NCBI RefSeq assembly: GCF_020640915.1
Contig: NZ_JADWDC010000002.1
Location: 5,832-69,831, forward strand
Direction: 5' to 3'
DNA from: Waterburya agarophytonicola KI4
GTDB taxonomy: Bacteria; Cyanobacteriota; Cyanobacteriia; Cyanobacteriales; Xenococcaceae
DNA length: 64,000 bases
The notes beneath the pieces were generated by a model. That model saw nothing but the letters and a program-made list of their open reading frames with translations. It had not been told where the DNA came from and ran no database searches. The stretch's first letter is position 1. Each line of letters begins with the position of its first letter. The position numbers and the translations under genes were made by a program. This document shows, one piece after another, positions 1 through 64,000 of this stretch.

Positions 1-325
1 CTGCTGCGCAAGGGTCTACACCCGCACAAGGGTCTACACCCGCGCAAGGGTCTACTGCTGCGCAAGGATCTACTGCTGCGCAAGGGTCTACACCCGCACA
101 AGGGTCTACACCCGCGCAAGGGTCTACTGCTGCGCAAGGGTCTACACCCGCACAAGGGTCTACACCCGCGCAAGGATCTACTGCTGCGCAAGGTTTTGCC
201 CCAGCACAAGGTTTTGCCCCAGCACAAGGATAAGCATTTACACTACCGAAATTATTGGGAGTCCCTGCTAGTCCGAAAGTAATGACGGATGCTGCTGCAA
301 TAGTTGCTAGATACTTAAATTTCAT
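1..325 (-). CDS. Secreted Cys-hexapeptide-repeat protein (3' end outside window)
   Basis: Read on the minus strand from ATG at 325, this gives a typical signal peptide (MKFKYLATIAAASVITFGLA, then a short linker to about residue 32). It is followed by an uninterrupted run of hexapeptides: two PCAGAK units, then ten of the PCAGVD/PCAAVD type, running off the left edge. Every unit has one Cys at the same place. The DNA units are 18 bp and three variants recur as a 54-bp higher-order repeat. The plus strand is also open across the repeat but has no start codon, whereas the minus frame has a start and a leader, so I choose minus. Similar low-complexity Cys repeat proteins exist in bacteria, but their function is not known to me. 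It is presumably periplasmic or extracellular, with Cys used for disulfides or metal binding (inference). Confidence 0.8.
   Translation of the reverse strand, partial: MKFKYLATIAAASVITFGLAGTPNNFGSVNAYPCAGAKPCAGAKPCAAVDPCAGVDPCAGVDPCAAVDPCAGVDPCAGVDPCAAVDPCAAVDPCAGVDPCAGVDPCAA
2..230. repeat. 18-bp tandem repeat with 54-bp higher-order period
   Basis: About twelve 18-bp units with the core CAAGG(G/A)TCTA; the two units nearest the gene start have TTTTG in place of the TCTA part. Three unit variants (ctgctgcgc, cacccgcac, cacccgcgc) alternate in the order A-B-C-A-A-B-C-A-B-C-A. This points to recent expansion by duplication of 54-bp blocks. The repeat lies inside the coding sequence and keeps frame. 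Confidence 0.9.
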
Positions 326-579
326 TAATACTTAATTCTCACTAAAATACATTTACATTTTGTATGATTAGCACGATACTAACTAATCAAAAGAGTAGAT
401 TACTTAATAACTCGATAAAAAACAGTTTATTCATAAAATATTTAGATTTGAATATCAAAAAATATAACTGTCGATCGCGCTTTGTTGTTTTACTCAATAT
501 ACAAACTACAACAGAAAGCTTAAAACTAAATTAGAGAAAAATTAGATAATATGATTTTACTAGCTATTTCATTTGAGAG

Positions 580-2127
580 CTAATTAGTATTTTCTTCTGC
601 TCCATAAGCACCGCCACCAGGAGTTTCTATCACGAAAGTATCTCCTGAATACATTTTGACGATCGCTTGGCTATCTAGTTTTTCAATAGTATTATTCGAT
701 CTTTTGATATAGTTGTTACCAGGTTTCCCTGGCTGTCCTTCTATTAAGCCAAAAGGTAAAACTCGACGACGATTGGATAAAATGCCCGCAGTCATTTCTT
801 CTCGAAAACGTATTTTTCTGACTACACCGTTACCTCCGTGATTTAGTCCTCTGCCACCACTATTTTGCCGAATACTAAACTCTTCTAGAAGAACGGGAAA
901 ACGCAATTCTAATATTTCAGGATCGGTAAGAAGTGAATTGGTCATTTGGGTTTGCACCGCATCCGTACCATTAAAGTTTTTACCCGCACCCGAACCACCA
1001 CAAATAGTTTCATAATATTGATACTTGTCGTTGCCAAAGGCGAAATTATTCATCGTTCCTTGGGAAGCAGCCATAACACCCAGTGCGCCATAAAGACAGT
1101 CGGTAATATTTTGGGAAGTCTCCACGTTACCCGCTACTACCGCAGCAGGATAGCTTGGATCGAGCATAGAACCAGGGGGAATAATGATTTTTAGGGGCTT
1201 GAGACATCCTGCATTGAGGGGAATATTATCTCGTACCAAAGTACGAAATACATATAAGATTGCAGCCTGACACACCGCAGTAGGAGCGTTAAAATTATTA
1301 TTTAGTTGACTAGAAGTACCCGTAAAATCGATCGTTGCTTGAAGATTTTGACGATCTATAGTTATTTTTACTTTTATAGTTGCGCCATTATCCATGGTAC
1401 AACTGAATTCACCATCTTTTAAAGATGCGATCGCGCCTTTGACTGCTGTTTCGGCATTATCTTGAACGTATTGCATATAAGTTGTAACCGTATTTAAGCC
1501 ATAGCGATCAACTATATCTAGAAGTTCGTTTACACCTCGATTATTAGCAGCTATTTGGGCTTGAAAATCAGCAATATTTTGGTCTGGATTGCGAGCAGGA
1601 TAACTACTATTAGTCAGTTTATTTCTAACAGCTTCTTCTTTGAATTTACCCGAATCAACTAATAAGAAGTTATCGAACAAGATTCCTTCTTCTGCTATAT
1701 TTTTACTATTTGGCGGCATCGAACCAGGAGTAATGCCACCAATATCTGCTTGGTGTCCGCGAGATGCCACAAAAAAAACTGGTTTTGCTATGTCTTTTCT
1801 GAATACTGGAGTAATAACTGTTGTGTCTGGGAGGTGTGTTCCTCCATTGTACGGATTATTAGATAGATAAACATTCCCTGGCTTGATCGTATCTCGTAGA
1901 TCTGTAATTAAACTAATCACACTGGCACTCATCGAACCGAGATGAACGGGAATATGCGGTGCATTTGCTACTAATAAACCATCGCGATCGAATATGGCGC
2001 AAGAGAAATCTAATCGCTCTTTGATATTGACTGAAGTGGCAGTATTTTGCAACACAATCCCCATTTGTTCGGCAATAAATTGATAGAGATTGTTGAATAT
2101 TTCCAAGCGGACGGGGTCGCAAGACAT
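580..2127 (-). CDS. Hydantoinase B/oxoprolinase family protein (HyuB-like)
   Basis: The 515-residue product matches the beta (HyuB) half of the ATP-dependent hydantoinase/5-oxoprolinase family. It begins with the usual DPVRLEIFNNLYQFIAEQMG segment, has HIPVHLGSM and RGHQADIGG motifs near residues 60-130 and ends with a Gly-rich GGGAYG tail. The length is normal for a stand-alone HyuB (about 520). These enzymes normally need an ATP-binding HyuA partner or a fused HyuA domain to open cyclic amides such as 5-oxoproline. No HyuA is encoded next to it: the upstream 197 bp contains none and the next gene is a divergent amylase. HyuA must be elsewhere or lost. No Shine-Dalgarno is evident. Confidence 0.85.
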   Translation of the reverse strand: MSCDPVRLEIFNNLYQFIAEQMGIVLQNTATSVNIKERLDFSCAIFDRDGLLVANAPHIPVHLGSMSASVISLITDLRDTIKPGNVYLSNNPYNGGTHLPDTTVITPVFRKDIAKPVFFVASRGHQADIGGITPGSMPPNSKNIAEEGILFDNFLLVDSGKFKEEAVRNKLTNSSYPARNPDQNIADFQAQIAANNRGVNELLDIVDRYGLNTVTTYMQYVQDNAETAVKGAIASLKDGEFSCTMDNGATIKVKITIDRQNLQATIDFTGTSSQLNNNFNAPTAVCQAAILYVFRTLVRDNIPLNAGCLKPLKIIIPPGSMLDPSYPAAVVAGNVETSQNITDCLYGALGVMAASQGTMNNFAFGNDKYQYYETICGGSGAGKNFNGTDAVQTQMTNSLLTDPEILELRFPVLLEEFSIRQNSGGRGLNHGGNGVVRKIRFREEMTAGILSNRRRVLPFGLIEGQPGKPGNNYIKRSNNTIEKLDSQAIVKMYSGDTFVIETPGGGAYGAEENTN

Positions 2128-2324
2128 AAAGTATAAGTATAAGTAGCAGGTTTAAATATATATCTATATCCCAAGGATGATTTTGATCTCTGGTTAATAG
2201 AGAGATAATACCCTCCAATCAACAAAATACTCAACGGCACTAAATATTTGTCTATTGTTGAAAAAAACAATAGTTTTCTTAACTAATATATAGTCATTCA
2301 GCTTTCAAAATCAGGAGTTTTAAT

Positions 2325-3809
2325 ATGTCTGAGTTTAATGGTGTGATGATGCAGTACTTTCATTGGTATAACCAACCCGATGGTAGTTTGTGGAATCAAC
2401 TGGCAGAAAACGCTGCGGATTTGGCCAAAATTGGTGTCACTTCAGTTTGGCTGCCTCCAGCATATAAAGGTACTGCGGGTGGCTACGATGTGGGTTACGG
2501 TGTTTACGATATATTCGACCTAGGAGAATTCGATCAAAAAGGCTCGATTAGAACTAAATATGGTACAAAAGAAGAATATATCAATGCCATCAAGGTAGCT
2601 AAAAAAGAAGGTATTCGCATCTATGCAGATGTAGTGTTAAATCATAAACTTGGAGGAGACAAAGAAGAAGAAGTCGAAGCAACACCCATGAATCCCAACA
2701 ATCGTCATGAAGCGATAGGGGATCTGCAAAATATTAAAACTTGGACGCACTTTACCTTTCCAGGGCGCAATGGTAAATACTCTAGTCTAGAATGGCATTG
2801 GTGGCACTTCGACGCCGTTGATTATAATGCCTATGATGGAGATGCTAATGCTGTTTATTTGTTTAAAGACAAGCAATTTGACGACCAAGTAGATCTAGAA
2901 AAAGGATCGTTTGCTTATCTAATGGGTTGCGATCTAGACATGGAACATCCCGAAGTACGAGGAGAACTCAAGTACTGGGGTGAATGGTATATAGATACGA
3001 CTGATGTCGACGGTTTTCGTTTTGATGCAGTTAAGCACGTCAAAGCAGGATTTTTTCCCGAATGGTTAAATCACGTTAGAAAATATTCAGGCAAACCTTT
3101 ATTTGCAGTAGGGGAATATTGGTCTGATAATATCGAAGCTTTACACCATTTTATTAGTACTACTGGTGGAGATGTAGCTTTATTTGATGCACCCCTGCAC
3201 TATAACTTTACTGAAGCTAGTAAAACAGGTAACGACTTTGATATGCGTCAAATATTTGACGGCACCCTAGTTAAAGACCAACCTACTTTAGCAGTAACCT
3301 TAGTTGAAAATCACGATTCTCAACCTCTACAATCCCTTGAATCAGTCGTCGAAGCTTGGTTTAAACCTCTCGCCTATGCCTTGATTTTATTGAGAAGAGA
3401 TGGTTATCCCTGTATTTTTTATGCAGATTACTATGGCGCGCACTACAAAGACAGCGGGAAAGATGGGCAAGAATATGAGATCTTTATGGACTCTCATAAG
3501 TGGCTGATCGATAAATTTCTGCAAACACGCCAAGATTATGCTTATGGAGAGCAATATGATTATTTTGACCATGCAAATTGCATTGGTTGGACAAGGTTGG
3601 GCGATGAATCTCATCCAGGGGCAATAGCTGTAGTGTTAAGTAATGGTGATGCAGGGACTAAATGGATGGAAGTAGGTCAAGCAAACCAAAATTATATTGA
3701 CTTAACCGAACATATCAAAGAACCTATTACTACTAACGATGAAGGTTGGGCAGACTTTCGTTGTCTGGCAGGTTCGGTTTCTGTTTGGGTTCCCCAATCA
3801 TCCAATTAA
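2325..3809 (+). CDS. Cytoplasmic alpha-amylase, GH13
   Basis: The 494-residue protein is a complete GH13 alpha-amylase of the bacterial intracellular type: no signal peptide, starting directly with the barrel at MMQYFHWY. The four conserved regions are visible: DVVLNH at 102-107, GFRFDAVKH at 230-238 with the nucleophile D234, the acid/base E264 in AVGEYW, and NHD ending at D331. It would hydrolyse alpha-1,4 glucans such as glycogen or released maltodextrins. It is preceded by a good ribosome binding site (AGGAG, 8-9 nt before ATG). It is transcribed divergently from hyuB and is probably monocistronic. Confidence 0.93.
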   Translation: MSEFNGVMMQYFHWYNQPDGSLWNQLAENAADLAKIGVTSVWLPPAYKGTAGGYDVGYGVYDIFDLGEFDQKGSIRTKYGTKEEYINAIKVAKKEGIRIYADVVLNHKLGGDKEEEVEATPMNPNNRHEAIGDLQNIKTWTHFTFPGRNGKYSSLEWHWWHFDAVDYNAYDGDANAVYLFKDKQFDDQVDLEKGSFAYLMGCDLDMEHPEVRGELKYWGEWYIDTTDVDGFRFDAVKHVKAGFFPEWLNHVRKYSGKPLFAVGEYWSDNIEALHHFISTTGGDVALFDAPLHYNFTEASKTGNDFDMRQIFDGTLVKDQPTLAVTLVENHDSQPLQSLESVVEAWFKPLAYALILLRRDGYPCIFYADYYGAHYKDSGKDGQEYEIFMDSHKWLIDKFLQTRQDYAYGEQYDYFDHANCIGWTRLGDESHPGAIAVVLSNGDAGTKWMEVGQANQNYIDLTEHIKEPITTNDEGWADFRCLAGSVSVWVPQSSN

Positions 3810-3950
3810 GAATGAATAATACTTAAGAGCGACTTTCTTAGTGAAAATTATTACTTGATCTAAGTCTTTTGTTAGATGTAACTGAGGTCTAATTAATAAT
3901 ATTTTAAAACTAGGTAATAAAAGTTTTAAATAAAAGTAAGGAGTGCCTTA

Positions 3951-4160
3951 ATGCTGTTAAAAAGCAAAAAAGATGATGGTTTGGTTGAAATTGCTTCGCT
4001 AGAAGAATTAATCGATCCTTTTCAAGATAAGGTAACTGGACAGACCCAAGCGGGTCAAAACGAACAACCTCCAGAACCCTTTGCTAAAAAAGATTTGATA
4101 TTTCCTTCGGGAGAAAATCTTCCTCTTTGTTGGCTTGATAGTGATTATAAATCAAAATAG
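3951..4160 (+). CDS. Small conserved cyanobacterial protein
   Basis: A 69-residue soluble protein with a good ribosome binding site (AAGGAG) and an intrinsic terminator right behind it, so a real gene. The C-terminal stretch, LIFPSGENLPLCWLDSDY, resembles a family of short cyanobacterial proteins that I recognise by pattern but for which I know no function. It is acidic in the first third and has a Gln/Pro-rich middle, so probably partly disordered. No membrane segment or known catalytic motif is present. Confidence 0.75.
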   Translation: MLLKSKKDDGLVEIASLEELIDPFQDKVTGQTQAGQNEQPPEPFAKKDLIFPSGENLPLCWLDSDYKSK

Positions 4161-4183
4161 TTTTGATTATTAGATTGATAAAA

Positions 4184-4230
4184 AAATGGTGCTGTTTTAT
4201 TTGAAAAATTGAATAGCACCATTTATTTTT
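4184..4230 (+). terminator. Rho-independent terminator
   Basis: Perfect 10-bp arms AAATGGTGCT (4184-4193) and AGCACCATTT (4215-4224), loop of about 21 nt, followed by ATTTTT. It lies 24 bp behind the small CDS ending at 4160. Confidence 0.75.
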
Positions 4231-4280
4231 ATTCATCTTTAATTATTATCATTAAGTTGCAATCTCTTTCTAATTAATAA

Positions 4281-4475
4281 TCAAAGACCTATTGATTGCT
4301 TTTTTACAAGCGATCGCTGCTTTAAGTGGTCAGAATAAGATGTGTCTTGATTTAATGACTCTCCAATGGATTTACACACTTCGTAACTACCAACTGTTGC
4401 TAGAAGACGACCTTGGAGATAAATACCCCATCGTTTATCTTCAGTTTCCCTAAATTCGTATGCTCTGCTAGACAT
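4281..4475 (-). CDS. Small hypothetical protein
   Basis: A 64-residue product with a compact N-terminal block, RWGIYLQGRLLATVGSYEVCK, that looks like a short beta-rich cyanobacterial domain of unknown function, followed by a Ser/Lys-rich tail. No clear Shine-Dalgarno is visible before the ATG, which is common in cyanobacteria. Composition and codon use resemble the neighbours. It stands alone; function unknown. It could be spurious, but the Trp/Tyr/Gly pattern argues for coding. Confidence 0.6.
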   Translation of the reverse strand: MSSRAYEFRETEDKRWGIYLQGRLLATVGSYEVCKSIGESLNQDTSYSDHLKQRSLVKKQSIGL

Positions 4476-4800
4476 AATTACTTGATAATTGCATAAAATT
4501 AGCTTAATTGTAGATACTTAAGTATTTATGCTCATCTATCTTTAGTTTAACTTCGAGATTGACTAAATTTTGGAGTTGGTGGATTGAGGTATGATTATTT
4601 GACTTGCGATCGCTAACAAAAAATATACAGCAATTCTCAGAGCTATGAGGTCAGATACTTTGCCCTTTTCCCAAACACAACCAAGGTATACCTCGCAAGT
4701 ACGAGAAACGCTGTAGATGATTGTTATGATTTTTAGGATTTTTTATTGAAATTAAGCTCACTATTAGGCTGAAGCCTAAATAAAGTAATTCTAAGGGATA
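4476..4800. other. Intergenic region, 325 bp
   Basis: It contains a short perfect hairpin, TTAGGCT-GA-AGCCTAA, at 4764-4779, which lies just behind the 3' end of the minus-strand gene 4801-5655. It has no proper T-run and may be a weak terminator or processing stem. Nothing else supportable was seen. Confidence 0.5.
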
Positions 4801-5655
4801 CTAAGCTGCTTCCCACATATCTTTGATTTTTCCTGGTAAGAATTCAGCTACTTGCTTTTTGCTGTCTTCAGACAATTCTTCTTTGGTAGCAGAAAAAACA
4901 GCATTAATCACTTTTGTTCCAGTTGTTCCACGAGGTAGTCCACCTTCTTTTTCAATGCGTAAAATGAAAGTGTCTGCATCAAATTTTAAAGGGGGACGAA
5001 CTTTGCTTAACCAAGAAACCAAAGGATTATCATCTTTCCATAAATCGGAGATTTCATTCTGCAATCTTTTGTTTGTAGCGTCTTCTTCTATTTTGTTGTG
5101 TAGTTCGGCTTCAATTGCTTGAGAAGCTTCTTTCGACATTAGGTCGCGCATGGTGCGATAAACTAAGTTAGTCAAGTCTCTAGCATCAAAAATATCGGGT
5201 AATTCAGCCTTGAGGGCTACTTTTTCGAGAAAGGGTGTATATTTATCAACAATAGAGGTAGAAACACCCGTTCTAAGAGCTTCAGGGGGATTTTTTTCCA
5301 TGCGATCGAGCATTTTTTCACCTTTTTCGGTCAATTCTGCTCGTTTGAATCTAATGAGGTGGGGCAAAGGACCATCAGGTGCGCCAAAAGTGTTAGCAAC
5401 GCGAAAATCTATTTCATCCTCATCAATTAGATTGGGTACATCTTCTTGTCTGGCATAGGCATTTCCAGAGAAGTCTGCATTAATATATTGTTTTTGATTG
5501 AGGTAATCTAAATGACCGAGAAAATCAGATATAGTAAGATTGCGTCCTGTAAAGTCTGTTGACTGAAAGTCTACTGAATGTTTTCCTTTGTCATCTTTTT
5601 GACCAATTTTTTTGAGCAGGATGTACATAACATCATCTTTCAGAGCTATAGGCAT
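4801..5655 (-). CDS. DUF2267-domain protein with N-terminal winged-helix-like segment
   Basis: The 284-residue protein has two parts. Residues 1-120 look like a winged-helix module (ISDFLGHLDYLNQKQYI, then RAELTEKGEKMLDRM, the typical LTxxG wing). Residues about 135-284 match the DUF2267 pattern: two similar helical halves (FLEKVALKAELPD.FDARDLTNLVYRTMRDLM and later GTKVINAVFSATKEELSED..AEFLPGKIKDMW). DUF2267 proteins are common in cyanobacteria and other bacteria, without a firm function. The combination suggests a DNA-binding or protein-binding regulator (inference). No signal peptide. It is flanked by long AT-rich intergenic regions, so probably monocistronic. Confidence 0.75.
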   Translation of the reverse strand: MPIALKDDVMYILLKKIGQKDDKGKHSVDFQSTDFTGRNLTISDFLGHLDYLNQKQYINADFSGNAYARQEDVPNLIDEDEIDFRVANTFGAPDGPLPHLIRFKRAELTEKGEKMLDRMEKNPPEALRTGVSTSIVDKYTPFLEKVALKAELPDIFDARDLTNLVYRTMRDLMSKEASQAIEAELHNKIEEDATNKRLQNEISDLWKDDNPLVSWLSKVRPPLKFDADTFILRIEKEGGLPRGTTGTKVINAVFSATKEELSEDSKKQVAEFLPGKIKDMWEAA

Positions 5656-5981
5656 ATATTTATTATCTTCTTTTGATACAGATTAAATCTTATTAGAATT
5701 TGATTAAGCTGCACATCTACTTTAGGGACAATATCTATTTATAACTTTTGATAGATTTGGTTTTGGTATCCTACTCGATCTAGAGGATTTTGTAGGGTGT
5801 AATACAAAATTTTGTTTGGCACAAAGCCTAATATAATTTTAGTTTGATAGGGATTGGTCTTAATTTAACTTTTTTGGTTCTGGCGATAAGATAAAGCATT
5901 ATTTTTTCTCAAATTTTACTAACTATTTTCAACTAAGGGATGGATTTTGTCTCCAACTGTAAATTTAATTAGGTAAGCATT
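5656..5981. other. Intergenic region, 326 bp
   Basis: AT-rich spacer between the divergently transcribed DUF2267 gene and the DUF1816 gene. It should hold both promoters, but I see no distinct operator, hairpin or additional ORF. Minus-strand reading over 5919-6221 is a shadow of the DUF1816 gene. Confidence 0.5.
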
Positions 5982-6257
5982 ATGTTCTTGAAAAGTTTCA
6001 CAAATCGCTTGAAAACCATTAGTACTTCGATTATAAAGTATAAATTTACAATCCCGTATTGGGTAAGAATTGCTACAGAAAAGCCTAAATGCCTTTACTA
6101 TTTTGGTCCTTTTAGCAGTCGTACTGAAGCCAAAGCAATGCAACACGGATATGTAGAAGATTTGATTGCAGAAAAAGCAATAGGAATTGGAATTAAAATT
6201 CAACGCTATTTGCCAACACAATTAACTATTACAGAAGAGGAATCGTTGGTTGAATGA
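5982..6257 (+). CDS. DUF1816 domain protein
   Basis: The 91-residue product has the DUF1816 signature: WVRIATEKPKCLYYFGPFSSRTEA followed by GYVEDLIAEKAIGIGIKIQR and an acidic tail. This is a small family almost confined to cyanobacteria; its biochemical role is not known to me. The first 25 residues are basic and outside the domain, so an internal start is possible, although no other ATG precedes the domain. Probably a soluble single-gene unit. Confidence 0.8.
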   Translation: MFLKSFTNRLKTISTSIIKYKFTIPYWVRIATEKPKCLYYFGPFSSRTEAKAMQHGYVEDLIAEKAIGIGIKIQRYLPTQLTITEEESLVE

Positions 6258-6428
6258 TTTCGATCGCGACTTCTTTTTGAGAATTTTAGCTCTTTGTTTT
6301 TGATGTTTTTTTCTCTATTTCAGACATTTAAAAAAAAACCGTCGTTGTGTTTTACTTTCTTGGTTCTTGTTGATATTCTTAAACCTTAATTCCTATCAAA
6401 AACTTAGCTGTTAAACTAGACGAAGTTT

Positions 6429-7499
6429 ATGTCTATCCCCTTCGACGCGGAATCTGCTCAAAAACGGATTGATCGACTATGGTGTCTTCCTGCCAGCTTT
6501 GGTATGGAAAGAAATGCCTACCATAACTATCTTAATGAAATAGTGAGCGATCGCTATGCTTTAATAAATGGCTTACAGTTATTAAGAGACGAACTACAAT
6601 TCGCTGCTGCTAGCCCTACGGATATGCACATTTGCGGGGCAGATCTTAGTTTACCCAGTGTGGTAACTACTTTAGCCTATACCAACTGCGGCGATCGCAT
6701 TCATCAAGGAGAGGTAACTAAACGCTACCGAGATGTAGTCGCATCCCGCTTTGCTACCCTATCTGAAATTGGCGAACTCAAACTAGAGGCATTTTTTCCC
6801 GCAGGTGGCGGTACGGATAATGGGGCTACTTTAGCTCACGTCACCGTCGCCCATCAAATGGACGAACCCCTAAGAAGAAAATTATACGAAGGGAATCCCC
6901 AATCAATAGTATTGGTAGCAATTGACCTCAAAACCCACGTAGGGCGTTTAGAAGAAGAGGGCGAAAGGCGCATTTATGGCAAAACTCGCGAATCTCCTTG
7001 GCGAGAACCCCGTCATGCTTGTGGTGCAATTGTGGGGGCATTGTCTGATTATCATCCCCATAATATGATTCATCGACGTATTAGGGATGACTTGGGAGAA
7101 ACTAACTTTCAATATTTATCTAATAATAAAATTATGACTGATAATGGTACAGATATTACGATGGCTGTAGCTGCTGCCATTGTGGCTATTCGCGGTATAC
7201 GCAACACAGCCATGGCAATGACCCAAGAAATTGACGAACGAGGTGTAGCCCATCTTACCGCTAGCACTACGGTTAATCGTCCTTCTAGAGATGATTTAGT
7301 AATTTATCTTGCTAGGGCAACGGTGTTTAATGGCAAGGTACGCATACAAAGCTTGGGTACAAAAGCACAATTGTATAGTGGTAAGTTGGTCAAGTATGCA
7401 GGAGAGAAGCGACTCCAATTGACTTATGGTGATTTGGATGGAGAAAGTTTGCCTGTAGAAGAAATTGCTTACAAAATAAAACCTTCAGGTTTATGCTGA
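6429..7499 (+). CDS. Conserved hypothetical protein, 356 aa
   Basis: A soluble protein with even codon use and several HIP1 sites, clearly coding. I do not recognise the family. Visible features are an N-terminal helical part (1-60), a segment ICGADLSLPSVVTTLAY, a Gly-rich turn FFPAGGGTDNGATLAHVTVAH around residues 122-142, and a helix AMTMAVAAAIVAIRGIR-like in the second half. It has no signal peptide, membrane segment, zinc ligand pattern or P-loop. It is flanked by small genes and probably not in an operon. A fold search is needed before assigning any role. Confidence 0.75.
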   Translation: MSIPFDAESAQKRIDRLWCLPASFGMERNAYHNYLNEIVSDRYALINGLQLLRDELQFAAASPTDMHICGADLSLPSVVTTLAYTNCGDRIHQGEVTKRYRDVVASRFATLSEIGELKLEAFFPAGGGTDNGATLAHVTVAHQMDEPLRRKLYEGNPQSIVLVAIDLKTHVGRLEEEGERRIYGKTRESPWREPRHACGAIVGALSDYHPHNMIHRRIRDDLGETNFQYLSNNKIMTDNGTDITMAVAAAIVAIRGIRNTAMAMTQEIDERGVAHLTASTTVNRPSRDDLVIYLARATVFNGKVRIQSLGTKAQLYSGKLVKYAGEKRLQLTYGDLDGESLPVEEIAYKIKPSGLC

Positions 7500-7533
7500 T
7501 TTTCCTCAAGATTAACTTGAAATAAGTTATAAG

Positions 7534-7749
7534 TTATTTAGTGTGATCGAAGGTGTTCTGGGTTCTATGTTTGAGAGTATTGACTACTGCTTTACCTCTA
7601 GCTATAGCATTTTCGACGCTAGGATAAATACCTTCAAAATTATGCAGTATGTTTTCTTGGTTCATAATACTGAAATGGTATAAATTACCAGAACAATGAC
7701 ATACCATTAAACTATAGTCTTCAATACCAATTAGAGCTTTGATTTTCAT
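7534..7749 (-). CDS. Small hypothetical protein
   Basis: A 71-residue protein converging on the gene ending at 7499. It has a short beta-like half (MVCHCSGNLYHFSIM, two Cys and a His) followed by YPSVENAIARGKAVVNTLK, a pattern seen in several short cyanobacterial proteins of unknown role. No strong ribosome binding site. It may belong to the same loose group as the 64-residue product at 4281-4475, but the similarity is too low to claim by eye. Confidence 0.6.
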   Translation of the reverse strand: MKIKALIGIEDYSLMVCHCSGNLYHFSIMNQENILHNFEGIYPSVENAIARGKAVVNTLKHRTQNTFDHTK

Positions 7750-7885
7750 TAATTTAAGATCGAAATAAATTTTTTATCTTAGTTATATTTCCCCATCGGT
7801 CGCCTATTCTAACTTTCACAACTGATTTCATCTACTCTTTTAGCTAGATATGCTAGTGTTTTTTGTTGATTTTTGTTAGGCTGAA

Positions 7886-7901
7886 ACACCGTATATAGTG
7901 T
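7886..7901 (+). promoter_or_regulatory. NrdR box upstream of ribonucleotide reductase
   Basis: ACACCGTATATAGTGT matches the known NrdR box consensus ACACWATATATWGTGT at 14 of 16 positions and lies 21 bp before the ATG at 7923. A degenerate half (TAGTGT at 7854-7859) sits 42 bp upstream, about four helical turns, as expected for the paired sites bound by NrdR. NrdR is the ATP/dATP-sensing repressor of ribonucleotide reductase genes. The match was found by eye; the assignment rests on consensus and gene context. Confidence 0.7.
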
Positions 7902-7922
7902 GAAAAAATTAAGATTAATTAT

Positions 7923-8987
7923 ATGACTTCCTTTTTATCAGAATCTAAGCCAATGTCGGCAAATCCCATTTTCAATCCTGGTGGGGACGACAAAGTGGAA
8001 AATCGTTCTATTTGGTTTGGCAACACGACCAATTTAATGCAGTTAAATGATGTTCGCTATTCCTGGGCGACGGGTTTGTATCAACAGATGCGGGAAAACT
8101 TTTGGATTCCGCAAAAACTCGATCTAACCCAAGATGTAACCGACTATTGGAATTTGACAGTGAAAGAGCGTCGGGCATATGATGGCATCTTGAGCTATTT
8201 GACCTTTCTCGATTCAGTGCAAACTTGTAACATTCCTCATATCAAAAGTTGTGTCACTGCGCCAGAGGTAAGCGTATGTATGGCAGAACAAATTTCCCAA
8301 GAGGGGATGCACAATCAAAGCTATCAATATATTATTGAGACGGTGATACCAGGCGATCGCCGTAGTAGTGTTTACGATTTTTGGCGTACTGATAAGGTCT
8401 TAGCTGATCGCTGTGAATTTATTGCCAGCATATATCAAAAGTATGTCGATAATCCCACTCCTGAGAATTATTTTGTCTCTTTACTGGCAGATTATTTGTT
8501 GGAGGGAATTTATTTTTATAATGGTTTTATTTACTTTTATAATTTGGCTTCGCGGATGCTTATGCCTGGTAGTGCTGATATTTTTAAGATGATCAATCGT
8601 GATGAATTGAGTCACGTCAGACTCTATCAGAAACTTCTTCCAGAAGCGATGCAACTATTTCCTTATTCTGTAGAACAAATTTATGAAATGTTTGATACTG
8701 CCGTACAACACGAATGCCGTTGGACAAATCATATAGTAGGAGACAGCGTGTTGGGCATCACCGATACTAGTACCGAACATTACACCAAATATATGGCTAA
8801 TTTGCGCTTACGCTCGATTGGTCTTGACCCATTGTATTTGGATGAGAAATATAAGAAAAGCCCTTATAGACATCTAGAAAGATTTTCAGACACCAAAAAA
8901 GAAGGGCATACCAAGGCTAACTTTTTCGAGGCTGGCGTTACTTCATATGTGATGTCAAGTGGTGTTGCGGGATGGGACGAGATTTAA
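7923..8987 (+). CDS. nrdB: Class I ribonucleotide reductase beta subunit
   Basis: The 354-residue protein is the ferritin-like radical-generating subunit that supports reduction of ribonucleotides to deoxyribonucleotides. The metal ligands can be read: D97, E127, H130, E194, E228 and H231. The radical Tyr is Y134, seven residues after E127, as in E. coli (E115/Y122). The first ten residues (MTSFLSESKP) are probably extra: from memory, related cyanobacterial proteins begin at the second Met (7953, MSANPIFNPGGDD), so translation may start there. The alpha subunit is not in the window. An NrdR box precedes it and a terminator follows. Confidence 0.92.
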   Translation: MTSFLSESKPMSANPIFNPGGDDKVENRSIWFGNTTNLMQLNDVRYSWATGLYQQMRENFWIPQKLDLTQDVTDYWNLTVKERRAYDGILSYLTFLDSVQTCNIPHIKSCVTAPEVSVCMAEQISQEGMHNQSYQYIIETVIPGDRRSSVYDFWRTDKVLADRCEFIASIYQKYVDNPTPENYFVSLLADYLLEGIYFYNGFIYFYNLASRMLMPGSADIFKMINRDELSHVRLYQKLLPEAMQLFPYSVEQIYEMFDTAVQHECRWTNHIVGDSVLGITDTSTEHYTKYMANLRLRSIGLDPLYLDEKYKKSPYRHLERFSDTKKEGHTKANFFEAGVTSYVMSSGVAGWDEI

Positions 8988-9550
8988 GCAAAGCAAAGTA
9001 CTCAGTAAATTCAACTAAAATATGTTCAAATGCTGACTTAAACATCAAAAAAATCAATCATACAATCAAATAATTAAATGTTATTTAACGGGCGTGGGAA
9101 CGCTCTTTTTTTTATTGAGCTAGATTTTTAAGAAAGAAGTATGTATTTATCAATACAAAATATCTCAAAATGGCTAGATTTAAAGAATCATAGAATAGCT
9201 GTTGTTGTCCAAAATAGTAGATTTTGTAATTCAATTATTTTCAATTGTTTTTTATTAGTCAATCTAAGCCCCATTAAGATTATTTTTAGCTGGGAAAGTA
9301 TTTCGAGAATAAAAAGATTAAGTGTGGCATAATTTTCCTAAAGATAAAGATTAAGTAAAATCTAGGATAATGCCTTTAAGATTTAGTGAATACTGAGATG
9401 TAAACACGGATCTTTTTGTATTGTAGATTGAGATAGCTAAAAATTATCTTAGCTTTCCGTCATTAGAATGAGCATTATTAATTATTGTCGCTTCTAGACA
9501 TCAGTAGATTAACTTAGGTAAAAATATTTATAGAGTAATTCAGTTGGCTA
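8988..9550. other. Intergenic region, 563 bp
   Basis: Contains the nrdB terminator near 9090. The rest is very AT-rich. A 63-codon reading frame at 9141-9332 has no ribosome binding site and non-protein-like composition, so I do not annotate it. No RNA gene was recognised. Confidence 0.5.
9090..9113 (+). terminator. Rho-independent terminator of nrdB
   Basis: GGGCGT (9090-9095), loop GGGA, ACGCTC (9100-9105, one G-U pair), then eight T. It lies about 100 bp downstream of the nrdB stop. Confidence 0.75.
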
Positions 9551-11512
9551 ATGTTTAAGTTATTTAAAAATCTTCTTCCTGCTGAATCTGCCAAGGAATC
9601 TGATTCTGCGATCGCAAAACTAGATTCGGATCTGGTAACTTCTGAATCTGGTTTATCAAAGTCTTGGGAAACACGCATTGCCCAAGCAGATGATTTGTGG
9701 AAACAGGGAAAACTAAGTGAAGCCTTGGCAATATACGGTTTGGTAATTGAAAAGAACCCTAATTTGCCAGAAATTCGGCAGCGTTTAGCAGGACGTCTCA
9801 AACAACAGGGAGATTTAGCCATAGCTTATGAAAAGTTAGCCACGGAGTTGAAAAATCAAGGTAATGTAGAACAAGCTGCTAACTACTATCGTCAGGCAAT
9901 TCACATCAAAGCGATGACTGGAAATACCAAAGAACATTTGCTCAGATCTGGTATTGGTAGGATTAAAAAGACTCCTATCCCTTTGGCTAGTCTCAAAGAA
10001 GCTGCCTTTTCTTTTCAACCTCTAGCCAATATTAATTCGGGGTTAGTTAAAGTTCCCTCCCCTCAAAGATTTGATGCGAATATTACAGTAGAATCTGACA
10101 ACACATCCCCTTCCTTTCCCAACCGCCTGAAAGCAGTTAACCCCGAACAAGCCAGAGATATTGACTGGGAAACAGCACAGGTCTATTTACAAAAAGCATT
10201 AGATCACCTAGAACAACAAGAGTGGTCGCAATCAGCCCTTGCCTGCAAGCAAGCTACCACTATATTGCCTCACATGGCAGAAGCCTATAAAGTCTGGGGG
10301 AATGCTTTACAAAGAATGGGCAAAACTGGCGAAGCAATGTCTTGCTATGCCAAAGCGGTAGAAATTAAGCCCAATTTAGCTGAAGTATATGCTGGACTAG
10401 CAGATATTTATTTCGAACAAGGTAAACTACAGCAGGCAGTTAAACACTATCAAAAAGCAATTATCATCAGACCCAGCCCGCAAGTATATCGAAGTTTAGC
10501 CAAAGTTTGGCAGGGGTTGGGAGATCTCGAACAAACTCGCTTCAATATTAGCAAAGCTTTGGAATTAGAGTCGCCAAATCAAACCACAGAAACCTGGGAA
10601 ACAAGTGCCGATCCAGAAATTGTCACGGGGAAACAACCCAAATCTATTCGCTCGGTGGAAGTTTATTGCAGTATGGCAAGACAGCTAGAACAGCAAAATG
10701 AATGGCAACAAGCAGCAAAATATTATCGTAAAGCCTTAGATATTAGTATGGCATTACCAGCTTTACCTGCTTCGAGCAAACCAGAGCAACCAGTCAAGGT
10801 GGATTTAATTAAGCCCGCAGAAATTCTCCCAGACAAAACTTTAGATGACAATAGGGCAAACAGTCCCCAAACTCAGCTAGATCGAGCAATCAAACGCTAT
10901 TATAAACAAGCGAAATTGCAGCCCAATTCTCCTAAAATTCATACGGATTTAGGAAATTTATATTCTAGAAAAAGACAATGGCAAGAAGCAATGGCTTGTT
11001 ATCGTAAAGCTATTAAGCTTAAACCGCGATATGGTAAAGCACACTTAAATTATGCTCGGGTTTTGCTCAAAATAGGCAGACAAGCAGAATTTATACGGGA
11101 AATGCAGTTAGCTTTGGGCATACAGCCTAAAATAGGTTCGGCATTGGATCGTTTTAACTTGGGTAATGCTTTGGTCGAGCAAAGTCAAGAGCAACAAGCA
11201 ATTGGCTTTTATTACAAAGCGATCGTTCTCAATCCTAAATTTATCCAAGCCTATCATCGTATGGCAGAAGTCTTGGGCAAACAAGATAAACACCAGCAAG
11301 CGATCGAGTTTTTGAAGCAGGGAATCGAGCAAAACCCTCAAGATGCAGAATCTTTTTATTTTTTGGGTCAACAGTTCGAGTCGATTCAAAATTGGGATAA
11401 TGCGGTCAAAACCTACAGCAAGGTGCTGCAACTAGATCCAAAATTTCCTGGGGCATCCCAGAAGTTAAATCGCGCCTTGGCAGAAAAATTAAAGCAGAAA
11501 AATTCAAACTGA
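9551..11512 (+). CDS. TPR-repeat protein
   Basis: A 653-residue soluble protein with at least ten tetratricopeptide repeats: three at about 45-115 (WKQGKLSEALAIYGLVIEKNPNLPE), a block at about 205-340, and more from 370 to the end (WQEAMACYRKAIKLKPRYGKAHLNYARVL). A Ser/Pro-rich linker at 140-205 and another at 400-445 separate the blocks. There is no signal peptide or enzymatic domain. Many cyanobacterial TPR proteins are assembly or scaffold factors; no specific partner can be named. It converges on rdgB with a 22-bp gap. Confidence 0.88.
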   Translation: MFKLFKNLLPAESAKESDSAIAKLDSDLVTSESGLSKSWETRIAQADDLWKQGKLSEALAIYGLVIEKNPNLPEIRQRLAGRLKQQGDLAIAYEKLATELKNQGNVEQAANYYRQAIHIKAMTGNTKEHLLRSGIGRIKKTPIPLASLKEAAFSFQPLANINSGLVKVPSPQRFDANITVESDNTSPSFPNRLKAVNPEQARDIDWETAQVYLQKALDHLEQQEWSQSALACKQATTILPHMAEAYKVWGNALQRMGKTGEAMSCYAKAVEIKPNLAEVYAGLADIYFEQGKLQQAVKHYQKAIIIRPSPQVYRSLAKVWQGLGDLEQTRFNISKALELESPNQTTETWETSADPEIVTGKQPKSIRSVEVYCSMARQLEQQNEWQQAAKYYRKALDISMALPALPASSKPEQPVKVDLIKPAEILPDKTLDDNRANSPQTQLDRAIKRYYKQAKLQPNSPKIHTDLGNLYSRKRQWQEAMACYRKAIKLKPRYGKAHLNYARVLLKIGRQAEFIREMQLALGIQPKIGSALDRFNLGNALVEQSQEQQAIGFYYKAIVLNPKFIQAYHRMAEVLGKQDKHQQAIEFLKQGIEQNPQDAESFYFLGQQFESIQNWDNAVKTYSKVLQLDPKFPGASQKLNRALAEKLKQKNSN

Positions 11513-11534
11513 ATCAAAAATAAAGACCTTTAGT

Positions 11535-12122
11535 TCAAATTGATTTGCCTGATGATAATTTTTGCAAGTCTGGCATTAATTGGGCAAAAGCGATACCACG
11601 ATGACTAATTTTACCTTTAGTCGATGGTGACATTTGGGCAAAGGTTTGTTGGGCAGAGGGTACGTAAAAAATGGGATCGTAACCAAAACCGCCATTTCCT
11701 TGAGAAGAAGTTAGTATTTCTCCTGGGCAAATGCCTTCTGTTTCTAAAACAATTTTACCGTCAGGACTAGCGATCGCGATCGCGCAAATAAATTTTGCCT
11801 GTCTATTATGGGTATCTCCCAATTCTCTCAATAGGCGATCTATGCGTTCTTGATCTGTTTTGCCATAACGAGCAGAATAAATGCCTGGCGCGCCGTCTAG
11901 GGCATCCACTGCTAAACCAGAATCATCGGCAATCGCCCATTCTCCCAAAGCTCGGGCGACTTCTCCCGCTTTGAGACGAGCATTGGCAATAAAAGTCGTT
12001 CCTGTTTCATCTATATCCAATTCCGCAGGTTTTAATGCTAACTGCCAGGGTAAATCGGTGAGATATTTCTGCATCTCGGTTAATTTGCCAGGATTTCCCG
12101 TCGCGACTATGAGTTTTTTCAC
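11535..12122 (-). CDS. rdgB: XTP/dITP diphosphatase (HAM1/RdgB family)
   Basis: The 195-residue product matches the non-canonical purine NTP pyrophosphatase family that hydrolyses dITP, XTP and related nucleotides to monophosphates, preventing their incorporation into DNA. Motifs: the nucleotide-binding ATGNPGKLTEM at 7-17, ADDSGLAVDALDGAPGIYSARY in the middle, GFGYDPIFYVP, and the C-terminal SHRGIAF. Length is normal. It is probably cotranscribed with the cNMP/methyltransferase gene upstream on the same strand (47-bp gap). Confidence 0.94.
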   Translation of the reverse strand: MKKLIVATGNPGKLTEMQKYLTDLPWQLALKPAELDIDETGTTFIANARLKAGEVARALGEWAIADDSGLAVDALDGAPGIYSARYGKTDQERIDRLLRELGDTHNRQAKFICAIAIASPDGKIVLETEGICPGEILTSSQGNGGFGYDPIFYVPSAQQTFAQMSPSTKGKISHRGIAFAQLMPDLQKLSSGKSI

Positions 12123-12168
12123 TATCGAATAGTATATTTTAATTTTTAAAGTTTACAGGCTTGAATAT

Positions 12169-13653
12169 TTAGCTGGTTGTTTCTCTTTCATTATCCTGCC
12201 AAGCTTTGGTACAGACAATATATAATTCCACCCCAAATTCATCAGACTGAATTGTAACGGGGAGAGAACGAAATTTAGAACGGGAAAATAACTTTTCTAA
12301 ATCTTCTGCCGAACGATAAATCGAGTGCCATTCGAGGATATGCTCTAACAAAAGGCGATCGGGATTGGCAGCGTGAAAATTACCCAGAATAATCGTTCCA
12401 TTGGGCAATAGGCGATCGTAAATCCAATCCATAATACGAATTAATTCGCGATCGCTGAGATAGTTCGCCATGCTGACACTATAGATCATTTGCTGGGGCG
12501 GGATATCAATGTGGCTATAGCCTTCTGCCAGTAAAAATAGATTATCTTGAATAAAAGTTAGGCGATCGCGAAAACCCCATTTGTGAGCCACATTAGCAGC
12601 AGCAGCAAGGTCTTGGTGGTTGAAATCAACACAGGTAACATGGGCATTGGGGGGAGCAGTTTGGAAATAGAGGTCTAAAATTTCTGATGCCGCACCGCTA
12701 GCTAAACTAGTAATAGGCATCGGATAATCCGACGTCCAAGTTTCTTGTAATTGTTTGATAGTTTGGGTGATGATACCCCCGCGATTTTTGAGAGCCAAAC
12801 AAGTGGGTAGATTGCGAATCCAACGGTCTAGATAAATGCCCAGATATCCGTCCCCTTCTGGCTCGTTTTGAGAAAGCAATCCGATGATATAAGAATCGCT
12901 GGAATAGTTTCCTGGTTTGCGAAAAGCGCGATCAAAAAAACTACTCAACATATAAAAAGGAAATGTCTCGCGAAAGATATAAGTTCCGATCGCTTTTTGG
13001 ATCTTTGGCTCGCAAATTATTTGCTCCCGCAAGGAGCTAATGAGCATATTGCAGGCTTTATTAATCTGTTCTTGAGCATCGGGTTCGCTAATATTTTTGC
13101 CACGAATTGCTTGCTCGATAGTTTGGAGATTTTCTTTAAACAATTCTGTCTCCCCAATCAATTCGGGAGGAATAGCATCTTGTCCTATCTGCCCCGTACG
13201 CTGGATGTCATATTCGGGAGCTACCTGGGTTCTTCGCATCAAGTGAGCTACCAACGCAGTAGTTTGTTGCAATCGATTAGAAAGATTGTGCGCCAAAGAC
13301 TGATAAAAACGGTCTGATAGTCCAGGTACAGAAGTCAGTAGAGAATAAAGATTCTGCTCGCTTAAGACACAAACTTCTACTTCTTCTTGGGCAACTACCG
13401 CAGCACTAGTGGGAACACTTTCTAAAAAAGACATTTCGCCAAATATGTCTCCTGGTTCTAAAAAAGCGATCGCTACATCCCTACCCGATGCTGCTCTTTC
13501 TACCCGCACGATTCCTTTCCGCACTAAATAGATTGCCCCAGACAAACGACCTTCTTTAAGGATTGTTTCTCGCTGCTGATAGGTGGCAACTTGGGCTTTT
13601 TCCAATAAAATGTTGTAATCTTCGGCGGTTAGGTATTTTAGTTTGCTGTTCAT
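12169..13653 (-). CDS. Cyclic-nucleotide-binding protein fused to a PhcB-like methyltransferase
   Basis: Two domains. Residues 1-150 are a cNMP-binding domain (FLEPGDIFGEMSFLESVPTSAAVVA, the phosphate-binding cassette with the RTSAA-like end as PTSAA, so the Arg that binds cyclic phosphate is replaced by Pro). Residues about 190-490 match the family of Ralstonia PhcB, the SAM-dependent enzyme that makes 3-hydroxy fatty acid methyl ester quorum signals. The conserved segment FPFYMLSSFFDRAFRKPG and EPEGDGYLGIYLDRWIRNLP precede a Rossmann-type motif SLASGAASEILDLYF and CVDFNHQDL. There is no DNA-binding domain. The ligand, substrate and product are unknown; a membrane or fatty acid methyl transfer controlled by a ligand is an inference. 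Confidence 0.82.
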   Translation of the reverse strand: MNSKLKYLTAEDYNILLEKAQVATYQQRETILKEGRLSGAIYLVRKGIVRVERAASGRDVAIAFLEPGDIFGEMSFLESVPTSAAVVAQEEVEVCVLSEQNLYSLLTSVPGLSDRFYQSLAHNLSNRLQQTTALVAHLMRRTQVAPEYDIQRTGQIGQDAIPPELIGETELFKENLQTIEQAIRGKNISEPDAQEQINKACNMLISSLREQIICEPKIQKAIGTYIFRETFPFYMLSSFFDRAFRKPGNYSSDSYIIGLLSQNEPEGDGYLGIYLDRWIRNLPTCLALKNRGGIITQTIKQLQETWTSDYPMPITSLASGAASEILDLYFQTAPPNAHVTCVDFNHQDLAAAANVAHKWGFRDRLTFIQDNLFLLAEGYSHIDIPPQQMIYSVSMANYLSDRELIRIMDWIYDRLLPNGTIILGNFHAANPDRLLLEHILEWHSIYRSAEDLEKLFSRSKFRSLPVTIQSDEFGVELYIVCTKAWQDNERETTS

Positions 13654-13707
13654 TTAATATGGATTCTCCGTGCTGCACCCTAGTAATAGTTCCCAAATTC
13701 TTCGTTA

Positions 13708-15006
13708 TTAAGATAAGAATTGACAGTCAGATAAATTAGGGCGTTGGGCTTGATGATGAAACAATCTTTTCAAGGCTGCTTGTCTTCTCTGGGGAGATTC
13801 AGTAGCTAGATTCCAGAGACTTTCATAAAAGAAAAAAGATATTCCAGCAAACTCATGCTCGCGAGCGATTTTAACCTGCTTGTTAATTTTGTGCCACAGT
13901 ATGGGGCGACCTTTTAAACCAGACAAAACCCCGATACCAACGGGGATATGTGCTTTTGCTGCCAACAGTTCTGGGCTTTCTAGTTCTTTGATAAAACTGT
14001 CGTTGCGATCGCGATATATTTGAACGATTAGTTCTTCGATCAAGCCTTTGCGTTCCCAGGTATACCAATCCATCAGAAAAGAATTGAGGGAAAAATGTTG
14101 GGGGTTGGGAGACACAGAGATAATCGCCTGGGGATTATGACTTTTGAGTTCGTGAAATAATCTTTCTACATAAGCGGTAATTTTATCTGCTCGCCAACGA
14201 ACCCATTCAGGATCTTGATAGTCTTCTGGGGGAGATTGACCGTCGTGTTCGCCTCGATATAGCTCGACTGTATAGTCGTCATAACCGAGTTCGGCAGGAT
14301 AGCCAAAATGATCGTCTAGCTGAATTCCATCAATATCATAATTACTGACGATCTCAACCAATAAATCGGTCATAAATTCTTGTACTTCGGGACGGAGAGG
14401 ATTTAACCAGACTCGTTGATGTACGTCTCCTTCCCACCAGATAGTGCTACCATCTTGCCGACTGGTCAACCATTGGGGATGACGTTGGGCTAATTCTGAA
14501 TCAGCAGGAGCCATAAAACCAAACTCAAACCAGGGAATTACGCTCATCTCTTTTTTATGTCCTTCACTGACAATTTCGGCGAGAATATCGCGATTTTGTA
14601 GCCCTTCTGTGGGGTCGAGATTTAAACCCGTGACCCTTTTTGATACTTCTGACGGATAAAGAGTATAGCCCCAATTCCAAACTGTTGGATAAATAGTATT
14701 AAAGTTAGACTCTGCTAAAAGTGAAATGGCTTCAGAAGTCCTGTCACGATCGAATAAAACATCGCTGTCAATGTTAGTCAGCCATACTCCCCGTAACTCT
14801 CTGGTTTTAAGATCCTTTGAGCAAATTTGCTCGACTCCATTATTTAAGATTGGCTGAGAATTCCCAGGAAAAGGAGTAATAGCCACTAAGGTTAGAGCTA
14901 AAATAAACAAAAAAATCAACCAAGAGACGCGACCTCTTTCTTGACTAAACTGAACTAGTTTATTAGCAAAGATATCAAACGAACGAGCAATACTTTTTTT
15001 CATCAA
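13708..15006 (-). CDS. GHL10-type glycoside hydrolase (DigH/YngK-like), membrane-anchored
   Basis: The 432-residue protein has an N-terminal hydrophobic segment (about 29-47, WLIFLFILALTLVAITPF) acting as uncleaved anchor or signal. It is followed by a barrel of the glycosyl hydrolase-like 10 family (formerly DUF187), starting at RELRGVWLTNIDSDVLF and containing GIQLDDHFGYP and ISVSPNPQ. E. coli DigH of this family cleaves denuded peptidoglycan glycan strands, so a periplasmic wall-processing role is likely. It lies upstream of, and in the same direction as, the cNMP gene with a 54-bp gap. Confidence 0.85.
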   Translation of the reverse strand: MMKKSIARSFDIFANKLVQFSQERGRVSWLIFLFILALTLVAITPFPGNSQPILNNGVEQICSKDLKTRELRGVWLTNIDSDVLFDRDRTSEAISLLAESNFNTIYPTVWNWGYTLYPSEVSKRVTGLNLDPTEGLQNRDILAEIVSEGHKKEMSVIPWFEFGFMAPADSELAQRHPQWLTSRQDGSTIWWEGDVHQRVWLNPLRPEVQEFMTDLLVEIVSNYDIDGIQLDDHFGYPAELGYDDYTVELYRGEHDGQSPPEDYQDPEWVRWRADKITAYVERLFHELKSHNPQAIISVSPNPQHFSLNSFLMDWYTWERKGLIEELIVQIYRDRNDSFIKELESPELLAAKAHIPVGIGVLSGLKGRPILWHKINKQVKIAREHEFAGISFFFYESLWNLATESPQRRQAALKRLFHHQAQRPNLSDCQFLS

Positions 15007-15123
15007 TGCCTTAAAATCTATAGGATATGGCGATTATAACTGCTTATTTTTTAATCATTTACCTTTGTTTATTCGCCTGTCGATCTATTTATCTAGCCAA
15101 GTCGTAGTCAAAAATATTATCTC

Positions 15124-15636
15124 ATGTATGTTCGCGATGCAAAAGAAGCGGATTTGACAGCAATTGTTGATATTTATAATCAAAGTATTCCCAGTGCCAG
15201 AGCAACTGCCGATACCGAACCTGTCACGGTAGATAGTAGGCTTAATTGGTATCGTAACCGTTCGAAAAACCGTCCTTTATGGGTAGCCATAAATAAAACA
15301 GAAATCGTCGGCTGGCTGAGTTTCCAGAATTTCTATGGTCGTCCTGCATATTTACATACGGCTGAGATTAGTATTTACGTGGCGACAGCATACCACCATC
15401 AAGGAATTGGCAGGGAACTTTTAGCCAAAGCGATCTCTTTTTGCCCAGAAGTAGAATTAACTACCCTTTTGGGTTTTGTTTTTGCTCACAATCAACCCAG
15501 CATCAATCTTTTTACCCGTTATGGTTTTAGCCAATGGGGTTATTTACCCGATGTTGCAGTACTCGATCGAGGGGATAAACTGGAAGGCAATACTGCCCTA
15601 AGTAGTTTGCTTATTCTTGGTTTGTCAATTAACTAA
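15124..15636 (+). CDS. GNAT-family N-acetyltransferase (PAT-like)
   Basis: The 170-residue product is a single GNAT domain similar to phosphinothricin-type acetyltransferases: start MYVRDAKEADLTAIVDIYN, acetyl-CoA binding motif A in ISIYVATAYHHQGIGRELLAKAI (HHQGIGRELL), and LFTRYGFSQWGYLPDVAVLD at the end. The substrate is probably an amino acid or amine and cannot be specified. It is divergent from the glycosidase gene and stands 150 bp ahead of hisF. Confidence 0.85.
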   Translation: MYVRDAKEADLTAIVDIYNQSIPSARATADTEPVTVDSRLNWYRNRSKNRPLWVAINKTEIVGWLSFQNFYGRPAYLHTAEISIYVATAYHHQGIGRELLAKAISFCPEVELTTLLGFVFAHNQPSINLFTRYGFSQWGYLPDVAVLDRGDKLEGNTALSSLLILGLSIN

Positions 15637-15786
15637 GAGAATACACTCTTAGAACTACTAGCCACGCCACCGAGATCGAGGTAGAATTTTTCTGCGATCG
15701 ATAAAAATTCTCTTCATTAAATTGTTTGAGATCGAGTTCGCTATAGAAACAATTAAAAATACTCAGCCGACTAGTGAAAACTGACT

Positions 15787-16557
15787 ATGCTTGCCAAAAG
15801 AATATTGCCTTGTCTGGATGTTAATGCAGGAAGGGTAGTTAAAGGAGTTAATTTTGTTGACCTCAAAGATGCAGGAGACCCTGTAGAATTGGCAAAAGTG
15901 TATAACGATGCTGGGGCGGACGAATTAGTATTTCTTGATATTACTGCCACTCACGAAGATCGCGGTACGATTGTCGATGTTGTTTATCGTACTGCCGAAC
16001 AGGTTTTTATTCCTCTGACAGTTGGAGGGGGAATTCAATCCTTAGAGAATATTAAAATTTTGTTACGAGCAGGTGCGGACAAAGTTAGCATCAATTCCGC
16101 AGCAGTAAGAGATCCAGACTTAATTAATCGGGCGAGCGATCGCTTTGGCAAACAGTGTATTGTGGTAGCGATCGATGCTCGCAAACGAATGGATATCGAC
16201 AATCCTGGCTGGGATGTATATGTTCGTGGCGGTCGAAAAAATACTGGGATAGATGCGATCGCTTGGGCAACAGAAATGGCGACCAGAGGTGCAGGAGAGC
16301 TATTACTAACCAGTATGGATGCCGATGGAACTCAAGCTGGCTATGACCTAGAATTAACTCGTTCTATTGCCGAACAAGTGGAGATTCCTGTAATTGCTTC
16401 TGGAGGTGCGGGCAATTGTCACCATATTTATGAAGCTTTAGATCAAGGTAAAGCGGAAGCTGCTCTTTTGGCTTCTTTGTTACACTTCGGGCAATTGAGC
16501 GTTCGAGAAATCAAAACTTATCTTCACGATCTCCAAATTCCTGTCAGGATTACTTGA
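15787..16557 (+). CDS. hisF: Imidazole glycerol phosphate synthase cyclase subunit
   Basis: The 256-residue (beta/alpha)8 protein forms IGP and AICAR from PRFAR and ammonia in histidine biosynthesis, with glutaminase HisH as partner (not in the window). The catalytic pair D11 (LPCLDV) and D130 (VVAIDAR) is present, with the phosphate-binding TVGGGIQ and ASGGAG loops. Length and sequence are typical. A 150-bp gap separates it from the GNAT gene, so its own promoter is likely. Confidence 0.97.
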
Positions 16558-16652
16558 CCTAATAATCTTTAGTAAAGCTTAAATTATTGTCCATCTATCC
16601 CAAGCAGTAAAAATTGTATACTAAAATGTATAAAGTTTACGTTTCTTAAAAA

Positions 16653-16835
16653 ATGCTGATTCCAATTCTCATATTTGACGTTGCGCTGGTGGCATGGTCG
16701 CTGCATTTGATGCAATCGGCTTTGGATCGGCAAGAATTTTCGCTCATGCTTGCTGGAACATTAGTCGCCCTGTCTGCTGGTGCGATGTTAGTGGTATACT
16801 TCATCATTGGAAACTGTCTAAGTCGTCTTAGTTAA
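16653..16835 (+). CDS. Small two-helix membrane protein
   Basis: A 60-residue, almost entirely hydrophobic product with two predicted membrane helices (about 3-22 and 31-53). It lies between hisF and tRNA-Ala. It has an ATG start but no obvious Shine-Dalgarno. I do not recognise a family; small membrane proteins of this size are common in cyanobacteria. The clean helix-turn-helix hydropathy (charged loop SALDRQEF) supports coding. Confidence 0.55.
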   Translation: MLIPILIFDVALVAWSLHLMQSALDRQEFSLMLAGTLVALSAGAMLVVYFIIGNCLSRLS

Positions 16836-16885
16836 ATTAATAACTTCAAATCAGATGATGTTGTTGTGATATTATTTGTATACTC

Positions 16886-16958
16886 GGGGCATTAACTCAG
16901 TTGGTAGAGTGCTTGCATGGCATGCAAGACGTCAGCGGTTCAAATCCGCTATGCTCCA
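16886..16958 (+). tRNA. tRNA-Ala (anticodon GGC)
   Basis: A 73-nt cloverleaf: acceptor stem GGGGCAT/ATGCTCC (one G-T), D stem ACTC/GAGT, anticodon stem CTTGC/GCAAG with loop ATGGCAT giving anticodon GGC, T arm AGCGG-TTCAAAT-CCGCT, discriminator A. CCA is not encoded. It reads GCC and GCU. Confidence 0.97.
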
Positions 16959-16977
16959 TTAATGATGAACTATAAAG

Positions 16978-18894
16978 CTATAAATTTGTATTTAACCGAG
17001 CTTTCCTGATAATAAACTGCCACACAGTTTCCTGATGAGTAATAATATCGGCTCTACCTTCCATACCTAATTGTAGAGAGCATTGTTTACTACCTTGAGC
17101 TAAAACTAAACTATCTGGTGCGATGGTAACTTCATAAACAGCCTTGGTTGAAGAAGTAAAAGGCAAAATATTATGATTACGATCTACATTTAGAGCATCG
17201 GGAGAGATTTTACTGACAATTCCTGAAAGCGTACCATAATCAGGATAGGGACAGGCAGAGATTCTGATATCTACTGGTTGTTCTAGTCGAACTTTACTAA
17301 TATCTTGGGGTGTAATTTGGGCTTTGATTTCTAATGTCGAGTTACTAGGAACAATTTGGGCAATTTCTTCTCCAGCTTTTACAGTTTGTCCTGGGTTTCT
17401 TAAATTGAGTTTGACAATAATACCGTCAGCAGTAGCCACAATATTAGTTTTGGCTAAGTCTCTTTCTAGTTGTTTTAATGAAGAGCGATCGCGCGATAAT
17501 AATTTATTCGTTTCAATTTGTTGTTGAATTAATGCTTGCCTCTCTTTGTTTAAAGTTGCTAGAGTAGACCTACCTGAAGCTTGTTGTTGGGCAATGTTTT
17601 CTGAGGCAATTTCCACTTCCGCATCGCTAGGATTTAAGGCTGTCTGAACTCGTTTTAATCTGGCTTGGGCAGTATTGTATGCTGCCTGTTTTTCTGTTAA
17701 TTGTAATTGGGAAATTGCCCCACTATTTACCAGTTGTTGATATCTACTTAATTCATCTTGGGCGAGTTTTAGGTTTGCTTGGGCTTCTTCTACTTCTGCT
17801 ACCGTGGTGATTTTTCGGTCTTGATATTCCCGCAAACTACGATTGTGTTCTGCTCTAGCAGAGGCGAGATTACGGTCGATTTTATCAGTTTCAGCTTGAA
17901 TTTGACTTTCTAGGGCTTCAATTTGGGCTTCAATTTGGATTAATTGTAGTTGGGCTTGTTGAATATTGGTTTGCAGTTGGGTTTTTTGGGTTTCTAGCTG
18001 AGAACTATCTAAAGTCGCAATGATGTCTCCCTGTTTCACTGGTTGGTTGATTTTAGTGGAAATATCAATAACCGCAGCTTCTGCCGGGGCTTGTACCAGT
18101 CTTAATTCTCCTGCTGGACGAACTCTGGCATCTCCTTTAACTACAATTTTGTATTGAGTCACAGTTGCCATTAAAGTAGCAATGACGATCGCACTAGCCG
18201 TAACCAAACCACCAAGAATTGTCCAATTACTCACCGAAGGTAGTAATTCATTGGCTTCAATAGGAACTAACGTTCCTTTGGTAATTTGACGATCTACCTT
18301 TACTATAGGTGCAGGTATGGTGGGAACAAGATTTAATTCCTGATCAGAATTTTGTTTTGCTTCTGTCAAAGTTGCTTTGAGGCGATCAACCCAATTTTTG
18401 CCAGCATCAGATTTGAGTTGAGTTGGAACTTGAGCCTTAGATTTGGTGGTGGAAGCGATAGGAGCAAATTCCACCACTCCAGAAATATCTCTTTCAGTCT
18501 TACTAGTTAAACGGGGGCTGATTTGAATATAGCCTTTATGAACTAACGCGATCGCAGATGCTAATTCTTCAACAGGAGTATCTTTAAGTAAATAGCCTTT
18601 GCCTCCTACTTGTAAAAATTTACTAACCAAATTTTGACTATCAAAAGTACTCCAGCCAATTAACTTGATTTGTGGATAATTTTGACAGATAATCTGGGCG
18701 GTACTGATTCCATTCATCCCAGGCAGAATCATATCCATCAAGACGATATCTGGATTTAGCTCGATTACTCGTTCAAATGCTCCATAGCCATCTTCAGCCG
18801 TACCGACTACCTCGATATTGGGTTCTTGTTCTAAGAGATTTTTAAACTCTTCTCTAATACTTTTTTGATCATCGACAATGAGAATACGAATCAC
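16978..18894 (-). CDS. Response-regulator receiver fused to HlyD-type secretion adaptor
   Basis: The 638-residue protein starts with a complete receiver domain (1-125): acidic pair D8-D9, phosphoacceptor D54 in VLMDMILPGMNG, conserved K104 in YLLKDT. A disordered linker (130-220) leads to one membrane helix (224-245). The rest is a periplasmic adaptor of the HlyD/membrane-fusion family: a lipoyl-like half (about 255-300), a long coiled coil (about 300-480, Gln/Ala-rich), the second lipoyl half with GQTVKAGEEIAQIVP, and a beta barrel. The start is GTG with a good AGGAG nine bases before it. It lacks a DNA-binding domain. It shares its upstream 35-bp control block with the C39 exporter gene, so it is the likely adaptor for that transporter. 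Confidence 0.9.
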   Translation of the reverse strand: MIRILIVDDQKSIREEFKNLLEQEPNIEVVGTAEDGYGAFERVIELNPDIVLMDMILPGMNGISTAQIICQNYPQIKLIGWSTFDSQNLVSKFLQVGGKGYLLKDTPVEELASAIALVHKGYIQISPRLTSKTERDISGVVEFAPIASTTKSKAQVPTQLKSDAGKNWVDRLKATLTEAKQNSDQELNLVPTIPAPIVKVDRQITKGTLVPIEANELLPSVSNWTILGGLVTASAIVIATLMATVTQYKIVVKGDARVRPAGELRLVQAPAEAAVIDISTKINQPVKQGDIIATLDSSQLETQKTQLQTNIQQAQLQLIQIEAQIEALESQIQAETDKIDRNLASARAEHNRSLREYQDRKITTVAEVEEAQANLKLAQDELSRYQQLVNSGAISQLQLTEKQAAYNTAQARLKRVQTALNPSDAEVEIASENIAQQQASGRSTLATLNKERQALIQQQIETNKLLSRDRSSLKQLERDLAKTNIVATADGIIVKLNLRNPGQTVKAGEEIAQIVPSNSTLEIKAQITPQDISKVRLEQPVDIRISACPYPDYGTLSGIVSKISPDALNVDRNHNILPFTSSTKAVYEVTIAPDSLVLAQGSKQCSLQLGMEGRADIITHQETVWQFIIRKARLNTNL

Positions 18895-18962
18895 GAGAGA
18901 TCACTCCTGGTCTCAAATGAAGCGATAACGAGATAAAACCTATTATCTCATCGATCTAATTC

Positions 18963-18997
18963 TTATTGTTGGGGATAAATATGACATCAATATGTCA
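18963..18997 (-). promoter_or_regulatory. Shared 35-bp control block, site 1 (adaptor gene)
   Basis: Sense strand reads TGACATATTGATGTCA followed without gap by TATTTATCCCCA and ACAATAA. The perfect 6-bp dyad (18982-18997) ends 87 nt before the GTG of the receiver/HlyD gene. AACAAT fits a -10 element 11 nt behind the palindrome; the palindrome would then overlap the -35 region. The same block precedes three other genes in the window. Confidence 0.8.
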
Positions 18998-19155
18998 TGG
19001 GATAATTGTAAGACTTTTAAAAATAGGTTTTACTTTAACCGCGTTATTCTAAAACTAGAAGCAAAAAATATCTTTCCCACCATTAAACAACAAGATTAAA
19101 TGCGATCGCACTTGATCAATATAATACAATTAAAATATAGAATCATCTTCAATCC

Positions 19156-19380
19156 ATGCAAGCATATAAACTACAGGGCAAGGTCAATAGCGATGGTAAA
19201 TTAATTATCACAGAACCTGCAAATTTAACTCCTGGTGATGTGGAAGTGATTGTATTGCAAGTAAGCGAAAATTCACCAGATTTTCTGACTGAAGAATATG
19301 AATTATTAGCAGAAGAAGGGTTAAAAGAAGTTTACGATCGAGAACCAGAGGGACTATGGGAACAATGTCTTGAAAGTTAA
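19156..19380 (+). CDS. Putative antitoxin of a MazF-type pair
   Basis: A 74-residue acidic protein. The N-terminal half (MQAYKLQGKVNSDGKLIITEP.NLTPGDVEVIVLQ) looks like a small beta-rich DNA-binding fold of the kind found in cyanobacterial antitoxins; the second half is acidic and helical, suited to neutralise a toxin. Its last 11 bases overlap the downstream MazF-like gene, the usual antitoxin-first order. The family name is not certain. Confidence 0.7.
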   Translation: MQAYKLQGKVNSDGKLIITEPANLTPGDVEVIVLQVSENSPDFLTEEYELLAEEGLKEVYDREPEGLWEQCLES

Positions 19381-19708
19381 ACAACGAGACATTATTTTAA
19401 TTAAATTTCCTTTTTCCGATCTGACTGGTGCAAAAGTTAGACCTGCATTGGTAATATCTAACAACAAGTATAATGTGTCTAATTTAGACACTGTTGTTGT
19501 TGCAATGACATCAAATATATCTCTATCAGAATATAAAGTTTTTGTTGAAAATAAGGATTTAGAAAGTGGTAATTTACCTTTAAAAAGTGCTGTCAGAATT
19601 GACAAACCATTTTCCGTCTTACAGAATAAAATATTGAAAATTCAAGCGAAATTAAACCAAGCAAAATTTGCAGAAGTTAAAAAGACAATATTCAAATTAG
19701 TTCAGTAA
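19370..19708 (+). CDS. MazF/PemK-family toxin (endoribonuclease)
   Basis: The 112-residue product has the family pattern: RDIILIKFPFSDLTGAKVRPALVISNN at the start (the GxKxRPALVIS loop) and VAMTSNI in the core. Such toxins cleave mRNA at short sequences. Translation must start at TTG 19370, inside the antitoxin gene, which implies translational coupling. No nearby ATG gives the complete fold. It lies just downstream of the divergent control region of the adaptor gene; no functional link is evident. Confidence 0.85.
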   Translation: MKVKQRDIILIKFPFSDLTGAKVRPALVISNNKYNVSNLDTVVVAMTSNISLSEYKVFVENKDLESGNLPLKSAVRIDKPFSVLQNKILKIQAKLNQAKFAEVKKTIFKLVQ

Positions 19709-19805
19709 AAAACCCAATTTACAAAGAGAAAATAGCAAAATCAAAGATTGACGCGATCGCTTGTTTCTTGGTTTTTGGGTGAGGTGCGATCTCTAAACGG
19801 AATTA

Positions 19806-20680
19806 ATGCAATGGGAAAAACTCCTTACACGAAAAAGACTAGGTAAGAATGAGTCAGAAGAACTAACAGAAAAAACCCGCACTTGTTTTCAGCAAGATTA
19901 TGATAGATTAGTCTTCTCTTCTCCTTTTCGTCGTCTAAAAGATAAAACACAAGTATTTCCTTTATCAAAACATGACTATGTTCCTACTCGCTTGATTCAT
20001 AGTCTTGAGGTATCTTGTGTAGGTCGCTCTTTAGGAAGTTTAGTTGGAAGAAAAATTATTGAAAGACATCAAAAAAAATTAAAGGGTTTTGATGCCTCCG
20101 ATTTTGGAGATATTGTTTCTGCTGCTTGCCTTGCCCACGATCTTGGTAATCCTCCATTTGGTCATGCTGGAGAAGGTGCTATTGCTAAAGCTTTCGAGTT
20201 GTGGGATAACAAAAATGAGCATAATTTAACTGATGCACAGAGAAAAGACTTTAAAAAATTCGTGCCAAAGCTATTAACAAACTCGTATTAGAAATAACAG
20301 ACATTTTTATTGACAAAGAAAATGATTTACTAGCAGGAACTTTTGACACTGATTTGATATCTTTAAGTAGATACGCTGACTGTCTTAAAGAAATTCAAAA
20401 TAAAACTAAAGATAAAGTTTTTAAAAATCCAAAAATAGTTAAAATTGAAATTGCAGGATATGAAGTAATAAATTATCTTTTTGATAAATTTGTTAATAGT
20501 TTCTTAGAAGACAATCAACAAAAATATCGTTTTGAAAATATACTTCCTATTAAATATCGTCCAAAAAAAGGCGATAGTTTATATAGTAATATAATGCGCG
20601 TTACTGACTATATTTCTGGTATGACTGATACCTATGCTACTGAGCTATTTCAACAACTTCATGGTATTTCTTTAAATTAA
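19806..20680 (+). pseudogene. dgt: dGTP triphosphohydrolase, internally deleted
   Basis: The first reading frame (19806-20291) encodes a normal N-terminus with the HD-domain metal motif: RLIHSLEVS and AACLAHDLGNPPFGHAGE, up to about residue 150. At about 20250 it shifts into another frame that continues with KIRAKAINKLVLEITDIF and runs as the C-terminal end to 20680. Roughly the central third of the usual 430-500-residue enzyme is missing, including residues of the substrate pocket, and the join is out of frame. It is therefore a decayed gene. It ends 2 bp from the convergent exporter gene. Confidence 0.85.
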
Positions 20681-20682
20681 TC

Positions 20683-22857
20683 TTATTCGTTTCTTTCCAA
20701 TTCCAACTCCTTAACCCCAGCAATAAAACTCAAATGTACCCCTGCTTGTTGGCGTAAATCTGCGGGTGTCCCTTGGATGCTTAGATGTCCCTCTTCTAAC
20801 ATCACGATCCAATCCGCTAACTGCACTACACTAGGACGATGAGAGATCAGGATGGTAGTTTTTCCCTGACGGTGGGATAAAAGATTGTGTAATACTTTTG
20901 CTTCACTTACAGGGTCTAATCCCGATGTAGATTCATCTAAAATCAAAATAGGTGGATCGGTAACGATCGCTCTGGCTATGGCTAGTCTTTGTCTTTGTCC
21001 TCCTGACAGGTTTGAGCCGAATTCCCCCAACACTGTTTGATATTTATCAGGTAACTTGCTGATAAAATCATCCGCTTCGGCAATTTTACAGGCTTGCACG
21101 ATGGATTCAAAAGGTATATGGGGCGTACCTAAACGGAAGTTTTCGACAATAGATCGACTCCAGAAATGGGCATCTTGGGGAATTAAGATTACTTGCTGAC
21201 GCAGAGATGCTAAAGATAAATCCGATAAGTTGTAATCTCCCAAGCGGATATTGCCCGAAGAGAGGGTATATAAACCTGCAATAACTTTTGCCAGGGTACT
21301 TTTCCCACAACCCGACTGTCCAATGAGGGCAATTACTTTCCCCCCAGGCATAGTTAAATCAAAGTCTTCTAATAATTCGATTCTGCCAGGATAGCAAAAG
21401 TTAACTTGGTTGCAGATAATATCGGCATTATCGGGAATAGTGACAAAGGGTTTCTTATCCTTAGCTGCTATTTCAGGGGTGGAGTCAATCACTTCTGTTA
21501 GCCGTTGTGTGGCGGTTTTGGCACGGGCAACACTATCAACAAAACCGATTAAGAAGCTAATTAAGTCCCAGAAGTTTCCGCTGAGGGTTTTAAATGCCAA
21601 TAATTGCCCGATACTCATTTGTTTATCGATCACTAATAAGCTACCAACCCACAGCAAAGACACACCCCCAATACCAGAAATTAAACTAGAGAAGCGACTA
21701 TTAATAATGCTGATGCGTGTAGTGGTTAAGCTGTGATTTGCCAAACGACCAAAACGATTTTGAAACTCATCCCAAAATTGAGGTTCGGCAGAGGTGGTTT
21801 TGAGGGCTAATGCACCCTTAAAACTTTCTACTAATACCCCTTGATTTTCCGCATCTAAGATTAACAGTTGACGGATTTTTTGTTGCAGGGTGGGTAAAAA
21901 GACAAAGGTGGTGAGGGTCATAATTATTCCAATAACCACCGAAATTAAAGTTAGCTGTCTGCTATAAAACAGCATTAAGCCAAAGGAAAATAAAGCAATG
22001 AATACCTGACTGGGTAAACTAACTACCAGCTTAGAAATTAAGCGTTTAATGGTTTGAATATCTTCTAATCTACTGACAATTTCGCCACTACGACGAGTTT
22101 CATAGTAGGTTAAAGGCAACCGTAATAACTGATGGGCAAAGTCTAAAACTAAACCTAACTCTAAACGTTCGCTAGCATGGGCGACTAGATTTTCTTCTAC
22201 TGTCCGCAGTATAGTATCAATAATCTTCATCACGATAACTGCGATCGCCACAGAGGTTAATAAACTAGTATCTCCCCTTACCAGCACATCATCGGTCAAA
22301 ATCTGAATTAAAAACGGGGAGGCAAGGGCGAGTAAGCCGACAATTTGAGCGTAAAATACTGCTTGAATGAGCCAATTTCGGTAGGGTATTACCCGTCTAA
22401 TAAAACGGAAAAAACCGCTAAATTCATCGTTACTTTGAGCGTTAAACCTTTCTGGATCGGGTTTTAGCAAGAGCATTACCCCATTCTTCCAACCCTCACT
22501 AAATTCCCGACGAGAAAGATAGCGAACACCGACTGAAGGATCGGCAATGACATATTTCCTACCTTTCTTACCGTAGAAGACTACCCAGTGGTAGCCCTGC
22601 CAATGAATAATTGCTGGCAGAGGTACTTTATCTAGTTGCTGGAGTAATTCCCCTGAAGCTTTACCCGAACGGGCATAAAACCCCATTGCCTCCGTACCCC
22701 TCCGTAACCCTAGTAGAGTAGTGCCTAGTTGCCCCGTCCCCACTACCTCGCGAATATGATTCAGGGTAAAGTTGCGCCCGTAATACTTGGCAATAGTGGC
22801 TAAACAAGCAGCACCACAGTCTTCTTCGCTGTGTTGTAAGACATTATGATATTTCAT
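20683..22857 (-). CDS. Peptidase-containing ABC transporter (C39 PCAT, double-glycine exporter)
   Basis: The 724-residue protein has three parts. Residues 1-130 are a C39 Cys peptidase: oxyanion Q8, nucleophile C14 (EEDCGAAC), H90 (GYHWVVFYG), D106 (IADPSVG), all present, so it should be active. Residues about 150-450 form the six-helix membrane domain. Residues about 480-710 form the ATPase, with Walker A GQSGCGKST, signature LSGGQRQRLA and Walker B ILILDES. Such exporters cut a leader behind Gly-Gly and export the core peptide. The only double-glycine peptide I find in the window is at 38204. No ribosome binding site is obvious. The upstream control block is shared with the adaptor and the precursor. 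Confidence 0.95.
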   Translation of the reverse strand: MKYHNVLQHSEEDCGAACLATIAKYYGRNFTLNHIREVVGTGQLGTTLLGLRRGTEAMGFYARSGKASGELLQQLDKVPLPAIIHWQGYHWVVFYGKKGRKYVIADPSVGVRYLSRREFSEGWKNGVMLLLKPDPERFNAQSNDEFSGFFRFIRRVIPYRNWLIQAVFYAQIVGLLALASPFLIQILTDDVLVRGDTSLLTSVAIAVIVMKIIDTILRTVEENLVAHASERLELGLVLDFAHQLLRLPLTYYETRRSGEIVSRLEDIQTIKRLISKLVVSLPSQVFIALFSFGLMLFYSRQLTLISVVIGIIMTLTTFVFLPTLQQKIRQLLILDAENQGVLVESFKGALALKTTSAEPQFWDEFQNRFGRLANHSLTTTRISIINSRFSSLISGIGGVSLLWVGSLLVIDKQMSIGQLLAFKTLSGNFWDLISFLIGFVDSVARAKTATQRLTEVIDSTPEIAAKDKKPFVTIPDNADIICNQVNFCYPGRIELLEDFDLTMPGGKVIALIGQSGCGKSTLAKVIAGLYTLSSGNIRLGDYNLSDLSLASLRQQVILIPQDAHFWSRSIVENFRLGTPHIPFESIVQACKIAEADDFISKLPDKYQTVLGEFGSNLSGGQRQRLAIARAIVTDPPILILDESTSGLDPVSEAKVLHNLLSHRQGKTTILISHRPSVVQLADWIVMLEEGHLSIQGTPADLRQQAGVHLSFIAGVKELELERNE

Positions 22858-22925
22858 CTGGCATAGTACGTGAAAAGTAGCAGAGTTGTGGTTTTCCCTG
22901 CTTTAGAAAATTAATATATTAGGTT

Positions 22926-22960
22926 TTATTGTGGCGGAAAATTATGACATCAATATGTCA
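22926..22960 (-). promoter_or_regulatory. Shared 35-bp control block, site 2 (exporter gene)
   Basis: Sense strand TGACATATTGATGTCA, then TAATTTTCCGCC and ACAATAA, ungapped with the other three sites. The palindrome (22945-22960) ends exactly 87 nt before the exporter ATG, the same distance as in the adaptor gene. An additional ATGACA overlaps its outer side. Confidence 0.8.
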
Positions 22961-23062
22961 TGTCATTTATCATTGTTCGATAATAAAAAACAAAAATAAG
23001 TAGCGATGCAAAATTAATTACCTATATGTAGAATAAGATAAAACCGCTAAAATAGTGTCTTC

Positions 23063-23116
23063 ATGAGATATATTCGAGATCTAAACCCAGAAAATATCAA
23101 GCTACTACAGCGAATC
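23063..23116 (+). pseudogene. IS630-type transposase N-terminal remnant
   Basis: The first 18 codons read MRYIRDLNPENIKLLQRI, the usual start of IS630-family transposases of cyanobacteria; the homology then stops abruptly. No other part of the gene and no terminal repeat is left. It is scar tissue of a lost element. Confidence 0.6.
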
Positions 23117-23247
23117 AGTGTGGACGGCGAGTGGTGTAGCTGCGATCGCTCTCTCTTTAATTGCGAATTTTGTTTATTCTTTTTTGCACTGAGATTTCGG
23201 TCACACACTGGTAATCAAAATATAGATAGCCTAAAGGAGTAAATCTT

Positions 23248-23614
23248 ATCCCTTGTTATCCCATGTACAGAAAATGTACAGAAAAGTGCTGCTATCTATT
23301 AGCTCTATGAGAATGTCTGATGGCGATTTTGTTTCCTTAGTAGCAATCAAATAAACATATGGTTTTGTGTCGATCACAGGCTTGCCTCTAACTAAAATAT
23401 AACCAAAAGGCACCTCGCTGCCCTAATTTTGGCTAATTAATTGCATCATTTTTTTATACTCTTCTCTCTCGGCATTCCCCCCAGAAGAAAAATTGTGAAA
23501 AATATTTGCTTTTGGTACACCATAAGCGATTAACTTTTGTTTGTATTTTGTGACAGCAAACTTGTCTAACGCCGTATCTTCGCTCGAAATCCTGAAATAG
23601 CCGTAAACTTCCAA
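23248..23614 (-). pseudogene. Serine recombinase (resolvase/XisF-like), decayed
   Basis: Two minus-strand pieces. From ATG 23614 to 23423 a 63-residue product has the resolvase N-terminus: VYGYFRISSEDTALDKF, with the catalytic Ser in RISSED, and IFHNFSSGGNAEREEYKKMM. Behind its stop a second open stretch without a start (about 23415-23248) reads EVPFGYILVRGKPVIDTK, which resembles the recombinase domain that follows in large serine recombinases. The rest is absent. I infer one gene with an internal deletion and frameshift. Confidence 0.65.
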
Positions 23615-23662
23615 ATTCTTTGTATAATTAACTCCAAATCTTATAAAAATCCTACTATACTA

Positions 23663-24079
23663 GTGACCACTAAAACCAGACAACTCGAAAGGCTGATCTT
23701 GATGGCAGAAGACGAGCTAACCAATTACAGCACGGATGCTCGTAAAATAGAAAAGCTGCGACGCAAAATAGGAATATCTGTCACTCCAGCAGAGCAAAAA
23801 GAAGTCAAAGCTGCATTACTGGAAGAAATGCCCCAAGGTTTTTTCGGTAAGCTTATCGAAGAACAACGTCAAGCTGTAGCTTTGCCTTTTTGGGGAATTG
23901 CAGGATTGGGATTATTGTTTGGCATCTCTTTTCGCCAACCAGTAGACTTTCTTGCTCCTGCTATTGGTATTCCCATTGCTTTCAACGTTCAAAAATGGGG
24001 TTGGCAATTACAAGCAAAACGCATTCTGCTCAAAACTTTAGAAGAGATCGAACAAAGAAGCAAACAACCTGCAAATTAA
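23663..24079 (+). CDS. Conserved membrane protein, 138 aa
   Basis: Starts with GTG (23663). A charged helical N-terminus (1-70) precedes two hydrophobic segments (about 76-92 and 93-110, FWGIAGLGLLFGISF and DFLAPAIGIPIAF) and a helical, charged C-terminus. No known domain was recognised. It looks like one of the small membrane-associated proteins typical of cyanobacteria. It converges on the UPF0016 pair. Confidence 0.65.
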   Translation: MTTKTRQLERLILMAEDELTNYSTDARKIEKLRRKIGISVTPAEQKEVKAALLEEMPQGFFGKLIEEQRQAVALPFWGIAGLGLLFGISFRQPVDFLAPAIGIPIAFNVQKWGWQLQAKRILLKTLEEIEQRSKQPAN

Positions 24080-24103
24080 AAAATAAGTAACGAGGATTTA
24101 GTC

Positions 24104-24388
24104 TTAGTCTTCCGACTCTTCTCCAACCCAGAGTGTTGTTAACGCCAAAGTAGCAAAACCGATCGCAGCTAGAGATTTAAGCAATTTTTCTGGTAAAAAC
24201 TGCGCCACCGCACCACCAGCCAAAACGCCCAAAAAGCTAGCTAGGATCAAGGCGACAGTAGAGCCGATAAACACCGCACGGGGATTATTCGAGCTACCGC
24301 CAAGAGCGATCGCTGCCAACTGGCTCTTATCGCCAATTTCCGCGAGAAAGACGGTGATAAAGCTAATTCCAACAAGTTGCCAATCCAT
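24104..24388 (-). CDS. Half-size UPF0016/GDT1 Mn2+ exporter subunit
   Basis: A 94-residue protein with three membrane helices and one ExGDK(S/T) motif (FLAEIGDKSQLAAIAL), the signature of the UPF0016 (TMEM165/GDT1) cation transporters. Full-length members have two such motifs; here each half is a separate gene. In cyanobacteria such half proteins form heteromeric manganese exporters (hemi manganese exchangers). It is downstream of its partner with a 21-bp gap. Confidence 0.88.
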   Translation of the reverse strand: MDWQLVGISFITVFLAEIGDKSQLAAIALGGSSNNPRAVFIGSTVALILASFLGVLAGGAVAQFLPEKLLKSLAAIGFATLALTTLWVGEESED

Positions 24389-24409
24389 ATTTCTTTGATC
24401 TTAATAAAA

Positions 24410-24772
24410 TTACAGGCTGATAATATCGCTAACTAACCAAGCGGTAATAATTAGAAGCAGAATTGCGACGGATAAATCTAAAGTTTCGGGGGTGAGTTTT
24501 TTGGATAGCCAATAGCCGATAGAAACACCGATTAAACTAGTCGCAATCAAAGCTAGGGCTGCCCCTGTAAAGACTACCCAAGGTGCTTGAGACTCTGCAC
24601 TCATCAAAAGAGTAACAAGCTGGGTTTTGTCCCCCATTTCTGCTAGAAAGATAGTAATAAAAGTAGAGCTAAAAACTACCCAAAAATTATTATGCTGTTG
24701 GGGGTTGGGTTTTACTTTTGATGCTTGGATTTCTGTATTTACTTCCAAAGGTTGACTATCGCTAGTTTCCAT
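24410..24772 (-). CDS. Half-size UPF0016/GDT1 Mn2+ exporter subunit, partner
   Basis: The 120-residue product has a 28-residue hydrophilic N-terminus and three membrane helices with the motif FLAEMGDKTQLVTLLM. With the next gene it would form one complete two-motif transporter that moves Mn2+ out of the cytoplasm. Both genes form an operon. The two halves are clearly homologous to each other, as expected of an internal duplication in this family. Confidence 0.88.
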   Translation of the reverse strand: METSDSQPLEVNTEIQASKVKPNPQQHNNFWVVFSSTFITIFLAEMGDKTQLVTLLMSAESQAPWVVFTGAALALIATSLIGVSIGYWLSKKLTPETLDLSVAILLLIITAWLVSDIISL

Positions 24773-24892
24773 TCAAGTTTGTGGTTCATTTTGTCCGATT
24801 ACCGTGAAATAATATTACTCTATCGAGGGAGGATAGGATCGTATTAATAATTCGCAGCTTTTATCGAGATAACACCTATTAAGATTGCTTTT

Positions 24893-25837
24893 ATGCCTTT
24901 TTTTGATCGAGACGAACAATTAAATACAGCAGCCAAGGAAATTTTACAAACCACCAGGCAAAGGTTTCCTACTCTAACCAGGGACAAAATAGCTCTTACT
25001 TGGATTGTATACGAAGAACCAGTAATCGTTAATACTGGGGGCGCATTATCTGCTGCTGAGTTTTGGCAATATCCCGTCAAAGGCTTTAGCTATCGCGGAA
25101 TGGAAAGAATTTATCCTGCTAGTGTAGTTAAATTATTCTATTTAGTAGCAATTCAAGAATGGTTAAAAGGAAACATGATCGCCGATTCTTTAGAATTGGA
25201 TCGAGCAATTCGAGATACCATTGTTGAATCGAGTAATGATGCGACTAGTTTACTAGTAGATATTTTAACAGGAACGACTAGCGGCCCCGAATTACCCGCC
25301 CAACCTTTTGAAACGTGGAAGAAACAGCGCAACATAGTCAATCGTTATTATCAGTCTCTCAAGTGGGAAGAATTTGAAAGCATTAATGTCAATCAAAAAA
25401 CTTGGAGTGATGGGGCGTATGGTAGAGAAAGAGCCTTTTTGGGTGAATTAATGGAAAACCGCAATATGCTGACTACCGATGCAGTAGCCAGATTGTTACA
25501 CAGTATTATCGGTGGTGTAGCAGTATCGGCAGAGCGATCGCAAAAGATGATGAAGTTACTCAAACGTAGTCTTAACCCCGCAGAGTTTGTCGATTGCGAC
25601 GGTGAAAACCAAATTACTGGATTCTTAGGGGAAAGTTTGCCCGCCAACGCCCAAATTTGGTCTAAAGCAGGCTGGATGAGTCGAGTACGTCACGACGCTG
25701 CATACATCGAAATTCCCAATTTGCCACCCTATCTGCTGACAGTTTTTACTGAAGGTAAAGAAAACGCCCAGAATAGATCTATCTTACCGTTTATCTCCCA
25801 ATCTATTGTGGAAGCCTTAATATCTTTTCAAAAATAA
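24893..25837 (+). CDS. Class A beta-lactamase-related serine hydrolase
   Basis: The 314-residue product has the SxxK motif in YPASVVKLFYL, an SxN-like SSNDATS about 60 residues later and a KTG-like element WSKAGW near residue 260. The fold is that of penicillin-recognising class A enzymes. There is no signal peptide, unlike true beta-lactamases, so the enzyme is probably cytoplasmic with another substrate. It ends 10-25 bp before the broken nuclease gene and may be cotranscribed with it. Confidence 0.8.
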   Translation: MPFFDRDEQLNTAAKEILQTTRQRFPTLTRDKIALTWIVYEEPVIVNTGGALSAAEFWQYPVKGFSYRGMERIYPASVVKLFYLVAIQEWLKGNMIADSLELDRAIRDTIVESSNDATSLLVDILTGTTSGPELPAQPFETWKKQRNIVNRYYQSLKWEEFESINVNQKTWSDGAYGRERAFLGELMENRNMLTTDAVARLLHSIIGGVAVSAERSQKMMKLLKRSLNPAEFVDCDGENQITGFLGESLPANAQIWSKAGWMSRVRHDAAYIEIPNLPPYLLTVFTEGKENAQNRSILPFISQSIVEALISFQK

Positions 25838-25862
25838 TTAGATAGGCTTGCCAGTTATAAAA

Positions 25863-26528
25863 ATGTTTGACCATCTAAAACCCCAGTATGTAACCATCTC
25901 CCGCAAACGTCATTTTAGTTTTGATGGTGCGGTATATCCTTCGGTGACTTCTATTCTGTCTGCAACCAAACCAGCCAAAGATCGTCAAGCTTTGCAACAA
26001 TGGCGCAAACGTATCGGTGTCAAACAAGCCCAAGAAATCTCTACCAAAGCAGCGCGGAGGGGAACATCGGTACATTCAGCAATCAAATATTATCTCAGAC
26101 AGCAACCAATACCAGAAGACATTGAAACTAATCCTTTTTGGCATTCCATTCAACCAGTTTTAACCCGACTCGATCGCGTTCATTTAGTAGAATCAGCTAT
26201 TTACCATGCAGAGAGTGGTTATGCGGGTTGTTACGATTGCTTGGGATAATGGGAAGGAGAATTGTGTGTTTTTGATTGGAAAACTGCTTCCAAATCCAAA
26301 AAAATAGAATGGATTAACGATTATTGCCTGCAAGTAGCTGCTTATATCAGCGCAATAAATTACTTTTATGGAGTCAATATAAAACGAGGAATTATTGCGA
26401 TCGCTTTAAGTAACGAAGCCGCACAAATTTTTACTTTAAATGTACGAGATCTTGCTAATTATCAACAGCAGTTTTTGATTAGGTTAAACGAATTTAACAG
26501 ATCTTTGCTTAAGTTACCGAGATCGTAG
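25863..26528 (+). pseudogene. PD-(D/E)XK nuclease interrupted by one in-frame stop
   Basis: One continuous frame is cut by a single TAA at 26247-26249: the sequence reads AGCYDCLG-stop-WEGELCVFDWKTASK. The first half carries a basic, MGME1/RecB-like N-terminus (PSVTSILSATKP, RRGTSVHSAIKYYL) and the catalytic Asp in GCYDCLG. The second half carries the DWKT motif and a helical C-terminus. Without the stop it would be 221 residues and complete. I choose ATG 25863; a TTG 15 nt upstream is possible. It is a very recent pseudogene, or the stop is a sequencing error or is read through. Confidence 0.85.
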
Positions 26529-26570
26529 CCGTTCTATTAGATAATAAGCAAACTAATTAACGTGATTTCG

Positions 26571-26594
26571 GCTAAAAGCTAAAAGCTAAAAGCT
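26571..26594 (+). repeat. Short tandem repeat (7 bp)
   Basis: GCTAAAA repeated three times (gctaaaagctaaaagc and onward) between the nuclease remnant and the sulfotransferase gene. No function is evident. Confidence 0.7.
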
Positions 26595-26670
26595 TTCAAA
26601 CAGCTACATTATCAAATCTAAGTTTTTCAGCAAACCCTAATTAGAACGACTATAATTAGCAATTAATCTA

Positions 26671-27438
26671 CTATTTCGTTTGTAGAATTAATGCCTCCAG
26701 TTCTTTTTTACAATTCAAATCGAAAACACTTAATTGTTTGTATCCAAAATAGACAAAATCTCTAACAAACAAGCGATTTACTACTTTGAGAGTTTCCTCA
26801 TCGTAATATTCTAATAAATTCCCTTGTTCTAGCTCGTTTTGTTCTTCAATCGAACTAAAAGTATCAACAATTTCTAAATTAAATTCTTGGCTGAGATCAG
26901 CAACATCTAATTTTAGAGTTTCAAAGCTGGCAATAAATTCAAATTTAAGCCAACTATCGTTTTCAATGTAGCTGTATTGATCTGCCGCACCTATATATTT
27001 CCTGGATATATCTAACCGAAACTTGGTTAAAATATAGTCCATAAACTCGACAAAACTTTTAAAATCTCCTTCGGGAAACATATGGTGAAACTCTTGAGAG
27101 GGAAAAGGATTTAAGCCAGTATGACGAGCGAGATAAAATCTCAAATTATTACCAAAATTCTTTTGAACGCCAGCTTCGGGAGACTTATAGTAATTCTGAT
27201 AAATATCTATCAAGCGCGTGTAAGGATTGCGAACCCCGACAACTTTATAGTAGTCTTTCGGGTCAATTTCCAGTCGATTTAGCAAAGACTCGGAAAACCT
27301 AAAATAGCGTTGATTGGTACTAACGGACTCACCTTGCCATTCTTTCTGTACATAAGGAGCAAATAAATTAAATATTGCTTCGCATTTCGCTCCTGGAATT
27401 TCGACCAGAATAACTTTTGGAGACTTACAGATTATCAT
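26671..27438 (-). CDS. Sulfotransferase family protein
   Basis: The 255-residue product resembles Sulfotransfer_2-type enzymes that use PAPS to sulfate carbohydrates or lipids. The best motif is VVGVRNPYTRLIDIYQNYY (the 3'-phosphate site VRNPYxRL) and the C-terminal YYDEETLKVVNRLFVRDFVYFGY. The 5'-phosphosulfate loop near residue 14 is atypical (VEIPGAKCEAIF instead of PKxGST), so activity is uncertain. No signal peptide. It has no close partner gene and is likely an exopolysaccharide or glycolipid modifier (inference). Confidence 0.72.
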   Translation of the reverse strand: MIICKSPKVILVEIPGAKCEAIFNLFAPYVQKEWQGESVSTNQRYFRFSESLLNRLEIDPKDYYKVVGVRNPYTRLIDIYQNYYKSPEAGVQKNFGNNLRFYLARHTGLNPFPSQEFHHMFPEGDFKSFVEFMDYILTKFRLDISRKYIGAADQYSYIENDSWLKFEFIASFETLKLDVADLSQEFNLEIVDTFSSIEEQNELEQGNLLEYYDEETLKVVNRLFVRDFVYFGYKQLSVFDLNCKKELEALILQTK

Positions 27439-27526
27439 TGTAATAAAAAAAAAACAGGATCTCGTAAGTCTAGATCTTAAATTACATCAATGGTGCGATC
27501 GAGATCTCCATGAAGCAAAATACTTA

Positions 27527-29317
27527 TTACTTAAAAAGCCCTGGACGTGTCATAGCAATAGGCTTATGTTTGTTTAACTGGCGCAACCAAAAACCGCCTA
27601 AGACTGCAACAATTAAAGATATCCAGCCTGTTAATGATTGTAGTAATAAAAATCCGCCGATCGCAAACATCGAACCAAATAATAAAAAGCTAGCTGCAAT
27701 TACTTTTAATAAGTCTTGAGTTAAATTCTGTGCTGGTTCAATACCTGTCCTTTCTTTTTGTCTTTGCCAACCTATTCCCCCTGGTTGAACTTTGGTATAA
27801 AAGCGATCGAGAGTTTCATCAGATTCTGGAGGAGTGAGATACATTACTGCGATCCAGATTATCGCCGTTGTACCAGAAATAAATAACAACTTGTAGCCAA
27901 AATCAGGGAATATTTCATTGAAACTAGGATTAATACTGGCAATTAACCCAATTATGAAACCGCTAACCATTGCAGCTAATTCGGCTGCTGCATTAATACG
28001 CCACCAAAACCAACGTAAGATCAATACTAGTCCTGGTCCCGTACCGATCGCAATTACCAAACGGAAGACTGTAGTAATATTAGTTGCATATAAAGCTGCG
28101 ATCGCGCCTAAAACGGTAACTAACACCGAGGCTATTCTCCCCATCATCACCAATTCTGCTTGAGTGGCGTTGGGTTTAATAAAACGGCGATATAAATCGT
28201 TGGTTAAATAAGACGCACCCCAGTTAATCGAAGTGGAAACCGTACTCATAAAGGCTGCAATTAAGGAAGTTACCACCAAACCCAACATCACGGGGGGTAA
28301 AAACTCCAGCATTAACTTAGGATAGCCCAACTCTTTATCTTCCAAGTCGGGATAGATTACCATTGCCACCAAAGCCACTATAATCCAAGGCCAAGTACGA
28401 ATGCCATAGTGCAGGATATTAAAAAACCAAGAAGACTTTTCCGCTTCTTCTTCTGTCTTTGCTGCTGCTAAACGCTGAATAAACTCCCCGCCTCCATCAC
28501 TACGACGAAATGACCACCATTGGACGAATAAATAGGCAGAAAAGGTAGTGGCGGTAATTCCTGCTGCATCACTCCAGCCAAAGCTACCATTGCTAAACTG
28601 GAAGGGAAAGAAGGCTAGAACATCAATATCGCTTACCTGTTTTACTTGGGGAATAAGTTCGTGTATTCCTCCCACATGATTCACTGCTACAATAGCTACG
28701 GCGATCGCCCCGAGTAAAGCCAAAAAGAATTGAAAGAAATCAGTCGTTACCACGCCCCAAAGTCCAGAAAAACCAGAATATAACAGGACAAACAGGCTAA
28801 CCCCAATTACACTCCAGATTTTGATGTTTTCCCCTGGATTTACTCCCAAACTCTGCCATAATTCCAAGGCATCCACAACTTTAACCATTGCTAGCATGGC
28901 GTAACCGATCCCAATACAGTTGATCGGTAAAGCAAACAAAAATGCCTTTGTCCCTCGCAAAACCGCAGCAGTATCGCCCCCGTAACGCATCTCGGTTAAC
29001 TCTGCGTCGGTGACAATTTCCGATCGCCTCCACAGACGAGAGAAGATATAAATTAAAATTACGTGGGATACGCCAAAACTCCACCATTCCCAATTCCCCG
29101 CAATTCCCCGACTGGATACTACCCCGCAGATATATAAGGGGGTATCGATCGAGAAGGTTGTCGCAGCCATACTCGTACCCGCCAACCACCAAGGAAGCGA
29201 TCGCCCTGAAACGAAAAAGTCTTCCATGCTTTTAGAAGCCTTGCGGGAAAGAAAGATTCCTAAACCTATAGTGAGGATGAAGTATATTAAGACAATTAGC
29301 CAGTCAATCGGTTTCAT
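27527..29317 (-). CDS. Sodium/solute symporter family transporter (SSS)
   Basis: The 596-residue membrane protein has about 13 helices and starts with IDWLIVLIYFILTIGLGIFLSRKASKSMEDFFVSGRSLPWWLAGTS-type sequence (the SSS signature region, here described by its parts: FVSGRSLPWW and GTSMAATTFSIDTP). It imports a small solute with Na+, possibly an amino acid or sugar; the substrate cannot be read. The plus-strand frames here are shadows. It is monocistronic; the region behind it is the sulfotransferase gene. Confidence 0.88.
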   Translation of the reverse strand: MKPIDWLIVLIYFILTIGLGIFLSRKASKSMEDFFVSGRSLPWWLAGTSMAATTFSIDTPLYICGVVSSRGIAGNWEWWSFGVSHVILIYIFSRLWRRSEIVTDAELTEMRYGGDTAAVLRGTKAFLFALPINCIGIGYAMLAMVKVVDALELWQSLGVNPGENIKIWSVIGVSLFVLLYSGFSGLWGVVTTDFFQFFLALLGAIAVAIVAVNHVGGIHELIPQVKQVSDIDVLAFFPFQFSNGSFGWSDAAGITATTFSAYLFVQWWSFRRSDGGGEFIQRLAAAKTEEEAEKSSWFFNILHYGIRTWPWIIVALVAMVIYPDLEDKELGYPKLMLEFLPPVMLGLVVTSLIAAFMSTVSTSINWGASYLTNDLYRRFIKPNATQAELVMMGRIASVLVTVLGAIAALYATNITTVFRLVIAIGTGPGLVLILRWFWWRINAAAELAAMVSGFIIGLIASINPSFNEIFPDFGYKLLFISGTTAIIWIAVMYLTPPESDETLDRFYTKVQPGGIGWQRQKERTGIEPAQNLTQDLLKVIAASFLLFGSMFAIGGFLLLQSLTGWISLIVAVLGGFWLRQLNKHKPIAMTRPGLFK

Positions 29318-29510
29318 GGGTTCGAATTTGCCTGTTTAAAGTGCCTCATTATAATAGACTTCTGGTTTTGGATATACTAAAAGTTTTAGGATCGCATTCT
29401 GCGGGGAAGGCGAAAGCCCCATTCCCTTTAGGGCAGGGAGTAGTCAAATATTAAATCACTAATGTCATAATTAGTTATAACCATTGATATTTGCTTAGGC
29501 AGTAGTCTCT
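29318..29510. other. Control region of the signalling block
   Basis: This 193-bp spacer between the symporter and the first regulator gene holds a GC-rich short-stem stretch (29400-29441, GGGG...CCCC and CCCTTTAGGG). It also holds a lone ATGTCA half-site near 29462 without the TGACAT partner. I see no certain operator. Confidence 0.4.
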
Positions 29511-31364
29511 GTGAGAATTTTGCTAGTAGAAGACGATCGCACTTCAGCAGCAGTGCTGAGTCAATACCTCACGAGCCAGCATTATCTGGTGGATCTGGCT
29601 CATGACGGACAGGCTGGTTGGCATCTAGCAGAAGCATTTGACTATGAACTAATTATCTTGGATGTAATGTTGCCTCAACTAGATGGTATTAGCTTTTGTC
29701 AACAACTACGAGCCAAAGAAGATCCTACTCCTGTTATGATGCTAACTGCCTACGATTCTAGCAGTGATAAGATTACAGGTTTAGATGCGGGGGCAGATGA
29801 CTATGTAGTTAAACCCTATGATTTGGATGAGTTGCTCGCTAGAATTCGAGCCTTGTTGCGTCGAGGAAAGGTTGCTTTATCACCGACTATTACCTGGGGG
29901 GATTTATGTCTCGATCCTAGTATTTGTGAAGTGACTTACCAGGGACAATTGTTACGCCTCACTGCCAAGGAATATGCCATCCTTGAGCTTTTTTTACGCA
30001 ATACCCATCGCATATTTAGTCAAAGTGCTTTATTAGATCGTCTGTGGTCTTTTGATGAACCGCCTTCGGAGAACACTGTTAGGGCGCATATTAAAAGTTT
30101 AAGACGCAAACTAAAAGAAGTAGGGGCAACAGACTTGATTGAGACGGTTTATGGACTGGGATATCGCCTGCGAGAAATTTCACCAGCAACAGAAACTTTA
30201 GGGTCAAAATCAGTAAAATCAGCCCCAATTTACTCCGAATTAATGCCATTTTGGCAACAGTCTTACCAAAAATATAGCGATCGCCTTGCCACCTTAGAGA
30301 AAGCAGTCACAGCTTTAGAAACCAACAGTCTTTCAGCCTCAGAACAACACCAGGCAGCACGACAAGCCCATACTCTGATCGGCTCTTTGGGTAGTTTTGG
30401 CTTGGAAGATGCTGCTAGATTATGTCGCGAGATCGAACAGATCTTGCAAGGTAAAATCGAACCTAGTCAAATTACCCCCCTGCAAACATTACTCCAGCAA
30501 TTGCGCGCTTCCCTAACGGCAGTTGCCCCTGTTACTTCTACTCCAGATTCTGTCGATATTTCTATTGAGCCTGAAGAATCGAACCCCCAACTATTAATTA
30601 TTGATGACGATCGCGAATTAAATCTACTTTTAATTGCTGAAGCTAAAACCCAGGGCATCCAAGCCAAATCTGTAACGAATATCTCTGCTGCCAGGGAGAT
30701 GATTGCCCGAAGTCAACCAGACATAATTCTGCTGGATCTCTGCTTTCCCGACTCGAAGGAAAATGGATTAACTCTACTCCAACAACTAGCAATAGAACGC
30801 GCTTGTATGCCTGTAGTAGTATTTACCGCTAGTTCTAGTTTTAGCGATCGCCTCAAAGCTACTCAATGGAGGGCGCAAAGCTTTTTACAAAAACCGACCT
30901 CTGCCCCCAAAGTCATCGACGTGATCCTCCAGATTCTTCAGCAATCTACCACTCCTGAAGCCAGTTTACTGATTGTGGATGATGACCCCCAGATGTTGGA
31001 TCTTCTGAATAATTTACTCTCTCCTTGGGGCTTTAAGCTTACCTTCCTAGAAGATCCCCAGCAATTTTGGCAAACATTGCAACAGACTACTCCCGATCTG
31101 TTAATTTTGGATATAGCGATGCCTAATGTCAGTGGGATTGAACTATGCCAGGTAGTGCGTAATGACCCCGATTGGAGTCAGCTACCCATACTGTTTTTAT
31201 CGGCACATCAAGATGCGGACACAGTTAATCAGGTCTTTATGGCAGGGGGAGATGACTACGTTAATAAGCCAATTGTGGGAGCAGAATTAATTGCCCGTAT
31301 TCTCAATCGATTGGAGCGAACTAAAATGCTACGCCAGTTAGGAAATCGAGTTAATGAAAGTTAG
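29511..31364 (+). CDS. Multi-domain response regulator: REC-wHTH-Hpt-REC-REC
   Basis: A 617-residue regulator. Domain order: receiver (1-120; D51 in IILDVMLPQ, K101), OmpR/PhoB winged helix (about 127-222; SENTVRAHIKSLRRKL and ETVYGLGYRLRE), Hpt domain (about 240-340; QAHTLIGSLGSFGLEDAA), second receiver (about 360-480) and third receiver (about 490-610; LLILDIAMPNVSG). Start is GTG. It overlaps the following kinase gene by 11 nt. It may link a phosphorelay to DNA binding; in the second receiver the usual MP after the Asp is altered (LLDLCFPDSKEN). Confidence 0.9.
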   Translation: MRILLVEDDRTSAAVLSQYLTSQHYLVDLAHDGQAGWHLAEAFDYELIILDVMLPQLDGISFCQQLRAKEDPTPVMMLTAYDSSSDKITGLDAGADDYVVKPYDLDELLARIRALLRRGKVALSPTITWGDLCLDPSICEVTYQGQLLRLTAKEYAILELFLRNTHRIFSQSALLDRLWSFDEPPSENTVRAHIKSLRRKLKEVGATDLIETVYGLGYRLREISPATETLGSKSVKSAPIYSELMPFWQQSYQKYSDRLATLEKAVTALETNSLSASEQHQAARQAHTLIGSLGSFGLEDAARLCREIEQILQGKIEPSQITPLQTLLQQLRASLTAVAPVTSTPDSVDISIEPEESNPQLLIIDDDRELNLLLIAEAKTQGIQAKSVTNISAAREMIARSQPDIILLDLCFPDSKENGLTLLQQLAIERACMPVVVFTASSSFSDRLKATQWRAQSFLQKPTSAPKVIDVILQILQQSTTPEASLLIVDDDPQMLDLLNNLLSPWGFKLTFLEDPQQFWQTLQQTTPDLLILDIAMPNVSGIELCQVVRNDPDWSQLPILFLSAHQDADTVNQVFMAGGDDYVNKPIVGAELIARILNRLERTKMLRQLGNRVNES

Positions 31365-34300
31365 ACACCAACTATTATTAAGTTATTTATTTATTTCCTT
31401 ACTAGGAGGCATAGCTGGTTTTTTGGGGGTAAAGGCGATTAATAATATTCAACAAAAATTTGAGCGGGTCGTTCAGCAAACAATTCCCGTTAAAAACGAA
31501 CTAAATAATTTACAAAGAGCCATTAATAATTTGACCCTCTGTACGGATGAAGTTATTTTCTTGCAACAGCAACAACAAGATAATAGCTCTAATCAAACCA
31601 AGGCGATCGCCCAACAAAAAGAGAGGGAATTATTAACTAAAATTAATGACTGGTACTTGCTCAGAAATGAATATTTGATTGCTTTAGGTAAATATGAAAA
31701 CCTAGTTTTAAAATTCTTTCCCGAAGAAAAAGAATATTTGCTAGCTATTCGACAATCCAGCCAGAAAGTATGGCACACCGCTCAAGATTTAATTATTGCT
31801 CAACAAAAACAGGATTATGATCAAGTTTTTGTTCTTAAACAACAAAGTCTGAGACAAGCTTATCAAGATTTTAATCAAGTAATTAAACAAGCATTTACCC
31901 ATGAGGATATTGAGCTACAAACCAGGAATGATAGTTTGAATTTATCAATTCATCGATATAGACAAATTATTTTGGGTTTTACTTTATTAGGTTTACTATT
32001 AGCTTTGGCGATCGCCTGGTTAATTTCCCGCTATATACTAAGATCTTTAGAAAATTTACAAGTAGCAGCAATTGCCATTGGCATGGGAAATCTAGATACC
32101 CGCCTCCAGACTGCTGGCAAAAGTGAATTTGACATCTTGGCACGAACCTTCAACAAAATGGCTGAGGATTTACAGCAAGCCAATGCCTATACCCTAAGTA
32201 TTAGTGAAAGTTTAACCGAATCTTTGGTGGTGATCAGCCCCAAAGGCATAATTCAATCAGTTAATCAGGCAACCTGCAATCTATTGGGCTATAGTCGAGT
32301 CGAACTGATGGGCAAACCCCCCCAAATTTTACTAGCACAACGAGATAGTTGGTTAGGAAATTTGACTATCGATTACCTAGGGACGAACGGTGCAATTAGC
32401 AATGTAGAAACGACTTATCAAAGCAAATCTAATACTGAAATTTGCGTGCTGTTTTCCGCTTCGATTTTAGTTGGCAATCAGGGAAAACAGTTAGGTTTGG
32501 TTTATGTTGCTCAAAACATCACCAATTTGAAACAAGTCGAAAAAGACAATGCTTTACTGGCAAAGGCTTTAGAACACGTAGATGATGCCATTGAAATTAC
32601 CGACAGCCAAGCTAATTATCTCTATGTCAACCCCGCTTTTACCAGGATGACGGGATATACCTCTTCTGAAGTGATCGGTAAAACTCCTGGGGATTTGTTT
32701 CGCAGTGGTCAACATAGTCAAGATTTTTATGATCAGATTTTTGCCACCGTTCAGCAGGGTAAAATTTGGCGGGGTTTAATGGTGAGTAAACGCCACGATA
32801 AAACCCAATACGACCAAGAAGTAACCCTGTCTCCGATCCTCAACCACCAAGGTTTGTTGACCCATATTGTAGGGGTGAAACGGGATATTAGCGATCGCCT
32901 GAAAGCAGAACAAGCCTTACAAAAGAGTGAAGAACGTTTGGATTTAGTTTTGTGGGGTAGCAAAGATGGATTTTGGGACTGGAATATTCTCGAAAATCAG
33001 GTATTTTACTCGACTCGTTGGAAACAGATGCGGGGTTTTGCGGAAGAAGAAATTGGTAATGATGTGGAAGAATGTACCCAGCGCATTCATCCCGATGATG
33101 TTAATACTTTTACCCAGGCTTTAGAGGATCATATCGCCCAGAAAACCCCAACTTTTGCCATTGAATATCGCACTTTATGCAAGGATGGTAGCTATATTTG
33201 GGTCTTAGATCGAGGTCAAGCTTTTTGGGACGAGACAGGAAAAGCGATCAGAATGACAGGTTCGGAAACTGATATTACCCAACAAAAGCAAATTGAAGCT
33301 ACCTTAAGAGAGGCAGAACGACGCTGGCGATCGCTCTTAGAAAGTGTGCAACTTCTCGTTGTCAGTCTCAATTCTTTGGGTCAGGTGGAATATGTCAATC
33401 CTTTCTTTTTGGCACTAACAGGCTATCAAGCAGCAGAAGTTATTGGTAAAGATTGGTTTACTAATTTTCTGCCTCATCAAGAACAAGAAGGGGTTCAGGA
33501 TTGTTTTGTCGCTCTCCTGCAACAAAACTTTCAGCCTCATTATCAAAATGCCATTCTCACTAAATCTGGTCAAGAAAGAGCGATCGCCTGGAACAATACC
33601 CTATTGCAAAACGAGCAGGGTGCAACAATTGGTACGATGAGTATTGGGCAGGATATTACAGAACGTCAGATGATGGAAAAAACCAAAGACGAGTTTATTT
33701 CTGTGGTTAGTCACGAACTCCGTACTCCCCTGGCTTCTATTCAAGGGGGGTTGAATCTGATTTCTAGTGGATTACTCGAACCTGAGTCAGCTAAAGGTCG
33801 CCAGGTGATCGAGATTGTTACGGAAAATGCCGATCGCTTGGTTTTGCTGGTGAACGATATTTTAGAACTAGAAAGGCTCAAGTTGGGCAAAGTTAAGTTA
33901 TTACTCAAAATTTGTGATGCTGCTGAACTAATCAATAAAGCCAAAGATCTGATGCAACTTCTGGCAAATCGTTCGGGAATTAACTTATCTGTATCTCCTC
34001 AACCAATTAAGGTCAATGCGGATGGCGATCGCATTATTCAAGTCTTAACTAACTTGATTAGCAATGGCATTAAATTTTCCCCTGAAGGTTCAACTATTTC
34101 CTTAACTGTAGAACTGCAAGTAGAATCTCAACAGGCATTATTTAAAGTTAAAGATCGAGGACGGGGTATTCCTAGAGATAAACTTGATAGTATTTTTGAA
34201 CGGTTTCAACAGGTAGATGCCTCCGACTCCCGTAAAAAAGGCGGGACTGGTTTGGGTTTGGCTATTTGTCGCAGCATCATCGAACAACATGGAGGAAAAA

Positions 34301-34386
34301 TTTGGGTTGAGAGTATTTTGGAAGTTGGCAGCATTTTTTGCTTTACCCTGCCGTTGAAACTAGAGGAGTATAACCATGACAGTTAA
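31354..34386 (+). CDS. Membrane sensor histidine kinase with HAMP and multiple PAS domains
   Basis: A 1010-residue kinase. Two membrane helices (about 8-27 and 205-226) enclose a helical periplasmic sensor; then HAMP (about 227-280), four PAS/PAC modules (about 285-760), dimerisation domain with phosphoacceptor H787 in SHELRTPL, and an HATPase with GGTGLGLAICRSIIEQHGG. It overlaps the gene before and the receiver gene after it by 11 nt each, so all three are translated from one mRNA. The sensed signal is unknown. Confidence 0.93.
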   Translation: MKVRHQLLLSYLFISLLGGIAGFLGVKAINNIQQKFERVVQQTIPVKNELNNLQRAINNLTLCTDEVIFLQQQQQDNSSNQTKAIAQQKERELLTKINDWYLLRNEYLIALGKYENLVLKFFPEEKEYLLAIRQSSQKVWHTAQDLIIAQQKQDYDQVFVLKQQSLRQAYQDFNQVIKQAFTHEDIELQTRNDSLNLSIHRYRQIILGFTLLGLLLALAIAWLISRYILRSLENLQVAAIAIGMGNLDTRLQTAGKSEFDILARTFNKMAEDLQQANAYTLSISESLTESLVVISPKGIIQSVNQATCNLLGYSRVELMGKPPQILLAQRDSWLGNLTIDYLGTNGAISNVETTYQSKSNTEICVLFSASILVGNQGKQLGLVYVAQNITNLKQVEKDNALLAKALEHVDDAIEITDSQANYLYVNPAFTRMTGYTSSEVIGKTPGDLFRSGQHSQDFYDQIFATVQQGKIWRGLMVSKRHDKTQYDQEVTLSPILNHQGLLTHIVGVKRDISDRLKAEQALQKSEERLDLVLWGSKDGFWDWNILENQVFYSTRWKQMRGFAEEEIGNDVEECTQRIHPDDVNTFTQALEDHIAQKTPTFAIEYRTLCKDGSYIWVLDRGQAFWDETGKAIRMTGSETDITQQKQIEATLREAERRWRSLLESVQLLVVSLNSLGQVEYVNPFFLALTGYQAAEVIGKDWFTNFLPHQEQEGVQDCFVALLQQNFQPHYQNAILTKSGQERAIAWNNTLLQNEQGATIGTMSIGQDITERQMMEKTKDEFISVVSHELRTPLASIQGGLNLISSGLLEPESAKGRQVIEIVTENADRLVLLVNDILELERLKLGKVKLLLKICDAAELINKAKDLMQLLANRSGINLSVSPQPIKVNADGDRIIQVLTNLISNGIKFSPEGSTISLTVELQVESQQALFKVKDRGRGIPRDKLDSIFERFQQVDASDSRKKGGTGLGLAICRSIIEQHGGKIWVESILEVGSIFCFTLPLKLEEYNHDS

Positions 34387-34756
34387 AAGAATTCTCATTG
34401 TCGAAGATGAAGCTGGTTTACGACAAATTATTCAATTTTCCCTAGAGGCAGTAGCAGGCTGGGAAGTCTTAACGGCTGCTTCGGGTAAGGAAGGGTTGAT
34501 GATAGCTGAAGCAGAACAACCAGATGGCATTCTTTTGGATGTGATGATGCCCGATATGGATGGGGATGAAACCTTTAAGCGACTACAGAACAATCCCACT
34601 ACTAAAGATATTCCCACTATTTTTTTGACCTCTAAGGCAAGTGTGAGCGAGCAACAAGAATTACTAGATTTGGGAGTAGCTGGAGCGATCGCCAAACCCA
34701 TTAAGCCCAGGGATTTAGTTGAGAAAATCTGTAAAATTCTCCATTGGCAAGCTTAA
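34376..34756 (+). CDS. Single-domain response regulator (CheY-like)
   Basis: A 126-residue receiver with all key residues: acidic pair in ILIVEDE, phosphoacceptor Asp in GILLDVMMPDMDG, Thr/Ser in FLTSKA and Lys in AIAKPI. There is no output domain, so it acts by protein contact or as phosphate shuttle in the relay of the preceding kinase. The start overlaps the kinase stop. Confidence 0.93.
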   Translation: MTVKRILIVEDEAGLRQIIQFSLEAVAGWEVLTAASGKEGLMIAEAEQPDGILLDVMMPDMDGDETFKRLQNNPTTKDIPTIFLTSKASVSEQQELLDLGVAGAIAKPIKPRDLVEKICKILHWQA

Positions 34757-34865
34757 ATTTCAACCTTAATATTACTTAAACTTTTAATTCACAAATTATT
34801 CACACCGATCTCCTAACTTGAGATTTAGTTAATTAACGAACAAAATGTTCCGTTAAAGGAGAGAA

Positions 34866-35318
34866 ATGGGTGCATCCAATGGTTGTGAATTTTATATCGA
34901 ACTGGCAACGGATGTCTTCCAAACTCAAAATCCAGCATTGCTTAAATCTCTGACAGATTTTCTGGCAGATCTCCCCTGTTCTAGAAGTGGAACGGAAATC
35001 TTGATTGCAGCTTGTTATCAACTGGCTCAAATCGATCCTGATGCTTTTCGCTGGCTTTGGCGCAATTCTGCTTATCTTCTACCTGAAGTAAATTTAGTAG
35101 TTCCAATGCTCGAATTTACACTTCAATTGCTAGAAAAACAAGGTTTTTTACCAGGTCAAGACTTTAACTTTCGATCGCCAGAGCAAATTTATTTGAGGGA
35201 ACAGACAAAAACTGAATTATTGAGGCGGATTTCTCCAGGCGATCGCCTAATTCTCGAAGAACTACTGGTAATTGGCTTTGTAACTGAACTGGAAATGAAC
35301 TGGAAATTGACTTTATGA
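34866..35318 (+). CDS. Hypothetical protein inside the two-component block
   Basis: A 150-residue soluble protein with an excellent ribosome binding site (AAAGGAGAG). The sequence is Leu/Glu/Arg-rich and helical, with FRWLWRNSAYLLPEVN and PGDRLILEELLVIGF as notable parts. I know no family for it. It sits 19 bp before the response-regulator gene 35338 and may be cotranscribed and act as an accessory factor of that pair (inference). Confidence 0.75.
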   Translation: MGASNGCEFYIELATDVFQTQNPALLKSLTDFLADLPCSRSGTEILIAACYQLAQIDPDAFRWLWRNSAYLLPEVNLVVPMLEFTLQLLEKQGFLPGQDFNFRSPEQIYLREQTKTELLRRISPGDRLILEELLVIGFVTELEMNWKLTL

Positions 35319-35337
35319 CTGAGGAGAATAATCACCA

Positions 35338-36036
35338 ATGAAAATTTTGGTCGTCGAAGATGATCTAGAACAAATTGAACCAATCTGTGAAGTTTTATCT
35401 CAAGCTGGTCATATTACTGACTGTATTGCTGACGGTTCGACGGCTCAGTGGTTGATCGGCGATCGCGATTACGACCTCCTCATTTTAGATTGGATGCTAC
35501 CAGAGGTTTCGGGGATTAGTCTTTGTTCTCAATATCGCAAGTTAGGCAAAGCTGCGCCAGTACTGATTATGAGTGCTAAAGATAGCATCGCTGATAAAGT
35601 CACGGGTTTAGATGCAGGAGCAGATGACTATTTAGTTAAGCCGATAGATCTAGTGGAATTGCTGGCTAGGGTAAGAGCTTTAAGTCGTCGCTCTCCTTTA
35701 TGGCAGGGTAATCATTTGGCTATGGGTGAACTCCAACTGCATTTGGATACCCTATGTGTAGAGTATCAACAACAAGTAGTGCAACTATCGACAAGAGAAT
35801 CTCAATTACTTGAATATATGTTGCGCCATGGTCAACAAGTGTTAAATCGAGAGCAAATCGAAGCAGCCCTATGGGAATGGGATAGTATCCCTGAAAATAA
35901 TGCAGTTACTAGCTTGGTACGTCGTCTCCGCCAACGTCTACAGCAGATCGGGGCAACAGACTGGCTAGAAACAGTTTATGGTACAGGATATCGTTTACGA
36001 GAACCTGAAGCTCAGTTAATGGTTAGTTACAAGTAA
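35338..36036 (+). CDS. OmpR/PhoB-family response regulator (RppA-like)
   Basis: A 232-residue two-domain regulator: receiver (1-118; acidic pair in VVEDD, Asp in LLILDWMLPEVSG, Lys in DYLVKPID) and C-terminal winged helix (about 128-224; NNAVTSLVRRLRQRL, ETVYGTGYRLRE). It resembles the RppA/NrsR/ManR type regulators of cyanobacteria. It is followed after one base by its cognate kinase gene. The good Shine-Dalgarno GAGGAGAA supports ATG 35338. Confidence 0.93.
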   Translation: MKILVVEDDLEQIEPICEVLSQAGHITDCIADGSTAQWLIGDRDYDLLILDWMLPEVSGISLCSQYRKLGKAAPVLIMSAKDSIADKVTGLDAGADDYLVKPIDLVELLARVRALSRRSPLWQGNHLAMGELQLHLDTLCVEYQQQVVQLSTRESQLLEYMLRHGQQVLNREQIEAALWEWDSIPENNAVTSLVRRLRQRLQQIGATDWLETVYGTGYRLREPEAQLMVSYK

Positions 36037-36037
36037 A

Positions 36038-37564
36038 ATGCTATATGTGCCAAGTTTTTTAAAATTACCCATGAAGCCAGTTAGCAATCAAGCACGTAAG
36101 TTTTGGCAAAAATTACCCGTGCGTCGTCGTGGGTTGGTTATTGTGGCAATTCCGATTACTTGTTTGATCGCTTCTTTAACGGTGTTTAGTTTACTGCAAA
36201 TCAAACTAATTGAGCGGGAACGTCAAGTCAACCAGGCTCACAAGATCTACACAGAAACTCAACGCTTAATCACCACCATTGCCAATGCAGAAACAGGAGT
36301 TCAAGGATATTTAATTACAGGAGAAGAAGCATATTTAGATTCTTATCAAGTTGCCTCAACTATTGTGCTGGAATCTTTTCAAGAATTACAACCTCTAATT
36401 CAAGACGATTTTCACCAACAAGAAAGATTTAAATTAGCCCAACAACAATTAGATGAAAGTTTAACGCTTCTGGAAAAACTCCAACAAAGTAGAGGGGAAC
36501 TAGAAATTAACTCTCAAGAGGCTATTTCTCCAGTGCAATTAACTGAATCAATAGATCGCACCAGAGCTGTAGTGGAAGAAGCTAAGTGGTATTTGTATTT
36601 AATTTCCACCATGGAAGAACGTCGTCTCTTGGTTTATCAGCATAATCTGGATGCACAGAAATTATTTTATTGGCTTTTGTTAGGTATTGTGGTGGGGCTT
36701 GGTACTCTCGCTTCCTTGATCGCCATTTATTTAATCTATCGTTTAGACGATGAATTGCAACAGAAAGAAGATCGTCTCTGTCAGACTAATAAACTACTGG
36801 CTCAGGTTAATGAACAGTTACAACTATTTACTGCCAATGCTTCCCACGAATTAAGAGCGCCTCTAGCAGCAATCATGAGTAATGCCCAAGCAGGATTACT
36901 CGCCCCCTCCCACGATCTTGAGCAACCCCGCCAGAGATTAGCCAAAATTGTCACCCTCGCCAAGTCGATGAGTGGACTAATTGGTAATTTATTATTCTTA
37001 GCCCGACAAGAAAATATTCTTGATTCAACCTTGATGGAAACAGTGGATATCGTTGTTGTTTTGGCTCAATTAGTTGAGGAATTTTCGACACAAGCAGCCG
37101 AGAAAAATTTATGTTTCCAAAATCATCTACCAGATCGGGCAATGCTGCTTCAGGTAGAACCAGAATTACTCCGTCAAGCCGTTGCTAATTTACTGAGTAA
37201 TGCCATTAAATATTCCGATCCTGGAGACACCATCATTTTAAGCTTACAAGCCCAAACAGAGTGGGTTTTAATTCGAGTAGAAGATAATGGCATGGGTATT
37301 CCCGATCGCATGCTGCCCGATATTTTTAAACCTTTCTATCGAGTGGATAAAGTACGATCGCGTCAAACAGGGGGCTTTGGTTTAGGATTGGCGATCGCCC
37401 AACAAATTGTTCAAGCTCATGGTGGAGGAATTAAGGTTGACAGTATAGTTGATCGCGGTTCGACTTTTACCATTCTTTTGCCACGAACAATTAACCAGCA
37501 AAACTTAATGAGTAAAACTTGTCACACTTTTGAGAGTGCGATCGACGATAATAAACATATCTAA
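36038..37564 (+). CDS. CHASE3-type sensor histidine kinase
   Basis: The 508-residue kinase has an N-terminal helix (about 31-52), a CHASE3-like periplasmic sensor (about 55-205; ANAETGVQGYLITGEEAYLDSY is the typical region, quoted here in parts as ETGVQGYLITGEE), a second helix (about 208-232), phosphoacceptor H270 in ASHELRAPLAAI and an HATPase with GGFGLGLAIAQQIVQAHGG. The start could be at M12 (36071) instead of 36038. It pairs with the response regulator directly upstream. Confidence 0.92.
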   Translation: MLYVPSFLKLPMKPVSNQARKFWQKLPVRRRGLVIVAIPITCLIASLTVFSLLQIKLIERERQVNQAHKIYTETQRLITTIANAETGVQGYLITGEEAYLDSYQVASTIVLESFQELQPLIQDDFHQQERFKLAQQQLDESLTLLEKLQQSRGELEINSQEAISPVQLTESIDRTRAVVEEAKWYLYLISTMEERRLLVYQHNLDAQKLFYWLLLGIVVGLGTLASLIAIYLIYRLDDELQQKEDRLCQTNKLLAQVNEQLQLFTANASHELRAPLAAIMSNAQAGLLAPSHDLEQPRQRLAKIVTLAKSMSGLIGNLLFLARQENILDSTLMETVDIVVVLAQLVEEFSTQAAEKNLCFQNHLPDRAMLLQVEPELLRQAVANLLSNAIKYSDPGDTIILSLQAQTEWVLIRVEDNGMGIPDRMLPDIFKPFYRVDKVRSRQTGGFGLGLAIAQQIVQAHGGGIKVDSIVDRGSTFTILLPRTINQQNLMSKTCHTFESAIDDNKHI

Positions 37565-37599
37565 ATTCAGCCTGGTTATTATCATCAGATTTATGGCTC

Positions 37600-38013
37600 G
37601 TGAAACTCCAGAAGGCGATCGCTAAAACTACATCTGTCTCAATCTTCTTGACTCTCTTTGTGATATTGAACCACAAAGATCGAGACTTAGTTAATCATTC
37701 TTTATTATTGAGCTGGTTCTCTGTCAATGCCCAAGAGAGTCAGCAGGTAGTTGCTATTAAAGATTTACAACCAGGGAAAATTCAAACGGTATCAGGTATT
37801 GTTGCTGCTTTATGTGATGATGAATTTATTTTACGGGATGATAGTAGCCCCGTTGTGGTTAAAGTCGATTTAGAAGCCAAAAATATTAGACTGTTTCAAG
37901 GAGAAAAAGTAGCTGTTAGTGGTATTTACTTTCAAAATGAATTGGAAGCTTTTGAGATCCGCAGAACAAATGGTGAAGTATTTAAGTTAAATGCTGCTAG
38001 TGAAGATTTATAA
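37600..38013 (+). CDS. Secreted OB-fold-like protein
   Basis: A 137-residue product beginning at GTG 37600 with a probable signal peptide or anchor (about 10-25, TSVSIFLTLFVIL). The mature part (VVAIKDLQPGKIQTVSGIVAALCDDEFILRDDSSPVVVKVDL and on; key parts QTVSGIVAALCDDEFILRD) resembles bacterial OB-fold stress proteins of the YgiW/YdeI kind. It lies 36 bp behind the kinase gene and could be its target or periplasmic partner (inference). Confidence 0.7.
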   Translation: MKLQKAIAKTTSVSIFLTLFVILNHKDRDLVNHSLLLSWFSVNAQESQQVVAIKDLQPGKIQTVSGIVAALCDDEFILRDDSSPVVVKVDLEAKNIRLFQGEKVAVSGIYFQNELEAFEIRRTNGEVFKLNAASEDL

Positions 38014-38091
38014 TAAGTTGCGTTTCAAATAAAGCTAGATCTTATATTTCTTCTTCTTATTTTTAACTTGTATTTAAAGGTCAGTTAACCT

Positions 38092-38126
38092 TGACATATT
38101 GATGTCATATTTATTTCCCATAATAA
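38092..38126 (+). promoter_or_regulatory. Shared 35-bp control block, site 3 (precursor peptide)
   Basis: TGACATATTGATGTCA (38092-38107), then TATTTATTTCCC and ATAATAA. The -10-like CATAAT begins 11 nt behind the palindrome, as at the other sites. The start codon of the double-glycine peptide is 96 nt further on. Confidence 0.85.
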
Positions 38127-38132
38127 AGACAG

Positions 38133-38162
38133 TTAATCCTCTAGACAATAACTAAGGATTAA
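38133..38162 (+). promoter_or_regulatory. 5'-UTR stem-loop of the precursor mRNA
   Basis: TTAATCCT (38133-38140) and AGGATTAA (38155-38162) form a perfect 8-bp stem with a 14-nt loop between the predicted start of transcription and the ribosome binding site. It may stabilise the leader mRNA. Confidence 0.5.
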
Positions 38163-38203
38163 TTCTCAAAATAAATAGAAATTAAGCATAAGGAGACAAA
38201 CAA

Positions 38204-38392
38204 ATGTCTAATAACTATGATAACGGTTTAGCCTTATTTGCAGGATGCGACAGTCTTTTCCAAGACTTGACTGCTGCTGATGAATCTACTATTGCTGGTG
38301 GTCGTCGCGGTCGTGGTCGTGGTCGTAGTAGCAATACTAGCGGTCGTAGTAGTAATACTAGCGGTCGTACCCGTACTCGTACTGGCAGATAA
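38204..38392 (+). CDS. Double-glycine RiPP precursor, Arg/Ser/Thr-rich core
   Basis: A 62-residue peptide. Residues 1-33 form a leader ending LTAADESTIAGG: L at -12, T at -11, D at -8, I at -4 and Gly-Gly at -2/-1, the consensus for C39 peptidases. The 29-residue core begins RRGRGRGR, then two exact SSNTSGR units and TRTRTGR. It has 11 Ser/Thr, 10 Arg, 6 Gly, 2 Asn and no Cys. A strong ribosome binding site (AAGGAGA, 38190-38196) precedes it. Downstream on the same strand are a kinase and a HopA1-type lyase that could dehydrate the Ser/Thr. Without modification it would be a cationic secreted peptide. Nucleotide repeats in the core suggest recent expansion. Confidence 0.88.
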   Translation: MSNNYDNGLALFAGCDSLFQDLTAADESTIAGGRRGRGRGRSSNTSGRSSNTSGRTRTRTGR

Positions 38393-38400
38393 TATTCTTT

Positions 38401-38445
38401 TCTTTTTGGGGTGAATATTGAGCAAGAATATCCACCCCAAAAAGA
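38401..38445 (+). terminator. 19-bp hairpin behind the precursor gene
   Basis: Arms at 38401-38419 and 38427-38445 (TCTTTTTGGGGTG core) pair over 19 bp with one mismatch and a 7-nt loop, 8 bp behind the stop codon. No T-run follows, so it probably stabilises the 3' end or attenuates rather than terminates fully. Confidence 0.65.
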
Positions 38446-38494
38446 TAGTCAAGGATATTACTTTATCCCCAGCTAAAAAGTCTACTTTCATTAT

Positions 38495-38544
38495 ACTAGG
38501 GTTTTTAATGTCGAGACATCGGGATTGGAAACCCTAGTTCTTTT
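38495..38544 (+). terminator. Second hairpin with T-rich tail
   Basis: ACTAGGGTTT (38495-38504) and AAACCCTAGT (38529-38538) are perfect arms, with an inner ATGTC-GA-GACAT stem in the loop, followed by TCTTTTC. With the preceding hairpin it would limit read-through from the precursor into the enzyme genes. Confidence 0.65.
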
Positions 38545-38616
38545 CAAGTTAAGAGATTTAGTAATAAGTAATCAAAAAAAACAATTAACAGATGACGGCA
38601 TAAGAGTATAAAAATC

Positions 38617-39804
38617 ATGGTTTTTAGCTTAAGTTCGCACAATGTTTGGCAGTATTTACAAGCTAGAAATATTTGCTCATCTACCGAAATATCTCCTAGC
38701 GCAATTAAACCCAAGGATTGTAAAAATTTTAATCTTTTGGTTAGTTTTTCTGATAATTGCCATTATCTAGTTAAACAGGAATGTTGGGATACTCAAGGTA
38801 AAACTAAAGGAGAATTTCAGCAGGAATGGCTAATTCAAAGGTTAGTTCGTCACTTCCCTCAACTTAATTGTTTACAGAATGTTATTAGTGAAGCTATTGA
38901 TTACGATCGCGACAACTCGATTATTGTTTTTAATTATCTAAATAACTATTGCGATCTCGCTAATTTTTATGATCAACATCAGATTTTTCCAACTGCGATC
39001 GCTACAGCACTAGGCGAGACTTTAGCAACTATTCATCGTCTTACTTTTAAGCAAAATAATTATCGCGATTTTTTAGCTAAAGATAGTAACTATAACTTAC
39101 AGAAACAACCTAATCTACTTAAATACTTGAGTCGAATTAAACCCGAATTAATCGGAAAAGTGGGAGAAGATGCTTTTAAATTTTATCGACTCTATCAACG
39201 GGAGGTAGTAATTGGTGAAGCAATTGCTCAACTTGAGAAAAAGTGGCTTCCTTGTTGTCTTACTCATCGTGATTTTCGCTTAGCTAATATTTTAGTTTCT
39301 CTATCTTGCCAAGCAGCTCTTAATGAAGCTGAATTAATATCTCTTAGCAAGAGAAAAGATGAGGCAATTATTCGTATTATTGATTGGGAAAGATTTAGCT
39401 GGGGCGATCCTGCTTTTGATTTGGGAACTATTATTGCTAATTATCTTAAATTATGGCTGGGTAGTTTGATTGTCGGGACGGATATTGATATTCGCACTAC
39501 TTTAAGTTTAGCGACTACTCCTTTAGCATTTATTCAACCTAGTTTAGTGGCTTTAACTAATTCTTATTTAGCGGCTTTTCCCGAAATTACTCATCATAAT
39601 TCTGATTTTTTAACTAAAGCAATTCAATTTGCTGGTTATCATTTAATCGAGTTAATTCTGGCAAAAATAGAATATCGCGAACCTTTTGATAATACAGGAA
39701 TTTGTCTGCTTCAGATTGCCAAGATGTTGTTGTGTCATCCTCAAGAGTCAATGATGACTGTATTTGGACAAGAGATGAACAATGAAGAATTAGCTCGTAC
39801 ATAA
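38617..39804 (+). CDS. APH-fold kinase (LanK/TvaC-like) of the RiPP locus
   Basis: The 395-residue protein has the aminoglycoside/choline-kinase fold: catalytic loop CLTHRDFRLANILV (around residues 219-232) and metal-binding IIDWERFSWGDPAFDLG about 40 residues later. The usual substrate-binding C-terminal helices follow. Next to a HopA1-type protein, such kinases (LxmK of lexapeptide, TvaC of thioviridamide) phosphorylate Ser/Thr of a precursor peptide before elimination. The putative precursor is 225 bp upstream and the lyase 33 bp downstream. By sequence alone it could be another small-molecule kinase; the context decides. Confidence 0.82.
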   Translation: MVFSLSSHNVWQYLQARNICSSTEISPSAIKPKDCKNFNLLVSFSDNCHYLVKQECWDTQGKTKGEFQQEWLIQRLVRHFPQLNCLQNVISEAIDYDRDNSIIVFNYLNNYCDLANFYDQHQIFPTAIATALGETLATIHRLTFKQNNYRDFLAKDSNYNLQKQPNLLKYLSRIKPELIGKVGEDAFKFYRLYQREVVIGEAIAQLEKKWLPCCLTHRDFRLANILVSLSCQAALNEAELISLSKRKDEAIIRIIDWERFSWGDPAFDLGTIIANYLKLWLGSLIVGTDIDIRTTLSLATTPLAFIQPSLVALTNSYLAAFPEITHHNSDFLTKAIQFAGYHLIELILAKIEYREPFDNTGICLLQIAKMLLCHPQESMMTVFGQEMNNEELART

Positions 39805-39837
39805 CTAATTAAGCGATCGCAGTCAGGAAGTGAAGTA

Positions 39838-40905
39838 ATGGAAATATTGAAACAGCTATCATCAGAATTGGCAGCTAGTTTAGAAGATATTGTCAATAAA
39901 ATTGAAATTGGTACGGATTTTTATCTCAGACATCCAGATTATGCTCCTTTAGAAATTGCCCCAGAAATAGTCGATAATTTGCAAAAGTTACCAAAAGAAT
40001 TTCAAAATCGATATTTTAGTTTGCAGTTGCGTAGTTATTTGGCAGATATTTATTTTCATGGTTGTATTAATCAAATTAATTCATCAGTAAAGGAAATTAG
40101 TATACCTCTGGAGAATAACAGTATTAAAGGAGTAGATCGCGATTTTTACGAACAACTAGAAGCTAATAATTTTGGCACAGGTTATTTCGATCCTGGCTGG
40201 TTAGTAATTAGAGAAGAAGAAGCTGGAAGTTTAGCTGTACAAAAAGATAATCTAACTTTTCATATTCAACGCGATCGCCATTTAGCCACTCAAGATTCTC
40301 AAGCTAATATTAACGAGCTTGTTGCAATTTTATTACCTCATAATCGCTGGCAAGATGAATTTTATGTAGCCATTAGTAATCATGGGTTAGTAGATTTTTC
40401 TCAGGATAATCAACAGCAAGTGATCGAGATTTATTTCAATACTAGCCCTGAAGGGGCAATTGTCTTGATGAGAGAATTAACCAGACAATTGAACGATATT
40501 AAAATTCCCTTCACTTTAAAAGTTCTTGACAATCCTCATAATTATCCCTGTTATGATGCGGTAATTTTAGAAATTTTTTGTATTGACTATTTAATAGTCA
40601 ATGAAATAATTAAAGCCATCTATCCAGATATACAGCCACATTTATATAATGAAACTCCAATCTGTACCTTCAAGTTAGCACCAGGAATTAGTTTGGCAGA
40701 AGCAACAGAAGACGGTTTTGTGAATAGTCGTTGTGGCGCGATCGCCTCTGGTTTATTAACTGCTTGGTATGAAGAAGATAATTCTCCTCAAAATCGTCTT
40801 CAATGTATAAAACAAGCATTTAGGTCACAAAAAATCAGTTGTCAATCTCCCTATTTACTGCAAAAACAAACGAGAAAAAATCAATATATACCTTTTGATA
40901 GATAA
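39838..40905 (+). CDS. HopA1-family protein, putative phospho-Ser/Thr lyase (LanY/TvaD-like)
   Basis: The 355-residue product matches the T3SS effector HopA1 family pattern: FYVAISNHGLVDF, then YFNTSPEGAIVLMRELTRQLN, IPFTLKVLDNP and YDAVILEIF in the order found in that family (residues about 180-265). In RiPP clusters these proteins eliminate phosphate from phospho-Ser/Thr, giving Dha/Dhb. The ribosome binding site (AGGAAG) is good. It directly follows the APH kinase and I infer that the two form the dehydratase. No cyclase or thioamidation gene is adjacent. Confidence 0.85.
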   Translation: MEILKQLSSELAASLEDIVNKIEIGTDFYLRHPDYAPLEIAPEIVDNLQKLPKEFQNRYFSLQLRSYLADIYFHGCINQINSSVKEISIPLENNSIKGVDRDFYEQLEANNFGTGYFDPGWLVIREEEAGSLAVQKDNLTFHIQRDRHLATQDSQANINELVAILLPHNRWQDEFYVAISNHGLVDFSQDNQQQVIEIYFNTSPEGAIVLMRELTRQLNDIKIPFTLKVLDNPHNYPCYDAVILEIFCIDYLIVNEIIKAIYPDIQPHLYNETPICTFKLAPGISLAEATEDGFVNSRCGAIASGLLTAWYEEDNSPQNRLQCIKQAFRSQKISCQSPYLLQKQTRKNQYIPFDR

Positions 40906-41053
40906 TTTTTAGGATTAATATAAAGTTACTAATTTTATATTAAAATGATGATAAAAAAATGATTTAATCGTGATACAAATATGATAAAAAAGACAAGAAA
41001 ATTATTGATTAAAATGATAGTATACAGATATTAAAATACTTAATATTTAGTTA

Positions 41054-41611
41054 ATGGATTCTCTGGCTACAACTTTTTTAGCTTTGGGCTTGGCTGCCGA
41101 TGCTTTTGCCGTATCTCTTACTAGCGGATTATTAATCCAAAGAATTAAAATCAACAAAGCATTGAAAATTGCTTTATTTTTTGGCGGATTTCAATTTTTA
41201 ATGACCTTAATTGGTTGGTTGTGCGGGATTAAATTTAGTGATTTTATTGTTGATTTCGATCATTGGATTGCTTTTGGTTTACTAAGTTTTATTGGAGGTA
41301 AGATGATTTACGAATCATTTCAGTTACCAACTGAAAGAGAAAAATATAATCCTGTGGATTCCTATACGCTTTTAGTACTGGCGATCGCTACTAGTATTGA
41401 TGCTCTAGCTGCTGGATTAGGACTATCTTTAATTAAAAATTCAATTATTTTGGCAGCCACTTTAATTGGCGTAATTACTTTTTGTTTGTCTTTTATTGGC
41501 GTATTTATCGGTCATAAAATTGGCGATCGTGTAAATCATCAAATTGAGGTTATGGGAGGAATGATTTTGATTTTTATTGGTAGTAAAATCCTATTTGAGC
41601 ATTTAGCATGA
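41054..41611 (+). CDS. mntP: MntP-family putative Mn2+ efflux pump
   Basis: The 185-residue protein has six membrane helices and the family features: LGLAADAFAVSLTSG in helix 1 and IATSIDALAAGLGLSL in helix 4, both with the conserved Asp. MntP exports Mn2+ in E. coli. With the UPF0016 pair at 24.1-24.8 kb the window thus encodes two unrelated Mn2+ exporters. The short AT-rich upstream region shows no yybP-ykoY riboswitch that I can recognise. Confidence 0.9.
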   Translation: MDSLATTFLALGLAADAFAVSLTSGLLIQRIKINKALKIALFFGGFQFLMTLIGWLCGIKFSDFIVDFDHWIAFGLLSFIGGKMIYESFQLPTEREKYNPVDSYTLLVLAIATSIDALAAGLGLSLIKNSIILAATLIGVITFCLSFIGVFIGHKIGDRVNHQIEVMGGMILIFIGSKILFEHLA

Positions 41612-41688
41612 TTGGCAGATATGAAGAGATAATATAATTATTTGCTGGTTTAATCTCTTCACCTCTTTACCAATTAATTAACTATTGT

Positions 41689-41976
41689 TTATAATTTTGA
41701 GCTTGGTTTACGGCGACTTTTCCACCACATTGAAATACCAGTAAAAGTTAAAAACAATAATCCTAGAGCATTGAGAAAAGGAAAACTTTTCTGAAAATCA
41801 ATGTAGCCAAAATCTCCTTTATGCCAATGAATTGCCCAGCGTAGCTTATCTTCAAAACCGCCTAATTCACCAATTTGAAATATTACTCCAGTGATTACCG
41901 TTAATAAAATTGGTAAAATCATAATCGGTGCAAGTAACCGATGCCATTTTCTAATTTTAGTTGCATTAAGTTTCAT
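41689..41976 (-). CDS. Small PepSY-associated membrane protein
   Basis: A 95-residue protein with two helices (about 13-35, LLAPIMILPILLTVITGVIF, and 67-85, FLNALGLLFLTFTGISMWW) and the short motif KWHRLLAP before the first helix, typical of PepSY-TM proteins. It is much shorter than the full PepSY-TM proteins (about 400-500), so only the first helix pair is present. A role in redox or metal handling is possible. It is cotranscribed with the lipoprotein gene upstream (46-bp gap). Confidence 0.7.
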   Translation of the reverse strand: MKLNATKIRKWHRLLAPIMILPILLTVITGVIFQIGELGGFEDKLRWAIHWHKGDFGYIDFQKSFPFLNALGLLFLTFTGISMWWKSRRKPSSKL

Positions 41977-42022
41977 TTTTTTCTACCAAAATGACTATAT
42001 CGCTGAAGAGTTTGTTTAGAGT

Positions 42023-42214
42023 TTAATCTTCTTCACCACCTTCACCACCTTCACCACCTTCATCAGTTTTTGGTGATTGTTGTTCGGTATTAACACCTTC
42101 TTCGCCCCCTTCACTCCCTTCCGTATCACCGATTTCACATCCACTCAAATTAGTCATCAAACCTAAGAATAAAGCGATCGTTAATGCCCTAGAAGTTGTT
42201 TTTTTATAATCCAT
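42023..42214 (-). CDS. Small acidic lipoprotein
   Basis: A 63-residue product with a lipoprotein signal: basic start, hydrophobic stretch ALTIALFLGLMTNLSGC, Cys at position 26 as lipid site. The mature part is only acidic residues, Gly, Ser, Thr and Gln, ending GGEGGEGGEED from a 9-bp repeat. It is likely surface- or periplasm-exposed, perhaps cation-binding. It precedes the PepSY-like gene. Confidence 0.75.
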   Translation of the reverse strand: MDYKKTTSRALTIALFLGLMTNLSGCEIGDTEGSEGGEEGVNTEQQSPKTDEGGEGGEGGEED

Positions 42215-42365
42215 TTTTCTTATCTTGATTTAATTAATGCAAAGGCATATTAAATACCTATACTTGTTATTTTTATTTATAATTGATTAATCCACAATTT
42301 TATTATTTTTACATAAAAATTAATAATTAATTGATTACATGACAGTCAATCAAAATTAAATCCTT

Positions 42366-42400
42366 TGACATATTGGTGTCATATTTTTCCGCAATAATAA
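42366..42400 (+). promoter_or_regulatory. Shared 35-bp control block, site 4 (orphan)
   Basis: TGACATATTGGTGTCA (one mismatch in the dyad), then TATTTTTCCGCA and ATAATAA, same spacing as at the other three sites. No intact member of the peptide system follows it: downstream are a hairpin with a T-run and a truncated glycosyltransferase frame. Confidence 0.8.
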
Positions 42401-42433
42401 CAATTCATAAATACAAATAATTGTGCTTAAAAA

Positions 42434-42467
42434 GCAGAGCAAAACATACATAAAACTCTGCATTTTT
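42434..42467 (+). terminator. Hairpin with T-run behind site 4
   Basis: GCAGAG (42434-42439) and CTCTGC (42456-42461) followed by ATTTTTC. Transcription from site 4 would reach it within about 60 nt, so it may end a very short transcript or attenuate. Confidence 0.55.
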
Positions 42468-42494
42468 CTGTACTATGACGAATGGATTATTATA

Positions 42495-42968
42495 ATGAAT
42501 TACTATATTGTTTTGACGAGAGTGCATGCTAAACGTTTTGAAGAAGCATCTTCGGCAACAGCAGAACTACCTAAATTCGATTTAAGCATGCTCGCCGAAA
42601 GTCTGAATGCTTCTTTTATCACTCCAAAATCTTATCCCATCAAACTTATTGACAAAATTCGCGCTAATTTAGCAGGAATACCAGAAAATTGGGCATTTGC
42701 TAGAGCGATCGCATCTCAATTAGGGGCAGATGATGTCGTTTTTTGTCCTGGAGAAGAAATCGGCATTCCTCTTGCGAGTATTTGTAGTACAAAAACAGAA
42801 CGACCAAAAATTGTAGTCTGGTTTCACCGTATTACTGGCTTAAAAGCTCGCGTTGCTCTAAAACTATTTAAAGCAATTCGTTCACCATTGCTCGTTAATT
42901 TAACAAGCAATGCAGTTTCCCACTGTGTTCCTATCGGATTGTTCATCTGTGCGATAGAAAACTTTTAA
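42495..42968 (+). pseudogene. Glycosyltransferase (GT4-type) N-terminal fragment
   Basis: From ATG 42495 the frame encodes an N-terminus of a family-4-like glycosyltransferase: YYIVLTRVHAKRFEEA, then ENWAFARAIASQLGADDVVFCPGEEIG and KIVVWFHRITGLKARVALKLFK (described here by parts). About 115 residues follow the family; then the sequence changes to an unrelated tail and stops at 42968. Real enzymes of this type have over 350 residues. It is a 5' fragment joined to foreign DNA. Confidence 0.75.
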
Positions 42969-43090
42969 GCGATCGCTGGGGTGACGAGAGTTCAGGAGGA
43001 GCAAGAAGAAAATACTATTGTTTGACTGAGCTAGGGGTCAAAACTCTCACCGATGTCCAAGAATATCGACAGCAGTTAGCTAAAAGCTAA
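42935..43090 (+). pseudogene. PadR-family regulator C-terminal fragment
   Basis: A frame without start, overlapping the tail of the glycosyltransferase fragment, reads DRKLLSDRWGDESSGGARRK then YYCLTELGVKTLTDVQEYR, the typical wing and end (GGxRRKYYxLTxxG) of a PadR winged-helix repressor. The N-terminal helix-turn-helix is missing. It was joined to the glycosyltransferase fragment by a deletion or rearrangement. Confidence 0.7.
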
Positions 43091-43395
43091 TTCCAAGTTT
43101 CAGCCTCTCTAAAACTAACGCTAGGAAATAGAGACAAAAAAAGAAGAGCAAGAGTTTACGATCGCAAGATCGACAAAACTCACTCTGTAAATAATCGAAA
43201 CGATTTATCTTGATGTGAATGTGCTCTTTTATTGCCAAGTATTCATGTTTTTGATGAATTACAATGCAGTTTTAGAACAGACAAGTTACTGCCAAGTAAA
43301 TTTAAGTCGCATCAAGCTCTCTCATGAAACTCTCACATAAATGTAAATTAGAAGTAAAGATATCTTTGGGGAGTTTCACTTTTTGCTTTTAACTA
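43091..43395. other. Intergenic region, 305 bp
   Basis: AT-rich, with no reading frame, clear hairpin or operator copy. It probably contains the promoter of the secreted TPR gene. Confidence 0.45.
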
Positions 43396-44676
43396 ATGAA
43401 TAAAATCAACATATTATTGGATAGCTGCTGCACAATATTTTTAGTCTCTGGTTTGGGAATGAGTAGTTTTATGACTGTACCCCAAATAGCGAGACAGTCT
43501 GCCCTAAAGGATACCGCTCCGCATATTGCGGGAGTTTCCTCCATTATAGGAACTGTCGAGAGTGCGATCGCCCAATTGTCTAATTCTTTAGTTTTAGATC
43601 GTCAAGATGCTTTAATCCCCAAAGGATCTGGCACAAGAGAATTAACTTCTTTTGAGAAATATCGCATTGAAAAAGAAATCGCTCAATTAGAGAAAAAGGC
43701 TCAAACTGAATTTGATCGCGATAATGTCAATCTAGCAATGAAGTTGTGGTACCGCCAGTTGAGGTTAACTCGCTTTATTGATACGGAAGCAGAAATTATT
43801 AGTTTAGGTAAAATTGGAGCGATCGCTTGGGAAGAGAATCGTAGTGAAGATGTCAGAAATATTGCCAATCGTTTAATTGCAATTCAAACTGAAGAAAGTA
43901 CGAAAAAAAGATTAACCCCCAATTTGTTGGACGAGCTAGCAATTGCTTATCAAGCAGTACGATATTTGGATAAAGCAATAGATGTTTATCAATTAATTTT
44001 AGTCGAGGAAAAAAAAACTTATAATTCTGTTGCCAAGGAAAAGCTTTTAAATAAGCTGGGCGAGTTATATTTAGGTATCTTCGATTATGGTAATGCTGCT
44101 AATATCTATCAAGAATTACTTGACGATAATAGTTCCAAGGAAGATCGAGAAATACAGCTTAAAAGATTAATTGAAATTTATCATCATGGTCGATTCACTA
44201 ATAAAGCGATCTCCACGAGAAAACTTTTAATCGTGCAATATATTGAAGCCGAAAAAAATAATCAGATACCAATATTAGAACTAGCTAATGCTCGCGATCG
44301 CGTCACCCTAAAACAGTTCGATCTAGCCATGAAAACTTATCATCTGGTATTTGAAAAAGCATCTACCACCCGACAATTAGCCATTGCTAGAGATGCTTTA
44401 ATCGGCATTGGCCAACTCTATCAACAGCAGGAAAAATTAGAACCAGCGATCGAGATATACAAGAAATTACTAACGGTTGAAAAACAAGCTGATAATTCTT
44501 ATGGTGCAATCGATACTTATGATACCTTGGGTAAGATCTATTTAAAATTAAATCAACCAGATAGAGCCGCGAATTCTTTCCAAGAAGCTTTAGTAATAGC
44601 AAAAGAATTTGATTATAAAGTGAAGTATTTTAATCGACAGATTGAGAAAACTAATTTAAAGTCGAACTCTCAATAA
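43396..44676 (+). CDS. Exported TPR-repeat protein
   Basis: The 426-residue product has a hydrophobic N-terminal segment (about 10-28, LDSCCTIFLVSGLGMSSFM) that should act as signal peptide or anchor. It then has a series of TPR-like helix pairs from about residue 85 to 410 (AIDVYQLILVEEKKTYNSVAKEKLL, AIEIYKKLLTVEKQADNSYGAID). It probably acts as a periplasmic or membrane scaffold. The stop is 2 bp from the left end of an IS remnant, so the 3' flank has been replaced. Confidence 0.82.
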   Translation: MNKINILLDSCCTIFLVSGLGMSSFMTVPQIARQSALKDTAPHIAGVSSIIGTVESAIAQLSNSLVLDRQDALIPKGSGTRELTSFEKYRIEKEIAQLEKKAQTEFDRDNVNLAMKLWYRQLRLTRFIDTEAEIISLGKIGAIAWEENRSEDVRNIANRLIAIQTEESTKKRLTPNLLDELAIAYQAVRYLDKAIDVYQLILVEEKKTYNSVAKEKLLNKLGELYLGIFDYGNAANIYQELLDDNSSKEDREIQLKRLIEIYHHGRFTNKAISTRKLLIVQYIEAEKNNQIPILELANARDRVTLKQFDLAMKTYHLVFEKASTTRQLAIARDALIGIGQLYQQQEKLEPAIEIYKKLLTVEKQADNSYGAIDTYDTLGKIYLKLNQPDRAANSFQEALVIAKEFDYKVKYFNRQIEKTNLKSNSQ

Positions 44677-44678
44677 AA

Positions 44679-45269
44679 CCCACCTTCCGCACGTCAAAAT
44701 GTATTAATCAACAATTCATAAAAATAACTTCTCAATCCTGACCAACATTAAGCCAAAATACCCAAGTTTTCTATTGTTCTTTTCTCATCAAAGAAAACTA
44801 AATTGAGGAAATATCCAACGTAATGTAGGTCGTTCTGTCAGTTTACATAATTGATTTTTAATCCCTGTTTTTGCCCTTTGTAATGGTAGAGCGAACTTGT
44901 CTTTGTCCCACAGAATAAACTAGAAGGCAGCCAGCCCATGAGCATCGCCATAGTTTCAACTCTTTGAGTCGTTTTCAAAAAAACACTGTCAGCAAAAAAC
45001 AAGGAGTCTTTAAGGAAAGCAAAACCCCTTTCAGGAGCTTGTTGTTCTTTATATTTTCTGAAAATATTATCTGAAGAAAAAGAGTTTTTATCTAACTTAT
45101 TGGTAGCTAATTTTTGAATTTTACCTAATAATTAATTCTACTGATTACTAAATTTATTCTACCTTGAGACTTTTTGAGTATTTATTACTAGAGTTTGTTT
45201 GATCGGTGTTTTTTTTTCTACTGATTATTTTGATTGCTTTATATTACATTTTGACGTGCGGAAGGTGGG
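44679..45269. mobile_element. Dead IS1634-type element with intact terminal repeats
   Basis: Perfect 25-bp inverted repeats bound 591 bp: the left one begins CCCACCTTCCGCACG (44679-44703), the right one ends CGTGCGGAAGGTGGG (45245-45269). The interior encodes, on the minus strand, the C-terminal part of an IS1634-family transposase with frameshifts. A full element would be about three times longer. No target duplication is obvious. It is a deletion derivative that could still be moved by an intact transposase elsewhere. Confidence 0.85.
44760..45066 (-). pseudogene. IS1634-family transposase C-terminal fragment
   Basis: The frame reads KYKEQQAPERGFAFLKDSLF then FADSVFLKTTQRVETMAMLM, the conserved C-terminal E-rich region (E in QAPERGF is the family's catalytic Glu region). 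A frameshift follows, then GLKINYVN in one frame and NQLCKLTERPTLRWIFQ in the other. Confidence 0.75.
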
Positions 45270-45448
45270 ATCGAAGATATCGAAATTATCTCGATATTCT
45301 GCACTTAAATTTACCTTTTTCCAAACAAGAATTAAAAATTCCCTATAGGAAAAAAGCGTTAGAAACTCATCCTGATACGGTTGGAACAACCGAAGCTTTT
45401 AGGGAAGTGTATATCGCTTTTGAAATTTTGTCTCAGTTGGCTAGCTAA
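45206..45448 (+). CDS. J-domain-like fragment reading out of the IS end
   Basis: An 80-residue product starting at GTG inside the IS remnant. Behind the right terminal repeat it encodes YLDILHLNLPFSKQELKIPY then RKKALETHPDTVGTTEAFRE and YIAFEILSQ, a DnaJ-type J domain with the HPD motif intact. The hydrophobic start (MFFFLLIILIALYYIL) derives from IS sequence. The original N-terminus was replaced by the element, so this may be a pseudogene; an accidental membrane-anchored J protein is possible. Confidence 0.55.
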   Translation: MFFFLLIILIALYYILTCGRWDRRYRNYLDILHLNLPFSKQELKIPYRKKALETHPDTVGTTEAFREVYIAFEILSQLAS

Positions 45449-45485
45449 ATGTCAGCACCCCCCACTAAAGCGAACCCCCAGGTTT

Positions 45486-46769
45486 TTAATCAAAATCTCT
45501 ATTCTTAGCAGTATGACAAAAGAAGGTAATATATTCTTTGTGTCCCCCAGGAAAAGCTATGTTTAAGGTCAAGGGATCTTCTGTATCTCTAGGATCGCCC
45601 ACGCCTTCTATTACTTTAATATCTTGAGGATTAGAACGGTCTAATTTTAGTGCTTGGCGGTTTTTAACTTCGCCACCGCTACTATCTACGTAAACAATTA
45701 CATTATTAGTTTGAAATTCTCGACCTAATGCTTGAATTAATTCGAGAAAACCGCGATCGCTTCCTCCTCTTTTGAATTCCATTTGACCCTGATTTTCTAC
45801 TGCTTTACTAGTTACTGTATCCCCCACTCCAACTATAGTAGGCATGACTTGGGGGTCAAAATTATCTCGGACTAATTTAAGCAGTGCAGTTTGCTCTTTT
45901 GGTGCTTGTCGCCCATTGAAACTTTCACCTAGAGGATATTTCCCAGTCTGCAAATGATAGTAGTGATTGAGAATCACTAAAACCCCTACTTCTTTGATTC
46001 CTCCCCGCAGCATAAATTGAAAATCTGTTGTCCCAGAATCTTTTCCTTGGGATGGTTGCATTATTTCTTGTCCCGCTTCATCTCGACCTAAATTGGGGGC
46101 ATAATGAACGAAGAAGGAATCATTTAAACCCTGTTGCCGCGCTTCTGACAGCAAACGATCCATCAGGAATTTAATTTCTTGTTGCAAGTCGGCATATAAT
46201 TCAGGATTATCTTGGAATACTTCGTGAAAGACGTTTAAATTGGCGGTGGGGGAAACTTTATTATCTAAGACGGTGGCGTTAATGTATGCGGCTAGTTTTG
46301 TCTCGTCTAAACCGTATTTGGGCTGTTTGCTCAACTCTTTTAAATAGTCTGCTATTTTATTGGGGACGGCTGCTAAAAAAGCCATTTCGCGATCGCTAAC
46401 CCCAGGATGGGATACTTCTCCGTAACAATTTTGCCACTGTACCCCACCCCCAGCCAAACCTTGGAGATATAAGCCTTTTTCTTGGGCTAAATTGCCATCC
46501 CCTAAAACGCGATCGACAATGCCATTAACCCCCCGTTTGCCAATATGTTCCCCGTTAGTTAAAACATAAAAATGACTGCCGAAAGATTTTGCTGCGGAAA
46601 GATATTGGGGATCTATTACCCTTGTCAGAGGATCTTTGACCAATCCCATACAAACTCCGTCAAGATCTTGAATAATTAAGCTATTTTCTTTCTTGACAAG
46701 CATTTTACTCAAACTTTGATGGTCGAGGGAAAGCGATCGCAGATTTAAAGCAGCATCTTGAACTGTCAT
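45486..46769 (-). CDS. stpA: Glucosylglycerol-phosphate phosphatase
   Basis: Homologous to Synechocystis StpA/GgpP, which dephosphorylates glucosylglycerol phosphate in the synthesis of the compatible solute glucosylglycerol during salt stress. Motifs: LIIQDLDGVCMGLVKDPLTR with the HAD nucleophile Asp, HFYVLTNGEHIGKRG, and VGVGDTVTSKAVENQG near the C-terminus. A frame upstream would add 15 residues (to 46814), but MTVQDAALNLRS at 46769 fits the family start better. The synthase (ggpS) is not in the window. Confidence 0.93.
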   Translation of the reverse strand: MTVQDAALNLRSLSLDHQSLSKMLVKKENSLIIQDLDGVCMGLVKDPLTRVIDPQYLSAAKSFGSHFYVLTNGEHIGKRGVNGIVDRVLGDGNLAQEKGLYLQGLAGGGVQWQNCYGEVSHPGVSDREMAFLAAVPNKIADYLKELSKQPKYGLDETKLAAYINATVLDNKVSPTANLNVFHEVFQDNPELYADLQQEIKFLMDRLLSEARQQGLNDSFFVHYAPNLGRDEAGQEIMQPSQGKDSGTTDFQFMLRGGIKEVGVLVILNHYYHLQTGKYPLGESFNGRQAPKEQTALLKLVRDNFDPQVMPTIVGVGDTVTSKAVENQGQMEFKRGGSDRGFLELIQALGREFQTNNVIVYVDSSGGEVKNRQALKLDRSNPQDIKVIEGVGDPRDTEDPLTLNIAFPGGHKEYITFFCHTAKNRDFD

Positions 46770-46837
46770 GAGAAAATATAGATAGATAAAGAACTTCTGA
46801 CTAACACCATTCATTCAACCATAGTTTTTTTAACTAC

Positions 46838-47704
46838 TCAAGATGATGAATTTGGCACTTCATTTATAACGTGAACCCTATTTTTCCCCGCCTGTTTCGC
46901 ACGGTACAATTCCAGATCGGCAGCTTCAATTAATTTGTCCAGGGAATTAATTGACTCCGTTATTGATGCAAGTCCAATAGAAACCGTGATAGATCTATAC
47001 AATTCTGGGTGAGATTGGGGGTTACAAGCTGAGGCTATCCTATTGCAGATGCGTTGAGCTAAATTAAATCCCTCATCAAGATCGGCGGAGATCAAAACAA
47101 CAAACTCTTCTCCACCATATCTAGCTACCAAATCATATTCTCTAGTAATATGCTTTAACTCTTTGGCAAAACATTGCAAAGCAGTGTTACCAGACTGATG
47201 ACCAAATTGGTCGTTATAAGCTTTAAAATTATCAATATCCAGCATCATGACACTAAGGGGTAGCTTTCTTCGCTTTGCCTCAAGAAACTTTTGCTGTCCT
47301 GACTGGCGAAAAAAAGCATAATTGTAGAGTCCCGTAAGAATATCTCTAAATGCTCTACGATGCAGTTTACTAATTTCATACTGCTCTGATTGCCTAAAAA
47401 AGAAAAGGGTTATCCCAAAGCAAACAATAAAGCTACTCTTCACGACATCTTCAAGTATTTCGATTAGCTCAGATCTCCAAGAGACGTTGGCAAGAATTAA
47501 GACTTCTGTGATAGTAAACAAAATAATCCCAATCAGGAAAAAAAAGATAGCTTTCTTCTGTAAACTAAATTTCAAACGATGAAGAAAAAGCAACCCAAAG
47601 AAGAGAATACATACAGAAATTAAAATATTACCTACGTGAAAATAAGTTTCAACTAATGAGACGATGAACATTGAGAATAAGCAATTCGCTAAAAGCGATC
47701 GCAA
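46838..47704 (-). CDS. Membrane-bound diguanylate cyclase (GGDEF)
   Basis: The 288-residue product has about four membrane helices (1-100) and a GGDEF domain (about 115-280). The active site is RYGGEEF (197-201 GGEEF) and is preceded by R188-E-Y-D191 exactly five residues before it, an inhibitory I-site. It therefore should make c-di-GMP and be inhibited by it. The longest frame starts with TTG 47704; the ATG at 47671 (M12) is an equally likely start. Confidence 0.9.
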   Translation of the reverse strand: MRSLLANCLFSMFIVSLVETYFHVGNILISVCILFFGLLFLHRLKFSLQKKAIFFFLIGIILFTITEVLILANVSWRSELIEILEDVVKSSFIVCFGITLFFFRQSEQYEISKLHRRAFRDILTGLYNYAFFRQSGQQKFLEAKRRKLPLSVMMLDIDNFKAYNDQFGHQSGNTALQCFAKELKHITREYDLVARYGGEEFVVLISADLDEGFNLAQRICNRIASACNPQSHPELYRSITVSIGLASITESINSLDKLIEAADLELYRAKQAGKNRVHVINEVPNSSS

Positions 47705-47935
47705 TAATTTTGGTTTTATGATAGTACAAAACTATTGTTATAAATCTTGAATAATTTTAAATTAAACTTTAAATTAAACTTTGAATTTTACAGAAACTGT
47801 ACCTACAAAGACATTGAGTTCAATGGGAGTGTGATACTTTGATAATAAATTTCGTGCTTTTATTCTAAGATTACATCTAATCGATGATCTTTATGAAAAT
47901 GCTTAAAATAAACAATTGCCCAAAGATTATTCTAA
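47705..47935. other. Intergenic region upstream of the cyclase gene
   Basis: AT-rich with a direct repeat of TAAATTAAACTTTAAATTAA (47758-47777). It should hold the cyclase promoter. No RNA or operator was recognised. Confidence 0.4.
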
Positions 47936-48187
47936 ATAAAGAGTAGCATCTTATCTGGAGTCAATATTGCTGCTGGTAGTGACTTTTATTTAAGATGGTC
48001 GGGGAATGATGTTTCTGGAAGTAACACAAGAGATGAATTTGCTTTAGATGACATCACCTTCAGAGAAGTTCCCTTTGAATTCTCTCCTAGCTTGGGGCTG
48101 TTAATTATGGGAGGATGTGGAATAGCTTCTTATATTTCTCAACGGCGATCTGACAGTAAACATAAAGAAAATAAGGCAGTATTCTAG
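47936..48187 (+). pseudogene. C-terminal fragment of a PFE-CTERM exoprotein
   Basis: An open frame without start reads GVNIAAGSDFYLRWSGNDVS then GSNTRDEFALDDI, a pattern of secreted multi-domain proteins, and ends VPFEFSPSLGLLIMGGCGIA followed by a basic tail QRRSDSKHKENK. That is the cyanobacterial PFE-CTERM sorting tail (PFEFSP, helix, basic cluster). A 5' part is missing and stop codons lie upstream. Confidence 0.75.
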
Positions 48188-48205
48188 AAATTTGTTTCGT
48201 AAGAA

Positions 48206-49144
48206 TTATTTAATACCGCATCCCTTTTGAGCAATTTCTTGTGATTGAGGATCGGTTGTTAATTGCAAAACTTGCTGAAAAACTTTTTCCCCCGCAGTTG
48301 TTTTTTGAGTTTGACAAAGACTAACTCCTATATAAAGTAAGCTCATTCCTTTTTGTTCTTTAGTTAGATTATCGCGCTCTAAGATCTCCTCAAAAACGGC
48401 GATCGCTTGTTGATAATTTCCTAATTCGTATAAAGCAATTCCTTTACCCTGTTGTGCCGATAAATAATTGGGAGAATTGACTAAAGACTGTTCAAAAGCC
48501 GTCAAAGATGCTTGATATTGCTCTATTTTAAGCAAATTTTGACCTTTTTGATTAAAGGCGATCGCTCGATCCAAATTATCTACAGTCGACTGGGTGCTTA
48601 ATTCAATTGCTCGATCGCTAGCTGCGATCGCTTGTTCGTATTGCTCCAAACTAGATAACACTCTAGCCTTATTCAACCAGAAAGTAGCCTCCTGGGGATT
48701 TTTGCTACTAGCTTTATCAAATGCTTGAAGTGCATCTGGATATTGTTTTAAATAATATAGTGCTTCTCCCTGGCAATTCCATCCCGTAGCAGCTTCAGGC
48801 TCGATTAAAGTAGCGGTAGAACAAGATTGCAGCATCTCTTGGTATCGATTTAAACCCAAAAAAGCATATCCTCGATTAATCCAAATCAAATGATGCTTAA
48901 CTATATTGGTAGCCAAAAGGCGATCGTAAGCGGTAATTGCCGAACTATACTTTTGCTGTACCAGTAAATCATTGGCTCGTTCAAACTGTTCCACCTGTTG
49001 CTGTTTGCCAACTAAACCAATACCAAACCAAGCTACACCACTAGCACACACTAGCAGAGTAATTACCTTAATCGATCCCCAAAAGTTCCGTTGATTCACG
49101 CTAAAAAAGTCTCGATCCAGAGATTTATTAAAGAAACAAGACAA
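48206..49144 (-). CDS. Membrane-anchored TPR protein
   Basis: The 312-residue product has one N-terminal helix (about 26-45, VITLLVCASGVAWFGIGLVG) and then about six TPR units to the end (YSSAITAYDRLLATN, YPDALQAFDKASSKNP, YEQAIAASDRAIEL, YQASLTAFEQSLVNSP, YQQAIAVFEEIL). The TPR part is probably periplasmic. It starts with ATG but without clear Shine-Dalgarno. No partner is visible. Confidence 0.85.
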   Translation of the reverse strand: MSCFFNKSLDRDFFSVNQRNFWGSIKVITLLVCASGVAWFGIGLVGKQQQVEQFERANDLLVQQKYSSAITAYDRLLATNIVKHHLIWINRGYAFLGLNRYQEMLQSCSTATLIEPEAATGWNCQGEALYYLKQYPDALQAFDKASSKNPQEATFWLNKARVLSSLEQYEQAIAASDRAIELSTQSTVDNLDRAIAFNQKGQNLLKIEQYQASLTAFEQSLVNSPNYLSAQQGKGIALYELGNYQQAIAVFEEILERDNLTKEQKGMSLLYIGVSLCQTQKTTAGEKVFQQVLQLTTDPQSQEIAQKGCGIK

Positions 49145-49291
49145 ACCTTGTCCGTACCGTAATTAGTAATAATCATTCCTTAACCAAACAAATAAGTAAA
49201 TATCAACATTTGTAATATAAATTTATTTTTCTGCCCTTCTTTCTGGAAAAAATTAGGTTAAATTTAGAGGTGTATTTTTGGGGATGAGAGA

Positions 49292-49558
49292 GTGAGTTAT
49301 ACACCATCGAAACGAAAAATCAATTCAACTAAAACTAAAGAGTCGAATATGACATTCTTCGATCCTAGTTTAATTAAAGCAGCTAGAAATATTTATCGAA
49401 ATTATTATAGTTTAGATGTTCCTACTGATACTCCAGCAATGGGGGTAATTATCAATCGAGATAGTCATCGAGGGCAACTAGCATTTAAACACAAACCCAT
49501 ACTATTACCCAGAGAATGCTTCATTCCTCTCAAACAAATTGAATCGGAAGCTTATTAA
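49292..49558 (+). CDS. Small hypothetical protein
   Basis: An 88-residue product from GTG 49292; the ATG at codon 20 (49349) is a possible start. The sequence (FFDPSLIKAARNIYRNYYSL, MGVIINRDSHRGQLAFKHKP) looks like a small conserved cyanobacterial protein without known function. It lies 61 bp before the prepilin peptidase gene. Confidence 0.6.
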   Translation: MSYTPSKRKINSTKTKESNMTFFDPSLIKAARNIYRNYYSLDVPTDTPAMGVIINRDSHRGQLAFKHKPILLPRECFIPLKQIESEAY

Positions 49559-49619
49559 AACCAATAATTCTAATTATCTTTCAATATTTACCTGCCGTCT
49601 TTTTATTTAAACCTAAATT

Positions 49620-50435
49620 ATGGAAACGCTGGTTACAGCGATCGCTTTTATTCTTGCTTTTACGTTTGGTGCTTGTATTGGCAGTTTTTTAAATGTAGTT
49701 GTCTATCGTATTCCCGCGGGAATATCTCTCATTCATCCCCCTTCCCGCTGTCCAAAATGTGGACATCCTTTGGGGGTAACAGAAAATGTACCTGTATTTG
49801 GTTGGTTGTGGCTGAAGGGGCGTTGTCGGTGGTGCAAAACCAAAATCTCTAGTCGCTACCCTATAGTAGAAGCTGTCACGGGTATTATTTTTATGTTGGT
49901 TTTCTGGCGGTTTGCCTATAGCATCGAAACTATTGGCTATTGTGCTTTTCTATCTTGGTTATTATCTTTATCCCTAATCGATTTAGATACCATGACTTTA
50001 CCCGCCCCCCTAACCAAATCTGGGTTAGTCTTGGGATTGTTATTTCAAGTTGTCTGGGGTTGGCAGCTAGCCCAGGGAAAAGGTATCGCCAATCAGCTAA
50101 TGTTTGGCATTGGTGGTGCGGTATTGGGTATTTGGCTATGGGAAATTATTGCTTTGTTAGGCTCGATTATGCTGGGACAGCAAGCTATGGGAGATGCTGA
50201 TGGTAAGCTAATGGCAACTATTGGGGCTTGGATTGGCTGGAAATATGTTTTAGTCTCTAGCTTTGTCGCTTGCGGTCTTGGTGCAGTTATTGGCGGTGGC
50301 GCGATCGCCTTGGGTATCTTGGGTAAAAAACAACCGATGCCTTTTGGTCCTTTTTTGGCTTTGGGGGGTGCATTGAGCTTATTTTGTGGCGATGCCATAA
50401 TTAATGGCTATGTTAATACTTTTTTTAGGTTTTAA
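49620..50435 (+). CDS. pilD: Prepilin peptidase / N-methyltransferase
   Basis: The 271-residue membrane enzyme cleaves the leader of type IV prepilins before Phe and methylates the new N-terminus. It has the cytoplasmic zinc motif CPKCG (about 44-48) with CRWC (about 69-72), and the two catalytic Asp in LIDLDTMTLP and MGDADGKL. Eight helices are predicted. The two pilins at 61.5-62.7 kb are likely substrates. It overlaps the convergent mscS-type gene by 4 bp. Confidence 0.94.
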   Translation: METLVTAIAFILAFTFGACIGSFLNVVVYRIPAGISLIHPPSRCPKCGHPLGVTENVPVFGWLWLKGRCRWCKTKISSRYPIVEAVTGIIFMLVFWRFAYSIETIGYCAFLSWLLSLSLIDLDTMTLPAPLTKSGLVLGLLFQVVWGWQLAQGKGIANQLMFGIGGAVLGIWLWEIIALLGSIMLGQQAMGDADGKLMATIGAWIGWKYVLVSSFVACGLGAVIGGGAIALGILGKKQPMPFGPFLALGGALSLFCGDAIINGYVNTFFRF

Positions 50436-52099
50436 TGTTGAATATTTCCTTGGTTTTTCTTGCCAGAATGGGAAAATACATCTTCTTGAAACCAAACTTG
50501 TTGTTGGGGTAGAGGCAGAGGTATGTCAGCTTGTTCAAAAGCTATTTTAATTCGACGACGAAACTCGCGGGCAACTTCCCATTGTTTTAGAGGTTCGGTC
50601 TTAAACCAAAGACGAATAACTACTCCACGCTCGGAAAAGTCCTCTACGCCTAATATTTGAGGAGACTCAAGAATATTGTTTCTCCAATCAGAATCTTCCC
50701 ATATTTCTACTGCAATTGCTTCAATTATTTCTATTGCCTTATTTAGATCAATTTGATACGCTACGGCTATTCTAATATCGGATCTCGACCAGCCATTAGA
50801 ATGATTGGCAACATCATTGATTTGACTATTAGCGATGGTAATTAAGCGACCTTCGGCATCTCGCAGCTGGGTAATTCTCAGGTTCAAATTTTCAACCATT
50901 CCCCCCGAAGTGCCAATAGTCACTATATCCCCTACAGCATATTGATCTTCCAAAATAATCAAAAATCCGTTGAGGGCATCTTTGATCAGACTTTGGGATG
51001 CAAAAGAAAATGCCAACCCCAAAATCCCCGCACCAGCTAGCAAAGGGGCAATATTAAAGCCAATAATTGAAAGTGCTACAAAAATGCCAATACAGATCCA
51101 CACCAAAGTAACAATACCTTTGCTCAAGCGAGAAATAGTATTAATTCTCAAACCCAATCTACGATTGACTTCAGGACTGAAAACATAATTATTTTCGATC
51201 GCATTACTGCTAAAGACAGAATTAATCTTGGCAATTAAAGCGTAACTGAGGCGAATCAAAAGATAAGTAATTAAAGTAACTAAAGCTATCCGTAGAGGTA
51301 TTCTAACTATAGTGATAATCCACAGTTGAGTCGTGCGAGTATAGGGAAACAAACCCAAGATTAAAATTATACCAACTGCCCAAATAATGACTTGAATAAA
51401 TTGTAAAAGTCGATATTTTACTTCTTGGAGATTTATTTTTTTGCGTCGATCAAGTTCGGATGAGATAGTTTGGTTAATATCTTCCCGTATCTCTATTTTT
51501 TTCCTTTGGGATCGCCTTAAGAAACGAGAATTGAGCAAACTCCCTAGTATCATGGATAAAAATATCCCCCCCGCAATTTTTCCTTGACGGAGCAAAAAAG
51601 GTTTTTGTCTTTGGGTTTTGGCTTCCCGCAATCCTCTTTCTATTTGTTGGGCGACTCTTTCTGCTTCGTGTTCTAAATAAACTCCCCGTCGCACGGCATC
51701 TCGCTCATTCATGGTGAGGACGGGAACTCGGCGATTGCCTACTATCACGTAAATGCTTTCTTGTGTACCTGTCGCTTGACGAGATACGGTTACTTCTGAG
51801 TCATCGCTGGCAAAATAGCTCTGGCTGATGTCTTTAAGCCGTTCTTCGGTAAACTTGATTCTTGGAGCTAAATTAGCCTTTTGATCTAACATTTGAAAGA
51901 TGCAAAGACCATCGAGACGAACACATCCAGAAACAAGAGCTTGATCTTGATTTTGGTTTAATTTAAAAGTTTCTAAGCTTATTTTAGGCAAAAATGGCAG
52001 TTGCGCTCGAACTGGTAAGACAAATACCGTAGCAAAAGCTAGCGCACCTATAACAATCCAAGATATAAAACCCTTGTTCGACATAATTACCAAAGCCAT
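50432..52099 (-). CDS. MscS-family mechanosensitive channel
   Basis: The 555-residue protein has a signal-like N-terminus, a periplasmic region to about residue 165, several helices and the typical MscS pore helix and beta domain: GILGLAFSFASQSLIKDALN then GFLIILEDQYAVGDIVTIG (about 360-400). It should release solutes upon hypo-osmotic shock, which fits a salt-acclimating organism. The start may be at MSNKGF (codon 6). Confidence 0.92.
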   Translation of the reverse strand: MALVIMSNKGFISWIVIGALAFATVFVLPVRAQLPFLPKISLETFKLNQNQDQALVSGCVRLDGLCIFQMLDQKANLAPRIKFTEERLKDISQSYFASDDSEVTVSRQATGTQESIYVIVGNRRVPVLTMNERDAVRRGVYLEHEAERVAQQIERGLREAKTQRQKPFLLRQGKIAGGIFLSMILGSLLNSRFLRRSQRKKIEIREDINQTISSELDRRKKINLQEVKYRLLQFIQVIIWAVGIILILGLFPYTRTTQLWIITIVRIPLRIALVTLITYLLIRLSYALIAKINSVFSSNAIENNYVFSPEVNRRLGLRINTISRLSKGIVTLVWICIGIFVALSIIGFNIAPLLAGAGILGLAFSFASQSLIKDALNGFLIILEDQYAVGDIVTIGTSGGMVENLNLRITQLRDAEGRLITIANSQINDVANHSNGWSRSDIRIAVAYQIDLNKAIEIIEAIAVEIWEDSDWRNNILESPQILGVEDFSERGVVIRLWFKTEPLKQWEVAREFRRRIKIAFEQADIPLPLPQQQVWFQEDVFSHSGKKNQGNIQH

Positions 52100-52210
52100 G
52101 ATGATAACATCATAATTGTGCGGAATAAAATTGACTCAACAAAATTTTTTATCTAATTTATTTAATCTAAAATAACAAAACTCGATTCCCACTTATCTAA
52201 GTAACTTATA

Positions 52211-52822
52211 ATGGATGCCAGACAATATGCTCCTGCAACTCAGCGCAACCGAGAGGCAATTTTAGCAGTATTAAGTGAAAATCTAATGCCACAAAGCAAT
52301 ATTTTAGAGATTGCTAGCGGTACGGGAGAACACGCTATTTTTTTTGCATCTAATTCTAAGTCGTGGCATTGGATTCCCAGTGATATCAATCCCACAGCAC
52401 GAGAAAGTATTGTTGCTTGGAAAAATACTAATAATACTGATAATTTGGCATTGCCTTTAGATATTAATGTAACCCAAGACAATTGGAGTGAATTAGTCGC
52501 AGATCGAGCGATCGATGCGATCGTGAATATTAATATGATTCATATTTCCCCTTGGAGTGCTTGTTTGGGTTTGATGAAAGGGGCGGGACAGATTTTATCT
52601 GGGGGAAACATACTCTATTTATATGGCCCATTCAAACGCAATGGAGAGCATACGGCTGTTAGTAATGCCAGATTTGATGAGTCTTTGCGCGATCGCTCTT
52701 CTACTTGGGGAGTTAGGGATCTTGAAGCAGTAATCGAAACCGCAGCTACTGCCAATTTCCAACTGCAACAAATAGTAGAAATGCCAGCCAATAATTTATC
52801 GGTTATCTTTGTCAAGAGTTAA
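52211..52822 (+). CDS. DUF938 SAM-dependent methyltransferase-like protein
   Basis: The 203-residue product begins YAPATQRNREAILAVLSENL and has motif I as ILEIASGTGEHAIFFA, then NINMIHISPWSACLGLMKGA, typical for DUF938. A Rossmann-type class I methyltransferase fold is expected. The substrate of the family is not known. Probably a single-gene unit. Confidence 0.9.
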   Translation: MDARQYAPATQRNREAILAVLSENLMPQSNILEIASGTGEHAIFFASNSKSWHWIPSDINPTARESIVAWKNTNNTDNLALPLDINVTQDNWSELVADRAIDAIVNINMIHISPWSACLGLMKGAGQILSGGNILYLYGPFKRNGEHTAVSNARFDESLRDRSSTWGVRDLEAVIETAATANFQLQQIVEMPANNLSVIFVKS

Positions 52823-52881
52823 AGCAAATTTATTCCTCTATTCTTTTATTCTTTTCAGTGGAGTAATTCTCAATCCGAAAT

Positions 52882-52896
52882 AATCAATAATTGATT
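52882..52896. promoter_or_regulatory. 15-bp perfect palindrome upstream of the REC-TM gene
   Basis: AATCAAT-A-ATTGATT lies 21 bp before the ATG at 52918. It could be an operator, but AT-rich DNA produces such dyads by chance. Confidence 0.35.
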
Positions 52897-52917
52897 TTAA
52901 TCTATTACTAAAATTTG

Positions 52918-53676
52918 ATGATCGTAAAAATTCTCCTCGCAGACGACCGATACCTCATACAAGAGGGAATCAAAGCAATTTTGCGCGATGAAGCAAAAAT
53001 ACAAATAGTCGGGACAGCCAAAGACGGTCTTGAAGCGATCGCTTTAGCAGAAAAACTCAAGCCCGATATGGTTTTGCTAGATATTGAAATGCCCAAAATG
53101 AATGGGATTGAAGTAACCAAACATATTTGCCAATCTCTCCCCGAAACGAAAATAATTATTCTCTCCAGCCACGATAGCCAAATCTATATTACTCAAGCTT
53201 TGAAGGCTGGCGCGTCGGGTTATTTGTTAAAAGATAGTTTTGTAGAAGATCTTAAACAAGCAATTTATTCTTTGAGTCGCGGTTATTCTTATATCGAAGC
53301 AAAATTACTCAATCAGGCAATAAAAAGAACCACTGCGAATAATATTGTTAATTCTCCCCAAAAAAAAACTTATATTCGTAAATATCGCAAAAATATTTAT
53401 ACTCCTGCCACAGCTTTATCTGACGAACAAAATTCTCCGACCAAAAGCACCACGAATAATAAACCTCATGCTGGCATCAACAAAGCTAGTCTAGCACCTA
53501 TCTTCGATCTATCTGACTCCGATGAAATAGAGACTGTGGAACGACTTACTGCCAGTTTAAAAAGTCCCTCTTTTAAGGCTGCCAAACCAACCCATCGCCC
53601 AAAACGATTTAACAAAAAACTAGCTTGGTTGTTACTGGCGATCGCCAGTACGATCCTCTCCATCATATTTTTTTAA
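52918..53676 (+). CDS. Receiver domain with C-terminal membrane anchor
   Basis: A receiver domain (1-125: Asp pair in LLADDR, phosphoacceptor Asp in MVLLDIEMPKMNG, Lys in YLLKDS) is followed by a 100-residue disordered linker and one membrane helix at the very C-terminus (LAWLLLAIASTILSIIFF). This is the same order (receiver, linker, helix) as the first 245 residues of the receiver/HlyD fusion at 16978-18894, but without the periplasmic adaptor. ATG 52918 is preferred to the TTG three bases upstream. There is no DNA-binding domain. Confidence 0.85.
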   Translation: MIVKILLADDRYLIQEGIKAILRDEAKIQIVGTAKDGLEAIALAEKLKPDMVLLDIEMPKMNGIEVTKHICQSLPETKIIILSSHDSQIYITQALKAGASGYLLKDSFVEDLKQAIYSLSRGYSYIEAKLLNQAIKRTTANNIVNSPQKKTYIRKYRKNIYTPATALSDEQNSPTKSTTNNKPHAGINKASLAPIFDLSDSDEIETVERLTASLKSPSFKAAKPTHRPKRFNKKLAWLLLAIASTILSIIFF

Positions 53677-53903
53677 AATCTTTGATACTCCACAGTTTTT
53701 AGATATAAAGAAATGTGTGTGATGTTTCTCTAACCGAGATCTTGTCTGAGTGAAAGTGTTAAGATGTAAATTGAGAATCAACAGATTATACGATTAAGTT
53801 TTTATCCAGTATCTAAAGGTCTTTTCCGTAAAGTATTGCGCTATTTCTTTCCCAATAATCCAGTCTCTCTAAACACAACACTCACTGAGAAGACAATTAA
53901 AAT

Positions 53904-54188
53904 ATGTCAATTTACGTAGGCAACTTATCTTACGAAGTAAACCAAGATGACTTAAGCGAAGTCTTTGCCGAGTATGGAACTGTTAAACGAGTTCATATTC
54001 CCAGCGATCGCGAAACAGGTCGCGTCCGAGGATTTGCTTTTGTCGAGATGGCATCCGATGCTGAAGAAGATAAAGCGATCGAAACTTTAGATGGTGCGGA
54101 ATGGATGGATCGCGCTTTAAAAGTTAATAAAGCCAAACCCCGCGAAGATAACCGAAGTGGTGGCGGTCGTCGTAACAATCGCTTCTAA
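53904..54188 (+). CDS. rbp: RRM-type RNA-binding protein (Rbp)
   Basis: A 94-residue protein with one RRM: RNP2 IYVGNLSY (3-10) and RNP1 RGFAFVEM (42-49), and a Gly/Arg/Asn-rich C-terminal tail. Cyanobacterial Rbp proteins bind mRNA and many are cold-induced. A 227-bp upstream region could contain a long 5' UTR as in other rbp genes. Confidence 0.94.
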   Translation: MSIYVGNLSYEVNQDDLSEVFAEYGTVKRVHIPSDRETGRVRGFAFVEMASDAEEDKAIETLDGAEWMDRALKVNKAKPREDNRSGGGRRNNRF

Positions 54189-54300
54189 AGTTTTTAATTT
54201 TTAACTAAATTAAGCAATAAATGTCTCTAGAAATTGAGTAGATTGATTCTACACTTCTTTTCTAGGGATATTTTGCTATTAAAATAATTCAAAGGTAGAG

Positions 54301-55032
54301 ATGAAGTTTATTGGCGTTGATTTTGGCTGGACATCTGGGGCTAGTGGATTGTGTTGTCTTATTTTGCAGGGCGATCAATTAAAAATAGAAACCATAACCA
54401 CAGTGTTAGAAATGGATGCCATCCTCGATCGCATAGATGAGTGGATATCCCCCGATGCGCCAGGATTAATAGCTGTAGACGCACCAACCATTATTAATAA
54501 CCAAACAGGGATGCGTTTACCCGACAAGCTGACTCATAAGCATTTTGGACGCTATCATGCAGGATGTTATCCCGCCAATCTCAATCTAGGATTTAGCGAT
54601 CGCACTGTAGGTTTTGGCAATAGTTTAACCGCCAGGAATTTCCATCACGCACCGACAATTCAATCTCAAGAATTAGGAAGATATCAAATAGAAGTATTTC
54701 CTCATCCTGCAACCATAAATCTTTTTGGGTTGAATAAAATCTTAAAGTACAAAAAAGGTAGAATAGCCGAACGAAAAATAGAGTTAAATAAACTGCGTAA
54801 CTATATTATTGATATTTTGCCCAAACTAGAGCCAGCTTTGCAAATCGATCCCTTGGATGAAATACCCGTAATTCCCCATCAAATAACAGGGAAAGAATTA
54901 AAAGCGATCGAAGATAAATTGGATAGTTTAATTTGTGCCTATGTTGCTGCTCATTGGTGGTATTGGGGAGAAGCAAAAAACATGGTGTTGGGGAATATTG
55001 ACAGTGGATATATTGTAATTCCCCAAAAATAG
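54301..55032 (+). CDS. DUF429 family protein
   Basis: The 243-residue product begins MKFIGVDFGWTSGASGLCCL and has LIAVDAPTIINNQTGMR and RYHAGCYPANL, then VFPHPATINLFGL, as expected for DUF429, an RNase H-like fold predicted to be a nuclease. The last Asp-containing part, DSLICAYVAAHWW, is also typical. The biochemical role has not been firmly established. Convergent to thiO-thiG (3-bp gap). Confidence 0.88.
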   Translation: MKFIGVDFGWTSGASGLCCLILQGDQLKIETITTVLEMDAILDRIDEWISPDAPGLIAVDAPTIINNQTGMRLPDKLTHKHFGRYHAGCYPANLNLGFSDRTVGFGNSLTARNFHHAPTIQSQELGRYQIEVFPHPATINLFGLNKILKYKKGRIAERKIELNKLRNYIIDILPKLEPALQIDPLDEIPVIPHQITGKELKAIEDKLDSLICAYVAAHWWYWGEAKNMVLGNIDSGYIVIPQK

Positions 55033-55035
55033 AAA

Positions 55036-57033
55036 TTAACTAATTGTTCCAGTAAGAGGAGAACTCGCCGCAGCATATTGTTTGATAGGAATTCTGCCAG
55101 AAAGATAAGCAAGCCTTCCTGCTTCTGCTGCCAAACCCATTGCCCTAGCCATAGCTACGGGATTGTGGGCTAAAGCGATCGCACTATTAACTAGCAGTGC
55201 ATCCGCCCCCATTTCCATCCCCAAAGCTGCTTCACTAGGAGTACCAATACCAGCATCGACGACTACAGGAACATTCGCTTCTTCAATGATAATGCTAATA
55301 TTGGCTGCATTATTGATTCCCTGTCCAGATCCAATCGGCGAACCTAAGGGCATTACTGTAGCACACCCTGCTTCTTCCAAACGCTTTGCCAGGAGAGGAT
55401 CAGCGTTGATATAAGGCAAGACCGCAAAACCTTCTTTAACTAGCTTTTCTGCTGCTTCCAATGTACCAATAGGATCGGGAAGCAAATACTTCGCATCGGG
55501 AATCACTTCTAGCTTAATAAAATTGTTGTCTTCTTGTCCCAGCAACTTCGCCATCTCTCGACCCAAACGAGCCACCCGAATTGCTTCTTCCGCAGTTTTA
55601 CAGCCTGCGGTGTTGGGTAGCATCCAAATTTTACTCCAGTCTAGTGCTTCGGCTAACCCTTCGTGTCCAGGGGCTTTGGTTTGTACTCTTCTAACTGCTA
55701 CGGTAACGATTTCGCAACCACTTGCTGCTACACTCTGCTGCATGGCTTCCATACTGGGATATTTCCCCGTCCCTGTCATGAGGCGAGAATTAAATGTCTT
55801 TCCTGCAATAGTTAATTTATCCGTATCTTCAATAATTAGTTCATTACTAAACACAGAAGTAGAGGAGGCGGGTAGGGGTGCGGGGGGATTGGATTCTATT
55901 TGAAGAGGAAGTTTAGGCGCGCTACTGCTACTACTAATAGATGTCATATTGCTTGATTGATAAAAACGTTGATAGCTAAATTCTTTTAGCAGGGGGTCGG
56001 ATTCTTGTTCTAGAATTAAATCTGCGATTAAAGCAGCGGTTATCGGAGCGAGGAGAATACCATTGCGATGGTGTCCTGTCGCTAAAAAGAGATTGTCGCA
56101 AGCACCACGACCGAGGATGGGTAACTCATCGGGAGTACCTGGACGAAAACCCCACCATAATTCTTCAATTTGCCAATCTGCCACCGCAGGATATAGTTCG
56201 GTAGCTTTTTGCAATAGATTTTGAATTCCTTGGGGAGTATTAAAAGGAGTCCAATCGACTTCTTCTACTGTCGCGCCAACTACTAATTTGCCGTCTTGTC
56301 GGGGAACGAGATAGATATTGTCGCCAAATAAAACTCTTTGTAAAGGGAATGGTTGGTGAAGTTTTTGGGGCATCCTCAAAGATAGCATTTGTCCCTTGAC
56401 TGGACGTACTGGTAAGGGCTGGAGTTGACCAGACCAAGAACCCGCAGCCAAGACATATTGTTCTGCTTGGAGTAAGCCAACACTAGTTAAAACTCCGTTG
56501 ACTTTACCTTGTTTTTGCTGGATGGCTTTGACATTGACTCCTTCTTGAATTTCTACTCCCAAAGTTTGAGCGGCTTGCAAGAGCGATCGCATTAAACAAC
56601 GATTATCAACTTGTCCGTCTTCGGGATACCACCAACCACCAACTACGCGATCGCTCAATCCAGGTTCGTATTGCTCGATCGCCTGTCGATCCAGCCACAC
56701 CGCACTGTCATCTTCCACAATCGATTGAGGCCTCCTATATACAGGAGCGAGAATACCACAGGGTAAATAGCCCGTATCTACTCCCGTTAATTCTTCTAGC
56801 TTTTGCGTCCATTCTGGATACAGCCAACGCGATCGCAGACACAATTCTAACATTGCTTGGGAGGTCAACTTTTCCGCCATCGGTGCTAGCATTCCTGCTG
56901 CTGCATTTGCCGCAGCCTCAACAAAATCCTTGCTAATGACGGTAACTTTTGCTCCATGACGTTTTAGTTCAATGGCGATCGCCAGTCCCATTACGCCACC
57001 ACCAACAATCAGAATATCTCTTGTTGTTTTCAT
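55036..57033 (-). CDS. thiO-thiG: Bifunctional glycine oxidase ThiO / thiazole synthase ThiG
   Basis: The 665-residue fusion supplies dehydroglycine (ThiO, FAD-dependent) and forms the thiazole phosphate of thiamine (ThiG). The N-terminal half (about 1-365) has [17 protein letters not shown] for FAD and ends with [12 protein letters not shown] linker rich in Ser/Pro follows. ThiG (about 400-660) has [11 protein letters not shown], the Schiff-base Lys in FIKLEVIPD, and [15 protein letters not shown]. This fusion is typical of cyanobacteria. The ThiS sulfur carrier is not in the window. Confidence 0.95.
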
Positions 57034-57364
57034 ACTCTTTTAATTGACCCCCAACCCTATAACTTTAACGTGAAATTCCGAGAATAATCTTTCAGGTTAA
57101 ATCACATCACAAAACATCACGACAATTAATTAAGCTTCAAAAACAACTCTCAGATTGCCCCATTTTTTGGCAACTCGGCGGAAATATAAGGTTGGTGTCA
57201 TACGGTGCAACCTCAAAAAAGTGTGATTATTTATACCATTTTTTGTTCTGACTTATAAGAAATTCGATCTTCTTCGTTAGCTATATTCTATTTATAGTGG
57301 TTAAATTACTTGTGCTGAATTTTAGAAGTACTTTTGTTTGATAGCTGTATTGTTAGCTTGCAAG
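57034..57364. other. Intergenic region between dnaE-N and thiO-thiG
   Basis: On the minus strand it contains GGGGCAATCTGAGAG and, about 60 nt later, AACCTGA, both reminiscent of a thi-box riboswitch. The stem that should close after CTGAGA (a CCC partner) is missing. It also holds a 6-bp hairpin, AGGTTG...CAACCT, at 57190-57213. I do not call a riboswitch. Confidence 0.3.
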
Positions 57365-60073
57365 CTAAAGCAGTAATTCTACTACTTTTAATTCATTTGG
57401 TTCTAATTCCAATAAGTCCAAACCATTTTCAAAGATTTCATCAATGGGTAACATTTTAGCCTCAGAAGTCATAAATTTATGGTCTTTAGTAGCTTTAATG
57501 ATTGCACCATTATCCAAAGTATATTCAAAGACTTCTTGTTTTCCGCGATCGTGCCATTGTGCGATAGGCTGAGTATAAACAAAGCCATTTTTATCTACAG
57601 TATAAATATTACATTTAATTTGTTCTTCAACTATTTTACCTATTGGCAACGCACCATATTCAACAGTTAAAACTTTAGTATCGTAACTCAAACAATACTC
57701 AGCAAACAATACCATTTTGTCAAAGAGTTCATTAGCTACTTGTTTAGTAACTCCATTTTTAGCCGAACCATCCATGAATTTTTCACGGTGTTTTTCCATT
57801 TCAGCTAATTTTTTTTTGCCCATACATCTTCTTAGAAGATCTGCTTCACCCAAAGAATAACCAGCCAACTCTTGAGCAATTTTCATGATTTGCTCTTGAT
57901 AAACAATTACCCCATAGGTTTCCTTAAGGATGGGTTCTAATATAGGATGCTCGTAACTAACTTCTTCTCTACCGTGCTTGCGATCGATAAAAATAGGAAT
58001 TAGTCCTGCATCTAAAGGGCCAGGACGATACAATGCAGAGATAGAGGAAATATCTTCAATACCTGAAGGTTTCAAGTCTCTAGTAATCTGTTTCATCCCA
58101 TCAGATTCTAACTGAAAGATTCCCTCTAAATTTCCCGCACGGAATAGTTTATGGGTTTCTTGAATATCAGCAGGTAGTTTTTTTTGTTTCCCCTTGGCAA
58201 TAATTTCTAAGGCTTTCTTTTCATCTAAAGGTATCTGATCTAAATCTAAAGTTACTCCTTTAGTTTTCTGCACTAAATCAGCAGCACGTTGAATAGTCGT
58301 CAGATTTTTTAAACCCAAAAAGTCCATTTTTAATAAACCCATCGCCTCAACATCTTCCATATAATATTGAGTAATTACTGACCCATCATTGTTCTTTTGT
58401 AGGGGAACAATTTCATCTAACGGTTGAGAAGATATAACTACCCCCGCAGCATGAACCCCAAAGGTTTTATTTGTACCTTCAATACGGATCGCCATATCAA
58501 CCCAATTACGGACTTTGACCTCGCCTATTTCTTCTTTATTAATGTCATAAATGGGGACGCTTTCGTTTTCGTATGCTTGTTTAAAAGCAGGTTCGGGAGT
58601 CTTTTCCGAAATCATGACGTTGAGTTTGGTAGGTTTACCCCGCACTACGGGAATCATCTTGGCAATGCGATTTTGATCGCCAAAGTCAATACCCAATACC
58701 CTCCCAACATCTTTTAATACCGCCTTGGAAGTCATGCGGTTGAAAGTAATAATTTGAGCTACGTTAGCCTCGCCATACTTTTCTGTAACATACTTAATCA
58801 TGTCTGCACGGCGATCTGGACAAAAATCAGTATCCACATCAGGCATAGATTTCCGTTCGGGATTGAGAAAACGCTCGAATAGTAAGCCGTGATGAATCGG
58901 ATCGATATTAGTAATCTTAAGGCAATACGCCACCAAAGAACCCGCCGCAGATCCCCTTCCTGGCCCCACTGGGATATCATTATCTCTAGCATATTTAATA
59001 TAGTCCCACACTACCAAAAAGTAGGTAGAAAAGCCCTTTTCCTGCATTACCTGAAGTTCTACCTCCAGCCTGTGCATATATTCAGCAGGAACTTCAGTAT
59101 GGTTGCGACACTTCAGTCTTTCGAGTAAGCCTTGGCGGGTAACTTCTTCAAGATAACTATCCGCGGTATGCCCCATAGGAACAGGATAGTCAGGAATACG
59201 GGGTTCGCCTAAAATATTGTAAGCCTGGACTTTATCCGCCACTTCTACGGTAGTCGCGATCGCACTTTCAATGACATCATCCTCTAAATGATCGCGAAAT
59301 AGCAACCTCATTTCATCCGCAGACTTAAGATACTCCGTACCGCTATAGCGCAGTCTTTTGTCATCGGTAATGCGCTTTTGCGTCAGGATGCAAAGCAAAG
59401 CATCGTGGGCTTCTACGTCATAACAAGATATAAAGTGGGAATCATTAGTAGCAATAACTTTAATACCCAGCTTATTGGCAATATTTACAATGGCGACATT
59501 CACCATCCGATCTTCTGGCGATCCGTGATCTTGAATCTCTAAATAATAATCTTCGCCAAATAAATTTTGATACCACTTGGCTACCTTCTCAGCAAGTTCT
59601 AAATCATTTTTTAAAATTGCTTGGGGTACTTCTCCTCCCAAACAAGCACTAGTGACAATCAATCCTTCATGATATTTCTCTAACAGTTCTTTATTAATGC
59701 AAGGACGAGCAAAAATACCGCTACCTTGATAACCTTTGAGGTGGGAAATCGTGGTTAGCTTAACTAAATTCTTATAACCTTGAGTATTCTTGGCTAATAC
59801 TACCTGGTGATACTTGCGATGCCTTCTTTTCTTTTCGGTAATATTGACTTCAATATCGCCATTAATAACGTACATCTCGTTACCGATAATTGGCTTAATG
59901 CCCTTGTTACGACAAACTTTAATCAATTCGATCGCACCATACATTACCCCGTGATCCGTTAGAGCGATCGCTGGCATATCTAATTCCAAACAGCGATCGA
60001 TTAACTGGGGTATCTGGGATGCACCATCAAGCAAGCTATAGTCGCTATGGATATGTAAGCCAACAAAAGACAT
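57365..60073 (-). CDS. dnaE-n: DNA polymerase III alpha subunit, N-terminal part with split intein
   Basis: The 902-residue product starts with the PHP domain ([20 protein letters not shown]) and contains the polymerase palm ([14 protein letters not shown], catalytic Asp) and fingers up to KMVLFAEY at about residue 793. There it joins the N-half of the DnaE split intein. The C-terminal half of DnaE with the intein C-half is encoded elsewhere in the genome, and the two are spliced in trans to the active replicative polymerase. This arrangement is diagnostic for cyanobacteria. Confidence 0.96.
57368..57694 (-). other. DnaE split-intein N-half
   Basis: A 109-residue segment starting with the catalytic Cys ([20 protein letters not shown]) and containing [11 protein letters not shown] and [20 protein letters not shown], close to the well-known cyanobacterial DnaE inteins; the block B TxxH is present as TKDH. 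The end ([14 protein letters not shown]) is a few residues longer than the 102-residue Nostoc version. Confidence 0.94.
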
Positions 60074-60343
60074 AGATCGTTAATTAGGAACTAGTAAGCA
60101 GATATTAATTATCAACGATTTACTCTATTTGTGGGGATGGAGAGTAAGAATATTTAAGATTTAGAGAGTAGATCGGATAGGGCGATCGCCTTACCTTATC
60201 TTAAAATAGAGGAAGAAGAACTAAGGCAGGCATATCGAGAACAAAATCAAGATCCTGAGTTTTAGAGATCGCTCTGAACAAGTATAGGGCGATCTGACAA
60301 TTAACTGGACATATAATAGATAAAAGAGATTCGAGTAAAGAAA

Positions 60344-60925
60344 ATGGAAGCAATTTCCGTACCCAAGGGATTTAAGGTAACTCCAGAACAATTCGATCGC
60401 CTAGCTGATATCGAGCAAACAGCACGGATGGAGTTAACCAAAGATGGAGAATTAATCGTCATGAGTCCTACTGGTGGTGAAGCAGGTAGAAAAAATTTTA
60501 ATTTGTATTTAGATTTGGGCAATTGGAATCGCCAAAAGAAACTCGGCGAGGCTTTTGATTCTTCGACTATATTTGTTTTACCTAATGGTGCCAGAAGAAG
60601 CCCAGATGTAAGTTGGATTAAATTAGATAGATGGAATAATCTTACTTTGAAAGAGAAACAAGGTTTTCCTCCTCTTCCCCCTGATTTTGTTATCGAACTA
60701 GTTAGCCCAAGCGATCTCAAGAATCAAAGATACGAAGATTTACAGGCGAAGATGCAAGAATACTTAGATAATGGCGTTCGACTCGGTTGGTTAATCGAAC
60801 CAGCAGCAAAAACAGTTGAAATTTATCGTCTAGACAAACAAGTAGAAGTTTTAAATCATCCCAAAACGCTATCAGGGGAAAGTTTACTGCCTGGATTTGT
60901 TTTAGATTTAAAAGAAATTTTTTAA
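60344..60925 (+). CDS. Uma2 family (DUF820) putative endonuclease
   Basis: The 193-residue product has the Uma2 layout: MSPTGGEAGRKNFNLYLDLG, the catalytic ARRSPDVSWIKLDRW and FVIELVSPSDLKNQRYEDLQAKM, then GVRLGWLIEP and a C-terminal LPGFVLDLKEIF. The SPDVS...ELVSPSD pair is a PD-(D/E)XK nuclease motif. Cyanobacteria have dozens of copies; their function is unknown and links with mobile DNA are suspected. Confidence 0.9.
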   Translation: MEAISVPKGFKVTPEQFDRLADIEQTARMELTKDGELIVMSPTGGEAGRKNFNLYLDLGNWNRQKKLGEAFDSSTIFVLPNGARRSPDVSWIKLDRWNNLTLKEKQGFPPLPPDFVIELVSPSDLKNQRYEDLQAKMQEYLDNGVRLGWLIEPAAKTVEIYRLDKQVEVLNHPKTLSGESLLPGFVLDLKEIF

Positions 60926-61563
60926 ACAGAAAGCTATAAACCTATTATTATAGAAGGGTGAAACTCTACAATTTTCCACCATCGATGCAGGGCGAAAATT
61001 TTTTAATTTCAGGGATTGACTGGCGATCGCCTTTTTTGTTAAAATTATTTTTATAATGGGAATAGTTGCGCCTACGTTTCTGAGTCACCACTCCCATTAT
61101 GAAGCTTATTTTTTAATTAAATCACGTTTTGCGATCGCCAGTCAAGATTTTAGGCGATTTTTTTTTGATGTTTTTTGATAATACGCTCTAATTCTCTAAT
61201 TGTTTATTCCTTAAACATATATAGGTAAAGAGATCGCCTTTTTTTCGTTAATACAGCAACGGATTCAATCTCCTCTCCTCAACTCGGACTTATAGAGAAG
61301 TAATTACGCGACTTTTCATTAATCAACTCAAAACACTACTTAATATGTCTCTTCCAGAATCAAGAGAATAGAAGGAAGAAAAAACACAATAAAATGCGAT
61401 CCAAATCACAGCCAAAACCCTATTAATTACTAGCAAAAAAGCAGAAAAAAACTTTTTTAATGATGATATGTTTTGTCGATCGTTAGGGTAATTTCTAAAT
61501 AGGAAAGAAAAACCTAAAACAAACACACAAAACACAAACACTTATTAACTGAAGGATATAAAC
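60926..61563. other. Intergenic region upstream of pilA, 638 bp
   Basis: Holds a nested inverted repeat (61016-61145) and a T-run (GGCGATTTTTTTTT near 61153-61165), then an AT-rich stretch which should contain the pilin promoter and a long 5' UTR with ribosome binding site AAGGA before 61564. No protein gene was found; short frames lack starts. Confidence 0.5.
61016..61145. repeat. Nested inverted repeat with HIP1 in the outer arms
   Basis: Outer arms TTGACTGGCGATCGC (61016-61030) and GCGATCGCCAGTCAA (61131-61145) are perfect; inner arms ATAATGGGA (61052-61060) and TCCCATTAT (61092-61100) are perfect too. A transcript could fold into a 130-nt structure. It could be a MITE-like element, a structured RNA or a terminator for the Uma2 gene (T-run just behind). 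Confidence 0.7.
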
Positions 61564-62085
61564 ATGAATAACGTATTTACTGCTAAATTACTACAAAACT
61601 TAAATAATAAAAAAGGTAACAAAGGTTTTACATTAATCGAACTACTAGTTGTTGTAATCATCATCGGTGTTCTTGCTGCTGTTGCTCTACCTAACCTCTT
61701 GTCTCAAGTAGGTAAAGCTCGTGAAACAGAAGGTAAAAATGGTGTTGGTACAATCAACCGTGCTCAACAAGGTTTCCACTTTGAAAGAAGAGTATTTAAT
61801 AACGGTGCTGACGTAACTCTTGCTAACAATCCTCTAGGAGTAGTAATCAACCCTGACTTCTATGCTTTTACTGTAGCAGGTAACGCAGGTATAGATGCTA
61901 CAGTAACTGCAATTGATGCTGCTGCTGCTGCCAACGGTACCAGAAACTATGGAGGCGGAATAGGTTTTGACGCTGGTGCTTACAGTACTGCCATCTGTCA
62001 ATCTGACGCTGTGGGTGGAGCAGCTACTGCCGATGTCGCTGCCCCCGCTGCTGTTGTCTGTGGTGCTGGTACAGAGTTAAATTAG
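61564..62085 (+). CDS. Type IV pilin (PilA-like), major type
   Basis: The 173-residue prepilin has a 21-residue basic leader ending in Gly, then FTLIELLVVVIIIGVLAAVA, the class III pilin signal for PilD. The mature part keeps KARETEGKNGVGTINRAQQG, as in cyanobacterial PilA, an Ala/Gly/Asp-rich variable body, and two Cys near the end (AICQ...VVCGAGTELN) for a disulfide. The ribosome binding site AAGGA is good and a strong terminator follows, so it is a highly expressed single gene. Confidence 0.94.
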   Translation: MNNVFTAKLLQNLNNKKGNKGFTLIELLVVVIIIGVLAAVALPNLLSQVGKARETEGKNGVGTINRAQQGFHFERRVFNNGADVTLANNPLGVVINPDFYAFTVAGNAGIDATVTAIDAAAAANGTRNYGGGIGFDAGAYSTAICQSDAVGGAATADVAAPAAVVCGAGTELN

Positions 62086-62112
62086 ACTTCCATTATCAAT
62101 TTTATTTGACTT

Positions 62113-62141
62113 AAAAAACAGGCAGATTCTGCCTGTTTTTT
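62113..62141 (+). terminator. Strong terminator of the first pilin gene
   Basis: ACAGGCAG (62118-62125), loop ATT, CTGCCTGT (62129-62136), then T5-6, with flanking A/T pairs extending the stem. It lies about 30 bp behind the pilin stop. Confidence 0.9.
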
Positions 62142-62210
62142 ACTTTATATTAGACTCTTAATATAAATCGTATTTTAATCAAAAAGCATAATTACTTACT
62201 AATTAGAATC

Positions 62211-62717
62211 ATGAATAATCAATGGATTAATTTTTTAATCAATCGCCATAAAAACAAATTTAATGAAGGATTTACCTTAATTGAATTATTAGTAACAATC
62301 ATAATTATTGGTGTACTTTCTGCTATTGCTTTACCCAGTTTTTTGAGTCAAGTAGGCAAAGCTAGAGAATCAGAAGCCAAGAACAATTTAGGGACATTAA
62401 GTCGCGCTCAACAAGGATATCATTTTGAAAATCAAGTTTTTGCCGATAGCTTAAACAGACTGGCATCGAATACAATCTTTGAGTCAGAATATTACAATTA
62501 CCCAAATGCCGATGTGGCTAATAATAACATCTTGACCCAGAGGGCAGTTTCTATCGATTCCAATTCTAATCGAACTAGAGACTATGCTCTAGGAGTTTAT
62601 TTTAATGCAGGTAGCTACACATCGAAAATATGTGAATCTAGTGCAGTAGGACAAACTGTAGAAGCTCCTACTATAGCTACCGATCCTTGTACCAATGGAG
62701 GCATAGAACTCAACTAA
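62211..62717 (+). CDS. Type IV pilin (PilA-like), second copy
   Basis: The 168-residue prepilin has a 19-residue leader ending in Gly and FTLIELLVTIIIIGVLSAIA, then KARESEAKNNLGTLSRAQQG. The N-terminal half is close to the first pilin; the C-terminal half is quite different and has its own Cys pair (KICES...DPCTNGGIELN). It is a diverged tandem duplicate, possibly a minor pilin. The terminator between the genes suggests separate expression. Confidence 0.93.
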   Translation: MNNQWINFLINRHKNKFNEGFTLIELLVTIIIIGVLSAIALPSFLSQVGKARESEAKNNLGTLSRAQQGYHFENQVFADSLNRLASNTIFESEYYNYPNADVANNNILTQRAVSIDSNSNRTRDYALGVYFNAGSYTSKICESSAVGQTVEAPTIATDPCTNGGIELN

Positions 62718-62750
62718 CTAACAAATATTAATAGATGTACTGAAAAACTT

Positions 62751-63545
62751 ATGTTGAATAAAATCAGACAAAACAGTAAGTCAATGTTTGCTTGCTTAGG
62801 ATTAGTTTTGAGTACTGGTAGTTTAGTAAATTTACAATTGAAAGAATTATCACAAAAGTTCTCAGTTCAAAGTATAGAAACCTACAGCAAACAAGAAAAT
62901 CAGCAAAAGACATTAGTCAATTTTCAGAAAAATCTGCCAACTTTTGGTTTTGATAACCTATTGGCAGATTTAAATTATCTACAATTTATTCAATATTTTG
63001 GGGATACAGAAGCGCGAAATATGACAGGATACTCTCTAGTGACTGATTATTTTGAACTTTTGGTCAGTCAAGATCCTCGCTTTACCAACGCTTATTTATC
63101 TCTTTCAACAGCTAACTCTTTGTTCGCTGCTCAACCAGAAAAAACAGTCGAATTACTAGATCGAGTATTAGAATCCTCATCTCCTAATTTACCAGGATAT
63201 CCATTTTTCTTGTGGACTTATAAAGCCACGGATGAAATATTGTTTTTAGGAGATTTGGAAGCAGCTAAAAATTCATATTTAATGGCTGCAAATTGGGCGA
63301 GTAAACGAAATGACGATCTTGGAAATGAATTGTCTGATCGATTTATCACTACTGCTAAATTTTTAGCTAGTAATCCAGATAGTACTGAAGCAAGAGTTGG
63401 CGCATGGTCAACATTATTAAATCAAGCTCAAGATTCCAAAACACAGCAATACGTAATCGAACAGCTTGAAAAACTAGGAGCTGAAGTTAATATTACTCCC
63501 GATGGTAGATTGGAAGTAAGACCACCTGAATCTGATCGCGCCTAG
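62751..63545 (+). CDS. TPR-like protein in the pilin operon
   Basis: The 264-residue protein follows the second pilin by 33 bp. A hydrophobic segment (about 12-28, MFACLGLVLSTGSLVNL) may be a signal or anchor. The body has helix pairs typical of TPR (FTNAYLSLSTANSLFAAQPEKTVELLDRVLESS in parts, LEAAKNSYLMAANWAS). The C-terminus is Pro/Asp-rich. I know no exact function; location suggests pilus assembly or secretion. Confidence 0.8.
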   Translation: MLNKIRQNSKSMFACLGLVLSTGSLVNLQLKELSQKFSVQSIETYSKQENQQKTLVNFQKNLPTFGFDNLLADLNYLQFIQYFGDTEARNMTGYSLVTDYFELLVSQDPRFTNAYLSLSTANSLFAAQPEKTVELLDRVLESSSPNLPGYPFFLWTYKATDEILFLGDLEAAKNSYLMAANWASKRNDDLGNELSDRFITTAKFLASNPDSTEARVGAWSTLLNQAQDSKTQQYVIEQLEKLGAEVNITPDGRLEVRPPESDRA

Positions 63546-63603
63546 AATTATATTTATGACCTCTTCGCCCTTACGATTAAATTGCACCACCATAATTATG
63601 TAA

Positions 63604-64000
63604 TTGAACCAAAGATCATCAATAAAATACATAAAATATGATCCCGACAAACACCACAGGCGGTCAATCCGATTACCAGGATATGATTACAGCCAATCGG
63701 GGGCGTATTTCGTAACGATATGTGCGTATCAACGGCAATGTTTATTCGGGGATGTTGTTGATGGACAGATGGTTTTAAATCAATATGGTAATGTCGTTGC
63801 CGATGAATGGAAAAAATCGTCGGTCATTAGAAAAGAAATTAAATTAGATGAATGGGTTGTGATGCCCAATCATTTTCATGGCATTGTAATTATCAATAAC
63901 ACCACCGTAGGGGCGAACGGCCGTTCGCCCCTACTACGGGGTTGTACGCACCCACAAATGAAACCAAAATCATTATCGTCGTTAATGGCGGGTTTCAAAT
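63604..64000 (+). CDS. REP-associated tyrosine transposase (RAYT), partial
   Basis: An open frame running off the right edge encodes KYDPDKHHRRSIRLPGYDYS then GAYFVTICAYQRQCLFGD and WVVMPNHFHGIVII, the Y1/IS200-type RAYT with the HUH motif His-Phe-His. The family's usual start is Met-Lys-Tyr; here that codon is ATA (63631), so the natural ATG seems lost and the only start is TTG 63604 preceded by a stop. It may be a pseudogene. The gene contains a REP palindrome at 63907-63934. Confidence 0.8.
   Translation, partial: MNQRSSIKYIKYDPDKHHRRSIRLPGYDYSQSGAYFVTICAYQRQCLFGDVVDGQMVLNQYGNVVADEWKKSSVIRKEIKLDEWVVMPNHFHGIVIINNTTVGANGRSPLLRGCTHPQMKPKSLSSLMAGFK
63907..63934. repeat. REP palindrome inside the RAYT gene
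   Basis: A perfect 28-bp palindrome with half GTAGGGGCGAACGG at 63907-63920, with no loop. It is in frame and encodes VGANGRSPL in the transposase. REPs are the substrates of RAYTs. Confidence 0.9.

What the first reader, a model, noticed from the sequence alone, without database searches (positions are those of the whole stretch)
38204..40905. A putative RiPP locus: double-glycine Arg/Ser/Thr peptide plus an APH kinase and a HopA1-family lyase
Seen: a 62-residue peptide with a C39-type leader (LTAADESTIAGG) and a repetitive core, then an APH-fold protein (THRDFRLAN, DWERFSWGDPAFDLG) and a HopA1-family protein, all on one strand within 2.7 kb. Known: an APH + HopA1 pair dehydrates Ser/Thr in class V lanthipeptides (LxmK/LxmY) and thioamitides (TvaC/TvaD). 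Inference: the 11 Ser/Thr of the core are converted to Dha/Dhb. The core has no Cys and there is no cyclase next to it, so the product would be a linear, arginine-rich dehydropeptide that fits neither known class.
Basis: partly seen in the sequence, partly recalled or inferred. Interest (0 to 1): 0.95.

Follow-up and report, generated by a model that had tools for sequence, protein, structure and literature searches.

The report
Peptide kinase with disabled partner lyase
A cyanobacterium carries a small arginine- and serine-rich repeat peptide next to a peptide kinase and a partner enzyme that seems to have lost its catalytic residues, which suggests that this family makes phosphorylated peptides rather than the dehydrated ones known from its relatives.

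Summary
The three genes are real and placed as described. The APH+HopA1 pair is a known cyanobacterial RiPP family (Eyles 2021, Family 1A). The predicted product is doubtful. At the positions of CaoY R187, K219, R229 and Y236 the window HopA1 has E, K, C, E: three of four lost, while the kinase keeps all ten conserved positions checked. This is not decay of one gene. On an unrooted kinase tree of 63 chosen rows, 31 loci with altered lyases are split from 31 intact loci by a 100/100 branch; one more altered locus, L173, lies on the intact side. Altered loci carry low-complexity cores ((RS)n, (KS)n, (KG)n, poly-Ser, Arg-rich): 17 of 21 against 0 of 68 intact, and 9 of 9 against 0 of 7 in loci fetched later. 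Altered HopA1 genes remain under purifying selection in the pairs tested. Best reading: HopA1 has become a non-catalytic partner of the kinase, and Ser/Thr of the Arg-rich core are phosphorylated and stay so, giving an exported zwitterionic phosphopeptide (analogy: silaffins). Phosphorylation, export and function are inferred; no product was measured.

The parts
38190..38195 (+). Shine-Dalgarno-like AAGGAG before the peptide gene
   Evidence: sequence
38204..38302 (+). leader of the precursor peptide (33 aa, ends DESTIAGG)
   Evidence: family leader HMM aligns with GG in register, E 0.61 in 11,952 pooled small ORFs; nearly identical leader ends in L249 and L186
38303..38392 (+). core RRGRGRGRSSNTSGRSSNTSGRTRTRTGR plus stop: 10 Arg, 11 Ser/Thr, 6 Gly, 2 Asn, no Cys
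   Evidence: entropy 2.17 bits
38401..38445 (+). strong RNA hairpin between peptide and kinase genes, perhaps an attenuator (inferred); no terminator match with a T run
   Evidence: fold of 38390-38475: -30.3 kcal/mol, z -6.0, 0 of 200 shuffles as stable; terminator scan found 0
38617..39804 (+). APH-fold (LanK-like) peptide kinase; K53, E70, H140, H217, D219, N224, D256, E258, D264, D268 all present
39838..40905 (+). HopA1-family (LanY-like) protein with lost lyase residues: predicted pseudo-lyase and partner of the kinase
   Evidence: PF17914; residues E197/K228/C238/E245; AlphaFold model best matches LxmY 9dk1_B
40426..40428 (+). codon of E197, at the position of CaoY R187
40519..40521 (+). 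codon of K228, at the position of CaoY K219 (kept)
40549..40551 (+). codon of C238, at the position of CaoY R229
40570..40572 (+). codon of E245, at the position of CaoY Y236
20683..22857 (-). C39-peptidase ABC transporter, candidate leader protease and exporter, 15 kb from the peptide (assignment inferred; one of 4 C39 matches in the genome)
   Evidence: PF03412 E 1.5e-35 plus ABC domains
16978..18894 (-). response-regulator receiver domain fused to HlyD, near the transporter; a like fusion lies near other altered-lyase loci
   Evidence: PF00072 and PF13437; receiver and HlyD matches in one ORF in 7 of 15 altered loci with long flanks

Best explanation
The locus makes a phosphorylated, not dehydrated, RiPP. 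Steps: (1) the peptide is recognised by its leader through the kinase (inferred from CaoK and LxmK); (2) the APH kinase phosphorylates Ser/Thr of the Arg-rich repeat core (inferred from intact kinase residues and family chemistry); (3) the HopA1 protein has lost the catalytic Arg and Tyr and no longer eliminates phosphate, but is kept as the folding and substrate-positioning partner of the kinase (residue loss shown, selection shown in relatives; role inferred); (4) a C39 transporter cuts after GG and exports the peptide (inferred). The product would be a linear, zwitterionic Arg/phospho-Ser/Thr peptide, like a short SR domain or silaffin. In the (KG)n branch, which has 0-1 Ser/Thr in the core, a 2OG-Fe(II) oxygenase follows HopA1 in 4 of 4 loci, so hydroxylysine may be the phosphate acceptor there (inferred).
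For: Residues: window E/K/C/E against R/K/R/Y in CaoY and, by profile alignment, in LxmY; in 109 aligned homologues R197 is kept in 99, K228 in 66, R238 in 107, Y245 in 84. In 22 altered loci (21 taken from the kinase tree, plus L238) the Arg is kept in 0 of 22 and the Tyr in 1 of 22, the two least kept of 77 columns that are 95% conserved in the 94 intact loci; the stretch that I equate with the kinase interface is kept at 88% (window 11 of 11 columns). CaoY R187A nearly abolishes elimination and leaves mostly phosphopeptide. All ten kinase positions are kept in 32 of 32 altered loci of the tree. Kinase tree: 31 altered rows apart from 31 intact plus L173, support 100/100. Low-entropy core in 17 of 21 altered against 0 of 68 intact loci (Fisher 8e-15, not corrected for kinship); later loci 9 of 9 against 0 of 7. 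L173 shows both traits on the intact side. Six close pairs of altered HopA1 genes have dN/dS of about 0.17-0.38, so they are kept, not decaying. CaoK is mostly insoluble without CaoY and LxmK/LxmY stabilise each other, a reason to keep a dead lyase. C39 transporter genes lie near 12 of 15 altered loci with long flanks.
Against: No phosphorylation was measured. K228, the residue whose loss (K219A) abolishes CaoY activity, is kept here; CaoY R187A still gave a trace of elimination and R229Q still dehydrated; no Tyr236 mutant is in the parts read. So weak lyase activity is possible. Across the 22 loci the Lys is kept in 15 and the second Arg in 13, and some loci keep more of the set: L275 EKRY, L199 YKRY, L173 SKCY. 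Four altered loci lack a low-entropy core under my cut-off (L061, L219, L103, L184); L103 is basic and only just over it. (KG)n cores have almost no Ser/Thr, so Ser phosphorylation cannot be the common product of the whole subfamily. The association rests on one large group plus one separate case; the independent-pairs test has too few pairs to be significant. A side lineage with Gln/Glu/His at the Lys has no precursor nearby (40 of 40 loci), so residue loss in HopA1 need not mean phosphopeptides. The window's own nearest C39 transporter is 15 kb away, and C39 genes are also near 33 of 73 intact loci. No close relative of the window HopA1 was found, so its own dN/dS is not known.
Confidence: 0.56

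Rival explanations
1. One reading: Ser/Thr are phosphorylated and then eliminated to Dha/Dhb, giving a linear dehydropeptide; HopA1 works with K228 and a different set of residues.
For: K228 is kept; fold and overall sequence still match LxmY; relatives of this enzyme pair dehydrate, and CaoY R229Q still does.
Against: Arg, second Arg and Tyr are replaced; across 22 altered loci the first Arg position holds N, Q, S, E, D or Y and the Tyr position R, D, N, C, T, S, E or K besides one Tyr, with no single substitute; CaoY R187A is nearly dead; (KG)n members have almost nothing to dehydrate.
Confidence: 0.19
2. The peptide pathway is active but installs something else: kinase and HopA1 act as carrier and recognition proteins, and the useful property is the polybasic core itself (membrane, nucleic-acid or polysaccharide binding), exported with little or no modification.
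For: (KG)n, Arg-Pro and poly-Ser cores share low complexity more than Ser/Thr; 2OG oxygenase in the (KG)n loci.
Against: All ten conserved kinase positions are kept in 32 of 32 altered loci of the tree, which suggests that phosphorylation is still needed.
Confidence: 0.17
3. The locus is decaying in this strain: HopA1 has lost function and the peptide is a remnant.
For: A same-genus genome (G070) holds only a short HopA1 remnant; the window HopA1 has a long branch.
Against: All three reading frames are intact, the kinase is fully conserved, the same state is shared by 31 loci in several families, some outside the order, and altered HopA1 genes are under purifying selection in the pairs tested, none of which includes the window.
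Confidence: 0.06

Closest known systems
Family 1A HopA1/phosphotransferase BGCs of cyanobacteria (Eyles et al. 2021, PMC8153245; section 16 and passages read)
   Same: APH next to HopA1, double-Gly leader family, cyanobacteria, cores without conserved Ser/Thr/Cys
   Different: the section read does not mention lost lyase residues, a subfamily split or repeat cores; this locus has one precursor where that family typically has several
Class V lanthipeptide dehydratases CaoK/CaoY and LxmK/LxmY (PMC9486802, parts 1-3 of 5 read; PMC12141560 passages read)
   Same: kinase plus HopA1-fold partner, fold of the partner, leader-guided action (inferred)
   Different: three of four lyase residues lost; no Cys in the core; no cyclase gene apparent next to it (by reading only)
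Silaffins and silacidins of diatoms (review PMC4557024, passages read)
   Same: repeat peptides rich in Ser with basic (or acidic) residues; in silaffin-1A all Ser are phosphorylated and trimethylated Lys are hydroxylated and phosphorylated
   Different: analogy of composition and supposed chemistry only; no homology and no evidence of silica here
Phosphorylated lasso peptides, kinase PadeK (review PMC9266682, passages read)
   Same: a RiPP whose final product keeps a phosphate put on by a tailoring kinase acting on the precursor
   Different: unrelated core and pathway; phosphate on the C-terminal Ser
Thioamitide enzymes TsaC/TsaD (PMC8153245)
   Same: APH plus HopA1 pair
   Different: thioamide and AviMeCys chemistry

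Membership tests
Cyanobacterial Family 1A HopA1/APH RiPP clusters | HopA1 (PF17914) protein beside an APH protein | tested here: met
Cyanobacterial Family 1A HopA1/APH RiPP clusters | precursor leader of the family with double Gly | tested here: met
   leader HMM built here, E 0.61 in 11,952 ORFs (weak alone), GG in register; near-identical leader ends in L249, L186. Not compared with the published Family 1A peptides themselves
Cyanobacterial Family 1A HopA1/APH RiPP clusters | several non-identical precursors per cluster (typical, not required) | tested here: not met
   one precursor seen
Class V lanthipeptide | LanK kinase catalytic residues | tested here: met
   but NF038156 far below its cut-off
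Class V lanthipeptide | LanY lyase residues R, K, R, Y | tested here: not met
   E, K, C, E
Class V lanthipeptide | Cys in the core for lanthionine/AviMeCys | tested here: not met
   no Cys in the core
Class V lanthipeptide | cyclase (LxmX-like) and decarboxylase (LxmD-like) genes | not tested
   none apparent among ORFs at 30-50 kb by reading; no HMM search and no genome-wide search made
Thioamitide | YcaO/TfuA pair | not tested
   no search made
Altered-lyase, low-complexity-core subfamily (defined here) | kinase among the 31 rows on one side of the branch | tested here: met
   branch support 100/100, unrooted tree of 63 chosen rows
Altered-lyase, low-complexity-core subfamily (defined here) | low-entropy core (<2.85 bits) | tested here: met
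   2.17 bits
Altered-lyase, low-complexity-core subfamily (defined here) | product phosphorylated and not dehydrated | not testable with these tools
   needs co-expression and mass spectrometry

The most novel reading that the evidence does not exclude
Cyanobacteria have a RiPP class of exported, polyphosphorylated low-complexity peptides, a bacterial counterpart of silaffins and silacidins: (RS)n, (KS)n and poly-Ser cores are phosphorylated on Ser/Thr, and (KG)n cores on hydroxylysine made by the adjacent 2OG-Fe(II) oxygenase. It arose from a dehydratase by loss of the lyase reaction while the lyase protein stayed as a scaffold, and it acts outside the cell on minerals, metals or matrix polymers.
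Probability: 0.25. Interest if true: 0.92.

Novelty: new variant of a known kind. Interest (0 to 1): 0.74.

Why it matters
A dehydratase that has become a peptide kinase by losing its second half-reaction would be a clear natural experiment in enzyme evolution, and would add a product class (polyphosphorylated repeat RiPPs) to a family characterised so far, in the papers seen here, for dehydro amino acids and the rings made from them. It warns genome miners that APH+HopA1 does not always mean dehydration: the four residues can be read from sequence. It also offers a direct test of whether bacteria make silaffin-like zwitterionic peptides.

Tried and rejected
Single-protein search of genome contigs with HopA1 found no relative. 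The HopA1 tree was not used for grouping: altered members sit on long branches that attract; kinase trees were used instead. Rows dropped before the count: loci without a full HopA1 pattern, L137-L139 (remote), L224 (the HopA1 found is 2.7 kb away and taken not to be its partner), L238 (kinase cut), and the lineage with Gln/Glu/His at the Lys, none of which had a precursor; 111 rows stayed, 89 with a core of 20 aa or more. The 63 rows were chosen by me: the altered rows but L184 (long branch, degenerate kinase), 26 intact rows, and 15 later rows; the Gln lineage was left out (it was, where 11 altered rows grouped at 99). Later loci: of the 69 of 388 genomes matched I examined the 12 new loci that came with it (three proved to be repeats of L233, L218 and L230; L265 shows no HopA1; L261 has a cut HopA1) and ten stretches of my choice, seven of them picked for a kinase reading frame long enough to be a fusion, so this set is not a random sample. 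L271 ends at the contig edge and shows no precursor. The core of L249 is 15 aa, under the 20-aa rule, but is counted in the 9 of 9. 'Intact' is defined as R,K,R,Y (in one search also R,K,R,H), so the 94 of 94 is by definition. The six altered dN/dS pairs share members. The kinase-interface stretch (window 98-150) was set by me from CaoY 102-141 and not aligned residue by residue. Literature: searches showed me no report of this altered-lyase subfamily in the listings or the passages read; the library is open-access only and supplements were not available. Silica function: no evidence for or against was sought beyond papers. No bench or expression data were at hand.
Full report
OBSERVATION. Three genes on the + strand: peptide 38204-38392, APH 38617-39804, HopA1 39838-40905. 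Pfam confirms APH (E 1.1e-11) and HopA1 (E 9.4e-39). The peptide has an AAGGAG site before its ATG, and a strong hairpin (z -6.0) lies between it and the kinase gene. The genome shows one HopA1 match (E <= 0.001) and one match of the peptide (E <= 10).

THE PAIR IS AN ESTABLISHED CYANOBACTERIAL RiPP SYSTEM. HopA1 relatives occur in 56 of 386 genomes of the phylum sample and 15 of 27 of the family, the window's own included. 108 of 109 fetched loci with HopA1 also have an APH match, and 75 of 91 intact loci have at least one double-Gly precursor, 2.7 on average. This fits Family 1A of Eyles et al. (570 peptides in 183 clusters; section read) and overlaps with the type-B group of Liang et al., who collected only ORFs with Cys. 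The trio as such is therefore known.

THE LYASE RESIDUES ARE LOST. In CaoY, R187A nearly abolishes elimination and K219A abolishes it, both leaving phosphorylated peptide; R229Q is impaired but still dehydrates; Y236 is placed in the active site by comparison with SpvC. The four map to window E197, K228, C238, E245 in a 109-row alignment, and a profile of 20 family members aligns the same four columns to R, K, R, Y of LxmY (9dk1, E 1e-10). The AlphaFold model of the window HopA1 (mean pLDDT 75, pTM 0.54) has LxmY as its best match (E 2e-12). The window kinase keeps all ten conserved positions checked.

IT IS A SUBFAMILY. Sorting 159 loci by these four letters shows that altered loci carry striking repeat cores. 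With a cut at 2.85 bits of entropy and cores of 20 aa or more, 17 of 21 altered loci and 0 of 68 intact loci have such a core. The cut was chosen after seeing the data, so I looked at further loci: of those that came with a class-wide search and ten more stretches, after leaving out three repeats, 9 of 9 altered loci with a visible precursor have one and 0 of 7 intact loci do. L249 has the nearest peptide seen: MSTSNFNASALFLTSETFIKDLSEKDESMIAGG then RHGRGGGRTRTRTRG, with lyase letters E, R, R, C.

PHYLOGENY. An unrooted kinase tree of 63 chosen rows puts 31 altered loci, the window among them, on one side of a 100/100 branch and 31 intact loci plus L173 on the other. L173 lost both Arg and has an (SK)n core: by this tree a separate case. 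All 32 altered rows keep the ten kinase positions. The independent-pairs test has only 2-3 pairs and is not significant; the strength lies in the group-wide pattern and in the variety of replacements at the Arg and Tyr positions.

STILL SELECTED. Six close pairs of separate altered HopA1 genes (sharing members) have dN/dS of about 0.17-0.38, against about 0.08-0.27 for eight intact pairs (computed from the dN and dS); no pair includes the window. The stretch that I equate with the kinase interface is the best kept region (88%; window 11 of 11), the Arg and Tyr columns the worst kept (0 and 1 of 22; Lys 15, second Arg 13). CaoK is mostly insoluble without CaoY and LxmK/LxmY stabilise each other. 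Hence the reading of a pseudo-lyase kept as partner.

EXPORT AND EXTRA ENZYMES. Of 15 altered loci with long flanks, 12 have a C39-peptidase ABC transporter in the fetched flank, 10 of these divergent at -4.4 to -5.3 kb; intact loci 33 of 73. The window's own C39 transporter and a receiver-HlyD fusion are 15 kb and more away. All four (KG)n loci examined have an oxygenase directly after HopA1; none of the other 11 altered, 73 intact or 40 Gln-lineage loci shows a match (family PF13759, scanned for one of the four).

MECHANISM. Shown: gene content, residue loss, selection in relatives, tree split, core composition. Inferred: phosphorylation of the core, its persistence, export, function. Silaffins are the nearest analogy: in silaffin-1A all Ser are phosphorylated and trimethylated Lys are hydroxylated and phosphorylated (passages of PMC4557024). 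That an APH-fold kinase phosphorylates hydroxylysine in animals is recalled, from no call.

LIMITS. No product data; one large group plus one separate case; weak single-sequence score for the window leader; exceptions L061, L219, L103, L184; later loci partly hand-chosen; the kept Lys leaves room for residual lyase activity.

Noticed in passing
L065, L076, L080, L085-L089 and others (40 of 159 loci): An APH+HopA1 lineage has Gln (35), Glu (5) or His (1) of 41 rows instead of the catalytic Lys (rows chosen for that) and no double-Gly precursor matched by my leader HMM within 7 kb in 40 of 40 loci; several neighbour genes are conserved. Substrate unknown.
   Followed up: partly
window 16978-18894 (-): Response-regulator receiver domain fused to an HlyD membrane-fusion protein near a C39 transporter; receiver and HlyD matches in one ORF recur near 7 of 15 altered loci, receiver matches near 4 of 73 intact loci, as if secretion were under two-component control at the exporter itself.
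   Followed up: partly
L136, L179, L237, L269-L275: Kinase and HopA1 fused in one protein; the 10 fusions examined all have altered lyase letters, and the 8 with a visible precursor have Arg-rich cores.
   Followed up: partly
L180, L182, L183, L233: (KG)n precursors with a 2OG-Fe(II) oxygenase gene after HopA1, 4 of 4.
   Followed up: partly
L177, L178, L134, L230 and others: Several Lys/Ser cores end in a Cys-Gly-Cys-Gly-Tyr-type tail (CGCGYGC, CGCGYLC), possibly a metal-binding or cross-linked end.
   Followed up: no
L055, L060, L077, L094, L129 and others: Intact loci often hold a second type of double-Gly peptide with an Arg run soon after GG and a longer, non-repetitive tail.
   Followed up: no
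window 42023-42214 (-): Small lipoprotein-like ORF with a Gly/Glu-rich acidic tail, 1.1 kb from the locus; no Pfam or NCBIfam match.
   Followed up: no
L140 8893-9021: Short C-terminal HopA1 remnant in a same-genus genome with no kinase match: probably gene loss within the genus.
   Followed up: partly
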